From NCBI RefSeq assembly GCF_034359465.1, contig NZ_CP110820.1:798501-862500 (forward strand): a stretch of 64,000 nt of DNA, in the 5' to 3' direction. The stretch is from Candidatus Bandiella woodruffii. GTDB taxonomy: Bacteria; Pseudomonadota; Alphaproteobacteria; Rickettsiales; Midichloriaceae. A model generated the notes under the pieces. It did not search any database. It worked only from the letters and a program-made list of their open reading frames with translations, and was not told where the DNA came from. The translations under genes and the position numbers were made by a program. Below are positions 1 to 64,000 of the stretch, in pieces; position 1 is the stretch's first letter; each line of letters begins with the position of its first letter.

Positions 1-394
1 AGATGGATGAGCTATATACATACGTCAAAAAAAAGAGAATAAAACAAGAATATGGACTGCTGTCGATAGGGACAGATTCAAAACTGTTGCGTTTAAAGTA
101 GGTTCAGGTGATAAAGAAAATTACGTAGATTTAGCTCGTGAGCTAGGAGAAAAATACCAAATTCGTTATATGTGTACAGATGGGTATGAGGTCTATTGTC
201 ATTATAAAATTGCTCAAATACATCTGCAGACAAAGTCTGAAACTTGTTTGGTTGAGAGCTTCAATTCCTCCTTAAGGGATATGCTTGCTAGATTAAATCG
301 CAAGACTAAACGCTTTAGCAAGTGTTCTGAAATGCTAAGATTATCCCTTGTTTTATTTTTTAACAAAGCTTTAGCTCTTTCTATCTATTTATGA
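1..394 (+). CDS. IS-A transposase, 3' part (InsB-like frame)
   Basis: This is the downstream half of the two-frame IS1-type transposase. It is identical in type to the full copy at 38202-38920. The second catalytic aspartate is in TDGYEVY and the glutamate is in VESFNSSLRDM. The A8 tract near position 30 is where the upstream zinc-ribbon frame is expected to join it by -1 frameshifting. Confidence 0.8.
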
Positions 395-402
395 ACACTC
401 CC
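1..402 (+). mobile_element. IS-A copy A1 (IS1 family), left part cut off by the window edge
   Basis: The sequence matches the right half of the complete IS-A copy at 38124-38928, including the A8 frameshift tract and the right terminal repeat that ends in AACACTCCC at 402. The left half lies outside the window. Its right flank starts TATACATG, so the matching target duplication cannot be checked here. Confidence 0.9.
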
Positions 403-483
403 TATACATGCACTTTATTTTGGTTGACTTTTTTTACATAAACAGCTACACATGGTTTTATCCTTAACTAAGTGTAAATATAA

Positions 484-807
484 ATGCTAGCTATAATAGA
501 GACAGGTGGTAAACAATACCATGTAAAAACTGGAGATATAATCAAGGCTGAAAAGCTTGAAGCCAAACATGGTGATATGGTTAGTTTTGATAAAGTCCTA
601 GCTCTTTATCATGCTGAAGGCGGAGCTTCAGTGGTGTTGGGAGAGCCATACGTTAAGTCTGCAGTGGTGAAGGCTGAGGTATTAGAACAGATGAAGGATA
701 AAAAAGTGATTGTGTTTAAGAAAAAAAGAAGACACAATTACAGACGTAAAAATGGTCACAGACAAAATCTTACAGTATTAAGAATAACAGCAATAGAGGA
801 TAAATAA
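484..807 (+). CDS. rplU: 50S ribosomal protein L21
   Basis: This 107-residue protein has the typical L21 start ([11 protein letters not shown]) and the basic C-terminal 23S rRNA-binding stretch with [16 protein letters not shown]. The length is normal for the family. It binds 23S rRNA in the large subunit. It lies one base upstream of rpmA, the conserved bacterial pair, so the two are almost certainly cotranscribed. A possible -35 box (TTGACT at 424-429) sits just after the end of IS-A, but no convincing -10 box is visible at the right spacing. Confidence 0.97.
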
Positions 808-808
808 A

Positions 809-1057
809 ATGGCAACGAAAAAAGCTGGTGGTAGTTCGAAAAATGGCAGAGATTCGCATAGCAAAAGACTTGGTTTTAAGAAGTTTGGCGGTGAATCTGT
901 AATAGCGGGTAATATAATTGTGCGTCAACGTGGCACAAGATTCCACCCAGGTTCTAACGTGGGGCTTGGAAAGGATCATACACTTTTTGCCATGGCGGAG
1001 GGCAAAGTATCTTTCTCTTCTGACAAAAGAAATCGTACGATCGTTTCTGTAGTATAG
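809..1057 (+). CDS. rpmA: 50S ribosomal protein L27
   Basis: This 82-residue protein begins [16 protein letters not shown], the flexible N-terminal extension that reaches the peptidyl transferase centre in this family. It continues with GVKxFGG-like and [13 protein letters not shown] segments typical of L27. It is the second gene of the rplU-rpmA unit (1-bp gap) and is followed at 1092 by a tRNA-Ile gene on the same strand. The usual alphaproteobacterial follow-on gene obgE is not here; instead there is a tRNA and an IS-broken lipoprotein gene. Confidence 0.97.
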
Positions 1058-1091
1058 GTTGAGTCTACGTTTCTTTTAGTATTAAGCAAAT

Positions 1092-1168
1092 GGGTCTGTA
1101 GCTCAGGTGGTTAGAGTGCACGCCTGATAAGCGTGAGGTCGGAGGTTCGAGTCCTCCCAGACCCACCA
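1092..1168 (+). tRNA. tRNA-Ile (GAU anticodon)
   Basis: A 77-nt cloverleaf can be drawn. The acceptor stem is GGGTCTG paired with CAGACCC, the D arm is GCTCAGGTGGTTAGAGT, the anticodon loop is CTGATAA with GAT, the T arm carries GGTTCGAGTCC, and the CCA end is encoded. In many bacteria tRNA-Ile(GAU) sits in the rRNA spacer. Here it stands alone downstream of rpmA with no rRNA nearby. Confidence 0.95.
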
Positions 1169-1205
1169 TTCATTCGTAAATTGATAAGGGGGGTGAGTAG
1201 CGAGC

Positions 1206-1332
1206 GTGAGGAGTATATTAAAAAGACGCAGAGTATACAAAACAATACTGATCATAATAGCTATCTGTCTGGTGAGCGGATGTGCTAAAAAGTCCGCAGT
1301 TGATGAGTTGTCAGAGAAAGGCTTTTTTCAGT
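1206..1332 (+). pseudogene. Small lipoprotein gene, 3' end removed by IS-A
   Basis: Reading from the GTG at 1206, the product has a basic N-terminus (RSILKRRRVYK), a hydrophobic segment (TILIIIAICLV) and a lipobox VSGC, followed by AKKSAVDELSEKGFF. This is a classical lipoprotein signal sequence processed by signal peptidase II. A GGGGGG-rich sequence 15 bp upstream could serve ribosome binding. IS-A begins at 1333 in the middle of the gene, so the frame runs into IS sequence. The size resembles small LptM/YifL-type lipoproteins, but that assignment is only a guess. The lost 3' end is not found next to the other side of this IS pile-up. Confidence 0.6.
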
Positions 1333-1647
1333 GGGAGTGTTTTAAAAGGGATAGGAAAGAAGAAAAGAATGTGATATAAGGAGAGGGAAGGAAAAAAGAA
1401 AGGGAAAAATGGAGAAAATAGAATGTAAATATTGCAAAGGGAAAGAGGTATCAAAAAATGGATATGCAAGGAAAAAGCAGAGATACAAATGTAAGAGTTG
1501 TAATAAAAACTTTACAGAAGGAGATGGTAGGAAGAATTGGAAATATGGTAATAAAGAGAGGAGCATGGTGATAAAGATGTATCTAAATAACTGCGGAATT
1601 AGGAGGATAGCTCACATATTAAATATCCCGTTAAGTACAGTATTTTA
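1333..1647 (+). mobile_element. IS-A copy A2, left 315 bp only, truncated by an IS6-family element
   Basis: It starts with the IS-A left end GGGAGTGTTTTAAAAGG and encodes the zinc-ribbon N-terminus from 1409. It stops at CAGTATTTTA, where the IS6 terminus GGCTCTGTCGC begins at 1648. The right part of this copy is missing. Confidence 0.9.
1409..1647 (+). pseudogene. IS-A transposase, N-terminal fragment
   Basis: About 79 residues remain: the CKYCKGKEVSKNGYARKK zinc ribbon, the second cysteine pair in CKSCNKNF, and the helix-turn-helix region GIRRIAHILNIPLSTVF. The catalytic DDE part is lost, so it cannot transpose by itself. Confidence 0.85.
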
Positions 1648-2376
1648 GGCTCTGTCGCATCTGTAATATGATGCAAAAACTTTCAAATTATTTGTATATT
1701 TTTCCATTAAGCAGTTAGTGAAAGAAATTTATCAAAGTCAGAATTATAATTGTCATTGTCAGCAAGTTGTCCTTTTTTAATCATGTGCAAGAGCTCTATT
1801 CCTGCAATAGTCCTGGCGGCACTTCTAAAGGATTTGAAACCAAGCATCGGTCTAGTTCGTTTCTTTACAAATCTGTGATCGCCTTCTATCCTATTGTTTA
1901 GATATTTGTTATGCCTAATTTCTATTTGGTCTTCTTTAGATAATGGCTTATTGATCGAATTCAAAGCAGAAGTATTAGAGCCACTTTTATCTATATTAAC
2001 CTTTATAGGCTGGCCACTAGATTTAATTGCTTTCCTGAAAAACGCTTTAGCTGCCCTTTTATCTCTTTTTGCTCTTAGCATAAAATCTATGGTATCCCCG
2101 TATTTATCAACTGCTCTATACAAATAGACCCATTTACCTTTAACCTTGATATATGTCTCGTCCATTCTCCAGCTGCCGTTGACTGGCTTTTTTCTTTTTC
2201 TGAATCTTCCTTCAAGTATTGGCATAAACTTTACTACCCATCTTTGTAGAGTGGCGTGATCTATGTTGAGTCCTCTCAACCCGCCTATCTCTTCTATCTC
2301 TCTGTAACTTAAAGAATATCTTCCTTTCATATACAGCGATACCATAATGATTTCTGCGCCATATTCATGGTTCTTA

Positions 2377-3210
2377 GATAATGTCGTCATGAGATTTTAA
2401 GCCAAAGAGATAAGCATCTAATCTGAATTGCGGCAAGAAAAGAAGCTGAATTTTTAGCATATCTGGTTGCAATTCCCCTCCATCTTTTAAGATGAAGAAA
2501 GGTGTTTTCTACAATATGCCTTATTTTGTATAAATCTTTATCGTATTTTCTCTGGGTGATTCTGTTCTTTTTAGGAGGAATAACAACTCTCATGCCCAAT
2601 TCTTGGGCATGGTCAATTATGTAATTAGCATCGTACCCTCTGTCGGCTAGTAAGTACTCAGCTTTCATCTCTTCAATAAGATTAACAGCCTGCTTGCAAT
2701 CAGCTTCTGAGCCTTTTGTGATAATAACTTTGAGTGGCATACCATGTGAATCCAAGGCAAGGTGAATCTTTGTATTGAGCCCCCTTTTGTACGACTCATA
2801 TCTTGATTGCCGCCTTTTGCACCTGAAGCATGTGGATGCACTTTACTATGACTTGCGTCTATCATTAACCATTCCATATCAGGTTCTTTCACAAATATCT
2901 CCAATAAAGCCTCCCATATCCTTTTGTCTCTCCATCTGCAAAATCTTTTATGTGTATTTTTCCATCCTCCATATTCTGAAGGCAAATCTCTCCAGGGAGA
3001 ACCTGTTCTTAATATCCAAAATACTGCGTTAATGAATCTTCTGTTATTATGTGCCAAACCTCCCCACGTACCTTCCCTTCCTGGTAAATGATCCTTTATC
3101 AAATCCCACATATTATCTGTTATATCATGCCTATGTAGCCCTAAATCCATTTTTACTCCTGATTTATCTTTTCTTTCATATTATACCACAAATCTCATGA
3201 CGACACTATC
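2377..3210 (-). mobile_element. IS-C copy C1 (IS5 family, IS427-like), complete
   Basis: This is an 834-bp element with ends GATAATGTCGTCATGAGATTT and AAATCTCATGACGACACTATC, flanked by TA on both sides. The reconstructed IS6 reading frame across the insertion proves the 2-bp TA duplication. It carries one transposase in two overlapping frames. Confidence 0.92.
2387..3150 (-). CDS. IS-C transposase (IS5 family), two frames joined by -1 frameshift
   Basis: Frame A (from 3150) has the N-terminal DUF4096-like domain with WDLIKDHLPGREG and RTGSPWRDLP, then the first catalytic Asp in MIDASHSKVHPHASG. Frame B continues with LNTKIHLAVDSHGMPL, the second Asp in ADRGYD and the Glu in VENTFLHLKRWRG. 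The frames meet at an AAAAGGGGG tract. Reading back one G gives KGGLNTKIH, the standard IS427-type junction. The joined product would be about 254 residues. All IS-C copies with this region share the tract, which supports programmed frameshifting over decay. Confidence 0.85.
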
Positions 3211-3315
3211 TAAAATACTTCATTAATTTTGGGTCTACTTTAAACATTATTACCAGCAACTATTTCTTTCAGAATATCAAAAATTCTTATGTGTTTCAAC
3301 AGATGCGACAGAACC

Positions 3316-3522
3316 CCAAATAGAAATTAGGCATAACAAATATCTAAACAATAGGATAGAAGGCGATCACAGATTTGTAAAGAAACGAACTAGACCGATG
3401 CTTGGTTTCAAATCCTTTAGAAGTGCCGCCAGGACTATTGCAGGAATAGAGCTCTTGCACATGATTAAAAAAGGACAACTTGCTGACAATGACAATTATA
3501 ATTCTGACTTTGATAAATTTTT
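3316..3522 (+). mobile_element. IS6-family fragment (transposase C-terminal part), opposite orientation
   Basis: The plus strand here encodes IEIRHNKYLNNRIEGDHRFVK through to NYNSDFDKF, the same protein end as at 1707-1935 but on the other strand. It abuts the IS6 right terminus at 3315 directly and is cut by IS-B at 3523. It carries only the Glu part of the DDE core. Confidence 0.85.
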
Positions 3523-4248
3523 GGGAGTGTTGCCATAAGATAGATAAGATGCTAAAATGAATATAGCGAGCAACAAAGAAAATAGAGATATGAATACAGA
3601 GTGTAAAAAATGCAGTAGCAGTAAATACGTTAAGAATGGTAATATTAGGGGTATGCAAAGGTATAAATGCAAAGAGTGTGGATGTAATTTTACAAGCACT
3701 AAATTAAGAGGCTGTTCGCCAGAGATGAAGGCTCTGGCAGTGTTATTGTACAGCATGGAAAAAAGTAGCTTTAGATGGCTAGGGAAATTATTTAAAGTAG
3801 CTCATACTAGCGTATATAAGTGGATAATACTGTATGCTAAAAAGATACCAAGACCAACAGTGCCGGAAGAATTGAGAGAAGTTGAAATAGATGAGATGTG
3901 GCATTTTGTAGATTCAAAAAAAAACAAATTATGGATATGGAAAGCCTATAGTAGGGAGCTCAAGAGAGTTGTTGCCTGGGTGGTTGGTAAGCGTAACGTT
4001 ACAACCTTTAGAAAATTGTGGAAAATCATAAGTAGAGATAATTGCACTTATTACACAGACGATTGGTCTGTTTATTCAGAGGTTATACCTCGCCATCAAC
4101 ATGTTGTTGGCAAACAACATACACTCTCAATTGAGTCCAATAACTCAAACACAAGGCACAGAATTGCAAGAATGACCAGAAAAACAAAGGTAGTTTCAAA
4201 ATCTGAAGAAGTTGTCGATCTTACGATTAAGCTCTGGCTACATTTTGA

Positions 4249-5448
4249 GGGAGTGTTGCAAGATGGAATAAAGAAAGGTATAGTGGAGTGGATTACAGAA
4301 TAAAGAAGAGAAAAATGTCATCAGCGCATCAAATAATAATGGTATGTTTGGATCAATTGGTTGGTAGTGAGCATCAATATCGCAAATTTAAGGAGCTGTT
4401 TAATTTTGGGGCAGTAGAGCAAGAGCTGAAGGGAATTGAATCTCCTGCTAATTATAAGGGATATGGTGTTTTACGTTTATTTAAATGCTTGTTGTTACAG
4501 TTTATGGAAGATTTGTCAGATCGTGAACTAGAAAGATATTTGAGTGACAGTGTTGCAGCCAAGTGGTTTTGTGATTTTGATTTAACCGAAGCCACACCTG
4601 ATTATAGCGTTTTTAGTAGAATCCGCTCAAAGATAGGAACAAATTTGTTATCAAAAATCTTTGCCATTTTTAGAGATCAACTAAAATCTCAAGGATATAT
4701 GAGCGAGGTATTTACTTTTGTTGATGCAAGTCACTTGATCTCCAAAGCTAATTTATGGGAAGAGCGGGATGAAGCCAGAAAACAAAAATATGAAAAACTT
4801 AACAACGAAGTCTTGCCTAAAGTCGCACATGATAAACAAGCCAAAATAGGGTGCAAGGGTGGTAGTAAATTTTGGTATGGCTATAAGAAAAACATGTAAG
4901 CGTAGATATTCAATCCGGAATGATCAACAAGGTTGCTATAACGCCTGCTAATGTTACCGATGCAAAGGGAGTTGCGCATGTTTTACCAAATAGTGGAGCA
5001 GTTTATGCTGACAAAGGGTATTGTGTTGCACCAGCAAAGAATGCAGCTAAAAGCAGAGGTATTCATTTTTGCGCCATCAAGAAAAACAATATGAAGCAAA
5101 AGAATTTTGACCTTGATCGATACTATACTTCCATAAGGGCTCCGTTTGAGAGGGTGTTTTCTCAAGATAATAAACGATTGCGATACATAGGAATTGCCAA
5201 AAATCAGTTTGCTGAATTTATGAATGCTATCTGCTTTAATTTAAAACGTTTAACGGTTCTTACTGCCTAAGCTCATAAAATCACGCTTCGCAGAATCAAT
5301 AAAAAGCTAAAAATTACCATATCCCACCTCAAAGAAATCTTTTGAATTCTTGGGGAAACCAGTTTTTTGTTAATTTTTTTAGACCATGGTCCAAACTTCC
5401 TTAAATCAAACCATCACATTTATCCTTATTTTATCTTTCAACGCTCCC
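4249..5448 (+). mobile_element. IS-D copy D1 (IS5 family), complete
   Basis: This 1200-bp element has imperfect inverted ends of about 25 bp: GGGAGTGTTGCAAGATGGAA on the left and, on the other strand, GGGAGCGTTGAAAGATAAAA on the right. It is inserted into IS-B with a 5-bp TTTGA repeat. Two more 1200-bp copies lie at 26542-27741 and 28394-29593. Confidence 0.92.
4315..5270 (+). CDS. IS-D transposase (IS5 family), two frames
   Basis: The start chosen is ATG at 4315 (MSSAHQIIMV); upstream in-frame GTG codons are possible. The first frame has an IS5-type N-terminus (YGVLRLFKCLLLQFMEDLSDRELE) and the first Asp in FVDASHLISK, and it stops just after GYKKNM. The second frame carries HVSVDIQSGMINKVAITPAN, the second Asp in YADKGY and the Glu in RAPFERVFSQDNKRLRY. 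The frames overlap at GAAAAAC and need a -1 shift. The same arrangement occurs in all three copies, so programmed frameshifting is likely. The joined product is about 318 residues. Confidence 0.85.
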
Positions 5449-5641
5449 TTTGAGGATAACAATAATTTCCTAAGTGAGCAGGGCAATTTTATATCTATCT
5501 TTGGCTAACACTCTGAAATACTTATATATCTCTCCGACAAATTAAACGTCAGCAAGAATGAGGGCGGCAATTTTTGAAGTTAGTGCAACTTTTGCGGAGG
5601 ATATTTGCACCAAAAACGCAATTCGCTACATAAGTGTGTGA

Positions 5642-5718
<77 letters not shown>

Positions 5719-5736
5719 TAAAGTGCGGGAAACACA

Positions 5737-5812
5737 TGGTGGGCGATGACAGGGTCGAACTGCCGACCTCCTCGGTGTAAACGAGATGCTCTACCAACTG
5801 AGCTAATCGCCC
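5737..5812 (-). tRNA. tRNA-Val (UAC anticodon)
   Basis: On the minus strand a 76-nt cloverleaf has the acceptor stem GGGCGAT/ATCGCCC, D arm GCTCAGTTGGTAGAGC, anticodon loop TTTACAC with TAC, T loop GTTCGACCC and an encoded CCA. It is the upstream member of a Val-Asp pair. Confidence 0.95.
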
Positions 5813-5818
5813 CCTAAA

Positions 5819-6136
5819 ATTAATATACCATAACTAACGGCATATAACTTAAAAATCAAGTAAAAAAATAAAATAAGAAACAAATATTTATCATGAGCAA
5901 TTCGCATCGCTTCCTTATACAAAACAGGTGGCTGATTAAATTTTTTCTAACCCAACAAAATAAGATGAATTTTACTTCATCTCCTGCTATACGTTTGAAA
6001 TATACAATCTTACCTTTCAAAGATTGGATTGCATATCTGTGGAGTGAAAATGTGTGCTTTTATATGCAAAGAGCAAATGCTTTTAGAATAAAATGTATGC
6101 GTTAATCTTGGTAGAACTTTTAATTTATAAACAAAT
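5819..6136. other. Intergenic stretch with no supported gene
   Basis: These 318 bases are AT-rich and separate the divergent tRNA-Val and asd genes. A 70-codon open frame at 5893-6105 has no recognisable domain, no ribosome-binding site and unlikely composition, so I do not call it a gene. The promoters for both flanking units must lie here, but no clear -35/-10 pair stands out. Confidence 0.5.
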
Positions 6137-7138
6137 ATGAAATATAAAATTGCAGTTGTGGGAGCAACGGGAAATGTTGGCAGAGAGATATTGAGAACTC
6201 TTGCGGAATCTTCCATCCCCATTAGGGAAGTGATGGCATTTGCATCCGAACGTTCGGTTGGTAAAGAAGTTAGCTATGGCAATTATGATATAGAAGTTAA
6301 GCCATTTAAGGGGTTTAGCTTTGATGGCGTAGATATTGCATTCTTTGCAACTGATTCTGACATATCAAAAGAATATGTGCCTCTTGCCAGCAAGAAAGCA
6401 AAGTTTGTTGTGGATCTTTCTTCATATTTCAGAATGCATAAAGATATCCCACTTATTGTGCCTGAAGTAAACCCGGAAGCTTTGGAATTAGCAAAAAAAA
6501 GTAAAATTATATCAACACCAAACTGCATAGTCATACCATTAGTAATGGCTTTAAAAAAACTTGATGATTACGCAGAAGTTTCAAGAGTGGTTGTTTCCAC
6601 ATATCAATCAGTTTCAGGTGCTGGGAAAAAAGCCATGGAGAATTTATACTCGCAGACAAAAAGCAAAATATTTGACGTATTTGCAGAGCCAGGAGCACAG
6701 GAAACAATAGCCTTTAACATAATCCCTAGAATTGACGATTTAACCCAGAATGGTTACACAAAAGAAGAGATTAAGGTAATTGTTGAAACGCAAAAAATCT
6801 TGTCTAACGATATAGAAATAAGCCCAACATGCGTTAGAATACCTGTGTTTGTAGGGCATAGCATCTCTGCAAACGTTGAATTTGTTAAAAATATCTCTGC
6901 CGAAACGGCATACGACATATTAAGCAATGCAGAAGGGATAACCACCGACAAAGAGCACCATTTGCCTTACTTTACTCCCCTTGACTGCGTTGGAAAAAAA
7001 GACGTTTTAGTGTCACGAATTAGACAAGACACGGCAAAAAATATTTTGAATTTATGGATAGTATCTGATAACCTGAGAAAAGGTGCTGCGTTGAACGCTG
7101 TACAGGCCGCAGAAAAATATATAGAACAATACCTATGA
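6137..7138 (+). CDS. asd: Aspartate-semialdehyde dehydrogenase
   Basis: It converts L-aspartyl-4-phosphate to aspartate semialdehyde with NADPH, the branch point to diaminopimelate for peptidoglycan and to lysine, threonine and methionine. The 333-residue protein has the N-terminal NADP motif VVGATGNVGREIL, the active-site cysteine at residue 130 in STPNCIVIPL, and the catalytic-domain segments YQSVSGAGKKAM and RIPVFVGHS. The length is normal. Its stop overlaps the start of the next gene (ATGA at 7135-7138), so translational coupling is likely. In a reduced genome its retention fits the need for diaminopimelate. Confidence 0.97.
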   Translation: MKYKIAVVGATGNVGREILRTLAESSIPIREVMAFASERSVGKEVSYGNYDIEVKPFKGFSFDGVDIAFFATDSDISKEYVPLASKKAKFVVDLSSYFRMHKDIPLIVPEVNPEALELAKKSKIISTPNCIVIPLVMALKKLDDYAEVSRVVVSTYQSVSGAGKKAMENLYSQTKSKIFDVFAEPGAQETIAFNIIPRIDDLTQNGYTKEEIKVIVETQKILSNDIEISPTCVRIPVFVGHSISANVEFVKNISAETAYDILSNAEGITTDKEHHLPYFTPLDCVGKKDVLVSRIRQDTAKNILNLWIVSDNLRKGAALNAVQAAEKYIEQYL

Positions 7139-8352
7139 TTAAAGTACCACTGGCGTTTTGCATCCAACTGTGTATGTTCTTCAGCGTTCTAAACACAGTT
7201 GCTGCTGAGACGACAGAGGATGTTTTAGAAAAATTTAGAGTTACACGAGAGAGCATCAAAGCTGAGCAGAAAACTTTAGAAACCTCAGGGAATCCACAAA
7301 GACGCTCATTAACAAGAGGGGATGTTGAACAATTCATCGCAGAAAAAAGAAAACTGAATCAGACGATTGATTTAACCGGGGCTCTAGGCACAAACTTAAG
7401 TGGACTTGATCTGTCCGGGATTGATTTTTCTGATGCGATAATGCACAGAGTAGACTTAACAAAGTCTAAATTAGATGGATGTAAGTTTGTCAACACATTC
7501 ATAGAAAAGGCTATATTTGTAGAAACATCTTTAAAGGGCGCAAAATTTGTGAATTGCGAAATAGGCGGAGCGGATTTTACAAAAGCAGATTTACAAGACA
7601 GCTACTTCGAGAATGATTTCTCAGAGAATGCTATATTTAACTCCACTAATCTTTCAAACAGCACAATAATAAGCTCAGATTACACAAATTCTTTTTTTGA
7701 TAAAACAAATTTTACGAAATCAAGAATCACCAATTCTAAATTTAAATCCTCCATCTTCAGTAATTTAAAGAACTCTAATGTATACTGGGAATCAAGTAAT
7801 TTTGCCCATAGTCAATTTATCAACACGACTTTTAACAACAGTGTATTAAAAGCCATTTATTGTGGGCATTGCAAAATTGATTCCGCCAACTTTAATGACT
7901 CTGTGGTATTCGCTTGTAATTTTCAACAAGCAAAAATGGCGAACCTAGCAATGGATAACGTCCAGGCGGAGGCCATGAACTTTAGTAACGTCACAGCAAA
8001 TTCGATTAGCTTTACAAACAGTGACCTTAAGTTTGCACTTTTTGCAGAGAGCATGATACAAAACGCAAAATTTATACTATGCGGCTTGGTTAAAGCTAAT
8101 TTCAGCAAAAGTACAATAAAAAAGGGCAATTTTAGTTCAGTCAACCTGAAAAATTCTAATTTTTATAACACCATGCTGAGTGATGTGCAGATAAATAATG
8201 CGTATTTATTCGCTATAAATTTTGCTAAGAGTACACTGGATGGAGTCCAAATTAATTGGAGCAATCTCAAGGCTGCTAACTTTACGAAAAGTGATGCTAA
8301 AAGCATTAAGGTAAATAATAGTTTAATGGACTCAGAATTACCTAGCAATTAA
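7135..8352 (+). CDS. Exported pentapeptide-repeat protein
   Basis: The 405-residue product starts with a signal peptide (MIKVPLAFCIQLCMFFSVLNTVAA, likely cut after VAA) and a short helical segment. From about residue 75 to the end it is made of pentapeptide-type repeats with the A(D/N)L/FxN periodicity, such as LSGLDLSGIDFSDA, ANFSKSTIKKGNFSS and AANFTKSDAKS. Such repeats fold into a right-handed square beta-helix. Export to the periplasm or beyond is inferred from the signal peptide. The repeats are rich in Asn, Ser and Phe. It overlaps asd by 4 bp and is followed 1 bp later by the AsmA-like gene, so the three form an operon. The molecular role is unknown; a structural or host-interaction role is possible. 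Confidence 0.85.
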   Translation: MIKVPLAFCIQLCMFFSVLNTVAAETTEDVLEKFRVTRESIKAEQKTLETSGNPQRRSLTRGDVEQFIAEKRKLNQTIDLTGALGTNLSGLDLSGIDFSDAIMHRVDLTKSKLDGCKFVNTFIEKAIFVETSLKGAKFVNCEIGGADFTKADLQDSYFENDFSENAIFNSTNLSNSTIISSDYTNSFFDKTNFTKSRITNSKFKSSIFSNLKNSNVYWESSNFAHSQFINTTFNNSVLKAIYCGHCKIDSANFNDSVVFACNFQQAKMANLAMDNVQAEAMNFSNVTANSISFTNSDLKFALFAESMIQNAKFILCGLVKANFSKSTIKKGNFSSVNLKNSNFYNTMLSDVQINNAYLFAINFAKSTLDGVQINWSNLKAANFTKSDAKSIKVNNSLMDSELPSN

Positions 8353-8353
8353 C

Positions 8354-11344
8354 ATGAATAAAATAAAAATAGGATCAATTTTAAAAAAATTCTGTCTTTA
8401 CGGTACGGCCTTAGTTGTCTGCATGTTGAGTTACTTTAGTTTTTTTGGTCCTAAAAACTTGGCCGTTGTGGATGCAATTGTAAAAAACCTAATAGAGATA
8501 AATATAGCAAATTTAGAGATAGAGGATATCAAAACTGGGGTTTTATTAGATTGGAAAGACAGAAGTTTGCTACTAAGCATCGAAGAATGCCGTCTTAACT
8601 ATAACAAAAAAACATCCCTCACTCTACCAGACTTTAAATTAAAGCTAAACCTTCTAAGCCTGGTACTCAACAAACCTGGTCAAATATTGAAAGGAGTTGT
8701 ACTTAATGAACAGAAAATGGAAATAGTGTACCATAAAGAAAATCAGGGAAAGCATGCAACTCAAGAAAAAATACCGATTACGAATGTTCTCACATTTGTT
8801 GAAAAATACAAAGAAGAGCTAAAAAACTCCGCATATAGAACTGACGACTTTGTGATTGGCATTCATAACAACGGCGGAACTGAGCTGGATGTGGTTTTGC
8901 AAAACTTTGAAATAAATTTTGGTGACTTCAGTACCAATCTGAATGCGAACATCAAGACAACAATTAAAATTGGTAATGTGTCGACTCAAGCAGAATTTTT
9001 AATCAAAGACAACTCAAAGAATGCTCTTAATGTTGATGGGATACTAACAAACACCCCCCTAACATCAAACGGCAAGGGATTCGAAATTTTAGGCACCACT
9101 TTGCAAACAAATTTTCAACTTAGTATTAGCACAAAAATTGATTTCTTAAACGCTTTTGATAAAATCAGCTTCCAATTCCTGCAGAAAGGAGGTGGCTACA
9201 TTCATAACGATACGTACCTCAACAATGGGCTCAAAATAAATCATCTGGAATTAAAGGGGGAAGTTTTGGATAATGCTAAAGAGTTGCGTATATCAGAGAT
9301 TGATGCGAGGATAGAAGATAATATCATAATTTCTGGAAATGCAAAGTATGCCCAAAAAAACTTTTCCAGTGCTTTTTATATTGAGAATTTATCTGCAGCA
9401 CAATTATTTAAAAAATGGCAAAAAAAACTCTACTCTGAAGCGTATCAATGGCTGGTGCAGCATATATTATCTGGGGAAGTTTCAAAACTGGAAATCGCAA
9501 AACAACATAATGAGGCCGGCACATCCTCTATAGGCACTAAGATTTCCTTTAAAAACGTTGACATGAAATATCTTAGCACTGCCCCAAATTTATACTTAAA
9601 AGAAGGAGAAGTGAGAATTTTGTCAAACACTCTAAGCGTTCATAGTACTGACGCCGCAATGTCTAATAGTCAAATCAACCAGATCAATGCAACTATAGAA
9701 GACCTAACCGAAGAGCAAATAGCAATGAGATTTAGTGCCAACATTTATGGAGATATAACAGATCAAATCAATATAGCAAACAGTCACTATGCAATCGGCT
9801 TATTACCAAATATCAAAGGCAAAGCCAACAGTAAAATAGACTTTATCGTCCCTTTCTATAAAACACCAACATTTGAAGATATTGAGCTTAACCTTCAATC
9901 CCAATTATCACAAGTTGCTATATCTGACATATTCTACGGGTATGACATAAACCAAGGGGTGTTTAAAACGAAATTGCTTGGGCAAAATCTATATGTTGAG
10001 GGACAAGGTAATATTAACGGATACCTTAACACTAAAATTAATGGTGAATTCTCTATTAAAGATCGAAATAGTTTTAACATCAATCTGTCTTCAAAAACCT
10101 CGCTAGAGAATTTTCAAAAGGCTGGCGTCCCATTCTCTCAATTCTTTGGTGATAAAATAAAAGTGAAAGGTGTTATAAACGGTCATAACAACGTTGTGGA
10201 ATCAGAGTTTACAGCAGATTTACACAATACTTCTGTTAATTTACAATCCATTGGTATTGAGAAGAAAGTGAAAATGCCAGGAAAAATACAAGTCAAACTA
10301 TACAACGAAGGGCTGGGAGAAACTAAAATTTTAAAATGCACATGCAGTATCCCAGGACAAAATTTTTCAGGTATAGGGCAAATAAATCACAAACTCAATG
10401 AGCTAACACACTTTAAAGGAACCCTGTCTCAGAAAAATAGTAAGGGGTTAACTTTTCAATACGATAAGAATGTTAGCTTAAGAAAATTTGTGTTGGATGG
10501 CGTTGAAATAGACCTTAGCAGCATTAATATTGTTGATATACCTACATTCTTCAATTTAAGTAAGGAAAAAGAGAAAGAAAAATCCCCCTTATCCTTCTCT
10601 GCTAAAGTAGATAGAGTAAAACTAAAAAATGATATATTGCTAACAAACTCTATTATCCAAGCCAATAATTTAAAAAACAAAAAGTTTGAGATGGTAACTT
10701 CATTAGCCGAAGATAAGAAAATTAGAATTTATTATAACTATCCCGTATTATCTATTACGTCTCCTGATGCTGGAGCTGTTTTTAAAGGCTTAGGGATTAC
10801 AGATAAGATAAATTCTGGCACGCTAGAAATCAAGGGGCAATTTAAAAGCCCGTCACATTTTCAAGGCTCTTTAGAGCTAAGTAAATTTTATGCGTTAAAA
10901 ACACCATTTTTAGTCAACTTATTGACTTTGTCTGCTCCCTTAACGTCTTTGCAAAGCATGATGAAAAATAAGGGAATAGAGTTTTATTCTTTCAGATGTC
11001 CTATAGAATATATAAATGACAGGCTAGAATTCACAGACTGCATCGCTGAATCTATAATATTGGCTTTGAAGATACGTGGCAATGTAGACCTTCAAACTGG
11101 GTATCTAGATGCTAAGGGTGTTATGGTCCCAGAAAACATTGTCAATACATTATTTAAAAAAATACCTTTGCTGAATGTTTTGTCCGGCCATAAAAACGAA
11201 GGACTGATACTTAGTACATTATTTGACGTCAAAGGCTACATAAATAAAGATATAAAAATATATGCTAATTATCTTTCCACATTTACACCTGGATTTCTGA
11301 GGGAGATATTCAAAAAACCAATTAATACTCGTAACGCAAATTAG
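8354..11344 (+). CDS. AsmA/YhdP-like (DUF3971) envelope protein
   Basis: The protein has 996 residues with one N-terminal membrane anchor (about residues 13-33, YGTALVVCMLSYFSFFG). The rest is long and beta-rich with amphipathic strands. The C-terminal part (LEIKGQFKSPSHFQGSLELSKFY, the LVNLLTLSAPLTSLQSMM region and GNVDLQTGYLDAKGVMVP) matches the AsmA-like C-terminal domain of YhdP/DUF3971 proteins. These proteins form bridge-like structures that are thought to move phospholipids between inner and outer membranes. Assignment to this superfamily is from motif memory and is fairly secure; substrate and partners are unknown. It is the third gene of the asd operon. IS-A sits 20 bp behind its stop codon. 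Confidence 0.8.
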   Translation: MNKIKIGSILKKFCLYGTALVVCMLSYFSFFGPKNLAVVDAIVKNLIEINIANLEIEDIKTGVLLDWKDRSLLLSIEECRLNYNKKTSLTLPDFKLKLNLLSLVLNKPGQILKGVVLNEQKMEIVYHKENQGKHATQEKIPITNVLTFVEKYKEELKNSAYRTDDFVIGIHNNGGTELDVVLQNFEINFGDFSTNLNANIKTTIKIGNVSTQAEFLIKDNSKNALNVDGILTNTPLTSNGKGFEILGTTLQTNFQLSISTKIDFLNAFDKISFQFLQKGGGYIHNDTYLNNGLKINHLELKGEVLDNAKELRISEIDARIEDNIIISGNAKYAQKNFSSAFYIENLSAAQLFKKWQKKLYSEAYQWLVQHILSGEVSKLEIAKQHNEAGTSSIGTKISFKNVDMKYLSTAPNLYLKEGEVRILSNTLSVHSTDAAMSNSQINQINATIEDLTEEQIAMRFSANIYGDITDQINIANSHYAIGLLPNIKGKANSKIDFIVPFYKTPTFEDIELNLQSQLSQVAISDIFYGYDINQGVFKTKLLGQNLYVEGQGNINGYLNTKINGEFSIKDRNSFNINLSSKTSLENFQKAGVPFSQFFGDKIKVKGVINGHNNVVESEFTADLHNTSVNLQSIGIEKKVKMPGKIQVKLYNEGLGETKILKCTCSIPGQNFSGIGQINHKLNELTHFKGTLSQKNSKGLTFQYDKNVSLRKFVLDGVEIDLSSINIVDIPTFFNLSKEKEKEKSPLSFSAKVDRVKLKNDILLTNSIIQANNLKNKKFEMVTSLAEDKKIRIYYNYPVLSITSPDAGAVFKGLGITDKINSGTLEIKGQFKSPSHFQGSLELSKFYALKTPFLVNLLTLSAPLTSLQSMMKNKGIEFYSFRCPIEYINDRLEFTDCIAESIILALKIRGNVDLQTGYLDAKGVMVPENIVNTLFKKIPLLNVLSGHKNEGLILSTLFDVKGYINKDIKIYANYLSTFTPGFLREIFKKPINTRNAN

Positions 11345-11847
11345 TAAATTTTACCAATTTTTCAGGGAGTGTTTTAAAAGGGATAGGAAAGAAGAAAAGA
11401 ATGTGATATAAGGAGAGGGAAGGAAAAAAAAGAAAGGGAAAAATGGAGAAAATAGAATGTAAATATTGCAAAGGGAAAGGGGTATCAAAAAATGGATATG
11501 CAAGGAAAAAGCAGAGATACAAATGTAAGAGTTGTAATAAAAACTCAGAGTGTTAGCCAAAGATAGATATAAAATTGCCCTGCTCACTTAGGAAATTATT
11601 GTTATCCTCAAAATGTACCCAGAGCTTAATCGTAAGATCGACAACTTCTTCAGATTTTGAAACTACCTTTGTTTTTCTGGTCATTCTTGCAATTCTGTGC
11701 CTTGTGTTTGAGTTATTGGACTCAATTGAGAGTGTATGTTGTTTGCCAACAACATGTTGATGGCGAGGTATAACCTCTGAATAAACAGACCAATCGTCTG
11801 TGTAATAAGTGCAATTATCTCTACTTATGATTTTCCACAATTTTCTA

Positions 11848-12681
11848 GATAATGTCGTCATGAGATTTTAAGCCAAAGAGATAAGCATCTAATCTGAATT
11901 GCGGCAAGAAAAGAAGCTGAATTTTTAGCATATCTGGTTGCAATTCCCCTCCATCTTTTAAGATGAAGAAAGGTGTTTTCTACAATATGCCTTATTTTGT
12001 ATAAATCTTTATCGTATTTTCTCTGGGTGATTCTGTTCTTTTTAGGAGGAATAACAACTCTCATGCCCAATTCTTGGGCATGGTCAATTATGTAATTAAC
12101 ATCGTACCCTCTGTCGGCTAGTAAGTACTCAGCTTTCATCTCTTCAATAAGATTAACAGCCTGCTTGCAATCAGCTTCTGAGCCTTTTGTGATAATAACT
12201 TTGAGTGGCATACCATGTGAATCCACGGCAAGGTGAATCTTTGTATTGAGCCCCCTTTTGTACGACTCATATCTTGATTGCCGCCTTTTGCACCTGAAGC
12301 ATGTGGATGCACTTTACTATGACTTGCGTCTATCATTAACCATTCCATATCAGGTTCTTTCACAAATATCTCCAATAAAGCCTCCCATATCCTTTTGTCT
12401 CTCCATCTGCAAAATCTTTTATGTGTATTTTTCCATCCTCCATATTCTGAAGGCAAATCTCTCCAGGGAGAACCTGTTCTTAATATCCAAAATACTGCGT
12501 TAATGAATCTTCTGTTATTATGTGCCAAACCTCCCCACGTACCTTCCCTTCCTGGCAAATGATCCTTTATCAAATCCCACATATTATCTGTTATATCATG
12601 CCTATGTAGCCCTAAATCCATTTTTACTCCTGATTTGTCTTTTCTTTCATATTATACCACAAATCTCATGACGACACTATC
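11848..12681 (-). mobile_element. IS-C copy C2, innermost element of the nest
   Basis: This is a complete 834-bp copy with ends GATAATGTCG and CGACACTATC and a TA duplication in IS-B. It is nearly identical to C1. Confidence 0.95.
11858..12621 (-). CDS. IS-C transposase (two frames)
   Basis: It has the same organisation as the copy at 2387-3150: frame A from 12621, frame B to 11858, joined at the AAAAGGGGG tract. All three catalytic motifs (MIDASH, ADRGYD, VENTF) are intact, so this copy looks functional. Confidence 0.85.
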
Positions 12682-13799
12682 TAAAGGTTGTAACGTTACG
12701 CTTACCAACCACCCAGGCAACAACTCTCTTGAGCTCCCTACTATAGGCTTTCCATATCCATAATTTGTTTTTTTGAATCTACAAAATGCCACATCTCATC
12801 TATTTCAACTTCTCTCAATTCTTCCGGCACTATTGGTCTTGGTATCTTTTTAGCATACAGTATTATCCACTTATATACGCTAGTATGAGCTACTTTAAAT
12901 AATTTCCCTAGCCATCTAAAGCTACTTTTTCCCATGCTGTACAATAACACTGCCAGAGCCTTCATCTCTGGCGAACAGCCTCTTAATTTAGTGTTTGTAA
13001 AATTACATCCACACTCTTTGCATTTATACCTTTGCATACCCCTAATATTACCATTCTTAACGTATTTACTGCTACTGCATTTTTTACACTCTGTATTCAT
13101 ATTTCTATTTTCTTTGTTGCTCGCTATATTCATTTTAGCATCTTATCTATCTTATGGCAACACTCCCTAAAAACTTTACAGAAGGAGATGGTAGGAAGAA
13201 TTGGAAATATGGTAATAAAGAGAGGAGCATGGTGATAAAGATGTATCTAAATAACTGCGGAATTAGGAGGATAGCTCACATATTAAATATCCCGTTAAGT
13301 ACAGTATTTTATTGGATCAAACAAGCAGGGAAAGTAGTAGATGAGATGGTGACGAATCAAAAGATAGAGGGAGATAAGAAGCGTATAGAGATATTAGAGA
13401 TGGATGAGCTATATACATACGTCAAAAAAAAGAGAATAAAACAAGAATATGGACTGCTGTCGATAGGGACAGATTCAAAACTGTTGCGTTTAAAGTAGGT
13501 TCAGGTGATAAAGAAAATTACGTAGATTTAGCTCGTGAGCTAGGAGAAAAATACCAAATTCGTTATATGTGTACAGATGGGTATGAGGTCTATTGTCATT
13601 ATAAAATTGCTCAAATACATCTGCAGACAAAGTCTGAAACTTGTTTGGTTGAGAGCTTCAATTCCTCCTTAAGGGATATGCTTGCTAGATTAAATCGCAA
13701 GACTAAACGCTTTAGCAAGTGTTCTGAAATGCTAAGATTATCCCTTGTTTTATTTTTTAACAAAGCTTTAGCTCTTTCTATCTATTTATGAACACTCCC

Positions 13800-13826
13800 A
13801 TTTTTCAAGTTAGCGGAATATATAAA
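13800..13826 (+). repeat. Remnant of the dispersed palindromic repeat, split by IS-A
   Basis: Joining the bases before IS-A (TTTTACCAATTTTTCA, ending 11364) to those after it (AGTTAGCGGAATATATAA, from 13808) recreates a sequence like the repeat end at 19514-19550 (TTTTGACGCCAATTTTTC, AAGTTATCGGAGTATATA). The IS nest is therefore inserted in a repeat copy that followed the AsmA-like gene. Confidence 0.6.
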
Positions 13827-13916
13827 CTCACATAGGCTTTAATGTCTCTCTTGAAAAACCTTAATAATTATGTATAGTTGGTACCATAGTTGTTTTATCA
13901 ATAAAAATTTCGTCTA

Positions 13917-15260
13917 ATGAGCAGTTATAACTCCTTAAAAATTGAGAGAGTTAACTTTTTTTTGTTTGGGTTTACTATATTTGCTATCGTATCTAACTTT
14001 GTTTTGAGCGCATACTATGATTTACCTGCAATAATTGAAAAAAATGTCGCTACGGAAATAGCTTTTGGGCAAGACGTGGATACTAGTATAAAGACGCACC
14101 CTGTAAAAGATCCCTTATACATAAACACAGAGCATGTATATAAAATAAAAAAGGGGGACACATTCACCAAAATATTGACCAGCATTGGCGTCAAAAACGA
14201 GGAAGCAAATAACATCGCAAAAGAGATGGAACGTATATACGATGTTAAAAATCTTGCTTTAGGGCAAACCATCAAGTTGAGTCTGCAAGGGAAAGATGGT
14301 GGTAGAATATTAAGTGGCAGCGCTCCTTATAAAATTACTGTACATATCCAAGACACGGTTATTAATGGCGTATATAGTCAGGATAAGAAGCAATATGCTA
14401 TGAAGTTTGCGCAACCCGCTTTAAATAATGATAGAAAAATGATACAGGGGGTTGTAAAAGATAGTTTATATCGTAGTGCAGTTAACGCCGGGGCATCTCC
14501 GACAGAAGTTGCAAATTACATAAAGCTTTTGAGTAATGAGGTGGATTTCAGAAGAGATGTTCGAGCGAATAGCGAATTTAAAATGTTAGTGAGCTCCAAA
14601 GACAATACAAAGGATAAAAAAGGAAACGAAGGGGGGATACTGTATGCTTATTTGGCAGTTGGAAATAAAAAGTTTGAAATGTATCAATACAAGGATAAAA
14701 ATGGCAAAATAAATTACTTCCACAGTGATGGAAGAAGCGTGAAAAAATCTTTACTCAATAAGCCAATTAAGTATGCCAAAGTGACTTCTGGATATGGTGT
14801 TAGGGTGCACCCCATCCTTAAATACAGGAAGATGCATACAGGCATTGATTATTCCGCCAAGATTGGAACCCCTATCTTGGCAGCGGGGGATGGTATAATC
14901 CAAAAAGTTGAATACAACGCAGGCTATGGAAGGTACGTTACCATAAAACACAATGGCGAATATTCAACATTATACGGCCATATGAGTAAGGTTGACTCAC
15001 GGATAAAAAGAGGAGCTCGCGTAAAACAGGGGGAAGTAATTGGATATGTGGGGAACTCAGGCAGGTCAACAGGAGCACATTTACACTATGAAATCAAGAG
15101 ATATGGTAAACCCATTAATCCCTCCAAAGCCGTTCCCAATGTTGCTGCGCCTTTAGAAGGAAAAGGGCTAATGGCGTTTAAAGACCAAAAAAGAACTATA
15201 GATAAACTGATGAATAAGTCCGGAAACGTTAGGTTGGCTAAAAATAATACTTCTAAATAG
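13917..15260 (+). CDS. M23-family murein endopeptidase with LysM-like domain
   Basis: The 447-residue protein has an N-terminal membrane anchor (about residues 13-33, FFLFGFTIFAIVSNFVLSAYY). A LysM/OapA-like segment (YKIKKGDTFTKILTSIGV) follows, and then a C-terminal M23 domain with the complete zinc site: HTGIDYS and HLHYEIKR, plus SGYGVRVHPI. This resembles the MepM/YebA group that cuts peptidoglycan cross-links in the periplasm during wall growth. It is followed 3 bp later by an NlpD-like protein on the same strand. The start at 13917 is preceded by an IS-free leader of about 110 bp. Confidence 0.9.
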   Translation: MSSYNSLKIERVNFFLFGFTIFAIVSNFVLSAYYDLPAIIEKNVATEIAFGQDVDTSIKTHPVKDPLYINTEHVYKIKKGDTFTKILTSIGVKNEEANNIAKEMERIYDVKNLALGQTIKLSLQGKDGGRILSGSAPYKITVHIQDTVINGVYSQDKKQYAMKFAQPALNNDRKMIQGVVKDSLYRSAVNAGASPTEVANYIKLLSNEVDFRRDVRANSEFKMLVSSKDNTKDKKGNEGGILYAYLAVGNKKFEMYQYKDKNGKINYFHSDGRSVKKSLLNKPIKYAKVTSGYGVRVHPILKYRKMHTGIDYSAKIGTPILAAGDGIIQKVEYNAGYGRYVTIKHNGEYSTLYGHMSKVDSRIKRGARVKQGEVIGYVGNSGRSTGAHLHYEIKRYGKPINPSKAVPNVAAPLEGKGLMAFKDQKRTIDKLMNKSGNVRLAKNNTSK

Positions 15261-15263
15261 TGT

Positions 15264-16382
15264 ATGACAATAAAATTTGCAAAGAATTCAGTTTATATAC
15301 TGAGTATGCTTTTGATTGGATGCAGCGGGGCTAATAAGCCTGCAAGTATAGAAAATAATCAATCTATATATTATGGAAGGAAAGAGAGGTTACGTTTTGT
15401 CCAAATACAGGGTGAGCATACGGTAAACGAAATAGCAAAGCAATATAGCGTGCCTGTTAGGGAATTAACAAGACTTAACTCTTTGAATTCTTATGACATA
15501 TTAAGAACAGGACAAACTATTAAAATCCCTATCGGGGTCTACCATTTGGTAAAAGAAGGGGACACCTTGGAGAGCGTTGCACGAATTCATGATGTAAACC
15601 TTAAAGACCTTGCAATTGCAAACCATCTTTCGTTAAGATCAGAAATTGCTCCCGGTGATTACATTAAAATTCCACAGAATGCAGACGTTTTTATAGAAAC
15701 CAAAAATTACCATCAATCAACTTTTGAATCCTCTGAAGTTGATGATTTTGACCAACCAGCACCAAATATTGAAGATTACATACCGCCAAAACCCTCTGAG
15801 CAAGAGCAAAGCGGATTTTTAGACCCTGCAAATGCTAATAAGTCACCATACTCAAAGGATGTAGAAAAAGAAGAGCCAAATAAACTCATAGGTCCAACTC
15901 CTGAAGCAAAAAAGACTGCTGCCCCAAAGGATATTGGTATGCTAACGGCGAAGCAAAGTGTGTCGGTTGCGCCACAACAAGCAGCTAAACCGGCAGCAAC
16001 TGCACGTTCATTCAAAAACAAAAATCCCCTTAACTCCCAGGAATTTATTTGGCCTATTGATGGTAAAGTGGTCAAACCATATGGCAATGGTAATGATGGA
16101 ATTAACATAGCAGCAATTAAAGGTTCGCCTATCAAGGCAGCTGGCGGTGGTGACGTCGCTTATACAGGTACACAGGGAAAATATGGGAAGTTAATCATAC
16201 TAAGACATAATAATGGATATATGACTGCGTATGCTCATCTTGACAAGATATTAGTAAAAAAGGGACATATTGTAAACAAGGGTACGCAGATAGCAACTGT
16301 CGGCACTTCAGGCGGTGTTGAACAGCCACAGCTTCAGTTCTCTATGAAAAAGGGTAGCGCTACACTCAACCCAGACGGCTAA
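15264..16382 (+). CDS. NlpD/EnvC-like lipoprotein with degenerate M23 domain
   Basis: The 372-residue product has a lipoprotein signal (YILSMLLIGC, lipobox LIGC), two LysM repeats (around residues 40-85 and 90-135: VNEIAKQYSVPVRELTRLN and YHLVKEGDTLESVARIHDV), a Pro/Ala-rich linker and a C-terminal M23 fold (EFIWPIDGKVVKPYG). The zinc ligands are missing: the HxxxD site reads NDGIN and the HxH site reads QLQFS. In NlpD and EnvC this loss marks non-catalytic activators of cell-division amidases. It is cotranscribed with the active M23 enzyme upstream, and metG begins 13 bp downstream. Confidence 0.85.
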   Translation: MTIKFAKNSVYILSMLLIGCSGANKPASIENNQSIYYGRKERLRFVQIQGEHTVNEIAKQYSVPVRELTRLNSLNSYDILRTGQTIKIPIGVYHLVKEGDTLESVARIHDVNLKDLAIANHLSLRSEIAPGDYIKIPQNADVFIETKNYHQSTFESSEVDDFDQPAPNIEDYIPPKPSEQEQSGFLDPANANKSPYSKDVEKEEPNKLIGPTPEAKKTAAPKDIGMLTAKQSVSVAPQQAAKPAATARSFKNKNPLNSQEFIWPIDGKVVKPYGNGNDGINIAAIKGSPIKAAGGGDVAYTGTQGKYGKLIILRHNNGYMTAYAHLDKILVKKGHIVNKGTQIATVGTSGGVEQPQLQFSMKKGSATLNPDG

Positions 16383-16395
16383 TTTTAGTGAGTTT

Positions 16396-17880
16396 ATGAG
16401 AAATTTTTACATCACAACACCAATTTACTATGTTAACGACAAACCACACATAGGACATGCGTACACAAGCATTGCAGCCGATGTGATCGCCAGGTTCAAA
16501 AGACTGGACGGATTTAACGTAAAATTTTTGACTGGAACCGATGAACATGGTGAAAAAGTTGAAAAATCTGCAAAACACTTTGGATACGAAACGCAAGAGT
16601 TTGTGGATAAAATGGCGTTAAATTTCAGTAATTTGGCAAAAGACTTGAATTTATCAAATGATGATTTCATCAGAACAACTGAAACAAGACATAAAGATTT
16701 TGTAACAAAAATCTGGCGCACCCTTCTGGCAAATGGGGAAATTTATTTGGGGAAATACGCTGGTTGGTATTCTGTAAGAGACGAGGCTTATTATAGTGAA
16801 GCTGAGTTGGTTGGAGGTAAAGCACCAACAGGCGCAAGCGTTGAATGGCTTGAAGAGCCAAGTTATTTTTTTAAACTGTCAGCTTGGCAGGATCGATTAT
16901 TGGCGTTTTATGAAGCAAATCCCGATTTTATTAAGCCAGAAAGTCGAAGGAATGAAGTTATTTCGTTCGTAAAATCTGGCCTTCACGACTTATCTATCTC
17001 AAGAACCTCATTTACTTGGGGGATACCAGTACCAAATGATGGCAAACACGTCATTTATGTATGGCTTGATGCCCTTTTTAACTATGTTTCAGCACTGGGC
17101 ACTGAACAATTTTGGCCAGCAGACTTACATATAATAGGCAAAGATATATTACGTTTTCATGCTGTTTATTGGCCAGCATTTCTAATGGCAGCCAATTTAA
17201 TGCCACCCAAGAGAGTTTTCGCCCACGGTTGGTGGACAAATGAGGGTGAAAAAATATCAAAATCATTAGGGAACGTAATTAACCCGTATGATGTAATGGA
17301 CAAGTACGGTCTTGATTATTTTCGTTATTATTTAATGAAGGAAATGACATTTGGAAACGATGGAAATTTTTCTTATCCATCTTTCATTGACCGAATAAAT
17401 TCAGAATTGGTAAATAAAGTTGGTAATCTAATTCACAGAACCATAAGTTTTATATATAAAAATTGCGGTCAAAAAATGCCATATCCAGCAGAATATGCGG
17501 AGAAAGACAGGGCTATTTTGTCACATAGTTATCAGTTGATTGAAAAAATCAGAGTATTGGTTGACAATCAGTCTTTAAAACAAATTTTAGAGGAGATCAT
17601 TGACCTTGCCAACGCTGCCAATGTGTTTATAGATGAAGAAGCTCCGTGGAAACTTAAGGAATCCGATCCCATAAGAATGCAAACAGTAATGTATGTGCTG
17701 GCTGAAGTCATTAGGGTTATTGCTGTTTTGTTGCAACCTTTTATGCCAGAGTCATCAGCGCAGGCTCTTGATTGCTTAGATGTCAAACAACGCACTTTCA
17801 ATTCCCTGAACTCTGCTAATGGAGTAATTCCAGGGACTGAAATAGTTCAACCAAAAATCATCTTTAATAAAATTGAGTGA
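16396..17880 (+). CDS. metG: Methionyl-tRNA synthetase
   Basis: The 494-residue class I synthetase charges tRNA-Met. The HIGH motif is PHIGH at residues 17-21 and the KMSKS loop is KISKS in GEKISKSLGN. The connective region has the short form without a four-cysteine zinc knuckle, and the protein lacks the C-terminal tRNA-binding dimerisation domain, as in the short MetRS of many alphaproteobacteria. The stop (TGA, 17878-17880) overlaps the GTG start of the next gene, so the two are probably translationally coupled. Confidence 0.96.
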   Translation: MRNFYITTPIYYVNDKPHIGHAYTSIAADVIARFKRLDGFNVKFLTGTDEHGEKVEKSAKHFGYETQEFVDKMALNFSNLAKDLNLSNDDFIRTTETRHKDFVTKIWRTLLANGEIYLGKYAGWYSVRDEAYYSEAELVGGKAPTGASVEWLEEPSYFFKLSAWQDRLLAFYEANPDFIKPESRRNEVISFVKSGLHDLSISRTSFTWGIPVPNDGKHVIYVWLDALFNYVSALGTEQFWPADLHIIGKDILRFHAVYWPAFLMAANLMPPKRVFAHGWWTNEGEKISKSLGNVINPYDVMDKYGLDYFRYYLMKEMTFGNDGNFSYPSFIDRINSELVNKVGNLIHRTISFIYKNCGQKMPYPAEYAEKDRAILSHSYQLIEKIRVLVDNQSLKQILEEIIDLANAANVFIDEEAPWKLKESDPIRMQTVMYVLAEVIRVIAVLLQPFMPESSAQALDCLDVKQRTFNSLNSANGVIPGTEIVQPKIIFNKIE

Positions 17881-19373
17881 CTTTACACGAATTGAAGAAA
17901 AAGCTTCTATACCAAAGTACACATAGGGGGTGCAAGGAACTGGACATAATTTTAGGGGATTTTGCAAGAAAACATCTTATGGGGTTTGATTCACAAAAAA
18001 CCAAAGACTATGAAACACTTCTTAACGCACCTGACAATGATATTTATAGATGGATCACTGGACTACAAGCGGTTCCAAAAGAGTATAAGACTGAAGTGAT
18101 GGATCAGCTCAAAACTTCCGACAAAAAGATATGCAAGATATTTATATCGGCCGGAGAAGCATCGGGAGATAACCTGGCAGCACGACTGATCAATTCTTTA
18201 ATAGAACAAAATAAGCATACTTATGAGTTTTATGGAATTGCAGGGCCTAATATGCAAAATGCTGCTGGCATAAAAAGCATCTTTCCAATGGAAGAGTTAT
18301 CTGTAACAGGTTACTTGGAGATTTTGCCTAAACTATTTAAGATATTATTTCGGTTATTTCAAACAGTCCTATTTGTTAAGAAATTGAAGCCACAGATTAT
18401 TATCACAGTTGACTCTCCCGGGTTCAATTTTTTATTGGCAAAATTAGTAAGATATCTAAAAATACAGTCATTTATAATCAATTACGTTGCTCCTAGTGTT
18501 TGGGCGTACAAACCTGAACGCGCGATTAAATGTGCAAAACTGTTTGATCACATGATGGTGATATTTCCTTTCGAAAAGAAATATTTTGATGAAGTTGGTC
18601 TAAAATGCACTTATGTTGGGAATCCAACCATTAGGAATACAAACATTTACACCCACAAACAGAAAGAAGAGACTAAACAAAGATATGGCGTATCAGGCAA
18701 AAAAATCATTTCCATTATGCCAGGCAGTAGGAATAATGAACTGAAGCAACACCTCCCTACTATCAGAGCCTTTATACAGAAAATGAATAAAGTGCATGAC
18801 GATATGTGGTTCTTCATCCCAACCTTGGACAATATTGAGGAGAAAATTAGAGGACATTTACCTATGGCCAACGTTTTTATCTCCAAAGATGAACATGAAA
18901 AAAAAGAATTGATTAATAGCAGCGACCTTATCATATGCAAATCTGGCACGGTGGTGCTAGAATCTGTCGCAAAACTTATTCCCACCATTGTATTTTATAA
19001 AATGAGTTGCATAACAGCTTATTTCGTCAAAAAAAAGCTGAAAACAAAGTATGTAAGCATTTGCAACATCATGATGGATGAAGAGGTTATTCCCGAACTA
19101 TTACAAGACGGCTTCAATCTCTCAAACTTATTGAAAAAAAGTGAAGTGCTTCTTTTCAATAAAGCTGAGAGAGATAAACAGATTGCAAGTTTCAACTCTT
19201 TTTTACAACAATTTCACGATAAAGATAAAGAGTCGTCACAGCCTAGAAGTGTTATTGACGAGTATACTCAAAGTATTTTAAGAATTGGCAAGGAATTAAG
19301 CGCCGAGCATGAGGAACGTATAAAAGTACGTGACGAAATGCGAGAGCGCAAAAATGACGATGCCAACTTTTAA
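17877..19373 (+). CDS. lpxB: SdhE-LpxB fusion: FAD assembly factor joined to lipid-A-disaccharide synthase
   Basis: The frame of 498 codons starts with GTG at 17877. Residues 1-82 match the SdhE (DUF339) family: the conserved RGxxELD motif is RGCKELD at 17-23, followed by LLNAPDNDIYRWI at 48-60, which corresponds to the family LL..D.DL..WL signature. SdhE helps attach FAD to succinate dehydrogenase. Residues about 85-470 are LpxB (GT19): ISAGEASGD at 90-98, then VDSPGFNF, YVAPSVWAYKPERA, GNPT and GSRNNE. LpxB condenses UDP-2,3-diacylglucosamine with lipid X. No stop separates the two parts; an internal ATG at 18099 could start LpxB alone. The last 25-30 residues (GKELSAEHEERIKVRDEM and following) come from the dispersed repeat at 19259-19550, so the natural C-terminus is altered. 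Confidence 0.85.
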   Translation: MTLHELKKKLLYQSTHRGCKELDIILGDFARKHLMGFDSQKTKDYETLLNAPDNDIYRWITGLQAVPKEYKTEVMDQLKTSDKKICKIFISAGEASGDNLAARLINSLIEQNKHTYEFYGIAGPNMQNAAGIKSIFPMEELSVTGYLEILPKLFKILFRLFQTVLFVKKLKPQIIITVDSPGFNFLLAKLVRYLKIQSFIINYVAPSVWAYKPERAIKCAKLFDHMMVIFPFEKKYFDEVGLKCTYVGNPTIRNTNIYTHKQKEETKQRYGVSGKKIISIMPGSRNNELKQHLPTIRAFIQKMNKVHDDMWFFIPTLDNIEEKIRGHLPMANVFISKDEHEKKELINSSDLIICKSGTVVLESVAKLIPTIVFYKMSCITAYFVKKKLKTKYVSICNIMMDEEVIPELLQDGFNLSNLLKKSEVLLFNKAERDKQIASFNSFLQQFHDKDKESSQPRSVIDEYTQSILRIGKELSAEHEERIKVRDEMRERKNDDANF

Positions 19374-19550
19374 AAGACGGAGAGTATACCTCTCGTAAAT
19401 CAAGAGTTGATGAAATTTATAGACGACAGAGAACTTGGAAAAGAGCGAGGAATACGAGTGATGAGCATGAGGAGCGTACAAAAGTACGTGACGAAATGCG
19501 AAGTCCGAAGTATTTTGACGCCAATTTTTCAAGTTATCGGAGTATATATA
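19259..19550 (+). repeat. Two tandem units of a dispersed palindromic repeat, first one inside lpxB
   Basis: Unit 1 (about 19259-19380) and unit 2 (19381-19550) share the core GAGCATGAGGA, CGTACAAAAGTACG and GACGAAATGCGA, and both end in GGAGTATA. The core forms an imperfect hairpin centred on GTACAAAAGTAC with GCAT/ATGC further out. Unit 1 supplies the LpxB C-terminus. Unit 2 translated in the same frame gives DEHEERTKVRDEMRSPKYF, so the frame used in LpxB is the open one. Related units are at 36672-36807, 42172-42460 and 44934-45098. Confidence 0.8.
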
Positions 19551-19571
19551 GCTAAATCGAAATTCGGATGC

Positions 19572-20477
19572 TTATCTTGAACAATAGAGGGCACGTTCCT
19601 TACTCATACTGATTGCAGTTTCAAAAGCCAACTCTATTATTATACCAGCCTCCCCTTCTTTAACAGAGTATAATTGAGCCATACCATCTTCCATAAAATA
19701 ACCAGCCTGCAGAATAATATCGTCGCCATGCATAGTACAATTTGCAGCAATCGGGGTTGAGCAATCGCCACCAAACCCCATAAGGAATGCTCTTTCTGCA
19801 CCAATTAGTATCTGCGTTACTTCATCATTAATTGGGCTAAGCAATGCGTTTATCTTGGCATCACCTATTCTGTTTTGCACTCCAATGGCGCCCTGTGCAA
19901 TAGCCGGAAGCATTTCTTGATGGCTGAAGTAATGGTTAATCTTATCATCCAGTCCTATCCTTTTTAGCCCAGCTGCCGCCAAAATAATCGCATCAACCTC
20001 GTCGTTTTCCAATTTCTTAAGTCTGGTCCCGACATTGCCCCTGAGCGACATCACTTTTAATTCTGGTCTTAAGGCAAGAATTTGCCCTTTTCTTCTGCAT
20101 GAAGAAGTTCCAATAGTTGCCCCTTTAGGAAGGGTATAAAAACTCTGGTACTTGGATGATATAAATACGTCTCTGTCATCCTCACGCTTCAACACACAGC
20201 TGATTTCCAACGCATCATGAAATCTGGCAGGTACATCTTTCATAGAATGAACAGCAATATCGGCTTTATCATTCATCAAGGCTTGTTCAAGTTCCTTCAA
20301 AAACAAGCCTTTGCCACCAATTTTCGATAAAGATTGATCTAGTAAAATATCCCCTTGCGTTTTCATTTTTACCAACTGACACTCAACATTACTGTGAGCT
20401 TTTTGCAAAGCATTAGCAACTAACATAGCCTGCTGAACTGCAAGAGGACTCTCCCTAGTGGCTATCCTAACTAACAT
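19572..20477 (-). CDS. hemC: Hydroxymethylbilane synthase (porphobilinogen deaminase)
   Basis: It polymerises four porphobilinogen molecules into hydroxymethylbilane in heme synthesis. The 301-residue protein has the N-terminal RIATRESPLA, the catalytic Asp at 81 in HSMKDVP, SSCRRKGQIL, LRGNVGTRLKKL, and the cofactor-holding Cys239 in FGGDCSTPIA. The length is normal. It is the last gene of a minus-strand unit mreB-rnj-hemC (4-bp gap to rnj) and converges on lpxB. hemD, the next step, lies 38 kb away at 58382. Confidence 0.97.
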   Translation of the reverse strand: MLVRIATRESPLAVQQAMLVANALQKAHSNVECQLVKMKTQGDILLDQSLSKIGGKGLFLKELEQALMNDKADIAVHSMKDVPARFHDALEISCVLKREDDRDVFISSKYQSFYTLPKGATIGTSSCRRKGQILALRPELKVMSLRGNVGTRLKKLENDEVDAIILAAAGLKRIGLDDKINHYFSHQEMLPAIAQGAIGVQNRIGDAKINALLSPINDEVTQILIGAERAFLMGFGGDCSTPIAANCTMHGDDIILQAGYFMEDGMAQLYSVKEGEAGIIIELAFETAISMSKERALYCSR

Positions 20478-20481
20478 GCGT

Positions 20482-22149
20482 TTAAATAATAACGATATTG
20501 ATGCAAATCAACGGACTCTTTTTAATAAGATTATGTACGTGTTTCTTCACAAAAGACTCAAGCGAACTTTTTATTTTGTTTGTATCAAGCGTGTTCAAAG
20601 ATGAAAACACCTTTGCCAAATTCATCTTTATATCATCAAGTATCTCTTTGTCTTCAATGTCTTCAAACACTCCAGGAGCTGTGATGTTGGAATCGTGCAG
20701 ACTTTTTTTCTTAGAATTGATAGTTAAGGTAATGAAAACTGCACCATTATCCCTTAAAATTCTTCTATTTTTGATAATCTGGTTTCCTGAATCCAAAATT
20801 AAGTTACCATCAATCGCATAATATCCCGATTCTACCTTGCCGATTTTTCTTGTATCTTGTTCATCAATAACAAGAACGTCACCATTCCTAATATTGACCG
20901 TGTTGAATACTCCAGCGCTGGCTGCCACATTGCAGTGCTCTCGTAAATGTATTGCCTCCCCATGAACTGGTATTGCAATTTTTGGCTTGATATACTTATA
21001 CATCTTCATAACTTCAGGACGAGAAGGATGTCCTGAAACATGGACGAATTCATTTCTTTCACTCAATACATTAACGTTCATCTCAGCCAATTTATTAAAT
21101 AATGCGTAAATTTTCTTTTCGTTTCCTGGGATAATTTTTGAGGAAAAAATAACCACATCGTTTTCAAGAAGTGAGATATGAGGGTGAGTTTTATTTGCAA
21201 TTTTATTAGTCACAGCTAAAAGTTCGCCCTGGCAACCTGTACATATTACAAGCAACTCGTTACGTTTGAATTTTTTAATTTGTTTTTCATCGTATACCTC
21301 AATATCTTGCAAATAGCCCGACTCTTTCGCAGCTGCATACATTCTCCGCAATGAACGTCCTTGCAACACCACTTTTCTACCACTTTTCTTTGCTGCCACG
21401 CACATTGAATACAGACGCGCCACATTCGAAGCAAAGGTCGTGATAACAATAAGGTTACCAGTATACTTAGCAATTAACCTTTCCAAATTGCGTCCCACTT
21501 CTCCCTCTGAACCAGAAGGCTCTGTCTGGAATATGTTGGTAGAATCACCAACCATAGCTAGTATTCCACTTTCACCTATTTCCCTCAATCTCTCCTCGTT
21601 CGTAACTTCACCTATTACAGGCTCATCATCAAATTTCCAATCCCCCGTGTGGAATATCTTACCCTTTTCTGTTTTAATGACCAATCCGTTCATCTCTGGA
21701 ACAGAATGGGTGATTGATATCATATTAATATTGAACTCACCAACTTGGAATGGCTTGTTTGGATGGGTTTCAACAATTTGCATTTTATTTAAAAAGCCAT
21801 ATTCCCTACATTTCGCTCTTACTATTTCAGCTGTAAATTTTGTAGCATAAATTGGGCATTTTATCTCAGACCACAGGTACGGCACAGCCCCTATATGATC
21901 CTCATGAGCATGAGTGAGTACAAGACCTTCTATGTTATTTTTGATTTCTTTAATAATGAAGTTAATATTTGGCACTATGATATCTATGCCTGGCAGATCT
22001 AATTCTGCAAATCCCAAACCTAAATCTACTATTAACCATCTTCCATTGTAATGATATAAATTTAAATTCATACCAATCTCACCAGAACCGCCTAATGGTA
22101 AAAATATGAGATCCTTTTTGTGATTCTTAAAGTTTATTTTTTTTTGCAT
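20482..22149 (-). CDS. rnj: Ribonuclease J
   Basis: This is a metallo-beta-lactamase/beta-CASP ribonuclease with both exonuclease and endonuclease activity in this family, acting in RNA decay and rRNA maturation. The 555-residue protein has the zinc motif THAHEDHIGA (His80, His82, Asp84, His85), GDWKFDD, the beta-CASP region with ITTFASN and SSKIIPGNE, and HVSGHPSR plus IPVHGEAIHL near residue 370. It is 5 bp downstream of mreB. Together with pnp at 32.4 kb it gives the cell both a 5' and a 3' exonuclease. Confidence 0.95.
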   Translation of the reverse strand: MQKKINFKNHKKDLIFLPLGGSGEIGMNLNLYHYNGRWLIVDLGLGFAELDLPGIDIIVPNINFIIKEIKNNIEGLVLTHAHEDHIGAVPYLWSEIKCPIYATKFTAEIVRAKCREYGFLNKMQIVETHPNKPFQVGEFNINMISITHSVPEMNGLVIKTEKGKIFHTGDWKFDDEPVIGEVTNEERLREIGESGILAMVGDSTNIFQTEPSGSEGEVGRNLERLIAKYTGNLIVITTFASNVARLYSMCVAAKKSGRKVVLQGRSLRRMYAAAKESGYLQDIEVYDEKQIKKFKRNELLVICTGCQGELLAVTNKIANKTHPHISLLENDVVIFSSKIIPGNEKKIYALFNKLAEMNVNVLSERNEFVHVSGHPSRPEVMKMYKYIKPKIAIPVHGEAIHLREHCNVAASAGVFNTVNIRNGDVLVIDEQDTRKIGKVESGYYAIDGNLILDSGNQIIKNRRILRDNGAVFITLTINSKKKSLHDSNITAPGVFEDIEDKEILDDIKMNLAKVFSSLNTLDTNKIKSSLESFVKKHVHNLIKKSPLICINIVII

Positions 22150-22154
22150 TTAAT

Positions 22155-23198
22155 TTAATCTTGTTGGAATAATACGTGTCTAAATCGTGAGAACTCTTCC
22201 AATACCTTGCCAGAGCCCATCACCACACAAGTAAGGGGATTATCCGCTTTTTTTACTTGCAGGCCTGTGGCATCACTAATCACGATGTCTAAATTTTTTA
22301 ATAACGCTCCACCTCCAGTCAGGACGATACCATTTTCTGCGATATCTGATGATAATTCAGGGGGAGACTTTTCAAGGACTAATTTTATAGCATCAACAAT
22401 CTGGACAATAGAATCTGTAATGCTCTCTGCTATAATTTTCTCAGATAATATAATTTCCCTTGGTATCCCACTAACTGCATCCCTACCTTTGACAGACACA
22501 TGTTTTATATCATCGTCTGAAGCCATAAATAGCGCACTTCCTATTTCTTTTTTGATTTTTTCTGCCGTTGAATCACCAATATACAGGCTATAATTCTTTC
22601 TGATATAAGAAATTATATTTTCATCAATAATGTCACCACCAACTCTGATAGACTGGGCGCTCACTATACCACCCAAAGAAATTACACCAACCCCGGTTGT
22701 CCCACCACCAACATCAACAATCATAGAGCCAGTTGCTGATGTAACAGGTAACCCAGCACCTATAGCAGCAGCCATTGGTTCATATATCAGGTAAACTTCT
22801 CTCGCACCTGCACTTTCCACTGCATCCTGAATTGCCCTTCTTTCCACAGGAGTTGAACCATAAGGAACACAGACAATAACCCTTGGTCTCGCAAAAAAAC
22901 TTCTTTTATGCACTGAATTGATAAAGTGTTTTATCATTTCTTCAGCACCTTTGAACTCCGCAATCACACCATCCTTAAGAGGCCTAATTGCTTTGATATC
23001 AGATGGCGTACGTCCCAACATCGCCTTTGCATCATTTCCAAAAGCATAAGGGGTAAGCGCCCCCTTATCTTGCAAAAAGGCAACAACTGAAGGCTCATTT
23101 AACACTATTCCTTGGTCCGGTACATATACCAACGTATTGGCCGTACCAAGATCTATTGCCATATCGGAAGAAAATAATCCCAAGAAGGATGTAAGCAT
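22155..23198 (-). CDS. mreB: Rod shape-determining protein MreB
   Basis: This is a bacterial actin of 347 residues that organises peptidoglycan synthesis along the cell cylinder. It shows the phosphate-binding loops DLGTANTLVYV near residue 17 and DVGGGTTGVGVISLG near residue 165, the YEPMAAAIGAGLP connection and TGGGALLKNLD near residue 290. The length is normal. It heads the mreB-rnj-hemC unit. No mreC, mreD or pbpA follows, unlike the classical shape operon. Confidence 0.97.
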   Translation of the reverse strand: MLTSFLGLFSSDMAIDLGTANTLVYVPDQGIVLNEPSVVAFLQDKGALTPYAFGNDAKAMLGRTPSDIKAIRPLKDGVIAEFKGAEEMIKHFINSVHKRSFFARPRVIVCVPYGSTPVERRAIQDAVESAGAREVYLIYEPMAAAIGAGLPVTSATGSMIVDVGGGTTGVGVISLGGIVSAQSIRVGGDIIDENIISYIRKNYSLYIGDSTAEKIKKEIGSALFMASDDDIKHVSVKGRDAVSGIPREIILSEKIIAESITDSIVQIVDAIKLVLEKSPPELSSDIAENGIVLTGGGALLKNLDIVISDATGLQVKKADNPLTCVVMGSGKVLEEFSRFRHVLFQQD

Positions 23199-23466
23199 TT
23201 TTTAATTATGTCCTAAAAACCGTTTGTCTTATTCTGACGTATTAGCTACGTAAAGTACAGTTTTTATTCTAAAAAACTATTTTTTGCAAACTAAATTACA
23301 AATTATACAAAAGTATTGTTAAAAAATAATTTATTAAATGTAGCTAAACCAATATAAAATGGTTACAATGGCCTTACCACCCATAAAGAAACAGCTAAAA
23401 TAGCTGCATTTTTCCGCTAAATCATCAGCTTCTTTAATTTTTTCGTTTAACATTAAACAGCAAATT
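23199..23466. other. AT-rich intergenic region upstream of mreB
   Basis: These 268 bases separate mreB from the broken transporter gene. On the minus strand a TATAAT-like box occurs in TTGTATAATTTG near 23297-23308, without a good -35 box, so it is only a candidate promoter for mreB. I see no gene. Confidence 0.35.
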
Positions 23467-24899
23467 TTATACGCTGCGTAACTCTTTTTCTTCAGCGGAT
23501 TCATTATTCCCAACTTCTTCCATCGATCTAGAGTCTAACATACTGCGCTCATTTGGATAGCTATAATACCTTCCTTTTTTTATTTCTAATTTCTTAACAT
23601 AATTGACCGCCCAATTAAGAGCAACCACAAGTAATATATATATAACCCAAAGGGCATAAGAACCAAGATAATTAGTTAACGGAATTAAACTAAATGAAAC
23701 AACAGTGTACCCCACAGCAGAAGCACACCCAAATGTGGTTGCTAAAACAGTAAAACGCTTAGTGATTGGTAAATGTTGGAAACATGCCATTTCTACTGCA
23801 AATACAGAGAAAGCTAAAAAGTACGTCATAAACTGTATGAATGATAAAACTACTGAACTCGTTCCTATATTTTCAATGCATAATGGCAGAAATGGAAGAA
23901 AGACACAAAAAATCATAATACACCTATTGATTATTTGCAGCGGATGATATTTCTTAAAAAGAAACATAAACACAAAAATCCCTATCATCGCCAGTACGGA
24001 AAATTTTAAGTTTTGTGCAGACACCTGATCAGCGCTCATGCCAAGTGATTTACTCATGAAATCGCCCATATATATGTGGTAAAAAAACACGTAGGTGTGA
24101 CTAGACGAATTAAAAAATACGCCATAACAGCTTTTTTATCCACCTTCTGTTTAACAGCAGAAACTTTTTTCACAACCGCTAGATTAATGTTACTGGCTTC
24201 CATCTTAATTTTTAGTCGGCGTTGATATTCAATAAATTCAGGAGTTTCTCTCAACCTTGTCCTAGCAGCGATACCAATTATCGCTATAATGGCACCGATC
24301 CAAAAGGCAATACGCCAATCAAAATAACCAGAAGTAACTAATAAAGTGACAGATAAGGCAACCAAAGTTCCAATCGTACTGCTAATTTCGATCATTCCAC
24401 TTGTTATGTAGTTATACGGACGTTTCAAGCTTTCTGCCAGGTATATCATAGCTCCCAATCCCTCACCTAAGGTTGATATGCCTTGTAGTGCCCTGCATAA
24501 AATGACCACGACAGTCGCTGTTATACCTATTTCAGCATACGTTCCAATTATTGCCATAGTAACACAAGTAGCAGCCATTAGAGTGGTTGTTAGCATTATC
24601 GTTACCTTTCTGCCAAACTGGTCACCAATCCATCCTATGATAAAACCACCAAGAGGCCTTAAAAGAAAAGTGGAACAAAAAGTAAAAGTGGTTAGTAGTT
24701 GAGTTGCCGCCGGATTATCCTGTGGAAAGAACAGCTCGTTTAAAAGAACTGCCATATGAATGTACAACATCAAATCAAAATACTCAAGGAATGTGCCAAT
24801 CGAAAGGAGTGCCACAGCTTCTTTCTGATTCTTAGTAAGCCCTTTTGAATTATTAATCATGTTTTTCTTCCTATATCGTGTTAAAAGAAAGTCTTTCAA
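23467..24899 (-). pseudogene. MFS transporter (ProP/MHS-like), frameshifted
   Basis: The upstream frame (24899 to 24054) starts a metabolite/H+ symporter-type MFS protein: FLEYFDLMLYIHMAVLLNELFF, the MFS loop motif GWIGDQFGRKVT, ALQGISTLGEGLG and RLRETPEF. The downstream frame (24090 to 23467) carries the second transmembrane half. They overlap at a run of seven A on the plus strand (24081-24087). One extra base restores CFFYHIYMGDF through the joint, giving a 12-helix protein of about 465 residues. It is either a fresh pseudogene or a gene rescued by slippage at the homopolymer. The substrate is unknown; osmolytes or dicarboxylates are typical of this subfamily. Confidence 0.75.
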
Positions 24900-25290
24900 C
24901 GCTTCATATTATGCCACCCCAAACAGTGAACACAACACACCCTAATTTCTCAATAATACTTCACATTTGCTTTCGCGTATGAATATACACAGGTTTGGTA
25001 CAAATTCAACCCCTATTCTTACTGTTTCTTTGGGAGTGTTCATAAATAGATAGAAAGAGCTAAAGCTTTGTTAAAAAATAAAACAAGGGATAATCTTAGC
25101 ATTTCAGAACACTTGCTAAAGCGTTTAGTCTTGCGATTTAATCTAGCAAGCATATCCCTTAAGGAGGAATTGAAGCTCTCAACCAAACAAGTTTCAGACT
25201 TTGTCTGCAGATGTATTTGAGCAATTTTATAATGACAATAGACCTCATACCCATCTGTACACATATAACGAATTTGGTATTTTTCTCCTA

Positions 25291-26124
25291 GATAATGTCG
25301 TCATGAGATTTGTGGTATAATATGAAAGAAAAGATAAATCAGGAGTAAAAATGGATTTAGGGCTACATAGGCATGATATAACAGATAATATGTGGGATTT
25401 GATAAAGGATCATTTACCAGGAAGGGAAGGTACGTGGGGAGGTTTGGCACATAATAACAGAAGATTCATTAACGCAGTATTTTGGATATTAAGAACAGGT
25501 TCTCCCTGGAGAGATTTGCCTTCAGAATATGGAGGATGGAAAAATACACATAAAAGATTTTGCAGATGGAGAGACAAAAGGATATGGGAGGCTTTATTGG
25601 AGATATTTGTGAAAGAACCTGATATGGAATGGTTAATGATAGACGCAAGTCATAGTAAAGTGCATCCACATGCTTCAGGTGCAAAAGGCGGCAATCAAGA
25701 TATGAGTCGTACAAAAGGGGGCTCAATACAAAGATTCACCTTGCCGTGGATTCACATGGTATGCCACTCAAAGTTATTGTCACAAAAGGCTCAGAAGCTG
25801 ATTGCAAGCAGGCTGTTAATCTTATTGAAGAGATGAAAGCTGAGTACTTACTAGCCGACAGAGGGTACGATGTTAATTACATAATTGACCATGCCCAAGA
25901 ATTGGGCATGAGAGTTGTTATTCCTCCTAAAAAGAACAGAATCACCCAGAGAAAATACAATAAAGATTTATATAAAATAAGGCATATTGTAGAAAACACC
26001 TTTCTTCATCTTAAAAGATGGAGGGGAATTGCAACCAGATATGCTAAAAATTCAGCTTCTTTCCTTGCCGCAATTCAGATTAGATGTTTATCTCTTTGGC
26101 TTAAAATCTCATGACGACATTATC
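25291..26124 (+). mobile_element. IS-C copy C3, complete
   Basis: This 834-bp element sits inside IS-A with the TA target duplication and intact ends. Confidence 0.95.
25351..26114 (+). CDS. IS-C transposase (two frames)
   Basis: Frame A runs from ATG 25351 and frame B to 26114, joined at the AAAAGGGGG tract. A promoter-like TGTGGTATAATATGAAAG precedes the start (TATAAT at 25316-25321), and AGGAG lies 8 bp before the ATG. It appears functional. Confidence 0.85.
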
Positions 26125-26365
26125 TAGCTCACGAGCTAAATCTACGTAATTTTCTTTATCACCTGAACCTACTTTAAACGCAACAGTTTTGAATCTGTCC
26201 CTATCGACAGCAGTCCATATTCTTGTTTTATTCTCTTTTTTTTGACGTATGTATATAGCTCATCCATCTCTAATATCTCTATACGCCTCTTATCTCCCTC
26301 TATCTTTTGATTCGTCACCATCTCATCTACTACTTTCCCTGCTTGTTTGATCCAATAAAATACTT

Positions 26366-26541
26366 GGGAGTGTTGCCATAAGATAGATAAGATGCTAAAA
26401 TGAATATAGCGAGCAACAAAGAAAATAGAAATATGAATACAGAGTGTAAAAAATGCAGTAGCAGTAAATACGTTAAGAATGGTAATATTAGGGGTATGCA
26501 AAGGTATAAATGCAAAGAGTGTGGATGTAATTTTACAAACA
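26366..26541 (+). mobile_element. IS-B copy B5, left 176 bp only
   Basis: It begins with GGGAGTGTTGCCATAAG and encodes the zinc ribbon up to GCNFTN (from ATG 26400). It is cut at TTTTACAAACA by the end of IS-D at 26542. Confidence 0.88.
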
Positions 26542-27741
26542 GGGAGCGTTGAAAGATAAAATAAGGATAAATGTGATGGTTTGATTTAAGGAAGTTTGGA
26601 CCATGGTCTAAAAAAATTAACAAAAAACTGGTTTCCCCAAGAATTCAAAAGATTTCTTTGAGGTGGGATATGGTAATTTTTAGCTTTTTATTGATTCTGC
26701 GAAGCGTGATTTTATGAGCTTAGGCAGTAAGAACCGTTAAACGTTTTAAATTAAAGCAGATAGCATTCATAAATTCAGCAAACTGATTTTTGGCAATTCC
26801 TATGTATCGCAATCGTTTATTATCTTGAGAAAACACCCTCTCAAACGGAGCCCTTATGGAAGTATAGTATCGATCAAGGTCAAAATTCTTTTGCTTCATA
26901 TTGTTTTTCTTGATGGCGCAAAAATGAATACCTCTGCTTTTAGCTGCATTCTTTGCTGGTGCAACACAATACCCTTTGTCAGCATAAACTGCTCCACTAT
27001 TTGGTAAAACATGCGCAACTCCCTTTGCATCGGTAACATTAGCAGGCGTTATAGCAACCTTGTTGATCATTCCGGATTGAATATCTACGCTTACATGTTT
27101 TTCTTATAGCCATACCAAAATTTACTACCACCCTTGCACCCTATTTTGGCTTGTTTATCATGTGCGACTTTAGGCAAGACTTCGTTGTTAAGTTTTTCAT
27201 ATTTTTGTTTTCTGGCTTCATCCCGCTCTTCCCATAAATTAGCTTTGGAGATCAAGTGACTTGCATCAACAAAAGTAAATACCTCGCTCATATATCCTTG
27301 AGATTTTAGTTGATCTCTAAAAATGGCAAAGATTTTTGATAACAAATTTGTTCCTATCTTTGAGCGGATTCTACTAAAAACGCTATAATCAGGTGTGGCT
27401 TCGGTTAAATCAAAATCACAAAACCACTTGGCTGCAACACTGTCACTCAAATATCTTTCTAGTTCACGATCTGACAAATCTTCCATAAACTGTAACAACA
27501 AGCATTTAAATAAACGTAAAACACCATATCCCTTATAATTAGCAGGAGATTCAATTCCCTTCAGCTCTTGCTCTACTGCCCCAAAATTAAACAGCTCCTT
27601 AAATTTGCGATATTGATGCTCACTACCAACCAATTGATCCAAACATACCATTATTATTTGATGCGCTGATGACATTTTTCTCTTCTTTATTCTGTAATCC
27701 ACTCCACTATACCTTTCTTTATTCCATCTTGCAACACTCCC
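26542..27741 (-). mobile_element. IS-D copy D2, complete, reverse
   Basis: This is a 1200-bp copy with ends GGGAGCGTTGAAAG and CTTGCAACACTCCC. Its left side is truncated IS-B and its right side is a lipoprotein gene remnant, with no matching target duplication, which points to an adjacent deletion or recombination. Confidence 0.92.
26720..27675 (-). CDS. IS-D transposase (two frames)
   Basis: It is the same as the copy at 4315-5270. Both frames and all catalytic motifs (FVDASH, YADKGY, RAPFERVF) are intact, with the -1 overlap at GAAAAAC. Confidence 0.85.
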
Positions 27742-27818
27742 ATTACTTATAATCGTGTTAACTATGTGCATTGGATGTTCTGGAAAAGGACAAAGTACGT
27801 ATGGAACAAAACAAACTA
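27742..27818 (+). pseudogene. Remnant of a small lipoprotein gene trapped between IS-D and IS-C
   Basis: The 77 bases read in one frame as LLIIVLTMCIGC then SGKGQSTYGTKQT, a hydrophobic signal segment with lipobox CIGC and a short polar tail. The start codon is lost to IS-D. Removing IS-C C4 with one TA joins ACAAACTA to AGAAACTAAAATAA (29761 onward), which ends the protein as KQTKKLK stop. The original gene would be a very small lipoprotein similar in style to entericidin-type proteins. The function is unknown. Confidence 0.5.
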
Positions 27819-28393
27819 GATAATGTCGTCATGAGATTTTAAGCCAAAGAGATAAACATCTAATCTGAATTGCGGCAAGGAAAGAAGCTGAATTTTTAGC
27901 ATATCTGGTTGCAATTCCCCTCCATCTTTTAAGATGAAGAAAGGTGTTTTCTACAATATGCCTTATTTTATATAAATCTTTATTGTATTTTCTCTGGGTG
28001 ATTCTGTTCTTTTTAGGAGGAATAACAACTCTCATGCCCAATTCTTGGGCATGGTCAATTATGTAATTAACATCGTACCCTCTGTCGGCTAGTAAGTACT
28101 CAGCTTTCATCTCTTCAATAAGATTAACAGCCTGCTTGCAATCAGCTTCTGAGCCTTTTGTGACAATAACTTTGAGTGGCATACCATGTGAATCCAAGGC
28201 AAGGTGAATCTTTGTATTGAGCCCCCTTTTGTACGACTCATATCTTGATTGCCGCCTTTTGCACCTGAAGCATGTGGATGCACTTTACTATGACTTGCGT
28301 CTATCATTAACCATTCCATATCAGGTTCTTTCACAAATATCTCCAATAAAGCCTCCCATATCCTTTTGTCTCTCCATCTGCAAAATCTTTTTT

Positions 28394-29593
28394 GGGAGTG
28401 TTGCAAGATGGAATAAAGAAAGGTATAGTGGAGTGGATTACAGAATAAAGAAGAGAAAAATGTCATCAGCGCATCAAATAATAATGGTATGTTTGGATCA
28501 ATTGGTTGGTAGTGAGCATCAATATCGCAAATTTAAGGAGCTGTTTAATTTTGGGGCAGCAGAGCAAGAGCTGAAGGGAATTGAATCTCCTGCTAATTAT
28601 AAGGGATATGGTGTTTTACGTTTATTTAAATGCTTGTTGTTACAGTTTATGGAAGATTTGTCAGATCGTGAACTAGAAAGATATTTGAGTGACAGTGTTG
28701 CAGCCAAGTGGTTTTGTGATTTTGATTTAACCGAAGCCACACCTGATTATAGCGTTTTTAGTAGAATCCGCTCAAAGATAGGAACAAATTTGTTATCAAA
28801 AATCTTTGCCATTTTTAGAGATCAACTAAAATCTCAAGGATATATGAGCGAGGTATTTACTTTTGTTGATGCAAGTCACTTGATCTCCAAAGCTAATTTA
28901 TGGGAAGAGCGGGATGAAGCCAGAAAACAAAAATATGAAAAACTTAACAACGAAGTCTTGCCTAAAGTCGCACATGATAAACAAGCCAAAATAGGGTGCA
29001 AGGGTGGTAGTAAATTTTGGTATGGCTATAAGAAAAACATGTAAGCGTAGATATTCAATCCGGAATGATCAACAAGGTTGCTATAACGCCTGCTAATGTT
29101 ACCGATGCAAAGGGAGTTGCGCATGTTTTACCAAATAGTGGAGCAGTTTATGCTGACAAAGGGTATTGTGTTGCACCAGCAAAGAATGCAGCTAAAAGCA
29201 GAGGTATTCATTTTTGCGCCATCAAGAAAAACAATATGAAGCAAAAGAATTTTGACCTTGATCGATACTATACTTCCATAAGGGCTCCGTTTGAGAGGGT
29301 GTTTTCTCAAGATAATAAACGATTGCGATACATAGGAATTGCCAAAAATCAGTTTGCTGAATTTATGAATGCTATCTGCTTTAATTTAAAACGTTTAACG
29401 GTTCTTACTGCCTAAGCTCATAAAATCACGCTTCGCAGAATCAATAAAAAGCTAAAAATTACCATATCCCACCTCAAAGAAATCTTTTGAATTCTTGGGG
29501 AAACCAGTTTTTTGTTAATTTTTTTAGACCATGGTCCAAACTTCCTTAAATCAAACCATCACATTTATCCTTATTTTATCTTTCAACGCTCCC
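28394..29593 (+). mobile_element. IS-D copy D3, complete
   Basis: This is a 1200-bp copy, inverted relative to D2 and only 652 bp away from it. The two copies form a long inverted repeat capable of recombination. Confidence 0.92.
28460..29415 (+). CDS. IS-D transposase (two frames)
   Basis: Intact frames as in D1, with one residue difference (FGAAEQEL instead of FGAVEQEL). A longer frame from 28217 that fuses IS-C antisense sequence to this gene is an artefact of the junction. Confidence 0.85.
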
Positions 29594-29894
29594 ATAATGT
29601 GCCAAACCTCCCCACGTACCTTCCCTTCCTGGCAAATGATCCTTTATCAAATCCCACATATTATCTGTTATATCATGCCTATGTAGCCCTAAATCCATTT
29701 TTACTCCTGATTTATCTTTTCTTTCATATTATACCACAAATCTCATGACGACACTATCTAAGAAACTAAAATAATTATTAAGAGTGGATGCAAAACTGAA
29801 TAAATAACGCTTTATGTTAGTGGCTAGTCAACTTTTGAACTTACCTATCGTCTTCTCATTTGCCAATCTTTAATTTGACTTGAGGTATATTATG

Positions 29895-29923
29895 CTTGAA
29901 AAAATAACGTGATGTGCCTAAAT
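29895..29923 (+). promoter_or_regulatory. Possible heat-shock (RpoH-type) promoter of grpE
   Basis: CTTGAAAA is followed after 18 bases from CTTG by CCTAAAT, which resembles the alphaproteobacterial sigma-32 pattern (CTTG, then about 17-18 bases, then CYTAT-like). It lies 34 bp before the grpE start, a plausible distance. This rests on pattern alone. Confidence 0.35.
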
Positions 29924-29956
29924 AAGTGATACAGATTAATATGTAATGAAATAAGT

Positions 29957-30517
29957 ATGGACCAAGACAACAAGCAGCAAAATGAACAAAATAAGCCAGC
30001 TCAAGAAGAAGTACAAGAAAACAAAGTAGAAGACAACGCTACGTTGAAGCATTGCCAAGAGTATGAGGAGGAAACAAAGAAGTTGAAGGATGCGCTAATC
30101 AGGGAGAAGGCAGAGAACGAAAATTTAAGAAAAAGGTTCAAAAGAGAGCTGGAAGAAGCCCATAAATTTGGTATCGCAAACTTTGTGAAATCCATTATAG
30201 AACAATTTGAGAATTTGTTCAGAGCTTTAGAAAATGTGGATAGAGAATCATGCAAATCCCATAAAGAATTCAATACCTTATTTGAGGGTGTGGAGATGAG
30301 TAAGAATAATCTACTCAAGAGCTTTCAAGAATTCGATATCAACAGGATATATCCATTGAATGAGCAGTTTGATCATAACTTTCATCAAGCAATATCGCAG
30401 GTTACAGACGAACATAAAGAGCCAAATATCATAGTAAACGTGGTTCAGGCTGGTTATACGATAAAGGACAAACTGTTGAGGCCAGCGATAGTAATTGTGT
30501 CGAAAAAAGAAGGCTAA
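29957..30517 (+). CDS. grpE: Nucleotide exchange factor GrpE
   Basis: GrpE releases ADP from DnaK in the chaperone cycle. The 186-residue protein has a disordered acidic and Gln-rich N-terminus, a long coiled coil (about residues 35-90: LIREKAENENLRKRFKREL), and the C-terminal wing with GVEMSKNNLL, NEQFDHNFHQAI and VVQAGYTIKDKLLRPAIVIVSK. The length is normal. It stands alone, with a hairpin terminator right behind it. The putative heat-shock promoter upstream would fit its role. Confidence 0.96.
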   Translation: MDQDNKQQNEQNKPAQEEVQENKVEDNATLKHCQEYEEETKKLKDALIREKAENENLRKRFKRELEEAHKFGIANFVKSIIEQFENLFRALENVDRESCKSHKEFNTLFEGVEMSKNNLLKSFQEFDINRIYPLNEQFDHNFHQAISQVTDEHKEPNIIVNVVQAGYTIKDKLLRPAIVIVSKKEG

Positions 30518-30533
30518 AGAATTTCAAAACCGC

Positions 30534-30584
30534 AAATGGCAAGCTTTGCACTTGCGTGCGATCCCCCAGGCTTGCCATTTTACT
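30534..30584 (+). terminator. Rho-independent terminator of grpE
   Basis: AAATGGCAAGC (30534-30544) pairs perfectly with GCTTGCCATTT (30570-30580) around a 25-nt loop and is followed by TACTCTTCTTATTT. It begins 17 bp after the grpE stop. Confidence 0.7.
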
Positions 30585-31118
30585 CTTCTTATTTAAAGGT
30601 GGTTAGAATTTTGGGAGTGTTGCCATAAGATAGATAAGATGCTAAAATGAATATAGCGAGCAACAAAGAAAATAGAGATATGAATACAGAGTGTAAAAAA
30701 TGCAGTAGCAGTAAATACGTTAAGAATGGTAATATTAGGGGTATGCAAAGGTATAAATGCAAAGAGTGTGGATGTAATTTTACAAACACTAAATTAAGAG
30801 GCTGTTCGCCAGAGATGAAGGCTCTGGCAGTGTTATTGTACAGCATGGAAAAAAGTAGCTTTAGATGGCTAGGGAAATTATTTAAAGTAGCTCATACTAG
30901 CGTATATAAGTGGATAATACTGTATGCTAAAAAGATACCAAGACCAACAGTGCCGGAAGAATTGAGAGAAGTTGAAATAGATGAGATGTGGCATTTTGTA
31001 GATTCAAAAAAAAACAAATTATGGATATGGAAAGCCTATAGTAGGGAGCTCAAGAGAGTTGTTGCCTGGGTGGTTGGTAAGCGTAACGTTACAACCTTTA
31101 GAAAATTGTGGAAAATCA

Positions 31119-31923
31119 GGGAGTGTTCATAAATAGATAGAAAGAGCTAAAGCTTTGTTAAAAAATAAAACAAGGGATAATCTTAGCATTTCAGAACACT
31201 TGCTAAAGCGTTTAGTCTTGCGATTTAATCTAGCAAGCATATCCCTTAAGGAGGAATTGAAGCTCTCAACCAAACAAGTTTCAGACTTTGTCTGCAGATG
31301 TATTTGAGCAATTTTATAATGACAATAGACCTCATACCCATCTGTACACATATAACGAATTTGGTATTTTTCTCCTAGCTCACGAGCTAAATCTACGTAA
31401 TTTTCTTTATCACCTGAACCTACTTTAAACGCAACAGTTTTGAATCTGTCCCTATCGACAGCAGTCCATATTCTTGTTTTATTCTCTTTTTTTTGACGTA
31501 TGTATATAGCTCATCCATCTCTAATATCTCTATACGCTTCTTATCTCCCTCTATCTTTTGATTCGTCACCATCTCATCTACTACTTTCCCTGCTTGTTTG
31601 ATCCAATAAAATACTGTACTTAACGGGATATTTAATATGTGAGCTATCCTCCTAATTCCGCAGTTATTTAGATACATCTTTATCACCATGCTCCTCTCTT
31701 TATTACCATATTTCCAATTCTTCCTACCATCTCCTTCTGTAAAGTTTTTATTACAACTCTTACATTTGTATCTCTGCTTTTTCCTTGCATATCCATTTTT
31801 TGATACCTCTTTCCCTTTGCAATATTTACATTCTATTTTCTCCATTTTTCCCTTTCTTTTTTTTCCTTCCCTCTCCTTATATCACATTCTTTTCTTCTTT
31901 CCTATCCTTTTTAAAACACTCCC
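31119..31923 (-). mobile_element. IS-A copy A5, complete, inside IS-B
   Basis: This 805-bp copy in reverse orientation is inserted at GAAAATCA/AATCATAAG of IS-B with a short shared AATCA. Both ends are intact. Confidence 0.93.
31127..31845 (-). CDS. IS-A transposase (two frames, A8 tract)
   Basis: The zinc-ribbon frame starts at 31845 and the catalytic frame ends at 31127, joined by -1 slippage on the A8 tract. See the reference copy at 38202-38920. Confidence 0.85.
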
Positions 31924-32388
31924 AATCATAAGTAGAGATAATTGCAGTTATTACACAGACGATTGGTCTGTTTATTCAGAGGTTATACCTCGCCATCAAC
32001 ATGTTGTTGGCAAACAACATACACTCTCAATTGAGTCCAATAACTCAAACACAAGGCACAGAATTGCAAGAATGACCAGAAAAACAAAGGTAGTTTCAAA
32101 ATCTGAAGAAGTTGTCGATCTTACGATTAAGCTCTGGCTACATTTTGAGGATAACAATAATTTCCTAAGTGAGCAGGGCAATTTTATATCTATCTTTGGC
32201 TAACACTCTGAGAATTTTAAGGATTTTGTATTGGCATTTACCATCAAATTCATAAGGTTTTTCCACTGAAATTACCATTTTCTTATGGATATAATCAGAT
32301 TTTTATCTGCTTATTCCCTCGTTTCGCCATACTTCTATGACTCTTGATAGAGGGGCCAGGTACGCGGATTAGAGGTTTTAACAATCTT

Positions 32389-34671
32389 TTAAAAGTCCTC
32401 TAAAATTTTCCGTATAAAGCTTTTTTCAGAACTAGGTTCCTTCTCTAAGTCGCCTTTTTTCTCAGGGCTTGGAGCGGGTACTTCTTTGCTTTTCATTTCA
32501 GGGTTAACCTTTTTGTCTTCCTTTTCTGCCGTATGTTTTTTCGTAGGTCCTTCCAGCAACTTTTTCCAAGCGGCCTTGTTGATAAGTTCATCGCTTTGTT
32601 TGACATCCTTCATTGTAAGCTTAAACTTTCCTCTATTGTCGACGCCTAGATATTTTACGTTGACAAATTCACCTTCAGATAAAACATTTTCTAATGTATC
32701 TATTTTTCTGTCTAAAATCTCGCTTATATGAACAAGCCCCTCTGCACTACCCAAAAACCTTGCAAAAATACCAAACGGCATAATTTTTACAACCGTTGCT
32801 GTATAGACCTCACCTCTTTCTGGTTCTGCTACTATGTCGGTGATCATTTTTTTTGCAATAATTAAAGATGCCTCATCCTTAGCAAAAACAGATACTTTGC
32901 CATCATCCTCTATATCAACCTTTGCTCCACTTTTTTCGCAGATATCTTTTATAATTTTCCCGCCTGGTCCGATGATTGCCCCTATTTTTTCCTTATTTAT
33001 GTTAATTGATACAATCCTAGGAGCAGATGAGCTCAAGTTGGCATTTGGCTGTGAAATCACTTTTAACATCTTGCCCATTATGTGATCACAACCCTTTCTT
33101 GCCTGGGCAACTGCTTGCTTCATAATCTCTATGGTGATCCCACGTACTTTTATGTCCATTTGTAGTGCTGTAACACCATTTTTTGTGCATGCCACTTTGA
33201 AATCCATATCACCAAGAGCATCTTCATCTCCTAATATATCCGACAGAATTGCAAACCTATCCTGTTCTAAAATTAATCCCATAGCAATCCCTGCTACAGG
33301 TGTTTTAATTGGCACTCCTGTGTCCATTAAAGACAGTACGGAAGCGCAAACAGTTGCCATTGAGGACGAGCCATTGGATTCCGTAATCTCGTTCACTATA
33401 CGTATTGTATAGGGGAAAGCGTCGATGTTAGGAAGTATGGATAATATGGCTTTGTGGGCTAACTTACCATGGCCTATTTCTCTTCTGCCTGGTGGTCTCA
33501 ACATTCCAACTTCCCCCACAGAGTAAGGTGGAAAGTTGTAATGCAGCAAAAATCTGTCAGAAGAGACACCAGTTATATCATCCCTTAACTGAGAGTCTTG
33601 CATGCTGCCTAAAGTCACTACGGCTAATGCTTGTGTTTCTCCTCTTGTAAATAACGCAGAACCATGTGGTTGTGGTAACAAACCAACTTCACATTCTATG
33701 TTTCTGATATCTTCTAGGTTTCTGCCATCAATCCTGACATTTTGATCCAAAATTTTAGTTCTAACCACCTCTTTTTGAAGCTTTTTAAATGCCATGTCAA
33801 AAACATTTTGCTCAAAATTTTCATTTTGTGCATGCTTTTGAAGGGCCGTTTCATAGATACCTTTTAGTTGTTCATTCCTCTCTTTTTTATTGACTATTTT
33901 ATATACGTCTTTTACATCATTTTGAAATTCTTGCTTCAAGACTTCATAAACGTTAGAGATGCTGAACTTAACGTAATCATATTTACTTTTTCCTGCAACA
34001 GATGCGAAATCGTTGATCAAATCAATGATTGGCTGAATATTATTATGTCCGAATTCTATAGCCGAGATTAGCTTTTCCTCACTAATTTCTTTTGCTGATG
34101 ACTCAATCATTAAGACAGAATCCTTTGTTCCTGCAATCACTAAATCCAGATCAGATTTCTCTAAATCTAGTGAGGATGGGTTAATAGTAAACTCTCCATC
34201 TACTATGCCAACCTTAATTGCTGCTAACGCATTAGTGAACGGCACTTCTGAGATTTGTAGTGCAGCAGCTGTTCCTATTATTGCAAGTACATCAGTTGGC
34301 GCATTATCATCATAGGACAGCACCTTACATATCACATTGACTTCGTGGAAAAAATCCTCGGGAAACAAAGGTCTGATCGGCCTGTCTATGAGCCTTGAAA
34401 TTAAAACTTCTCTATCAGACGGCTTCCCTTCTCTCTTCATGAATCCACCAGGTAATTTGCCAGCGGCGTAATACTTTTCTAAATAGTGAACGGTGAGAGG
34501 AAAGAAATCAATCCCTTCCTTTATTTTCTTGTTATAAGTAACGGTGCAAAGGACAACGCTGCTCCCCATCCGTACCATTACTGCGGCGTCAGCTTGTCTT
34601 GCGATTTTGCCTGTTTCTAACTCTATCCTTTTGCCACCCCATTCTATGGATTTGCTCACTATGTTAAACAT
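32389..34671 (-). CDS. pnp: Polyribonucleotide nucleotidyltransferase (PNPase)
   Basis: PNPase degrades RNA 3' to 5' by phosphorolysis. The 760-residue protein has two RNase PH cores (first with TVTYNKKIKEGIDFFPLTVHY; second with GRREIGHGKLAHKA, ITESNGSSSMATVCA and the metal site DILGDEDALGDMDFKVA), then a KH domain (IGAIIGPGGKIIKDICE), an S1 domain (VKIMPFGIFARFLGSAEGLVHIS) and a Lys/Glu-rich tail. The tail may be a degradosome contact. It starts right at the end of rpsO (no gap), the conserved rpsO-pnp order. Confidence 0.97.
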   Translation of the reverse strand: MFNIVSKSIEWGGKRIELETGKIARQADAAVMVRMGSSVVLCTVTYNKKIKEGIDFFPLTVHYLEKYYAAGKLPGGFMKREGKPSDREVLISRLIDRPIRPLFPEDFFHEVNVICKVLSYDDNAPTDVLAIIGTAAALQISEVPFTNALAAIKVGIVDGEFTINPSSLDLEKSDLDLVIAGTKDSVLMIESSAKEISEEKLISAIEFGHNNIQPIIDLINDFASVAGKSKYDYVKFSISNVYEVLKQEFQNDVKDVYKIVNKKERNEQLKGIYETALQKHAQNENFEQNVFDMAFKKLQKEVVRTKILDQNVRIDGRNLEDIRNIECEVGLLPQPHGSALFTRGETQALAVVTLGSMQDSQLRDDITGVSSDRFLLHYNFPPYSVGEVGMLRPPGRREIGHGKLAHKAILSILPNIDAFPYTIRIVNEITESNGSSSMATVCASVLSLMDTGVPIKTPVAGIAMGLILEQDRFAILSDILGDEDALGDMDFKVACTKNGVTALQMDIKVRGITIEIMKQAVAQARKGCDHIMGKMLKVISQPNANLSSSAPRIVSININKEKIGAIIGPGGKIIKDICEKSGAKVDIEDDGKVSVFAKDEASLIIAKKMITDIVAEPERGEVYTATVVKIMPFGIFARFLGSAEGLVHISEILDRKIDTLENVLSEGEFVNVKYLGVDNRGKFKLTMKDVKQSDELINKAAWKKLLEGPTKKHTAEKEDKKVNPEMKSKEVPAPSPEKKGDLEKEPSSEKSFIRKILEDF

Positions 34672-34944
34672 CTATATTCCTTTTAATTGTAGTTCCTGTA
34701 TTAATTTCTCGTATCTAGCGTGATCTGTTCTTTTTAAGTAAGTTAATAGCCTTTTGCGCTTTACTACGAAAGCCAGAAGACCTCTCTTTGCTTGATAATC
34801 CTTCTTGTTTGCTTTTAAGTGCTCAGTCAAGTTTTTGATATGGTGAGTAAACAAAGCGCACTGTACTTCTGAAGAACCTGTGTCATTGTCTCCCCGTCCA
34901 AACTTAGTAATAAGCTCATTTTGTAGTTCTTTAGTAATCGACAT
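34672..34944 (-). CDS. rpsO: 30S ribosomal protein S15
   Basis: The 90-residue protein shows the family signature FGRGDNDTGSSEVQCALFTHHI followed by LTEHLKANKKDYQAKRGL and LLTYLKRTDHARYEKLI. It binds 16S rRNA helices 20-22 early in small-subunit assembly. It lies between truB (14 bp upstream) and pnp, and a sequence AAAGGAGG-like stretch precedes its ATG. Confidence 0.97.
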   Translation of the reverse strand: MSITKELQNELITKFGRGDNDTGSSEVQCALFTHHIKNLTEHLKANKKDYQAKRGLLAFVVKRKRLLTYLKRTDHARYEKLIQELQLKGI

Positions 34945-34958
34945 CTATATTCCTCCTT

Positions 34959-35834
34959 TTAAAAAGTTTTTATTGGTTTTAAGTAACCGTCTAAGAAAGT
35001 ACAAAGAGCGATAAGTACGCCATCACTTTTTGCTGCTACCGTAGAGTTACTTTTAAACGAATCTAAGCAGACGATAGTTTGACCATTTTTTAATTTACTA
35101 ACGCAAGCTTGCTCTGAATTATAAACAGGGATGTCGTCTAGCACATAATCCAGAGGCAAAATTCTTGACGATAGATAATCATAAAATTCACTTGGATGCA
35201 AGAAATCTTTTTCTTTTTCGCTGCTAACCATCTCTTTGTTTTGAAATATGCCGCTTAGATTTCTCCTTAGTGTTGTCACATGAGCCAATGTACCTAAAGA
35301 TTCAGCCAAATCTCTTGCAAGCGACCTAATATAAAATCCTTTACCACAGACCACATGAAAAGAAGTTTCGTTTTTATTATGCGCTAGAACAGAGAATTTT
35401 TTGAGCGTAACTAATTTTGGTTTTAAAGAGATATCATCACCATTTCTTGCGTAATCATAAGCTCTTCTTCCATTGACTTTAACTGCTGAAAAGATTGGTG
35501 GGACTTGTTCTATTTTGCCAATGAAGTCATTTAACTTCTCCTCTATATCCTTTTGTGTTGGGATGTGGCTGCAAGTTTCTTTAACATCCCCCGTCAAATC
35601 ATCGCTATCTGTTGAAATCCCCCATTTTACCCTAAAAGTATAGTCTTTTTCGAGTGCCATAGCATACTCGACCAGTCTGGTTGCTTTCCCAACTGCCATT
35701 AGAAGAAAGCCAGATGCGAAAGGGTCAAGGGTTCCGCAATGACCCACTTTGGTATTTAATATTCTTTTGAAACGGTTGATGGTTTGAAAAGATGATAGGT
35801 TTGTGGGTTTGTCTATTAAAAGCCATCCATCCAT
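34959..35834 (-). CDS. truB: tRNA pseudouridine(55) synthase
   Basis: TruB makes the T-loop pseudouridine 55 in tRNAs. The 291-residue protein has GWLLIDKPTNLSS, the catalytic Asp37 in GHCGTLDPFASG, EKDYTFRVKWG, PPIFSAVKVNGRRAYDYAR and GFYIRSLARDL. It is the first gene of truB-rpsO-pnp. The usual rbfA/infB genes upstream are absent; rluB precedes it on the same strand 27 bp away. Confidence 0.96.
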   Translation of the reverse strand: MDGWLLIDKPTNLSSFQTINRFKRILNTKVGHCGTLDPFASGFLLMAVGKATRLVEYAMALEKDYTFRVKWGISTDSDDLTGDVKETCSHIPTQKDIEEKLNDFIGKIEQVPPIFSAVKVNGRRAYDYARNGDDISLKPKLVTLKKFSVLAHNKNETSFHVVCGKGFYIRSLARDLAESLGTLAHVTTLRRNLSGIFQNKEMVSSEKEKDFLHPSEFYDYLSSRILPLDYVLDDIPVYNSEQACVSKLKNGQTIVCLDSFKSNSTVAAKSDGVLIALCTFLDGYLKPIKTF

Positions 35835-35861
35835 ATTAATTGCGCCCCTAAAATATGTCGT

Positions 35862-36587
35862 CTATAGATTTAATTTACAGGAGGTATACTCGTTGAATTC
35901 TTGATTGTCAATTTCTATCAGATCCCTTTCTTTCATACTTCCTATGGAAAACTTACCATATGACGTTCTAATCAGCCTTGTTACCTGTAGGTCAAAACGT
36001 TCAAAAACACGTCTTATCTCCCTATTTTTGCCCTCGCTTAGAGTAACTTTATACCAGGCTTTTGTGTTATGTTGTTTTGTGATTTCTATGAAAATTGGGG
36101 CATACTTTATACTGTCTATTGTGACACCTGCAGCTAACGCTTCTGGCATTTTTGTTGGCATCTTGCCATGAGCTTTGCATAAGTAGACCCTTTCTATCTT
36201 TGTTGATGGCAATTCTAAGGTTCGGGCTAAATTACCACTGTTAGTAAGTAGTATCAGTCCCTCTGTATTGTAATCCAGTCGTCCAACAGAAATTACACGT
36301 CCTATGCTTGATGGCAATATTTCGAATAAAGTTGTTCTTTTTAATGGATCTTTATGGCTTGTTATCACGCCCTTTGGCTTGAAGTACTTCCATAGCTTGA
36401 CGTTAATGTTTTTTGATAAAACTTTCCCAGCTACCGATATTTCATCCTCATCTTTGACAAAGAAAACAGGAGTGTTGATGGTAACGCCATTGACTTTAAC
36501 CAGTCCGTGGGCGATAAGTTTCTCTGCTTCTCTCCTTGAGGATGCGCCGCAGGCTGACAAGGCTTTAGATATTCTGATTAATGACAT
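35862..36587 (-). CDS. rluB: Large-subunit rRNA pseudouridine synthase, RluB/RsuA family
   Basis: The 241-residue enzyme has an N-terminal S4 domain (MSLIRISKALSACGASSRREAEKLI) and the catalytic motif GRLDYNTEGLILLTNSG with its Asp, followed by KARxYxV-like ERVYLCKAHG and EGKNREIRRVFE. I chose ATG 36587. The frame stays open to 36725, but the extra 46 codons consist of a hydrophobic stretch and, at their start, the dispersed repeat (SPKHDVTNFLSYRGYA). No clear ribosome-binding site marks either start. RluB or RluE-type specificity cannot be settled from sequence. Confidence 0.88.
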   Translation of the reverse strand: MSLIRISKALSACGASSRREAEKLIAHGLVKVNGVTINTPVFFVKDEDEISVAGKVLSKNINVKLWKYFKPKGVITSHKDPLKRTTLFEILPSSIGRVISVGRLDYNTEGLILLTNSGNLARTLELPSTKIERVYLCKAHGKMPTKMPEALAAGVTIDSIKYAPIFIEITKQHNTKAWYKVTLSEGKNREIRRVFERFDLQVTRLIRTSYGKFSIGSMKERDLIEIDNQEFNEYTSCKLNL

Positions 36588-36671
36588 GTTGGATTTTAAT
36601 AATAAGAAACATGAGAATATTGAGACAAAAAACTTACACCTTAATACAACACTCTTCAACATAATGCCTGA

Positions 36672-36807
36672 AGCATACCCACGATAACTTAAAAAGTTAG
36701 TGACATCATGTTTCGGACTTCCCATTTAGTTGTGTGCCTTTGTGCGCTCTTCATGCTTATCACTCGCACCCCTAGCTCTTTCTGAATTTTTTAATTTACC
36801 AGAAGTA
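36672..36807 (-). repeat. Divergent copy of the dispersed palindromic repeat upstream of rluB
   Basis: On the minus strand it carries GATAAGCATGAAGAGCGCACAAAG, split here as GATAAGCATG and AAGAGCGCACAAAG, then GGAAGTCCGAAACATG and AAGTTATCGTGGGTATG. This follows the order of the unit at 19381-19550. In the same frame it reads DKHEERTK, a stop, then MGSPKHDVTNFLSYR, which runs open into rluB. Confidence 0.65.
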
Positions 36808-36845
36808 CGGCTTCGGGAGATAGGTGGTAGTTAATATGACAACGT

Positions 36846-36870
36846 AAAAAAAAGGGGCGCAAAGCCCCTT
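36846..36870 (-). terminator. Rho-independent terminator of pal
   Basis: On the minus strand GGGGC TTTGC GCCCC is followed by eight T residues. It lies 20 bp after the pal stop codon. Confidence 0.85.
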
Positions 36871-36890
36871 TTGCGATTTTGATATAGGTG

Positions 36891-37355
36891 TTATCTGATT
36901 ACTGTAACGCCCCTTCTGTTTTGTGAGAAAGCTTCTTCTGTGTCGCCTTCAACTGCAGGTTTTTCTTTGCCGAAACTAATCACAGTAACTCTGTCTGGGT
37001 TAACTCCGTTTTGCACCAAATATTCTTTTTCGCTATTTGCACGTCTTTCGCCAAGAGCAAGGTTGTATTCGATCGTTCCTCTTTTATCGCAATGCCCCTC
37101 GATAACGAATTTGAGATTAGGATATTCTTTCATGAAGCCAACTTGTTTGTCAAGAGTAGCTCTTGCATCATTGGATAGAGCTGAGCTATCGAAAGCAAAA
37201 TACACTTTATCCCCAACTTTTGTTTCGAATTCTTGTAGAGTTGCATGAGAAACTGAACTGCTATCGTCTCCCAAGTTGTTTTTTTGTTGCGATTTGTGAG
37301 TACAACCAACTGCCATCAAAGCCACTAGGCAAACAGTAAGCGGTAATTTTTTCAT
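36891..37355 (-). CDS. pal: Peptidoglycan-associated lipoprotein
   Basis: Pal is the outer-membrane lipoprotein of the Tol-Pal system and binds peptidoglycan diaminopimelate. The start at 37355 follows AAGGAGTCAA and gives a 154-residue protein with the signal MKKLPLTVCLVALMAVGC (lipobox AVGC). The OmpA-C domain has VYFAFDSSALSNDA, FVIEGHCDKRGTIEYNLALGERRA and VISFGKEKP. A longer frame to 37442 exists but lacks this start signal. tolB, normally just upstream, is not present here. Confidence 0.96.
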   Translation of the reverse strand: MKKLPLTVCLVALMAVGCTHKSQQKNNLGDDSSSVSHATLQEFETKVGDKVYFAFDSSALSNDARATLDKQVGFMKEYPNLKFVIEGHCDKRGTIEYNLALGERRANSEKEYLVQNGVNPDRVTVISFGKEKPAVEGDTEEAFSQNRRGVTVIR

Positions 37356-37534
37356 TTGACTCCTTATAATAAAATTTAATGTTATAGAGGACAATCTACT
37401 ATGTTTTGTGAGTTTGGTCAAATATTTTGAATCAATGCGCAAAAAATTTTTGGTTCAAGCTATAAGTGCGTTAAAACCACGCTTGGCAACTATAAAATTG
37501 CAATGTAAAATCTGACAAAAAGCTTGAATATCAA

Positions 37535-38035
37535 TTAGTGATAGTTAAGTTTTGCCCGCAACTTGTTTATTGCTTCGTTTAGTTCTAATTTATGAGTAGC
37601 TGCGTATTCGCCTGCCAATCTTTCAAGAGCGTCGTTATATATAACCTTCTCGCTGTATGATCTCTCTGATTTCTCAATGTTGACGTGCAATTCTTTAATA
37701 ACTTCTGCTATTGCGATAATGTCGCCAGAATTAATTTTGTTTTCGTACTGTTGAACCCTCTTGCTCCACATTCCCTTGTGAAGTTTAATTTCATTGCCTG
37801 AAAGAATATCAAGCGCCCTGTCTAAGAACTCATTTGAATTAAGGTGTCTAAGTCCAACCTTATTTGCCCTGGATTTTGGCACTCTTAAAGTCATACTTGT
37901 ATTGTCAAAGCTAATAACATAAACCACCACCTCTATTCCTCCGTATTTTTCCTCTTCTTCTGCAGTGATTTTCCCTACTCCATGGGTTGGGTACACAACA
38001 TCGTCACCAACCTGAAAGTTAAGTTGTTTGGGCAT
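37535..38035 (-). CDS. CarD-family transcriptional regulator
   Basis: CarD/CdnL proteins bind the RNA polymerase beta subunit and stabilise open complexes. The 166-residue product starts at ATG 38035 behind AAAGGAGTAACG. It has the N-terminal RNAP-interacting Tudor-like domain (FQVGDDVVYPTHGVGKI, VVVYVISFD, TLRVPKSRANKVGLR) and a helical C-terminal DNA-binding domain (SKRVQQYENKINSGDIIAIAEVI). An open frame continues upstream into IS-A, but only by chance. IS-A copy A6 is inserted 88 bp upstream, close to where the promoter should be. Confidence 0.93.
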   Translation of the reverse strand: MPKQLNFQVGDDVVYPTHGVGKITAEEEEKYGGIEVVVYVISFDNTSMTLRVPKSRANKVGLRHLNSNEFLDRALDILSGNEIKLHKGMWSKRVQQYENKINSGDIIAIAEVIKELHVNIEKSERSYSEKVIYNDALERLAGEYAATHKLELNEAINKLRAKLNYH

Positions 38036-38123
38036 AACCGTTACTCCTTTATAATGTTTTTGCTTGAGCGAGATTGTATCATACACTTTTTCAAAAGTAA
38101 AATTATATCGCTCTCTATTTGTG

Positions 38124-38928
38124 GGGAGTGTTTTAAAAGGGATAGGAAAGAAGAAAAGAATGTGATATAAGGAGAGGGAAGGAAAAAAAAGAAAGGGAAA
38201 AATGGAGAAAATAGAATGTAAATATTGCAAAGGGAAAGGGGTATCAAAAAATGGATATGCAAGGAAAAAGCAGAGATACAAATGTAAGAGTTGTAATAAA
38301 AACTTTACAGAAGGAGATGGTAGGAAGAATTGGAAATATGGTAATAAAGAGAGGAGCATGGTGATAAAGATGTATCTAAATAACTGCGGAATTAGGAGGA
38401 TAGCTCACATATTAAATATCCCGTTAAGTACAGTATTTTATTGGATCAAACAAGCAGGGAAAGTAGTAGATGAGATGGTGACGAATCAAAAGATAGAGGG
38501 AGATAAGAAGCGTATAGAGATATTAGAGATGGATGAGCTATATACATACGTCAAAAAAAAGAGAATAAAACAAGAATATGGACTGCTGTCGATAGGGACA
38601 GATTCAAAACTGTTGCGTTTAAAGTAGGTTCAGGTGATAAAGAAAATTACGTAGATTTAGCTCGTGAGCTAGGAGAAAAATACCAAATTCGTTATATGTG
38701 TACAGATGGGTATGAGGTCTATTGTCATTATAAAATTGCTCAAATACATCTGCAGACAAAGTCTGAAACTTGTTTGGTTGAGAGCTTCAATTCCTCCTTA
38801 AGGGATATGCTTGCTAGATTAAATCGCAAGACTAAACGCTTTAGCAAGTGTTCTGAAATGCTAAGATTATCCCTTGTTTTATTTTTTAACAAAGCTTTAG
38901 CTCTTTCTATCTATTTATGAACACTCCC
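38124..38928 (+). mobile_element. IS-A copy A6, complete reference copy
   Basis: This 805-bp element has ends GGGAGTGTTTTAAAAGG and ATAAATAG-type repeat ending AACACTCCC. It is flanked by the 8-bp direct repeat TATTTGTG (38116-38123 and 38929-38936). Size, duplication length and the two-frame zinc-ribbon/DDE transposase assign it to the IS1 family. Confidence 0.95.
38202..38920 (+). CDS. IS-A transposase (IS1 family), two frames joined at an A8 tract
   Basis: The upstream frame (38202-38627) has a C2C2 zinc ribbon (CKYCKGKGVSKNG, CKSCNKNF), an HTH (GIRRIAHILNIPLSTVFYW) and the first catalytic Asp in EMDELYTYVKKK. At the A8 tract (38553-38560) a -1 slip gives KKKENKTRIWTAVDRDRF and continues through TDGYEVY and VESFNSSLRDMLARLNRKTK to the stop at 38920. 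The joined product is about 239 residues. This mirrors InsA-InsB of IS1, where an A-rich heptamer drives -1 frameshifting. A product from the upstream frame alone could act as a repressor, as InsA does. Confidence 0.87.
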
Positions 38929-39096
38929 TATTTGTGGGCGCACAGTCCATATGAACAAGTCGATGTGGCAGTTTAAACGTGGGTTTTGAGAAATGCTTGA
39001 CTACCTTTTTATCAAAAACTTAACAAAATGAAAGCTTGAAAAATGCTATTTGTGCTGCTATAAAAGTGTAGTCATAGATTTTTTATAGCTAATAAA

Positions 39097-39660
39097 ATGA
39101 ATTATCCTCTAATGCCTAAAGCAACGGCAGTGTGGTTGGTTGAAAACACAACGCTTACATTCAAGCAAATTGCAGATTTTTGTGATTTGCATGTGCTAGA
39201 AGTACAGGGTATAGCGGATGAAGAGGTAGCTAAAGGTATCAAAGGAATCGATCCAGTTGCGCATGGGCAGCTGACCAAAGAAGAGATCCAAAGATGCGAA
39301 GCTGATAGCGCTGCAATGTTAGTCCTGTCAAGGGAAACGGTTAAGCTAATGAAAGAGCAGGAAATAAGTGGTAAAAAAGGCAAATATATCCCCGTGGCAA
39401 GAAGGCAAGACAAACCTAATGCCATTGCTTGGTTGCTTAAAAATTGTCCTGAGATGTCTGATTCTCAAATATCCAAGTTGGTTGGTACCACTAAAAGTAC
39501 GATCAGTCTCATCCGTGACAAGGCGCATTGGAACTATGCTAATTTACGCGCTAAAGACCCAGTTCTTTTAGGGCTTTGTACGCAAACAGACCTTAATTAT
39601 GCTAACGAGTTAGCCAAAAAAAGAGCTGAAAACAAAAAAGACTCAAAGACAGTGCAGTAA
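39097..39660 (+). CDS. TrcR/DUF1013 cell-cycle transcriptional regulator
   Basis: The 187-residue protein begins MNYPLMPKATAVWLVENTTLTFKQ, which with ADFCDLHVLEVQGIADEEVA and GIKGIDPVAHGQLT is the signature of the alphaproteobacterial DUF1013 family (TrcR). The C-terminal half has an HTH-like ISKLVGTTKSTISLIRD followed by a conserved helical stretch. It is found in nearly all alphaproteobacteria and is tied to CtrA-era cell-cycle control. It stands alone, hemmed in by IS-A copies on both sides (168 bp upstream, 83 bp downstream). Confidence 0.9.
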   Translation: MNYPLMPKATAVWLVENTTLTFKQIADFCDLHVLEVQGIADEEVAKGIKGIDPVAHGQLTKEEIQRCEADSAAMLVLSRETVKLMKEQEISGKKGKYIPVARRQDKPNAIAWLLKNCPEMSDSQISKLVGTTKSTISLIRDKAHWNYANLRAKDPVLLGLCTQTDLNYANELAKKRAENKKDSKTVQ

Positions 39661-39743
39661 GAGCTTGCAACTGCGAATACTGTGGGGTTTTCTGGGTAGC
39701 TGGATTGTGTTGCCGCTGTATTTTGAGTAGCGACCGTAATTTA

Positions 39744-40548
39744 GGGAGTGTTCATAAATAGATAGAAAGAGCTAAAGCTTTGTTAAAAAATAAAACAAGG
39801 GATAATCTTAGCATTTCAGAACACTTGCTAAAGCGTTTAGTCTTGCGATTTAATCTAGCAAGCATATCCCTTAAGGAGGAATTGAAGCTCTCAACCAAAC
39901 AAGTTTCAGACTTTGTCTGCAGATGTATTTGAGCAATTTTATAATGACAATAGACCTCATACCCATCTGTACACATATAACGAATTTGGTATTTTTCTCC
40001 TAGCTCACGAGCTAAATCTACGTAATTTTCTTTATCACCTGAACCTACTTTAAACGCAACAGTTTTGAATCTGTCCCTATCGACAGCAGTCCATATTCTT
40101 GTTTTATTCTCTTTTTTTTGACGTATGTATATAGCTCATCCATCTCTAATATCTCTATACGCCTCTTATCTCCCTCTATCTTTTGATTCGTCACCATCTC
40201 ATCTACTACTTTCCCTGCTTGTTTGATCCAATAAAATACTGTACTTAACGGGATATTTAATATGTGAGCTATCCTCCTAATTCCGCAGTTATTTAGATAC
40301 ATCTTTATCACCATGCTCCTCTCTTTATTACCATATTTCCAATTCTTCCTACCATCTCCTTCTGTAAAGTTTTTATTACAACTCTTACATTTGTATCTCT
40401 GCTTTTTCCTTGCATATCCATTTTTTGATACCCCTTTCCCTTTGCAATATTTACATTCTATTTTCTCCATTTTTCCCTTTCTTTTTTTTCCTTCCCTCTC
40501 CTTATATCACATTCTTTTCTTCTTTCCTATCCCTTTTAAAACACTCCC
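39744..40548 (-). mobile_element. IS-A copy A7, complete
   Basis: This 805-bp copy in reverse orientation is flanked by the 8-bp repeat GTAATTTA (39736-39743 and 40549-40556). It is inserted between trcR and the CAU tRNA. Confidence 0.95.
39752..40470 (-). CDS. IS-A transposase (two frames, A8 tract)
   Basis: Intact in both frames; the only visible protein change from the reference is KGDKRRIEI in place of KGDKKRIEI-type sequence near residue 110. Confidence 0.85.
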
Positions 40549-40609
40549 GTAATTTATGTAATTTTATTCTGGACATCGTAGCCACTTGTTGTTATATATG
40601 GAGTGGGTT

Positions 40610-40686
40610 GGGACTTTAGCTCAGTTGGTCAGAGCACGCCGCTCATAACGGTGTGGTCGCAGGTTCAAGTCCTGCAAGTCCCACCA
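40610..40686 (+). tRNA. tRNA with CAU anticodon (elongator Met or Ile2)
   Basis: A 77-nt cloverleaf has the acceptor GGGACTT/AAGTCCC, D arm GCTCAGTTGGTCAGAGC, anticodon loop CTCATAA, T arm GGTTCAAGTCC and an encoded CCA. The paired G1-C72 rules out the initiator tRNA. The variable and T regions (GGTCGCAGGTTCAAGTCC) look more like Ile2, whose C34 is converted to lysidine, but this cannot be settled by eye. Confidence 0.9.
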
Positions 40687-40829
40687 TCTCCTTATTATGT
40701 TATTTTATGGAACACAGATTTGATGGAGCAAACGTGCCTTTATCTCTCGAGAAATAATCAAGATGATTTAACATAGGAAGAGGTTAAAAGGTGAAATGTT
40801 TAGTTCTTAGAAATTAAAATACAGATTTT

Positions 40830-42164
40830 ATGACCACAGTAACAAGGTTTGCACCATCACCAACTGGATTATTGCATGTTGGCAATTTAAGGACCGCCAT
40901 CATGGCATGGATATATGCGAGAAAAAAAGGTGGGCAGTTCATATTGAGAATCGACGATACCGATACAGAAAGGTCTAAACAGGAGTATATAGATGCCTTA
41001 AAAGAAGACCTGGTTTGGCTGGGTATAAACTGGGATTTATCATTCAATCAATCAGACAGAATGGTCAAATATGAGGATGCAAAACAAAAACTTATTCGGT
41101 CTGGAAGGTTGTACCCATGTTACGAAACGGAAGAGGAGTTAAACTTAAAAAGGAAAAACCTGCTTAGCAGAAACTTGCCGCCAATTTATGATAGAGCAGC
41201 ATTGAAGCTGACTTCGGGAGAAAGGCAAGATTTAGAGCAAAAAGGAATTATGCCTCATTGGAGATTTCTGCTAAAAGATGAAGACATAGTTTGGCAAGAT
41301 AAAGTAAGGGGTGAGTTGAAATTTAGTGCAAAATATTTGAGTGATCCCGTTCTTGTGAGGGCAAATCAAACCCTAACTTATAGCTTAGCATCAGTGGTAG
41401 ACGATGCGGAATATGGGGTGACAGACATCATACGTGGAGAAGATCACATTTCAAATAGTGCAGTTCACATACAGTTGTTTGAGGCAATGGGAGCTAAAGT
41501 TCCAGAATTTTCGCATATATCATTGCTCAGTACTAAAGAAAAAAAGTTATCCAAAAGAACAGGGGGGTTTGATGTAAAAAACCTAAGAAAAAATGGTATA
41601 TTACCACTAGCGTTATTAATATTCCTCTCTAGGATTGGAACCTCTGATGCTGTTGATCCTGAAAAAAGAGTGCAGGACATAATGAAAGATTTTGAGTTCT
41701 ATAAGCTGAACAAGGCGACTGTGCAGTATGATTATGAGGAGTTGGCGGGGTTTAACGTCAAGGTTATTCATTCACTGAGATATGAAGAGGTGAAGAATAA
41801 GTTAAATGATTTAGGTCTTAATGAGGTTTATGAAGAGTTTTGGGTTTTTATAAGGGGAAACATAGACAGATTGGAGGAAGTTGGACTATGGTGGAGTGTG
41901 TGTAAAGAAGATATTCAGACAGAGATATTAGATAAGGAATTAATCCAACTGGCAGCGGAGCAATTGCCGGAAGGGGAGTTGAAGAGTGAAACTTGGGATT
42001 TATGGATCAATAACATAAAAAGCTGTACTAAAAAAAGAGGGCAGGAGCTTTTTTTGCCAATGAGAGTTGCCTTAACAGGTCAGAGGAAAGGACCAGAACT
42101 CAGGGTTCTGCTGCCATTCATGGACAAATCACTCATTCTAAAAAGGTTAGGTGTTGCTAAATAA
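40830..42164 (+). CDS. gltX: Glutamyl-tRNA synthetase
   Basis: The 444-residue class Ib synthetase has FAPSPTGLLHVGN with the HIGH-type motif HVGN at 16-19, RIDDTDTERS, DIIRGEDHISNSAVH and the KMSKS-type KLSKR in STKEKKLSKRTGG. It charges tRNA-Glu. In organisms without glutaminyl-tRNA synthetase such enzymes also misacylate tRNA-Gln for GatCAB. Many Rickettsiales carry two copies; only one is seen here and its specificity is not evident. A copy of the dispersed repeat begins 8 bp after the stop. Confidence 0.95.
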   Translation: MTTVTRFAPSPTGLLHVGNLRTAIMAWIYARKKGGQFILRIDDTDTERSKQEYIDALKEDLVWLGINWDLSFNQSDRMVKYEDAKQKLIRSGRLYPCYETEEELNLKRKNLLSRNLPPIYDRAALKLTSGERQDLEQKGIMPHWRFLLKDEDIVWQDKVRGELKFSAKYLSDPVLVRANQTLTYSLASVVDDAEYGVTDIIRGEDHISNSAVHIQLFEAMGAKVPEFSHISLLSTKEKKLSKRTGGFDVKNLRKNGILPLALLIFLSRIGTSDAVDPEKRVQDIMKDFEFYKLNKATVQYDYEELAGFNVKVIHSLRYEEVKNKLNDLGLNEVYEEFWVFIRGNIDRLEEVGLWWSVCKEDIQTEILDKELIQLAAEQLPEGELKSETWDLWINNIKSCTKKRGQELFLPMRVALTGQRKGPELRVLLPFMDKSLILKRLGVAK

Positions 42165-42171
42165 ACATATA

Positions 42172-42460
42172 TATACTCCGATAACTTGAAAAATTGGCCT
42201 CAAAATACTTCGGATTTCGCATAACGTTTAGGTACATATGTACGCGCCTCATGCTCATCGCTTGTATTCCTAGCTCTTTTCCAAGTTCTCTGTCGTCTAT
42301 AAATTTGCCAACCCTTGATTTACTAGAGGTATATACAGCGTGTCTTTTAAAAGTTGGCGCCGTCATCTTCGCGTTCTCGCATTTAGTTGTGTACTTCTTT
42401 GTATGCTCATCATGATCGCCACTCAATTCCTTGCCAAATTTTGATTTACTGAGGTATGCT
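42172..42460 (-). repeat. Two tandem units of the dispersed palindromic repeat behind gltX
   Basis: On the minus strand the order is the same as at 19259-19550: a short unit (42336-42460) then a long unit (42172-42335). The long unit has GACGACAGAGAACTTGGAAA, GAGCATGAGGCGCGTACATA and AAGTTATCGGAGTATATA. Centre is the palindrome GTACATATGTAC. The open frame across both units gives KFIDDRELGKELGI and NPKYFEANFSSYRSIY, but it has no ribosome-binding site. IS-A copy A8 is inserted 8 bp beyond. Confidence 0.8.
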
Positions 42461-42468
42461 AAATTTTA

Positions 42469-43273
42469 GGGAGTGTTCATAAATAGATAGAAAGAGCTAA
42501 AGCTTTGTTAAAAAATAAAACAAGGGATAATCTTAGCATTTCAGAACACTTGCTAAAGCGTTTAGTCTTGCGATTTAATCTAGCAAGCATATCCCTTAAG
42601 GAGGAATTGAAGCTCTCAACCAAACAAGTTTCAGACTTTGTCTGCAGATGTATTTGAGCAATTTTATAATGACAATAGACCTCATACCCATCTGTACACA
42701 TATAACGAATTTGGTATTTTTCTCCTAGCTCACGAGCTAAATCTACGTAATTTTCTTTATCACCTGAACCTACTTTAAACGCAACAGTTTTGAATCTGTC
42801 CCTATCGACAGCAGTCCATATTCTTGTTTTATTCTCTTTTTTTTGACGTATGTATATAGCTCATCCATCTCTAATATCTCTATACGCTTCTTATCTCCCT
42901 CTATCTTTTGATTCGTCACCATCTCATCTACTACTTTCCCTGCTTGTTTGATCCAATAAAATACTGTACTTAACGGGATATTTAATATGTGAGCTATCCT
43001 CCTAATTCCGCAGTTATTTAGATACATCTTTATCACCATGCTCCTCTCTTTATTACCATATTTCCAATTCTTCCTACCATCTCCTTCTGTAAAGTTTTTA
43101 TTACAACTCTTACATTTGTATCTCTGCTTTTTCCTTGCATATCCATTTTTTGATACCCCTTTCCCTTTGCAATATTTACATTCTATTTTCTCCATTTTTC
43201 CCTTTCTTTTTTTTCCTTCCCTCTCCTTATATCACATTCTTTTCTTCTTTCCTATCCCTTTTAAAACACTCCC
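42469..43273 (-). mobile_element. IS-A copy A8, complete
   Basis: This 805-bp copy is in reverse orientation. The flanks are TAAATTTTA on the left and CAAATTTTA on the right, a 9-bp duplication with one mismatch (or 8 bp plus an extra C). Confidence 0.93.
42477..43195 (-). CDS. IS-A transposase (two frames, A8 tract)
   Basis: Both frames and the A8 tract match the reference copy at 38202-38920; no disabling change is visible. Confidence 0.85.
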
Positions 43274-43372
43274 CAAATTTTATGCAGCAAAGTACAATTT
43301 CGACATTTTGTCTTGAATTTATGGGTTATTCCTCTATACTCTTGGCAATCGATATATTGACGCATTTAATAA

Positions 43373-44824
43373 ATGAGTAATAAGAATAGAAGTTTAAACA
43401 ATTTATTTAGAAAGAAACCAATAGATGATTTAGTAAAAGAGGCATCGTCATCTGGTGGTTTGGTAAGAAATTTAGGGGCGTTCCAATTGGTACTCTTGGG
43501 TATAGGTGCGATCATAGGGGGTGGAGTTTTTGTATTCACCGGAACTGCTGCAGCTCTACATGCTGGCCCCGCGGTTACGCTATCATTTGCTTTGTGTGGC
43601 TTTATTTGTATATGTGCTGGCTTGTGCTACGCTGAATTTGCCTCAATGCTCCCCGTTGCTGGCAGTTCCTATACTTATGCTTATGCCACCTTGGGAGAAT
43701 TTCCTGCGTGGCTTATAGGTTGTTCTATGGTGCTGGCTTATTTTTTAGCAGCAGCATCTGTGGCTAATGGGTGGTCAAGTTACTTTGTTGGCCTTTTAGA
43801 ATATTACGATATTTATTTGCCAGCAAGGTGGGTTCATGTAACAGGGGAAGAGATTCAGCAGGCGAATGGGGAAGTGACATACGCATTATTTAATCTGCCT
43901 GCATTTTTAATATCGTCGATCACGATGTTGGTATTATACAGAGGGACGCGTGAATCTGCGGTTATAAACGCTATTATGGTCACAATTAAGATGGTCGTTC
44001 TTTTTGCGTTTATTTTCGTTGGTCTCACAAAAATAGACTTTAGTAATTGGGTTCCGTTCATTCCAGAAAATAATGGAAAATTTGGAGAGTTTGGTGTATC
44101 TGGTATTGTTTCAGGGGCTTCGATACTATTTCTGGCTTTTAACGGGTTTGATTCCGTATGTACTGCTGCCCAGGAAACAAAAAACCCACAGAAAAATTTA
44201 CCTATAGGGATAATTGGAGCTATATTGGTTTCAACTATTACTTATGTGCTTGTAGGAGCGCTGCTTACCGGAGTAGTAAATTATACTGAGCTAAATACAG
44301 CGCAACCCATTGCTATTGCAGCTCAAAAAATGGGAATCCCTATATTTACGATACTAGTAAAATTTGGAGCGGTCGCAGCGATTGCTTCTGTGGTACTAGT
44401 CCACCAGTATGCAATTATCAGAATGCTTTACTCTATGACAAAAGATGGGTTCTTACCAAGTGTTTTTAACAAGATTCACAAAAAATTTCACACTCCTTAT
44501 ATAAGTACTGTTTTAATAGGGTTATCAATGGGAGTTATAAGTGCAACTATAACGTTAGAAAAAATGGTAAAAATGAGCACTTTCTTTGTATTGATAACTA
44601 TTGCGGTCATATGTTTTAGCACAGTATATCTGCGCTATAAACAACCTAATTTGCCTAGAAAATTTAGATGCCCTTTTGTTCCTTGGGTGCCAATAGCAGC
44701 GATATTGGCTGTGTTGCAGATTTTGTCCAGCTATTCAAGCGCGATATTATTGTATGCTGCTATGTGTCTATTTGCCTCTACGCTTCTTTATTTCTATATG
44801 AGTAGTAGGAAAATAGATTTCTAG
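43373..44824 (+). CDS. APC-superfamily amino acid permease
   Basis: The 483-residue inner-membrane protein has about 12 transmembrane segments. The first carries the APC glycine motif LLGIGAIIGGGVFVFTGTAAA, followed by PAVTLSFALCGFICICAGLCYAEFASMLPVAGSSYTYAY, the family signature. The later FLAFNGFDSVCTAAQETKNPQKNLPIGI helps place it in the cationic amino acid/YfnA-like group. Import of amino acids from the host is the likely role. The N-terminal 30 residues are cytosolic and basic. It stands alone between IS-A and a copy of the dispersed repeat. Confidence 0.9.
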   Translation: MSNKNRSLNNLFRKKPIDDLVKEASSSGGLVRNLGAFQLVLLGIGAIIGGGVFVFTGTAAALHAGPAVTLSFALCGFICICAGLCYAEFASMLPVAGSSYTYAYATLGEFPAWLIGCSMVLAYFLAAASVANGWSSYFVGLLEYYDIYLPARWVHVTGEEIQQANGEVTYALFNLPAFLISSITMLVLYRGTRESAVINAIMVTIKMVVLFAFIFVGLTKIDFSNWVPFIPENNGKFGEFGVSGIVSGASILFLAFNGFDSVCTAAQETKNPQKNLPIGIIGAILVSTITYVLVGALLTGVVNYTELNTAQPIAIAAQKMGIPIFTILVKFGAVAAIASVVLVHQYAIIRMLYSMTKDGFLPSVFNKIHKKFHTPYISTVLIGLSMGVISATITLEKMVKMSTFFVLITIAVICFSTVYLRYKQPNLPRKFRCPFVPWVPIAAILAVLQILSSYSSAILLYAAMCLFASTLLYFYMSSRKIDF

Positions 44825-44933
44825 TTCAGTGATTGGGTGATTACGTCAAAAGTGAGAAATTTGGAAAGCGCTCTGTGTAGAATTTTTCTAAAAAAATTGG
44901 CAAAATTTATTGCCGTGGTCGATTTTTACAAAA

Positions 44934-45098
44934 TATACTCCGATAACTTGAAAAATTGGCGTCGTCATACTTCGGATTTCGCATAACGTTTAGGTACATA
45001 TGTACGCGCCTCATGCTCATCGCTTGTATTCCTAGCTCTTTTCCAAGTTCTCTGTCGTCTATAAATTTGCCAACCCTTGATTTACCAGAGGTATATAT
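44934..45098 (-). repeat. Single long unit of the dispersed palindromic repeat behind the APC permease
   Basis: It is almost identical to 42172-42335 over its full length of about 165 bp, including CCGATAACTTGAAAAATTGG and the GTACATATGTAC centre. It lies in a 407-bp gap (44825-45231) that otherwise holds nothing recognisable. Confidence 0.85.
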
Positions 45099-45231
45099 TT
45101 AAAAAATAGGTTGGAGAAGGGGGGGATTGGAAATTTTGACAAATTTTTTGCGTAATTGGTCGTTGCCTGCTCTATTCTTCTCCACTTCTTCTTTCTATTA
45201 TGCAGGAGTTTTTAGTGGTCGTATCTTTTGA

Positions 45232-47562
45232 TCAATACCGTCTTAATGAATTGAAAATTACTGTAATGGACGACAAGGACATGAATATGGCTGCAATGAT
45301 TGGGTTTGCCATTCCCATCATCGCTATGGGTATTGCAAGACAGTTGTAAATAACAGAAAGCACAAAGTTCTGCTTGATACGTATTATTGAGCTTCGAGCA
45401 ACTTTTAAGATAGTTGAAATGCTATTTAAATTGCCATTGTACAAAGCATCAGTTGCGTTTTGAGATATAGCTATTGATGTTTTTGGAGAGATTGAAGCAA
45501 ATGCAGTTTTTAATGCAAGAGCATCGTTTAGTCCATCTCCAACCATTAGCACTTTCCTGCCCTCAGAAGTTAGTTTCGCTATAAAAGCGTGTTTATCTTG
45601 GAAGTTCTTCTCTCCCCAGAATTGCTTTATACCAAGCACATTTGCAGTTTGTGTAACATTAAAATTTCTATCTCCTGAAAGCAGTATCACATCATATCTT
45701 TCTTTTAGAGCCTCTATTACTTTTTTCACCTCTTTTCTTAACTCATCTTTAAAAATTAATCTTCTTGGCTCTTCCTGATTTTTCCGATACCAAATTTCTA
45801 AATAGCTATCTTTGTTCTGTCCTTGATCTTCTATTTTACACCAGCTCTTCTTCCCCAACCAAAATTCATCATTACCACTTTTAGCGTATAGCCCTTCTCC
45901 CTTAACTTCAGTGACTTCCAGATCGAATATATCTTCATCAAATTTATCTGTAATGGCTTTGCATAAAATATGATTGCTTTTTGCTGCCATAGAAGCAACT
46001 ATTCTCCTTGCTTCATTGCTGAAGTCATCGAAATTCAGTAATGTTGGAGCGCCAGCGGTTAGAGTGCCGGTTTTGTCAAAAACAATGGTATTAACCTGAT
46101 TAAATCTTTCTAACGCATCAGAAGTTTTTAGAAATATCCCTTGTTTGATAAGCTTGGAGAAACTAACAATCTGTACCATCGGCACTGCAATGCCAATTGC
46201 ACATGGGCACGTGATGATCAACAATGAAACCGCGTGGAGTGTTGAGTTAAAGAAATTATCATGATACTGAAAAAACCATATGCAAAATGTTAAGATTGCC
46301 AAAGAAATTATGGTGGGAGTGAAGTATTGAGAAATTTTATCAGCGATATTCACAAATTTTGATTTACTTTTCTCTATATTCTCAATCAATCTTAATATTT
46401 CAGCAACTGTGGTTTGGTCGCCAGTTTTTTCCACCTTGAGTTTAATACTGCGATTGAGGTTAATTGTTCCGGCATAAACATATGACCCTCTGCGGACATG
46501 GATTGGAGATGTTTCACCTGATATCAAACTATTGTCCACCTCACTTTCACCTTCTGTTATGGTTCCATCAACAGGAAACTTCTCTCCTGGCTTCACTAGG
46601 ACTATGTCGTCCTCTTTAACAGCGTTAGCAGCTATACAAACTATATTTCCTTCTCTTACCACATATGCTATATTTGGTTGCTGGAACATAATCGCCCTAA
46701 TGCCAGCCCTTGCTTTGTTTTTGGCTTTGAGGTCAAGATATCTGCCAACAAGCAATAAAAATGTTAGGCTCGCAGCTGCGTCGTAATATGCGTAGTTACT
46801 CATCCTTAGTGTCTCTTGCACACTAATTAAAAGCGTCGTGATAATACCGATTGAGATTGGGATGTCTATGTTCATTCTACGCTGCTTTATGCCGTTTAAT
46901 GCAGATTGAATAAATGTTCTTGATGCATAAAGAATAGTTGGGATGGCAATAATCCCAGACACTATGTGTAAAAAACAACGGAGATACTCACCCATACTAT
47001 GATTGTAGTTACCTATCCATACAGCCAGAGCCAAAGCCATGATTTGCGCGGTTGCAAAACCTGCTACCGCGATGGCTTTCAGCATATCTTTTTCTTTTTG
47101 CACCTCTTGATCATTTACCAATTCCAGATTGAATGGAGACACTTGATACCCAAGACGTGCGACTAGGTTCGCCATTTCCGTAACCAATTCTTTACTACCA
47201 TCCCAGAGGATTTCTAGCCTATTGGTTGAAACTGTAATTCTTGCTGCTTTTATATATGGAATGGAGTTTAACGCATTTTCTATTAACCAAACGCAAGAGC
47301 CACAAAAAATCCCATCAACTAGAAGGTAAATCTTATGCCCACCCCCTTCGAGGTCAATGACGTTCTCTGCATAATTAATTTCATTTTTGTAACTTACCAC
47401 TTTTGGCGGAGCAGTGTTATATGTTAGACGACAATATTGATAATACTCAGTGAGATTTAGTTTGTGGATTAAACTGTAAGCTGCTTTACAGCCTAAACAG
47501 CAGAATCTTTCGCCGATGATAACCAGACCTTGACCACAATGTAAGCATAAACTATTACTCAT
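45232..47562 (-). CDS. Copper-transporting P1B-type ATPase, FixI/CcoI type
   Basis: The 776-residue protein has an N-terminal cysteine cluster (CLHCGQG, CCLGCKAAY) typical of the CcoI/FixI group. It is followed by a heavy-metal-associated domain with GIFCGSCVW, eight predicted membrane segments including the ion site CPCAIGIAVP, the phosphorylation motif DKTGTLTAG, and the hinge GDGLNDALAL. CcoI supplies copper to cbb3-type cytochrome oxidase; related CtpA pumps copper outward for other oxidases. No cco genes are in the window, so the target is not shown. It starts 18 bp downstream of the DUF3857 gene on the same strand. Confidence 0.9.
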   Translation of the reverse strand: MSNSLCLHCGQGLVIIGERFCCLGCKAAYSLIHKLNLTEYYQYCRLTYNTAPPKVVSYKNEINYAENVIDLEGGGHKIYLLVDGIFCGSCVWLIENALNSIPYIKAARITVSTNRLEILWDGSKELVTEMANLVARLGYQVSPFNLELVNDQEVQKEKDMLKAIAVAGFATAQIMALALAVWIGNYNHSMGEYLRCFLHIVSGIIAIPTILYASRTFIQSALNGIKQRRMNIDIPISIGIITTLLISVQETLRMSNYAYYDAAASLTFLLLVGRYLDLKAKNKARAGIRAIMFQQPNIAYVVREGNIVCIAANAVKEDDIVLVKPGEKFPVDGTITEGESEVDNSLISGETSPIHVRRGSYVYAGTINLNRSIKLKVEKTGDQTTVAEILRLIENIEKSKSKFVNIADKISQYFTPTIISLAILTFCIWFFQYHDNFFNSTLHAVSLLIITCPCAIGIAVPMVQIVSFSKLIKQGIFLKTSDALERFNQVNTIVFDKTGTLTAGAPTLLNFDDFSNEARRIVASMAAKSNHILCKAITDKFDEDIFDLEVTEVKGEGLYAKSGNDEFWLGKKSWCKIEDQGQNKDSYLEIWYRKNQEEPRRLIFKDELRKEVKKVIEALKERYDVILLSGDRNFNVTQTANVLGIKQFWGEKNFQDKHAFIAKLTSEGRKVLMVGDGLNDALALKTAFASISPKTSIAISQNATDALYNGNLNSISTILKVARSSIIRIKQNFVLSVIYNCLAIPIAMMGMANPIIAAIFMSLSSITVIFNSLRRY

Positions 47563-47580
47563 ACAACCATATGTACAATA

Positions 47581-49479
47581 TTAATCTTTTATTAGGGGGC
47601 TAAACAATAAAGCAACATTCTTATAATTCTTCTCCAACGCGGATTTTAGTGCCTTGTAATTTTCGCCATTTAGTTCTTCATTCGCTACGTATGATTTTAG
47701 TATCTCAAATTTATCGAAAATTTCCACTCCATCTCCAGCAGTTTTGCACTTTCTGGATAATTTGATCCAAGGTGTTGTCATGTCAAAATTAAGAGAGTTG
47801 ATGTTTTTGATTTTTACCCCTTTTATTAGCGTCTTTTGTATTCTGGTCCTCTCATTGCCAATAAAATTATCTTGCACATTATTGTAAGAGGAATCCGTGA
47901 AATCTTTTAAGGTCATATAGGGGAAAGAAATTCCCTTGCCCAAATTGGTAATTAGGAAGTTATCTTTCTGATCATACTCAACTTCAAATCTCAAATTTTT
48001 TACTATTCTTGAATCAAGTTTTGGAATCACAGCTTTTTTCCTGTCAGAATCATCTACATCCTTACCTTCAACTGCACGATATAGTAAATCCACAAGAGCT
48101 TTGTCAGAAAGATAAAACCCCATACCGGTAAATGGCATTGCTTGTTCTCCAGAGAGATCGATTCTTATTTTTTTGTTTATACCGTCGGCATTTATGGTAT
48201 AAACCCTATCTACAAAAGTCACTGAACTTTTATAATTTATCGCAGGGATTTTAGTATATTTTGAGTCTATCGTATCCAAAATTAATGCCCATCGATCCGC
48301 AATATCAGGGAAAATATACCCAGCCATACTCACCATATTAGTTGGATCAATCCAATATTCTTCACCACCCTTTCCAATTGCATGCACAATCGCATGATTA
48401 AAAACACGTGGTGAAGGCAAATTGATTTTATCGTTATCCACTATTAAGCCTCTTTCCACAATTGCAACTTTGGCTTGATATCCCAGTTTGCTTAGAATCG
48501 CAACTGTGCTAACAGCCATATCTTTACAATCTCCTAACTGTGTTTTTTCTATTGTTGCAAGGTCTCTTGGGTATACCCTTCCATTTACTGTTTTCCAATC
48601 CCCTAAATACTGAATTGCATCTTGTAAAAGTGAAGTAACCTTGTTAATCTGTTCTTTTTCACTTTTTTCTTTCGCGGCTAAATCTACAATGTTTTGAAAC
48701 CTAAGCGGCAGTTCTGATGAAATTACCTTGTTATACCCCTTTGCAATTTCTTTACCAAGCTCAGACCAGTGGCTTAAACTTGAAACGGCAACCCAGGTTA
48801 AATGCTTGTCCTTGACTATACCGGGTCCAACCTCGTCTATGGGTTTGCTTGAAAATTCTTTCTTCAAACTAAGTTCAATACGCTTCGATAGTTTATCCCC
48901 ATCTTTCTTAATATTCAAAACATGTTGCGGGTCATTTACCAAGATATGAAGAGGAATATCTGAATCTATTCTGACCATAACATTTTTTTCGTCTCCACTG
49001 GAACCAAAGTCATAAGCGCTAAAAAATTGGTTATCTACGGCAACTTTTTTTACTTTTAATTTAAATTTTAAATATATTTTGCTTCCTACCTCAACATTGG
49101 TGAATGGAATGAGTATTTGCCTTTTTTGATCGAATCCCTTAGTGCTACTTGCCAATGGCTTGTCCTCTATCTTTTTGTTCTCAACTTTATATTCTTCCCC
49201 CTTACTAATGGATTTTGCCTCGATGATCTTCACCTCATCACCGCCTTCATTATAACCAATCTTATACACCGTTAACTCCTCTCTGGCAGCTTCTTTTAAC
49301 AATTCTTGTTCAAACTCGAAGATGGTTTCGTACGTTCCGTCTTTATTAATTTTTGTTACTTCATTATAAAAATTATAACGTTTCGTCGCATCTTCTTTCG
49401 TTGCCCATCTAGCTAAGGTTACTTGCGTCAGCAGAAAATATGCACAGATACAGCACAAAGATGTTTTGATAAGATTCAT
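47581..49479 (-). CDS. DUF3857/transglutaminase-like exported protein
   Basis: The 632-residue product has a signal peptide (LIKTSLCCICAYFLLTQVTLA), an N-terminal DUF3857 beta domain and a transglutaminase-like cysteine-protease fold. The likely catalytic triad is Cys318 in LGDCKDMA, His362 in FNHAIVHA and Asp378 in YWIDPTN. A DUF2569-free C-terminal beta region follows. Such proteins are periplasmic in other bacteria and their substrates are unknown. It is upstream of, and probably cotranscribed with, the copper ATPase, and divergent from acpP. Confidence 0.85.
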   Translation of the reverse strand: MNLIKTSLCCICAYFLLTQVTLARWATKEDATKRYNFYNEVTKINKDGTYETIFEFEQELLKEAAREELTVYKIGYNEGGDEVKIIEAKSISKGEEYKVENKKIEDKPLASSTKGFDQKRQILIPFTNVEVGSKIYLKFKLKVKKVAVDNQFFSAYDFGSSGDEKNVMVRIDSDIPLHILVNDPQHVLNIKKDGDKLSKRIELSLKKEFSSKPIDEVGPGIVKDKHLTWVAVSSLSHWSELGKEIAKGYNKVISSELPLRFQNIVDLAAKEKSEKEQINKVTSLLQDAIQYLGDWKTVNGRVYPRDLATIEKTQLGDCKDMAVSTVAILSKLGYQAKVAIVERGLIVDNDKINLPSPRVFNHAIVHAIGKGGEEYWIDPTNMVSMAGYIFPDIADRWALILDTIDSKYTKIPAINYKSSVTFVDRVYTINADGINKKIRIDLSGEQAMPFTGMGFYLSDKALVDLLYRAVEGKDVDDSDRKKAVIPKLDSRIVKNLRFEVEYDQKDNFLITNLGKGISFPYMTLKDFTDSSYNNVQDNFIGNERTRIQKTLIKGVKIKNINSLNFDMTTPWIKLSRKCKTAGDGVEIFDKFEILKSYVANEELNGENYKALKSALEKNYKNVALLFSPLIKD

Positions 49480-49669
49480 TGCGTCTATTAATGGATGTAG
49501 ATTATAAGTTGATTGTACTACAAAGGGTTAAACATGCCAATTCTTTGTTTTTTATTCGTTAATTTTATTGCCTAATGGTCATATGGTTAAATTATGCTTT
49601 GAAAAAGTAAAAGTTTGTGATATTAAACATCAACAATCTTTAATTTTATAATTAACACAGGTATTTTTT

Positions 49670-49924
49670 ATGAGTGATGGTATTAAAGACAGAGTACTCA
49701 AGGTAATAGACAAACAACTTAATAAGGATACTTCTAAGATTAAGTTGGATAGCAGCTTCGCTGAAGATCTTGGGGTTGATAGTCTAGATAGAGTTGAGTT
49801 AGTAATGGCTCTAGAAGAAGAATTTGGGGTAGAAATCACAGATGAAGAAGCCGAAAAAATCAAAACAATCCAAAACGCTATCGACTATGTGGAGAAACGC
49901 GCTGCTAACTCTCCTTCCTCCTAA
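49670..49924 (+). CDS. acpP: Acyl carrier protein
   Basis: The 84-residue acidic protein has the phosphopantetheine attachment Ser38 in [13 protein letters not shown]. It carries growing acyl chains in fatty acid and lipid A synthesis, so it also feeds the lpxB pathway. It is followed 24 bp later by fabF, the usual order. The C-terminus is slightly longer than usual (KRAANSPSS). Confidence 0.97.
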
Positions 49925-49948
49925 GCAAATCAAAAACAAACGCTGTTT

Positions 49949-51211
49949 ATGTATAAAGTTGCCGTAACAGGTGTTGGTTTAGTCACTCCTTTAGGAGTTA
50001 CGGCCAGCCAAACGTGGAACAATATAATTAACTCTAAATCCGGGATACAAAAAATTCCGCATGACTTATTCCCCACAGAAGATTTAAAATGTAAGATAGC
50101 GGGATTGATCGCTTCAGGTGGAGAGGATGGGTTTGATATAGGGAAGTTCTTAGACTTCCCCGAGATCAAAAAAATGGATAAGTTCATTCATTACGCAATC
50201 GCTGCTGCTGAAGAAGCAATTGCAGATGCTAATTTGAAAGACTTATCTGATGAGACAAAGGATAACACTGGCGTTTTGGTAGGTTCTGGTATTGGGGGGC
50301 TTGCTACAATTGAAAGAAATGCTCACATTCTATCGAATGAAGGAGCAAGAAAAATTAGCCCCTTTTTTATTCCAGCAAGTTTGATTAATTTGGCTTCTGG
50401 GCATATCTCGATCCGACATGGTTATAGAGGACCTAATCATTCAGTGGTTACAGCTTGTTCAACGGGAACTCACGCTATAGGTGATGCAGCAAAAATGATC
50501 AGAGACGGTGACGCTAAGGTAATGATCTGCGGAGGCGCAGAGGGGGCAGTTTGTAGATTGGGGATTGCTGGGTTTGCCGCTGCTAGGGCGTTGTCTACAA
50601 ATTTCAACGATCATCCAGAAGAAGCTTCCAGACCTTGGGATAAGGATAGGGATGGGTTTGTGATGGGAGAGGGGGCTGGTATATTGGTCCTTGAAGAGTA
50701 TGAACACGCGAAGCAAAGAGGCGCGACTATTTATGGAGAAGTAGTAGGGTATGGTCTTTCTGGTGATGCTTATCATATCACAGCACCGGAACCTAATGGT
50801 CTTGGCGCTATAAAAGCCATGAGGATGGCATTGGATAAAGCTGGAATTAATTGTGAAGAAATCGATTATATAAATGCTCATGGAACTTCAACCCCCCTTG
50901 GTGACGTGATAGAAATCAACGCAACTAAGAAGGTTTTTCAAGGTCATGTTAATAATTTAGCCATTTCTTCTACTAAATCTGCTGTAGGTCATTTGCTTGG
51001 CGCAGCTGGCAGTGTTGAAGCGATTATATCTCTTTTAGCAATGCGAGACAGCGTATTACCTCCAACACTTAATCTGAATAACACAGATGAAAACTGCCAA
51101 AATATTAATCTTGTTCCACTTACTGCACAAAGTAAGCGAGTTAGGTATGCTATGTCCAATTCTTTTGGATTTGGTGGTACAAACTCTTCCCTAGTATTCA
51201 AAAAAACATAG
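49949..51211 (+). CDS. fabF: 3-oxoacyl-ACP synthase II
   Basis: KAS II elongates acyl-ACP with malonyl-ACP. The 420-residue protein has the catalytic Cys170 in VVTACSTGTHAIGDAA, the His in NAHGTSTPLGD and the second His in KSAVGHLLGAAG, plus the C-terminal SNSFGFGGTNSSLVF. The length is normal. It forms a unit with acpP and converges on xseA (43-bp gap, no obvious terminator). Confidence 0.97.
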   Translation: MYKVAVTGVGLVTPLGVTASQTWNNIINSKSGIQKIPHDLFPTEDLKCKIAGLIASGGEDGFDIGKFLDFPEIKKMDKFIHYAIAAAEEAIADANLKDLSDETKDNTGVLVGSGIGGLATIERNAHILSNEGARKISPFFIPASLINLASGHISIRHGYRGPNHSVVTACSTGTHAIGDAAKMIRDGDAKVMICGGAEGAVCRLGIAGFAAARALSTNFNDHPEEASRPWDKDRDGFVMGEGAGILVLEEYEHAKQRGATIYGEVVGYGLSGDAYHITAPEPNGLGAIKAMRMALDKAGINCEEIDYINAHGTSTPLGDVIEINATKKVFQGHVNNLAISSTKSAVGHLLGAAGSVEAIISLLAMRDSVLPPTLNLNNTDENCQNINLVPLTAQSKRVRYAMSNSFGFGGTNSSLVFKKT

Positions 51212-51254
51212 ACCTACGGAGTAACTTAGAAATATCTCTCTACCTCTGATAAAC

Positions 51255-52682
51255 TTATAAAGGGAGTTTGTTCTGTTCCAAATTGTTCTCTGGTCTTGGT
51301 TTGGTAGGAGCTTTGGTATTTTTACTAAACATCCCCTTCACTTTCCCATTATAGAATTCTATTTGAATTAATTTGCTCTCTAGAATTGCATCTTTAGAGC
51401 GAATCAACTGGTTTTTATCATCACGTACGATTGAAAACCCACGTTTTAATATGTCTTGATGGCTGTACGAGATTAATAATTTTTTTAGTAATTTCACCTT
51501 GTTTTCCATGTTGGCAGCTTTGTTTTCATATAAACTTTTTATTTTCCATAAATGGTTGTCTAGCTTTTCGTGATTGATTTGTACAAGACGTCTTAAAGTC
51601 AAGACCGATAAATTCAAAGAACTGAGCTTCATTACGTTTTTTTGATATACATTGTTGAAACGTAACTTAAGCGTTTCTTTTAAGTTTTGTATCTTCATTT
51701 TCTGTTCCTGGAAGAACATCATTTTTTTATGCAACTGCATTGAAAGTCTTTCTAAATTCATCTGTTTTTGATTCACAAATACGGATAAAAACGTTTTCAA
51801 GGTGTGTGTTACTTTGGTCAACGCAGTTTTTTTCATTTCAATTCTGTCTGGAGTCGCAAATTCAGCTGCTGCTGTTGGTGTTGGTGCTCTTAAATCAGAC
51901 ACCAAGTCTATTAACGTGGTATCAGTCTCGTGCCCAACTGCTGAAATTATTGGTATTTTTGAATGGTAGACTGCTCTTATCACAAGCTCTTCGTTAAATG
52001 CCCATAAATCTTCAATTGAACCCCCACCTCTAGCTACGATTATCACATCAGGAGCCAATATATGTGCTGGTAAGTTATTCAGTCCTTCGATTGCTTCAGT
52101 AATATATCCAGCTGCTTCGTTCCCTTGGACTGGTACATCCCAAATTAAAACCTCTGTTGGGAACCTGTCTTCTATCCTGTGTAAAATATCCTTGATTACA
52201 GCTCCCTGTAGAGATGTAATTACCCCTATCTTTTTAGGTGTCTTTGGAAGTGGCTTTTTATGCTGTTCATCAAAAATCCCCTCTTTTGACAACCTATTTT
52301 TTCTCTCCTCAAGCATAGCAAGAAGCATGCCTTCTCCAGCCAACTTAATGCTTTGAATAATTATTTGATAGTTTGATCGCCCTGGATAAGTACTGATTCC
52401 CCCTTCGCAAATAACCTCCATTCCATCCTCTATTTGTACTGGCAGTTTCATTGCAACATTTCTCCAGCATATTGCGTTCAATACCGCATTTTCATCTTTT
52501 AGGGAGAAGTATAAATGTCCAGAACTAGCCATTTTTATCCCAGAAACTTCCCCTTTTACCACGATGTTTTTGAATGAAGTTTCTATAAATTGCTTAAGAA
52601 CCAGAGAGATTTCAGTAACCGTGTAAGGCGCTTCTACCTCACCAGTTTGTTGGTTCACAACGTTTTCTTTTTGTGAAAACAT
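51255..52682 (-). CDS. xseA: Exodeoxyribonuclease VII large subunit
   Basis: The 475-residue protein has an N-terminal OB fold (YTVTEISLVLKQFIETSFKNIVVKGEVSG, GHLYFSLKDENAVLNAICW), the catalytic domain (PKKIGVITSLQGAVIKDILHRI, DVIIVARGGGSIEDLWAFNEE, PIISAVGHETDTTLIDLVSDLRAPTPTAAAE) and a long coiled coil that coats the XseB subunits. It degrades single-stranded DNA. The small subunit gene xseB is not in the window. Confidence 0.96.
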   Translation of the reverse strand: MFSQKENVVNQQTGEVEAPYTVTEISLVLKQFIETSFKNIVVKGEVSGIKMASSGHLYFSLKDENAVLNAICWRNVAMKLPVQIEDGMEVICEGGISTYPGRSNYQIIIQSIKLAGEGMLLAMLEERKNRLSKEGIFDEQHKKPLPKTPKKIGVITSLQGAVIKDILHRIEDRFPTEVLIWDVPVQGNEAAGYITEAIEGLNNLPAHILAPDVIIVARGGGSIEDLWAFNEELVIRAVYHSKIPIISAVGHETDTTLIDLVSDLRAPTPTAAAEFATPDRIEMKKTALTKVTHTLKTFLSVFVNQKQMNLERLSMQLHKKMMFFQEQKMKIQNLKETLKLRFNNVYQKNVMKLSSLNLSVLTLRRLVQINHEKLDNHLWKIKSLYENKAANMENKVKLLKKLLISYSHQDILKRGFSIVRDDKNQLIRSKDAILESKLIQIEFYNGKVKGMFSKNTKAPTKPRPENNLEQNKLPL

Positions 52683-52779
52683 TTGGTTTTAATACATAAT
52701 TTCACTTATAGCCATACTATCCCTATAACTTATATCCTTCAAGGATTGTTTTTTATCTTAGTAGACCGGAAAATTTTGT

Positions 52780-53940
52780 TCAGACTTCTTTGCGTCCCAA
52801 CAGTTTGCTTAAAGCTAAGCATAATGCTCCATTACCAAGCACATTCATAAACGCTAAAAATGGATCTAAAAGAAAGTATATCGTGGTTATCAACGATAAC
52901 ATATCTGGCGTAAAACTTAATTGACTTTGGAGGATCGGCATTATTGTTAAAACACCTCCTCCTGGGATTGTGATCACCGTAAACTTCATCAACACAAAAT
53001 ATGTCAGAAAGAATGCAAAGTCCATATAATCAATTTGGTGATTGAATAATTTAGCAACTATAAAAATACATGCTGGTATAAGAAAACAATCCCCAAGCAA
53101 ATGCATATTTGTCACAGATGGAACTAAAGAAGTAGCAAGTTTGGAATTACTTTTTGTGTTTTTCTCCACAGCTCTGATTGTATAAGGTAAGGCAGCAGTG
53201 CTGGACATGGATATACATGCTGTTAGAGCAGCTGGCATCATATTGTAAACACTTTTACCAAACGCTTTTAAGTTCAATTTGTTGCTAACAAGATATGCGA
53301 GCAATATATATACAACGCCAATATATAATGCGTTTTTTATAACATTAAAATGATTCGCAACAATTAGTTCAAATATGTTATCTTGTTGCAATTTAAGTAA
53401 GAACCCTATTATGAATACGGGAATAATAGGAACAAAGACTGTATTTATAAACTTCATTACCACCGCAAATATCTTCTCTGATATCTCTTTTTCTTTCCGT
53501 CTTAATATATATGGAGCTAAAATCCCCAGCAATACACCTATGAATAAAGCTGTTCTGTTGGAGATAATTTGCTCTATATTAAGTTTCCACAAGGGCTTGA
53601 GAGTATCATTTAGCACAATCCCATCGATATTTGATAATCCACCTTCGCTTTGAGAATAAAAACTTAAATTAAAAGAAATAAAGGAAGCTATAAAGTTTGA
53701 GGCATAAATTAAACATGCAAAAAAAGCGATGAACTTGAAAGCTCTACCTTCAACAAGGACGATAGCTCTAAAAATAAAAATGACGATTATAAATGGCACA
53801 ATTAACATTAAAGCACCTTGGATGCTTAGACTTACAGCATATAGGAAAGATTTAATGTCTGCAGGAATATACTGAGAAAATAAAATAGCGAAGAATAGCG
53901 ATAATATTAACGTAATAGGAATTTTTTTAATTAGCTTCAT
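52780..53940 (-). CDS. Dicarboxylate/amino acid:cation symporter-like protein
   Basis: The 386-residue membrane protein resembles the DAACS (GltP/SDF) family: eight helices, the serine-rich SSTAALPYTIRAVEKN hairpin and the IPGGGVLTIMPIL hairpin near the C-terminus. The canonical NMDGT transport motif in helix 7 is not found; the matching place reads NMHLLGD. It is therefore a divergent member whose substrate may differ from glutamate or aspartate. It follows xseA's upstream side on the same strand with a 97-bp gap. Confidence 0.75.
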   Translation of the reverse strand: MKLIKKIPITLILSLFFAILFSQYIPADIKSFLYAVSLSIQGALMLIVPFIIVIFIFRAIVLVEGRAFKFIAFFACLIYASNFIASFISFNLSFYSQSEGGLSNIDGIVLNDTLKPLWKLNIEQIISNRTALFIGVLLGILAPYILRRKEKEISEKIFAVVMKFINTVFVPIIPVFIIGFLLKLQQDNIFELIVANHFNVIKNALYIGVVYILLAYLVSNKLNLKAFGKSVYNMMPAALTACISMSSTAALPYTIRAVEKNTKSNSKLATSLVPSVTNMHLLGDCFLIPACIFIVAKLFNHQIDYMDFAFFLTYFVLMKFTVITIPGGGVLTIMPILQSQLSFTPDMLSLITTIYFLLDPFLAFMNVLGNGALCLALSKLLGRKEV

Positions 53941-54235
53941 ATCTTTAGGTATTGAGATTGTGATTTAGCTTTTAGCATATTACACAAGTTTTTATTATTT
54001 AAAACTGTTGTGATTTTTTATTTTCTGTCCACATAGGAATGATTTAAAAAAACAACTAAATACAAAAAAATTATTGCTAATGCAAAAAAATGTATTTAGG
54101 ATAGCCTCATAACGTAAATAGTAGTGGGCTTTATGATCTTAAAATTAAAAAACGTATTCTCAATCTTCTTGCTGTTCCTTTCTCTCAATTTGGCTCTGTC
54201 GCATCTGTAATATGATGCAAAAACTTTCAAATTAT

Positions 54236-55039
54236 GGGAGTGTTCATAAATAGATAGAAAGAGCTAAAGCTTTGTTAAAAAATAAAACAAGGGATAATCT
54301 TAGCATTTCAGAACACTTGCTAAAGCGTTTAGTCTTGCGATTTAATCTAGCAAGCATATCCCTTAAGGAGGAATTGAAGCTCTCAACCAAACAAGTTTCA
54401 GACTTTGTCTGCAGATGTATTTGAGCAATTTTATAATGACAATAGACCTCATACCCATCTGTACGCATATAACGAATTTGGTATTTTTCTTCTAGCTCAC
54501 GAGCTAAATCTACGTAATTTTCTTTATCACCTGAACCTACTTTAAACGCAACAGTTTTGAATCTGTCCCTATCGACAGCAGTCCATATTCTTGTTTTATT
54601 CTCTTTTTTTGACGTATGTATATAGCTCATCCATCTCTAATATCTCTATACGCTTCTTATCTCCCTCTATCTTTTGATTCGTCACCATCTCATCTACTAC
54701 TTTCCCTGCTTGTTTGATCCAATAAAATACTGTACTTAACGGGATATTTAATATGTGAGCTATCCTCCTAATTCCGCAGTTATTTAGATACATCTTTATC
54801 ACCATGCTCCTCTCTTTATTACCATATTTCCAATTCTTCCTACCATCTCCTTCTGTAAAGTTTTTATTACAACTCTTACATTTGTATCTCTGCTTTTTCC
54901 TTGCATATCCATTTTTTGATACCCCTTTCCCTTTGCAATATTTACATTCTATTTTCTCCATTTTTCCCTTTCTTTTTTTTCCTTCCCTCTCCTTATATCA
55001 CATTCTTTTCTTCTTTCCTATCCCTTTTAAAACACTCCC
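54236..55039 (-). mobile_element. IS-A copy A9, inside the IS6 fragment
   Basis: This 804-bp copy in reverse orientation is flanked by the 8-bp repeat CAAATTAT. It is one base shorter than the others because its A tract has seven residues. Confidence 0.94.
54244..54961 (-). pseudogene. IS-A transposase with a 7-A tract
   Basis: The upstream frame ends prematurely at LYTYVKKRE because the tract has seven A residues instead of eight. A -1 slip no longer joins the frames; a +1 slip or transcriptional slippage would be needed. It also has a Cys-to-Arg change (YMRTDGY). Confidence 0.75.
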
Positions 55040-55086
55040 CAAATTATTTGTATATTTTTCCATTAAGCAGTTAGTGAAAGAAATTT

Positions 55087-55873
55087 GGGAGTGTTGCCAT
55101 AAGATAGATAAGATGCTAAAATGAATATAGCGAGCAACAAAGAAAATAGAAATATGAATACAGAGTGTAAAAAATGCAGTAGCAGTAAATACGTTAAGAA
55201 TGGTAATATTAGGGGTATGCAAAGGTATAAATGCAAAGAGTGTGGATGTAATTTTACAAGCACTAAATTAAGAGGCTGTTCGCCAGAGATGAAGGCTCTG
55301 GCAGTGTTATTGTACAGCATGGGAAAAAGTAGCTTTAGATGGCTAGGGAAATTATTTAAAGTAGCTCATACTAGCGTATATAAGTGGATAATACTGTATG
55401 CTAAAAAGATACCAAGACCAACAGTGCCGGAAGAATTGAGAGAAGTTGAAATAGATGAGATGTGGCATTTTGTAGATTCAAAAAAAACAAATTATGGATA
55501 TGGAAAGCCTATAGTAGGGAGCTCAAGAGAGTTGTTGCCTGGGTGGTTGGTAAGCGTAACGTTACAACCTTTAGAAAATTGTGGAAAATCATAAGTAGAG
55601 ATAATTGCACTTATTACACAGACGCTTGGTCTGTTTATTCAGAGGTTATACCTCGCCATCAACATGTTGTTGGCAAACAACATACACTCTCAATTGAGTC
55701 CAATAACTCAAACACAAGGCACAGAATTGCAAGAATGACCAGAAAAACAAAGGTAGTTTCAAAATCTGAAGAAGTTGTCGATCTTACGATTAAGCTCTGG
55801 GTACATTTTGAGGATAACAATAATTTCCTAAGTGAGCAGGGCAATTTTATATCTATCTTTGGCTAACACTCTG
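55087..55873 (+). mobile_element. IS-B copy B4, complete length
   Basis: The left end GGGAGTGTTGCC is at 55087 and the right end GGCTAACACTCTG ends at 55873. The left flank is IS6 and the right flank is the 3' end of a PopZ-like gene, with no matching duplication, so the left side was rearranged after insertion. Confidence 0.92.
55121..55866 (+). pseudogene. IS-B transposase with an 8-A tract frameshift
   Basis: The frame from the zinc ribbon shifts after FVDSKK because the A tract has eight residues rather than nine. The catalytic part is open in the neighbouring frame (55462-55866). It also has YYTDAWSVY, where the second catalytic region normally reads TDDW. Slippage at the tract could restore the frame. 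Confidence 0.8.
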
Positions 55874-56252
55874 TAATTTTCTTTATCTCTTGATCAACCG
55901 CATTTTTTACAATGGTCGGCAGGTTTTCGTTGAGCCATTTTTTCAACTCAGGCTTTAAAAGCTCTATAACTAGTTCGTTTACTGTTAGGTCTTTACTTTG
56001 TTGATGAATTGGCTTTTTATTCTTTGACGGATCAGACGACACCACATCTGTTAAATCCAGTGTATCAAAATTTACATTTTTAAGCTTATTATCAATTAAA
56101 TAGTCCTTAATATCATCCAACTCTTGGGTAACTTTTCTATTGTTATTCAAATTTAACCTCTGTTTTTTGCATAAACGCTCAATTTGTACATACGATACTT
56201 CAAAAATCAAAGGTCTGTGACACGCCAAAATACACTGTGACCTGAGAAGCAT
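55863..56252 (-). CDS. PopZ-like (DUF2497) polar organizing protein, end supplied by IS-B
   Basis: The C-terminal region NELVIELLKPELKKWLNEN followed by LPTIVKNAVDQEIKKI is the conserved PopZ/DUF2497 helical oligomerisation domain, and LDLTDVV about 45 residues earlier is the second family motif. PopZ forms a pole-anchored network that holds the chromosome origin in alphaproteobacteria. The last residues and stop (TEC, then TAG) come from the IS-B terminal repeat, so the native C-terminus has been trimmed by a few residues at most. The N-terminal MEEILASIRRI-type motif is not visible, so the true start is uncertain and the gene could also be 5'-truncated. Confidence 0.7.
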   Translation of the reverse strand: MLLRSQCILACHRPLIFEVSYVQIERLCKKQRLNLNNNRKVTQELDDIKDYLIDNKLKNVNFDTLDLTDVVSSDPSKNKKPIHQQSKDLTVNELVIELLKPELKKWLNENLPTIVKNAVDQEIKKITEC

Positions 56253-56426
56253 AATTTCAAATGACAGCCCTTGAAATTATTTGGAGTATGTCCGCAATAT
56301 CTTTTAATTATTATCAGCATTGTCGTGTTTAGTCTAGCTTATTTCTGTTATTTAAGAATTGCTATAACAAAAAAAGCCCCCTTTAAACTATTTTATTGTA
56401 TTTGTACATATTGTTGAATGACACAG

Positions 56427-56455
56427 TTGACTTTTGCTTGCGCAAGTAGTATAGT
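56427..56455 (+). promoter_or_regulatory. Strong sigma-70 type promoter for the deaD leader
   Basis: TTGACT, a 17-bp spacer and TATAGT make one of the best promoter matches in the window. The spacer contains the perfect palindrome CTTGCGCAAG, a possible operator. Transcription would start near 56462, about 210 bp before the helicase start codon. Confidence 0.6.
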
Positions 56456-56461
56456 CCCGTT

Positions 56462-56673
56462 TCACTAATCTTGCTGCGCACATAGCTTCGTTTGTTTATA
56501 GGTTAATGGGTTTATAGCAGGTGTTGGGAATGTGTTATCAATTTAACATTAAAACAAACGTCCTGCGGCCTTTTATAAAAGATGGTTGCAGTTTTAATAA
56601 CAACCACTACTACATTCGAGAGTTATTTTTTACATAGCTGCCTTATGTAATAGCTTTTTATATAGGGTATCGT
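56462..56673 (+). promoter_or_regulatory. Long structured 5' leader of the DEAD-box helicase gene, or a small RNA
   Basis: If the promoter at 56427 is used, about 210 nt of untranslated RNA precede the helicase. It can fold: GCAGG (near 56517) with CCTGC (near 56571) enclosing TGTTA/TAACA, and GGTTG/CAACC near 56583-56606. No open frame is seen. Long leaders are common in cold-shock helicase genes. I could not match it to a known small RNA. Confidence 0.4.
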
Positions 56674-57885
56674 ATGCAAAATTTTACATCACTAGATCTG
56701 CCTGACTCTCTGCTTAGTTCACTTAAAAGGTTAGGATTCACAACACCCACGCCGATTCAGGCTAAAGCAATTCCAGCAGCGCTTGAAGGGAAAGATATAA
56801 TAGGTTCAGCTCAAACAGGAACTGGGAAAACCATGGCGTTTTTGATCCCAGTAATTGCCCAGCTTCTGTCATCAAGCAACAGCAAGGCGTTAATAATGAC
56901 GCCAACCAGAGAACTTGCTGCCCAAGTGCAGAAAGTTATGGATGAGCTTCTTGTTGGAATGGGGAAAATTTCTTCTGTTTTGTTAATAGGTGGGGCGCCA
57001 ATATTCAAACAAATGCAAAAACTTAAGAGTAATCCACGCATGATTGTTGGTACTCCTGGCAGGATTACGGACCATTTAATTCGTAAAAGTTTAACATTAA
57101 AAAACATAAGCTTCCTTGTTGTTGACGAGTCAGACCGCATGTTAGATATGGGGTTTAGTATTCAACTTGATAAGATTGTCGAGTATCTGCCTAAAGAGCG
57201 TCAAACATTAATGTTTTCTGCTACTTTTTCTCCAGAAGTTTTGTCTCTATCTAAGAAATACTTGTCTAATCCCGAGCGCATCTCTGTTGGGGAAGTGAAT
57301 AAGGCTGCTCAACATATCAAACAAGAGACGCTACATACAAATGGCACTAAAAAATATGAGGACTTAATTGCAGAACTAGATAAAAGAGATGGTTCTATAC
57401 TTGTTTTTGTAAACACCAAAATCGGTGCTGCTAAATTAACAGAGAAACTGGCAAGAAACAATCATAGCGTTGCAACTTTACACGGAGACATTGAACATCG
57501 CAAGCGCGAACGTGTGATAGGTGAATTTCGTGCAGGAAACTTCAGAATTATGGTTGCCACCGATGTTGCTTCTCGTGGCCTTGATATCTCTCACATCAAG
57601 CATGTAATCAATTATGACATACCAAGAAGCCATGAGGATTATATTCATCGCATAGGCAGAACTGCAAGAGCTGAGAGCACAGGAACAGCGCTGAACTTTA
57701 TCTTGCCGGAAGAAATAAAGAAATGGAAAATCATTGAGCGTTTAATGAATCCAGGCAGCAATCCTGTAGCCGAGGGTAAACACATGAAGAAGCATTATAA
57801 TCCATCGAAACGCAAACCTGGAAAGAAGAATTACACCTTCGCAAAACCAAGCTTTCCAAAGGCAAAGAGGACAAGTCATGCCTAG
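56674..57885 (+). CDS. DEAD-box RNA helicase (RhlE/DeaD type) with DESD motif
   Basis: The 403-residue ATP-dependent RNA helicase has a Q motif (GFTTPTPIQAKAI), motif I AQTGTGKT at 46-53, PTRELA, GTPGR, motif II DESD in place of DEAD, FSATF, HGDIEHRKRERV, and motif VI HRIGRTARA. A short Lys-rich tail (KRKPGKKNYTFAKPSFPKAKR) can hold RNA. Such helicases unwind structured RNA in ribosome assembly and mRNA decay. The third residue of motif II is Ser rather than Ala, which is unusual but conserves the Mg-binding acids. Confidence 0.93.
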   Translation: MQNFTSLDLPDSLLSSLKRLGFTTPTPIQAKAIPAALEGKDIIGSAQTGTGKTMAFLIPVIAQLLSSSNSKALIMTPTRELAAQVQKVMDELLVGMGKISSVLLIGGAPIFKQMQKLKSNPRMIVGTPGRITDHLIRKSLTLKNISFLVVDESDRMLDMGFSIQLDKIVEYLPKERQTLMFSATFSPEVLSLSKKYLSNPERISVGEVNKAAQHIKQETLHTNGTKKYEDLIAELDKRDGSILVFVNTKIGAAKLTEKLARNNHSVATLHGDIEHRKRERVIGEFRAGNFRIMVATDVASRGLDISHIKHVINYDIPRSHEDYIHRIGRTARAESTGTALNFILPEEIKKWKIIERLMNPGSNPVAEGKHMKKHYNPSKRKPGKKNYTFAKPSFPKAKRTSHA

Positions 57886-57897
57886 CAAATTTACATA

Positions 57898-57926
57898 TTG
57901 ACTAAGCTATGCTATTTTTGTTATAT
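57898..57926 (+). promoter_or_regulatory. Probable promoter for the small gene at 57960
   Basis: TTGACT is followed after 17 bp by TTATAT (TATATG one base further), ending 34 bp before the ATG. It lies directly behind the helicase gene. Confidence 0.5.
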
Positions 57927-57959
57927 GATGAGTGAATGTAATTTTTAATTTTTAGTATT

Positions 57960-58163
57960 ATGGCAGTAAAAAAGGGTTCCAAAAATAACGTCAGCAACCG
58001 CGGTAAAGGTGCAGAATTAAAGAAGTTAGATGGCAAAACAGTCAAGCCTATATTGTATAAAGGCGAAAGGTTAGGGCATGGGAATTATATGGCAGCAAAA
58101 TTTGAGGATGGTAAGCTAGCAAGAGATGGAGAAGGTAGACCAATTCCTTACCAAATGGTTTGA
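57960..58163 (+). CDS. Small conserved basic protein of unknown function
   Basis: The 67-residue product is Lys-rich at the N-terminus (MAVKKGSKNNVSNRGKG) and ends with LGHGNYMAAKFEDGKLARD then GRPIPYQMV. I recall short proteins with the GHGNYMAA...PIPY pattern in other proteobacteria, including Legionella and relatives, but no function is known to me. It has its own likely promoter. The following 218 bp up to hemD contain only a short frame (LPDVEDKLADVITY before a stop near 58371) that I cannot assign. Confidence 0.75.
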   Translation: MAVKKGSKNNVSNRGKGAELKKLDGKTVKPILYKGERLGHGNYMAAKFEDGKLARDGEGRPIPYQMV

Positions 58164-58381
58164 TATACTGCCAAAAATCCAAAATCTAGGTCTTTTTAAT
58201 TGCTCTATTATACCTTACTAGAGGAGCGCATAAATTTAGCATCTTCTCTCTGTTGTGTCCTACTCACGTTGCAGATAGCGCAGAGTGCCTTTGAGATTTA
58301 TTGATAGAAAATGGTGACACTTCTAATTTGCCAGATGTTGAAGATAAGTTAGCAGATGTTATTACTTACTGATACAATAAA

Positions 58382-59062
58382 ATGACTATACTACTGACAA
58401 GGCCTTATGCTCTCTCTATAAACTCAAAACATCGTCTACTAATGCTTGGTAAGAACTCGGTGATTATTCCACTTATAAAGGTACAAAATATAGATATTCA
58501 AGTTATGGACGATAACTACGATGTAGTGATTCTTACTAGCCAAAACGCCGTTCATGCTGTTGAAAAAAGTTCCTGGATTAAGCGCAAACCTATATTTGTT
58601 GTGGGCAATAAAACCAAAGAAAAATTGCTTCAAATAGGCTGTGGCTGTGTCATGTCGAGCAATGGAACTGCACGTAATTTAGAGGAAACAATCGTAAATA
58701 ACGTATCAAATACATTAAGAATACTATATTTGTCCGGTGATTATACCTCTTATGATTTGGACATTAAATTAAAATCAAGGGGGTATGATGTTACAAAAAA
58801 AACTGCGTATCGAGCGAATGCTGTTCAATCTCTTTCAAAACAGGAAATTGGTGTAATGAACACATCCGATACAATTCTTTTTTATTCTCCCAGAACAGCT
58901 AGTGTATTTACCAAGCTTGCATGGCAGTATAGTTTAAGGGGTAATGATAAAGTCGCAATTTGTATAAGCAATAATTGCGCTTCACTTATATCCGAATTAG
59001 TTTGGAAAGAGATTAGAATCGCAAATCGGCCTAATGAAAAAGCAATGTTTGCACTATTGTGA
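58382..59062 (+). CDS. hemD: Uroporphyrinogen-III synthase
   Basis: HemD cyclises hydroxymethylbilane, the HemC product, with inversion of ring D. The 226-residue protein shows the weakly conserved family pattern: N-terminal ILLTRP, VVILTSQNAVHAVE near residue 55, FVVGNKTKEKL, ILYLSGDYTSYDL, YRANAV, and ILFYSPRTASVF near residue 165. HemD is poorly conserved, so the call depends on this series of motifs. Its stop overlaps the miaA start (59059-59062), so the two are coupled. Confidence 0.9.
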   Translation: MTILLTRPYALSINSKHRLLMLGKNSVIIPLIKVQNIDIQVMDDNYDVVILTSQNAVHAVEKSSWIKRKPIFVVGNKTKEKLLQIGCGCVMSSNGTARNLEETIVNNVSNTLRILYLSGDYTSYDLDIKLKSRGYDVTKKTAYRANAVQSLSKQEIGVMNTSDTILFYSPRTASVFTKLAWQYSLRGNDKVAICISNNCASLISELVWKEIRIANRPNEKAMFALL

Positions 59063-59955
59063 TGCTGGATTTAAAAAAAGTCGAAGGTAAAATAATATGC
59101 ATATATGGACCAACTGCGTCTTCTAAATCCAAATTGGCAATAGAGTTTGCTCAGAAAATTGGCGGGGTCATAATAAACGCGGACTCAATGCAAATATACA
59201 AAGATGTACCAATTCTAACATCTCAACCAACCGAACATGAAAAAGAAGCTTTAACACACCAACTTTATGGGATGGCTAACCTAACAACAAAATTCTCAGT
59301 TAATGAGTGGTTGAAACTTGCCATAAATCAAATCAACGCAACAAGAAAACTCGGATTATCACCGATATTAGTTGGGGGAACGGGGCTTTATTTTTTAAGT
59401 TTAATTAGGGGGATTGCTGAAATTCCGCAGATAGAGCAAACCACAAAAGATTATGTAAGGAGTTTAGCCGCAAAATCGCCCCAAGTTGGGGTGCATAAAA
59501 TATTGATCGATTATGATTCTGAACTTGCTCAAAAGGTTTCTCCAAACGATACAGTAAGGGTGTTAAGGGGGCTTGAGGTTATGATCCAAACTGGTAAATC
59601 GATTTTAGAGTGGCAGAAAAATAACGCAAAGTTTTTTGCTGAAACCGAATTTTTTAAAGTTTATCTTTGTCCGCCAAGAGAAAAGTTGTATTCAAATATT
59701 AATCAAAGGTTTCTTCAGATGTTAACAAAAGGTGTTGAGGATGAAGTACGAGCTGTCTTTGTTAAACATGAGTACCAATCAATAGTACCTAAAATCATAG
59801 GTCTGTCCACTATCAGAGACTATATAATGCATCAAAAAGATTTAGGCACTATGATAAATGAGGTGCAGAAACTCACACGCAACTATGCTAAAAGACAGTA
59901 CACATGGTTTAATAATCAGCTAAAACATGATGTAGTGGTTGACAACATATTTTGA
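59059..59955 (+). CDS. miaA: tRNA dimethylallyltransferase
   Basis: MiaA isopentenylates A37 of tRNAs that read UNN codons. The 298-residue protein has the P-loop GPTASSKS at 17-24, INADSMQIYKDVPILTSQPT, VGGTGLYFLSLIRG, NDTVRVLRGLEV and RNYAKRQYTWF. The P-loop has Ser22 where the family nearly always has Gly (GPTASGKS), a notable change next to the catalytic Lys23. An IS-C copy is inserted 12 bp behind the stop. Confidence 0.94.
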   Translation: MMLDLKKVEGKIICIYGPTASSKSKLAIEFAQKIGGVIINADSMQIYKDVPILTSQPTEHEKEALTHQLYGMANLTTKFSVNEWLKLAINQINATRKLGLSPILVGGTGLYFLSLIRGIAEIPQIEQTTKDYVRSLAAKSPQVGVHKILIDYDSELAQKVSPNDTVRVLRGLEVMIQTGKSILEWQKNNAKFFAETEFFKVYLCPPREKLYSNINQRFLQMLTKGVEDEVRAVFVKHEYQSIVPKIIGLSTIRDYIMHQKDLGTMINEVQKLTRNYAKRQYTWFNNQLKHDVVVDNIF

Positions 59956-59967
59956 ATATCAATTCTA

Positions 59968-60801
59968 GATAGTGTCGTCATGAGATTTGTGGTATAATAT
60001 GAAAGAAAAGATAAATCAGGAGTAAAAATGGATTTAGGGCTACATAGGCATGATATAACAGATAATATGTGGGATTTGATAAAGGATCATTTACCAGGAA
60101 GGGAAGGTACGTGGGGAGGTTTGGCACATAATAACAGAGGATTCATTAACGCAGTATTTTGGATATTAAGAACAGGTTCTCCCTGGAGAGATTTGCCTTC
60201 AGAATATGGAGGATGGAAAAATACACATAAAAGATTTTGCAGATGGAGAGACAAAAGGATATGGGAGGCTTTATTGGAGATATTTGTGAAAGAACCTGAT
60301 ATGGAATGGTTAATGATAGACGCAAGTCATAGTAAAGTGCATCCACATGCTTCAGGTGCAAAAGGCGGCAATCAAGATATGAGTCGTACAAAAGGGGGCT
60401 CAATACAAAGATTCACCTTGCCTTGGATTCACATGGTATGCCACTCAAAGTTATTGTCACAAAAGGCTCAGAAGCTGATTGCAAGCAGGCTGTTAATCTT
60501 ATTGAAGAGATGAAAGCTGAGTACTTACTAGCCGACAGAGGGTACGATGCTAATTACATAATTGACCATGCCCAAGAATTGGGCATGAGAGTTGTTATTC
60601 CTCCTAAAAAGAACAGAATCACCCAGAGAAAATACGATAAAGATTTATACAAAATAAGGCATATTGTAGAAAACACCTTTCTTCATCTTAAAAGATGGAG
60701 GGGAATTGCAACCAGATATGCTAAAAATTCAGCTTCTTTTCTTGCCGCAATTCAGATTAGATGCTTATCTCTTTGGCTTAAAATCTCATGACGACATTAT
60801 C
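59968..60801 (+). mobile_element. IS-C copy C5, complete, at a host-gene border
   Basis: This 834-bp copy has ends GATAGTGTCG and CGACATTATC, flanked by TA. It is the only IS-C copy in the window that is not inside another IS. Confidence 0.95.
60028..60791 (+). CDS. IS-C transposase (two frames)
   Basis: Frame A starts at ATG 60028 behind CAGGAG, and frame B ends at 60791. It carries one substitution (NNRGFINA in place of NNRRFINA). All catalytic motifs are present, with the AAAAGGGGG junction intact. Confidence 0.85.
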
Positions 60802-60863
60802 TAGCTCGACAACTAACTTTCCCGTAAAACTGAATTTAGATGGCATGAGTTTTGGACAATGGT

Positions 60864-60913
60864 AAAAAAAAGTAAGTTCAGTCTCGCACTTGCGCGCAAG
60901 ACTCTAAGACTTG
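60864..60913 (-). terminator. Probable terminator of the rpsM-rpsK-rpoA-rplQ operon
   Basis: On the minus strand AAGTCT pairs with AGACT/ACTT around the inner perfect palindrome CTTGCGCGCAAG and is followed by eight T residues (60864-60871). It lies about 100 bp behind rplQ. Confidence 0.5.
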
Positions 60914-61008
60914 GAATTTACTATCAAACCTATAGTATATAGGCAGAAGAAAAGCAACTTTTCAATCTATCAAGCTGCACTTAGATACCACACAATAGAA
61001 TGTTGTAA

Positions 61009-61371
61009 TTATTGTTGGTCGACAAATTGTATAAGAGCCATAGGAGCACAATCTCCTTGCCTAAACCCAGATTTTACAATTCTTGTATAACCACCGTTTC
61101 TATCTTTATACCTAGGAGACAAAACTTTAAGTATTTTATCAGCTTCCTGCAATCCGCCACCGAGTTTTGATATAACCATTCTTCTAGCGTGTAAAGAATC
61201 GTTTTTGCCAGCAGTTACCAACTTCTCAACCACTGACCTAAGGTCTTTTGCTTTGGGCAAAGTTGTGGTAATTTGCTCATGGTTTATCAAAGACTTGCAA
61301 AGATTTCTTATTAAGCTTGTTCTATGAGCACTTCTCCTTGAAAATTTTCTTTTGCTTTTTCTATGTATCAC
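61009..61371 (-). CDS. rplQ: 50S ribosomal protein L17
   Basis: The 120-residue protein has the L17 start KSKRKFSRRSAHRTSLIRN and TTLPKAKDLRSVVEKL, then the C-terminal strand TRIVKSGFRQGDCAPMALIQF. It is the last gene of the alpha operon, 15 bp behind rpoA. Confidence 0.97.
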   Translation of the reverse strand: MIHRKSKRKFSRRSAHRTSLIRNLCKSLINHEQITTTLPKAKDLRSVVEKLVTAGKNDSLHARRMVISKLGGGLQEADKILKVLSPRYKDRNGGYTRIVKSGFRQGDCAPMALIQFVDQQ

Positions 61372-61386
61372 TAGTTTTACCCAAAA

Positions 61387-62424
61387 TTAGTTATTGTCTT
61401 CAATATATGTTTTTGCTAATTCTTCCACATTTTTTGGTGGCCAATCTTTTATTTCCATGCCGAACTTTAGCCCCATTTCTGCTAAAATATCTCTAATTTC
61501 ATAAAGAGATTTTTTCCCGAAATTAGGGATTTTTAACATTTGAGTTTCAGTTTTTGTGACTAAATCTCCAATATATATTATGTTATCATTTTTTAGGCAG
61601 TTTTGCGAACGTATGGATAACTCCATATCACAAACCTTTCTCAGTAAGTTTAGGTCGAAAGGAACTACCTTCTCTTTAGGTTTCTCCACTTCTTCGACTT
61701 CCCTAAAGTTAATGAAAACTTGTAGCTGTTCCTGAAATATCTTAGCAGCGAAAGCTAATGCTAAATCACTCTTAATCGCGCCGTTTGTTTCTATAGTAAG
61801 AAGCAACTTATCATACTCGGTTTTAGAACCAACGCGACTATTTTCTACTTTAAACGAACATCTCAAGACAGGAGAAAAGATTGAATCTATAGCTATGAAG
61901 TTGCTTCCGTAACTGAAGTCTTGCTGTTCACTTGCAACCCTATACCCCTTCCCAGATGTTACTATAAACTCCATTTCCAATTTGGTTTCTTTAGTAATAT
62001 TACAAATTACTAAGTCTGGATTAGTGATTTGAAATCCATCGGACACCTTTATCATACCTGCAGTCACTGGACCGCTTTTAGAAACACTTAAAGTGAACTT
62101 TTTATTGTCGAATCCAGCGCTTCCACTAATGATAACCGATTTTAAATTTAATATAATTTCAACAACATCTTCTTTGACTCCTTCAATTGTTGAATATTCA
62201 TGCTCCACACCACTGATTCTAACAGCGGATATTGCAGTGCCTTGTAATGAAGACAGCAATATTCTTCTTAATGCATTACCAAGCGTAACACCGAATCCCC
62301 TCTCTAGAGGTTCTATACTAAAAACACCAACATTATCTGTAGACTTTTCCACAGAATAGCTTGCTGGTTTTATTAAACTAACCCAATTCAAAGAAATATT
62401 TGCCCCTTGTGTCGCTTCCTGCAT
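61387..62424 (-). CDS. rpoA: DNA-directed RNA polymerase alpha subunit
   Basis: The 345-residue subunit has an N-terminal dimerisation domain (ERGFGVTLGNALRRILLSSL, EDVVEIILNLK) and a C-terminal domain with helix-hairpin-helix (LSIRSQNCLKNDNIIYIGDL, KIPNFGKKSLYEIRDILAEMGL) that contacts UP elements and activators. It lies between rpsK and rplQ in the standard order. Confidence 0.98.
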   Translation of the reverse strand: MQEATQGANISLNWVSLIKPASYSVEKSTDNVGVFSIEPLERGFGVTLGNALRRILLSSLQGTAISAVRISGVEHEYSTIEGVKEDVVEIILNLKSVIISGSAGFDNKKFTLSVSKSGPVTAGMIKVSDGFQITNPDLVICNITKETKLEMEFIVTSGKGYRVASEQQDFSYGSNFIAIDSIFSPVLRCSFKVENSRVGSKTEYDKLLLTIETNGAIKSDLALAFAAKIFQEQLQVFINFREVEEVEKPKEKVVPFDLNLLRKVCDMELSIRSQNCLKNDNIIYIGDLVTKTETQMLKIPNFGKKSLYEIRDILAEMGLKFGMEIKDWPPKNVEELAKTYIEDNN

Positions 62425-62441
62425 TTAAATACCCTGATAAA

Positions 62442-62834
62442 TTATACTCTTCTTCTTTTAGGTGGTCTAGGACCATTGTGTGGGATTGGGGTGATATCCT
62501 TAATGACCGTAAGGTTAATTCCCGTTGAAACTAGCCCCCTTATTGCTGACTCTCTTCCGTTACCAGCTCCTTGTATTTTGACTGACATGGTCTGCATACC
62601 AAACTCCAAGGCTTTTTTTCCAGCTATCTCCGCTGTTATTTGCGCTGCGTATGGAGTAGATTTACGAGAACCTTTGAAGCCATTACATCCAGCTGAAGAC
62701 CATGCTATTACAGCTCCATGCAAATCCGAGATGGTTACTATAGTGTTATTAAAGCTTGCCAATATATGTGCAATCCCAATAGTTACGTTTCTTTTTTTCT
62801 TGTTAGCTGTGCTAGATGTAGTTTTTTTATTCAT
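62442..62834 (-). CDS. rpsK: 30S ribosomal protein S11
   Basis: The 130-residue protein has [42 protein letters not shown] and the C-terminal [18 protein letters not shown], all diagnostic for S11, which binds 16S rRNA on the platform. rpsM precedes it by 19 bp. Confidence 0.98.
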
Positions 62835-62853
62835 ACCTAATCTTTATTTCTAA

Positions 62854-63231
62854 TTATTTAGCAACTTTTTTCTTGCCAGCAATAGCAATTGCTTTACCTT
62901 TTCTTGTTCTTGCATTGGTATGCGTTCTTTGTCCACGTACAGGCAATTTCTTCACATGTCTAATGCCCCTATAGCATTTGATATCGATAAGATCTTTAAT
63001 ATTCATAGAGACTTCCATTCGCAAATCACCTTCAACAGCGTACGAAGAGTCTATAACCTCTCTTAATTTCCTTACTTCTTCGTCAGAGAGTTTCATAACC
63101 CTTAAATTTGGGTCTATGTTTGCTTTTTCGCATATATTCATTGCTCTATGGTTACCTATGCCATAGATATACGTCAAAGCTGTACTAACTTTCTTGGATG
63201 TCGGGATGTTTACACCTGCTATACGCGCCAC
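62854..63231 (-). CDS. rpsM: 30S ribosomal protein S13
   Basis: The 125-residue protein starts [15 protein letters not shown] and contains [37 protein letters not shown], diagnostic for S13, which bridges the 30S head to the 50S subunit. Upstream there is thiL rather than secY and adk, so the ribosomal superoperon is broken here. Confidence 0.98.
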
Positions 63232-63346
63232 AGAAAAACCTCTTTATAATATTATTAGTAGTTTCGATTTTAAGGATTCTATAGATTTAAATCGCTAAGT
63301 CAAGCACTGAAGTTAAATTTTTGGGGCTACTGAAGAAATTTATGGA

Positions 63347-64000
63347 TTAAAACTCAGTTGATTCTCCAAAATGTGAAAATGGCTTCAGTTTTTTGTTTTT
63401 CCATAAGCCATTATTTACAAAACAGATACCACTGCCATTTGTGATATACCCAATGCGCTTCATCGGATAACCAAAAATTTTAGCAAAATCTTTGGCAAAA
63501 CAATGGAGTTTTTCAACATCTATCGCACATAAAAGGCCATAATCCTCACCCCCTGTGAGCATGACGTCCATACAGTCAAGTCCTAATATGGCACAATCTT
63601 CTCTGAAAGCAATAGAGGGGTTTAAAAGTTCTAAATCTATTACCCCCTTGGCGTCAGAAGCTTTGCACAGTTTGCGTAAATCAACCAGCAAACCATCAGA
63701 AATGTCCATCATGCATGTTACTGCATCTTGCTCCGCGAGCCAAATCCCTTCCTTTGTTTTTGCTGTTGGGCGCAAAAATGGTTTTTTGTACAGTCCAAAC
63801 TCGCTCAAAGATTTTTCACAGGCAATCAATCCTAGGTGGGCGTAGCCCAACTCGCCAACTACACAAATTATGTTGGTTGGTTTTGCTGTGCACCTATATT
63901 TGATAGCTTTGGTTCTTGCGACCCCAATGATCGTGACACTGATGAATATTCTATCTCTTGATGCGGTTATATCTCCTCCAATAAGTTTAATACCTGTATT
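63347..64000 (-). CDS. thiL: Thiamine-monophosphate kinase, 5' end beyond the window
   Basis: ThiL phosphorylates thiamine monophosphate to the diphosphate coenzyme. The visible 217 residues begin in frame at the window edge with GIKLIGGDITASRDRIFISVTIIG and continue with VVGELGYAHLGL, DISDGLLVDLRKLCKAS, SIAFREDC and LTGGEDYGLL, the PurM-like ATP-binding fold of ThiL. The frame extends past 64000, so a start inside the window (for example TTG near 63850) is not used. Orientation is the same as the ribosomal operon; a 115-bp gap separates it from rpsM. Confidence 0.9.
   Translation of the reverse strand, partial: NTGIKLIGGDITASRDRIFISVTIIGVARTKAIKYRCTAKPTNIICVVGELGYAHLGLIACEKSLSEFGLYKKPFLRPTAKTKEGIWLAEQDAVTCMMDISDGLLVDLRKLCKASDAKGVIDLELLNPSIAFREDCAILGLDCMDVMLTGGEDYGLLCAIDVEKLHCFAKDFAKIFGYPMKRIGYITNGSGICFVNNGLWKNKKLKPFSHFGESTEF

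Follow-up and report, generated by a model that had tools for sequence, protein, structure and literature searches.

The window, that is, the whole stretch of 64,000 nucleotides analyzed here, corresponds to C1:798501-862500 of a three-contig genome of 1,225,299 bp. Gene content and related genomes resemble Rickettsiales, probably Midichloriaceae. On its plus strand, gltX encoding glutamyl-tRNA synthetase (40830..42164; ORF with Pfam tRNA-synt_1c, E 1.7e-69) is followed by two related units that adjoin each other, as had been noticed from the sequence before. The long unit (162 bp, 42172..42333, minus strand) begins 8 bp past the gltX stop codon (42162-42164); both of its ends were mapped and its relatives are spread across the whole genome. 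Its minus strand is the transposase-sense strand, which reads from end 2 to end 1. End 1, TATACTCCGATAACTTGAAAAATTGGC (42172..42198), was identified by genome matches and by its similarity to the right end of IS630 elements (19/27), and end 2, on the minus strand TATACCTCTAGTAAATCAAGGGTTGGC (42307..42333), by genome matches and its similarity to the IS630 left end (20-21/27). The short unit is a diverged copy of approximately 128 bp (42332..~42459, minus strand). Judged by eye, one of its ends is of type B and the far one is end-2-like. Both units have a TATATA junction in common (42330..42335, read from the sequence), and overlapping TATA/TA junctions are also present at further element pairs. 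An IS copy belonging to one of the repeated IS families of the window is located directly 3' of the pair (42467..43276). The description of the locus as a tandem repeat was not confirmed by Tandem Repeats Finder, which reports none; the pair rather consists of two unlike members of one family sharing TATATA.

The same unit order is found in inverted orientation behind lpxB (19263-19546), as originally described; the alignment of 42168-42450 with 19272-19550 displays 83.1% identity over 284 columns. Here, a short MITE with ends A and B (19263..19388, plus strand) is joined to a long MITE running from end 2 to end 1 (19385..19546, plus strand), and the ends of both were mapped. The far end of this short unit is of type A, unlike the end-2-like end of its counterpart at gltX (by eye). 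The preceding ORF (17877..19373, plus strand) is an apparent gene fusion according to Pfam, in which an SdhE (Sdh5) domain precedes an LpxB domain (aa 88-451). Its last approximately 36 codons and the stop codon are supplied by the short MITE, and excision of this element in silico yields a protein of 473 aa instead of the 498 aa encoded at present.

The expectation that the units lie directly at gene borders holds for gltX, but not for lpxB, where the ORF extends into the short unit, which contains its stop codon. A single long MITE (44934..45095, minus strand, 97% identity to the gltX copy) is indeed located behind the APC permease gene, but not directly, as it starts 109 bp past the stop codon. 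The copy at rluB, which had been listed as a further case, is a degenerate fragment (36682..36781, minus strand, 70-77% identity) covering the annotated start; it lies across the 5' rather than the 3' end of the ORF. The rluB ORF (35862-36725, minus strand) begins within this fragment, and since the S4 domain begins only at residue 50, the true start of rluB probably lies downstream of the annotated one. An end remnant (13797..13822, minus strand) adjoins the end of an IS copy. Several IS families are present in the window in many near-identical copies (five of one family, three to four of others), and the genome is under heavy IS expansion.

Copy number and terminal sequences of the element family

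The 27-nt end 1 sequence has 67 matches in the genome at ≤3 mismatches (33 forward, 34 reverse) versus none for the reversed-pattern control; end 2 has 44 matches, and 11 were obtained for end A, which belongs to the short unit. Scanning the 328,868 bases around the end matches resulted in 178 end-like sites at ≤7 mismatches. The set used for counting comprises 50 elements with both ends, located in 47 clusters, after removal of three overlapping end pairings; the gltX short unit is absent from it because its far end is beyond the limit of 7 mismatches. Exactly 162 bp were found for 24 of the 35 long copies (hand count). The elements are short (162 or approximately 126 bp), present in multiple copies, and devoid of a transposase gene, as is typical of MITEs, and identical copies at different places (210893 and 867411) indicate a recent spread. 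Searches of plasmids and phages with the long unit gave no match, a pattern scan of a collection of genome contigs led to two single matches in unrelated phyla, and Rfam 15 at gathering score detected no match to the elements and only four tRNAs in the window. A stretch of 975 bp with unpaired ends (C1:529802-530776) was considered as a candidate autonomous IS, but turned out to be a nested insertion, in which an element of the family is split by an IS copy of approximately 806 bp. A further end type (TATACTCCGCTAACTTTAAAAATTGGC; e.g., C1:722385, 623187, and 327312), mostly without a recognized partner end, suggests another subfamily.

Intact IS630 copies of 1111 bp are present in three genomes (G147, G112, and G131) and share 66-67% amino acid identity with a transposase remnant in the genome under study. 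The protein encoded by the intact IS contains the Pfam domains DDE_3 (2.6e-32) and HTH_33, and its annotated relatives on plasmids are designated "IS630 family transposase." In all three genomes, the left end of the IS matches end 2 (20-21/27) and not end 1 (15-16/27), and the right end matches end 1 (19/27) and not end 2 (14/27). In 20,000 shuffles of the end that kept TATAC fixed, an identity as high as that observed occurred 0 and 15 times. The final codons of the remnant, which has 150 amino acids and is the single Pfam DDE_3 match of the genome, lie within TATACCACATTAACTTGAAGAGTTGGC, a sequence identical to end 1 at 21/27 positions. A second fragment with this type of end is located at 57384-57482. 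Matches to the remnant were obtained in 21/173 genomes of the order at E ≤1e-10. An intact IS630 element with these exact ends was not found in the genome under study; hence, the mobilizing enzyme there would be a remnant or come from elsewhere. A different IS630 group (two copies of 1100 bp in G138) has visibly different ends, and for the IS630 matches in G001, G004, G011, and G014, no convincing matching ends were detected in the fetched stretches. In G007, which belongs to the same family as the window, IS630 relatives (L158 and L176) are present in multiple copies and contain several stop codons; one left end among them is end-2-like (TATATCTCTAATAAATAGAGAGTAGGC).

An additional TA precedes the terminal TATA in 16/37 copies and follows it in 22/39, compared with 10.5% of 2,864 TATA sites. 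The target is probably TA with a preference for TA runs, and a 2-bp duplication of TA would be expected both from the TATA on either side and from the family, as IS630 elements are described to insert into TA with TA duplication (PMC2170065). Taken together, we are highly confident that the units are internally deleted, transposase-less MITEs of an IS630/Tc1-mariner IS, which came to adjoin each other by independent insertion and do not form a composite. An IS630 transposase acting in trans would recognize the two unlike ends, end 1 corresponding to the right and end 2 to the left end of the IS, and would paste copies into TA dinucleotides, preferably into TA runs.

By description, the elements resemble RUP of Streptococcus pneumoniae (with IS630-Spn1), which is likewise short, present in high copy number, and without transposase and has IS630-like ends and a TA target (PMC2229807). 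However, RUP has a length of 107 bp, and the elements of the window differ in having two unlike ends and a remnant or foreign IS630. The Correia/NEMIS elements of Neisseria are also described as TA-ended MITEs, of 107-155 bp with terminal repeats of approximately 24 bp and hairpin-forming transcripts (PMC2229807); they are reported to be located mostly upstream of genes (PMC10969869), whereas the elements of the window are mostly found downstream. Within the Rickettsiales, the miniature IS mISOt1, 2, and 4 of Orientia are described as similarly non-autonomous elements sharing their ends with an IS (PMC10732058). Among the publications listed on IS630 MITEs in Rickettsiales, on miniature inverted-repeat elements in Midichloria, and on palindromic elements in Midichloriaceae, no statement connecting palindromic elements with IS630 was found.

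Insertion near gene ends and next to resident copies

Removal of the elements in silico gave 47 insertion points, of which 22 are located in convergent gaps. Tandem gaps contain 14, divergent gaps 4, and ORFs, called crudely by length only (≥90 aa, longest first), the remaining 7. In all seven of the latter, the distance to an end of the ORF is at most 63 bp. For comparison, ORFs contain 74.7% of 12,127 TA sites. The genome-wide mapping relative to gene ends, thus, corroborates the proposed placement at gene borders: 40/47 insertions are intergenic, and 16 of these 40 are located no more than 20 bp from a stop codon versus 210 of 2,210 null TA sites (9.5%, Fisher p 4.5e-7). Near start codons (≤20 bp), only 1/40 insertions was found versus 203/2,210 null sites. 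The excess near stop codons is also seen when convergent gaps are considered alone (12/22 insertions versus 175/1,224 null sites). Of 85 intergenic TATATA runs, 18.8% have a stop codon at a distance of at most 20 bp; since this is below the 16/40 observed, the preference for TA runs explains only a part of the bias. Three IS families from the same stretches display no clear bias (0/4, 3/6, and 0/3 intergenic copies within 20 bp of a stop codon), but the numbers are too small to serve as a control. Purifying selection is probably involved, in that copies would persist where they are least harmful, namely, between convergent genes, in other gaps on the 3' side of genes, and in ORF tails.

The original prediction considered a role of the gltX pair as a transcript-end structure. 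In its general form, this explanation regards the units as exapted bidirectional terminators or 3' stabilizers retained by selection at gene ends, which would be in accordance with the excess near stop codons, with the 22/47 insertions between convergent genes, and with the hairpins predicted for the lpxB copies (short unit: very stable, RNA fold -43.8 kcal/mol, z -8.0; long unit: z -5.0). We nevertheless consider it unlikely. For gltX itself, no positive support was obtained: the region 42100-42600 contains no intrinsic terminator (GC-rich stem plus T run; 0 sites), a T-tract is missing, and the fold of the gltX copy in gltX mRNA sense (z -0.08) and that of the whole pair (z 0.43) are no better than those of shuffled sequences; a second fold of the gltX copy gave z -2.06. 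Another copy of the gltX subfamily likewise folds like shuffles in gltX mRNA sense (z 1.04). Moreover, the near-stop long copies face the gene with end 1 in 10/15 cases and with end 2 in 5/15 (hand count), which argues against a fixed orientation, and there is no sign of positional conservation.

The adjoining of elements is not restricted to gltX and lpxB. Of 100 element borders, 14 (11 distinct junctions) lie within 6 bp of another element end versus 1.04% of 5,000 random TA positions, so that pairs recur above chance, as had been anticipated. The majority of the pair junctions overlap in TATA, the arrangement to be expected if a new copy enters the TA at the end of a resident one. We infer that adjoining results from the preference for TA runs together with the TATA present at either end of each element: resident copies would serve as good targets, and new copies would land head-on against old ones, thereby forming pairs.

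The identical order and relative orientation of the units at gltX and lpxB, together with the 83.1% identity mentioned above, had also led to the proposal that the approximately 290-bp pair is one composite mobile unit transposing as a whole. This has very little probability in light of the relationships of the individual units. The two long units share 89% identity with each other and belong to different subfamilies, but each has a relative of 99.4% identity elsewhere in the genome (429155, followed by 1097255 with 97.5%, for the gltX copy; 915955 and 482254, both 99.4%, for the lpxB copy), and identity between the short units amounts to just 68%. In addition, the junctions are built from different ends at different sites, as the short unit is joined to the long one by its A end at 473199-473480 and 600929-601214, but by its B end at lpxB. 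Most long copies occur without a short unit (35 long versus 10 short copies aligned from the fetched stretches), and a joint inheritance of both units at several sites was not found.

Relationship to the Rickettsia palindromic element RPE5

Of the 173 genomes available for the order, 18, representing six genera, contain a 26-nt pattern derived from end 1 (≤2 mismatches). Seven of these 18 genomes belong to the family of the window and 11 to the genus g24 of another family. One of the latter (G164) also holds RPE1, RPE2, and RPE3, so that g24 corresponds to Rickettsia by the names of these models. RPEs are described as selfish palindromes of 105-146 bp (or approximately 100-150 nt) located in frame in genes, with a question mark given for target duplication (PMC2229807, PMC4316617), and ten RPE families are mentioned in PMC10969869. 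The g24 elements have the same core as those of the window and also the same end 2 if it is intact (L189 and L190), and the peptide encoded by one of them (L191) matches the NCBIfam model RPE5 (TIGR03776) above its cut-off (9.2e-12). Of 17 genomes searched with this model, 13 gave matches, namely, all 11 genomes of g24 as well as G147 and G112, versus 0/14 control genomes; there was no match in the genome under study, G004, G014, and G131, the last of which has the intact IS. The peptides of our own elements had no match to the curated RPE5 peptide model. Searches of plasmids with two g24 elements gave no match.

At the DNA level, an nhmmer profile was built from the 35 long copies, with shuffled sequences as a control. 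It matched the g24 RPE5 loci L230 (2.6e-14), L240 (3.9e-14), and L226 (9.8e-13) as well as the element of G112 (L235, 9.6e-17, covering positions 2-160 of the profile), mostly near end to end. A 400-kb sample of G164, taken at even spacing, yielded 10 further matches at E ≤1.4e-5, whereas the shuffled sequences gave none. RPE5 agrees with the elements of the window at 23/27 positions in end 1 and 20/27 in end 2, and its peptide at 14/25 positions with that of the long unit and at 15/36 with the MITE-derived LpxB tail (E 2e-6 in that single comparison). End 2 of the G112 element agrees with the left end of IS630, in its G147 version, at 24/27 positions. Of 30 RPE5 loci, 17 have an end 1 at ≤5 mismatches (versus 3/150 control windows) and the other 13 do not. 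A scan of the G164 sample revealed 24 end-like sites versus 2 for reversed patterns, and only two elements retain both ends. Because the profile of the window's family finds RPE5 near end to end, RPE5, judged from sequence homology, is very likely an IS630 MITE as well.

The two groups differ in length and location. RPE5 has a modal length of 152 bp (15/30 loci, hand count), and the elements of the window 162 or approximately 126 bp. RPE5 is often found as an in-frame insertion within genes, among them rsmE and mpg, which were named via PDB matches; further host genes were assigned from their sequences. The elements of the window, in contrast, are nearly all intergenic and without a match to the RPE5 model; in-frame insertion inside protein-coding genes was not found in this family, and lpxB receives only a C-terminal tail. 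The RsmE protein contains 47 extra residues between flanking matches in comparison with a solved homologue (78 versus 31), a number close to the gain of 50 codons expected from a 152-bp element with duplicated TA. A 162-bp copy with duplicated TA would add 160 bp and break the reading frame, whereas the 152-bp RPE5 of g24 would add 150 bp and could, therefore, reside inside genes. We consider it probable that the RPE5 group consists of IS630-family MITEs and forms one superfamily with the non-coding 3'-end elements in other families of the order, such as those in the genome under study; the length (net +150 versus +160 bp) would decide between genes and gene ends.

That the elements are instead protein-coding insertions retained for their peptide, as claimed for RPEs, is most improbable: two frames are open through 22/35 and 17/35 long copies and LpxB acquires a tail resembling the RPE5 peptide, but core substitutions by codon position in the main frame (88, 104, 68) show a minimum, not a maximum, at the third position, with no synonymous excess, and only 7/47 insertion points are in ORFs, each ≤63 bp from an ORF end.

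Adjoining MITEs as such are ordinary, and the weight rests on the chain connecting the element of the window, as an IS630 MITE, with RPE5 as its homologue. In the literature retrieved, which did not extend to the founding RPE papers, no statement joins RPEs to IS630. The 2007 review was the single paper retrieved in which palindromic elements, Rickettsia, and IS630 occur together, and the passages considered here do not connect them; no mobilizing enzyme for elements of the RPE5 group is mentioned, and earlier proposals are possible. The new part is the homology of the MITEs to RPE5 and, with it, a likely origin of the RPE5 class, previously unclear, as far as sequence comparison can tell. This would name the enzyme family likely behind the spread of one class of selfish DNA inside Rickettsia proteins and would offer a simple length rule for gene-tolerated versus gene-excluded insertion.

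In the 400-kb sample of G164, no IS630-type ends were observed for RPE1, RPE2, and RPE3 (by eye). Since these have other ends, the claim is confined to RPE5. A central GCGTAC...GTACGTGAG hairpin is common to RPE1, RPE3 (L204-L223), RPE5, and the elements of the window, but RPE1 and RPE3 have different ends (by eye); they may represent a common core re-ended by other IS families. According to Matsutani (2013), ATGAC motifs set RPE-4, -6, and -7 apart from RPE-1, -2, -3, and -5 (PMC3767692). A further repeat family of G164 (family 0, GTCATTGCGAG... type), two peptides of which matched no NCBIfam model, occupies 177 places in the 400-kb sample and fits, by description only, the ATGAC-rich RPE-4/6/7 of that report.
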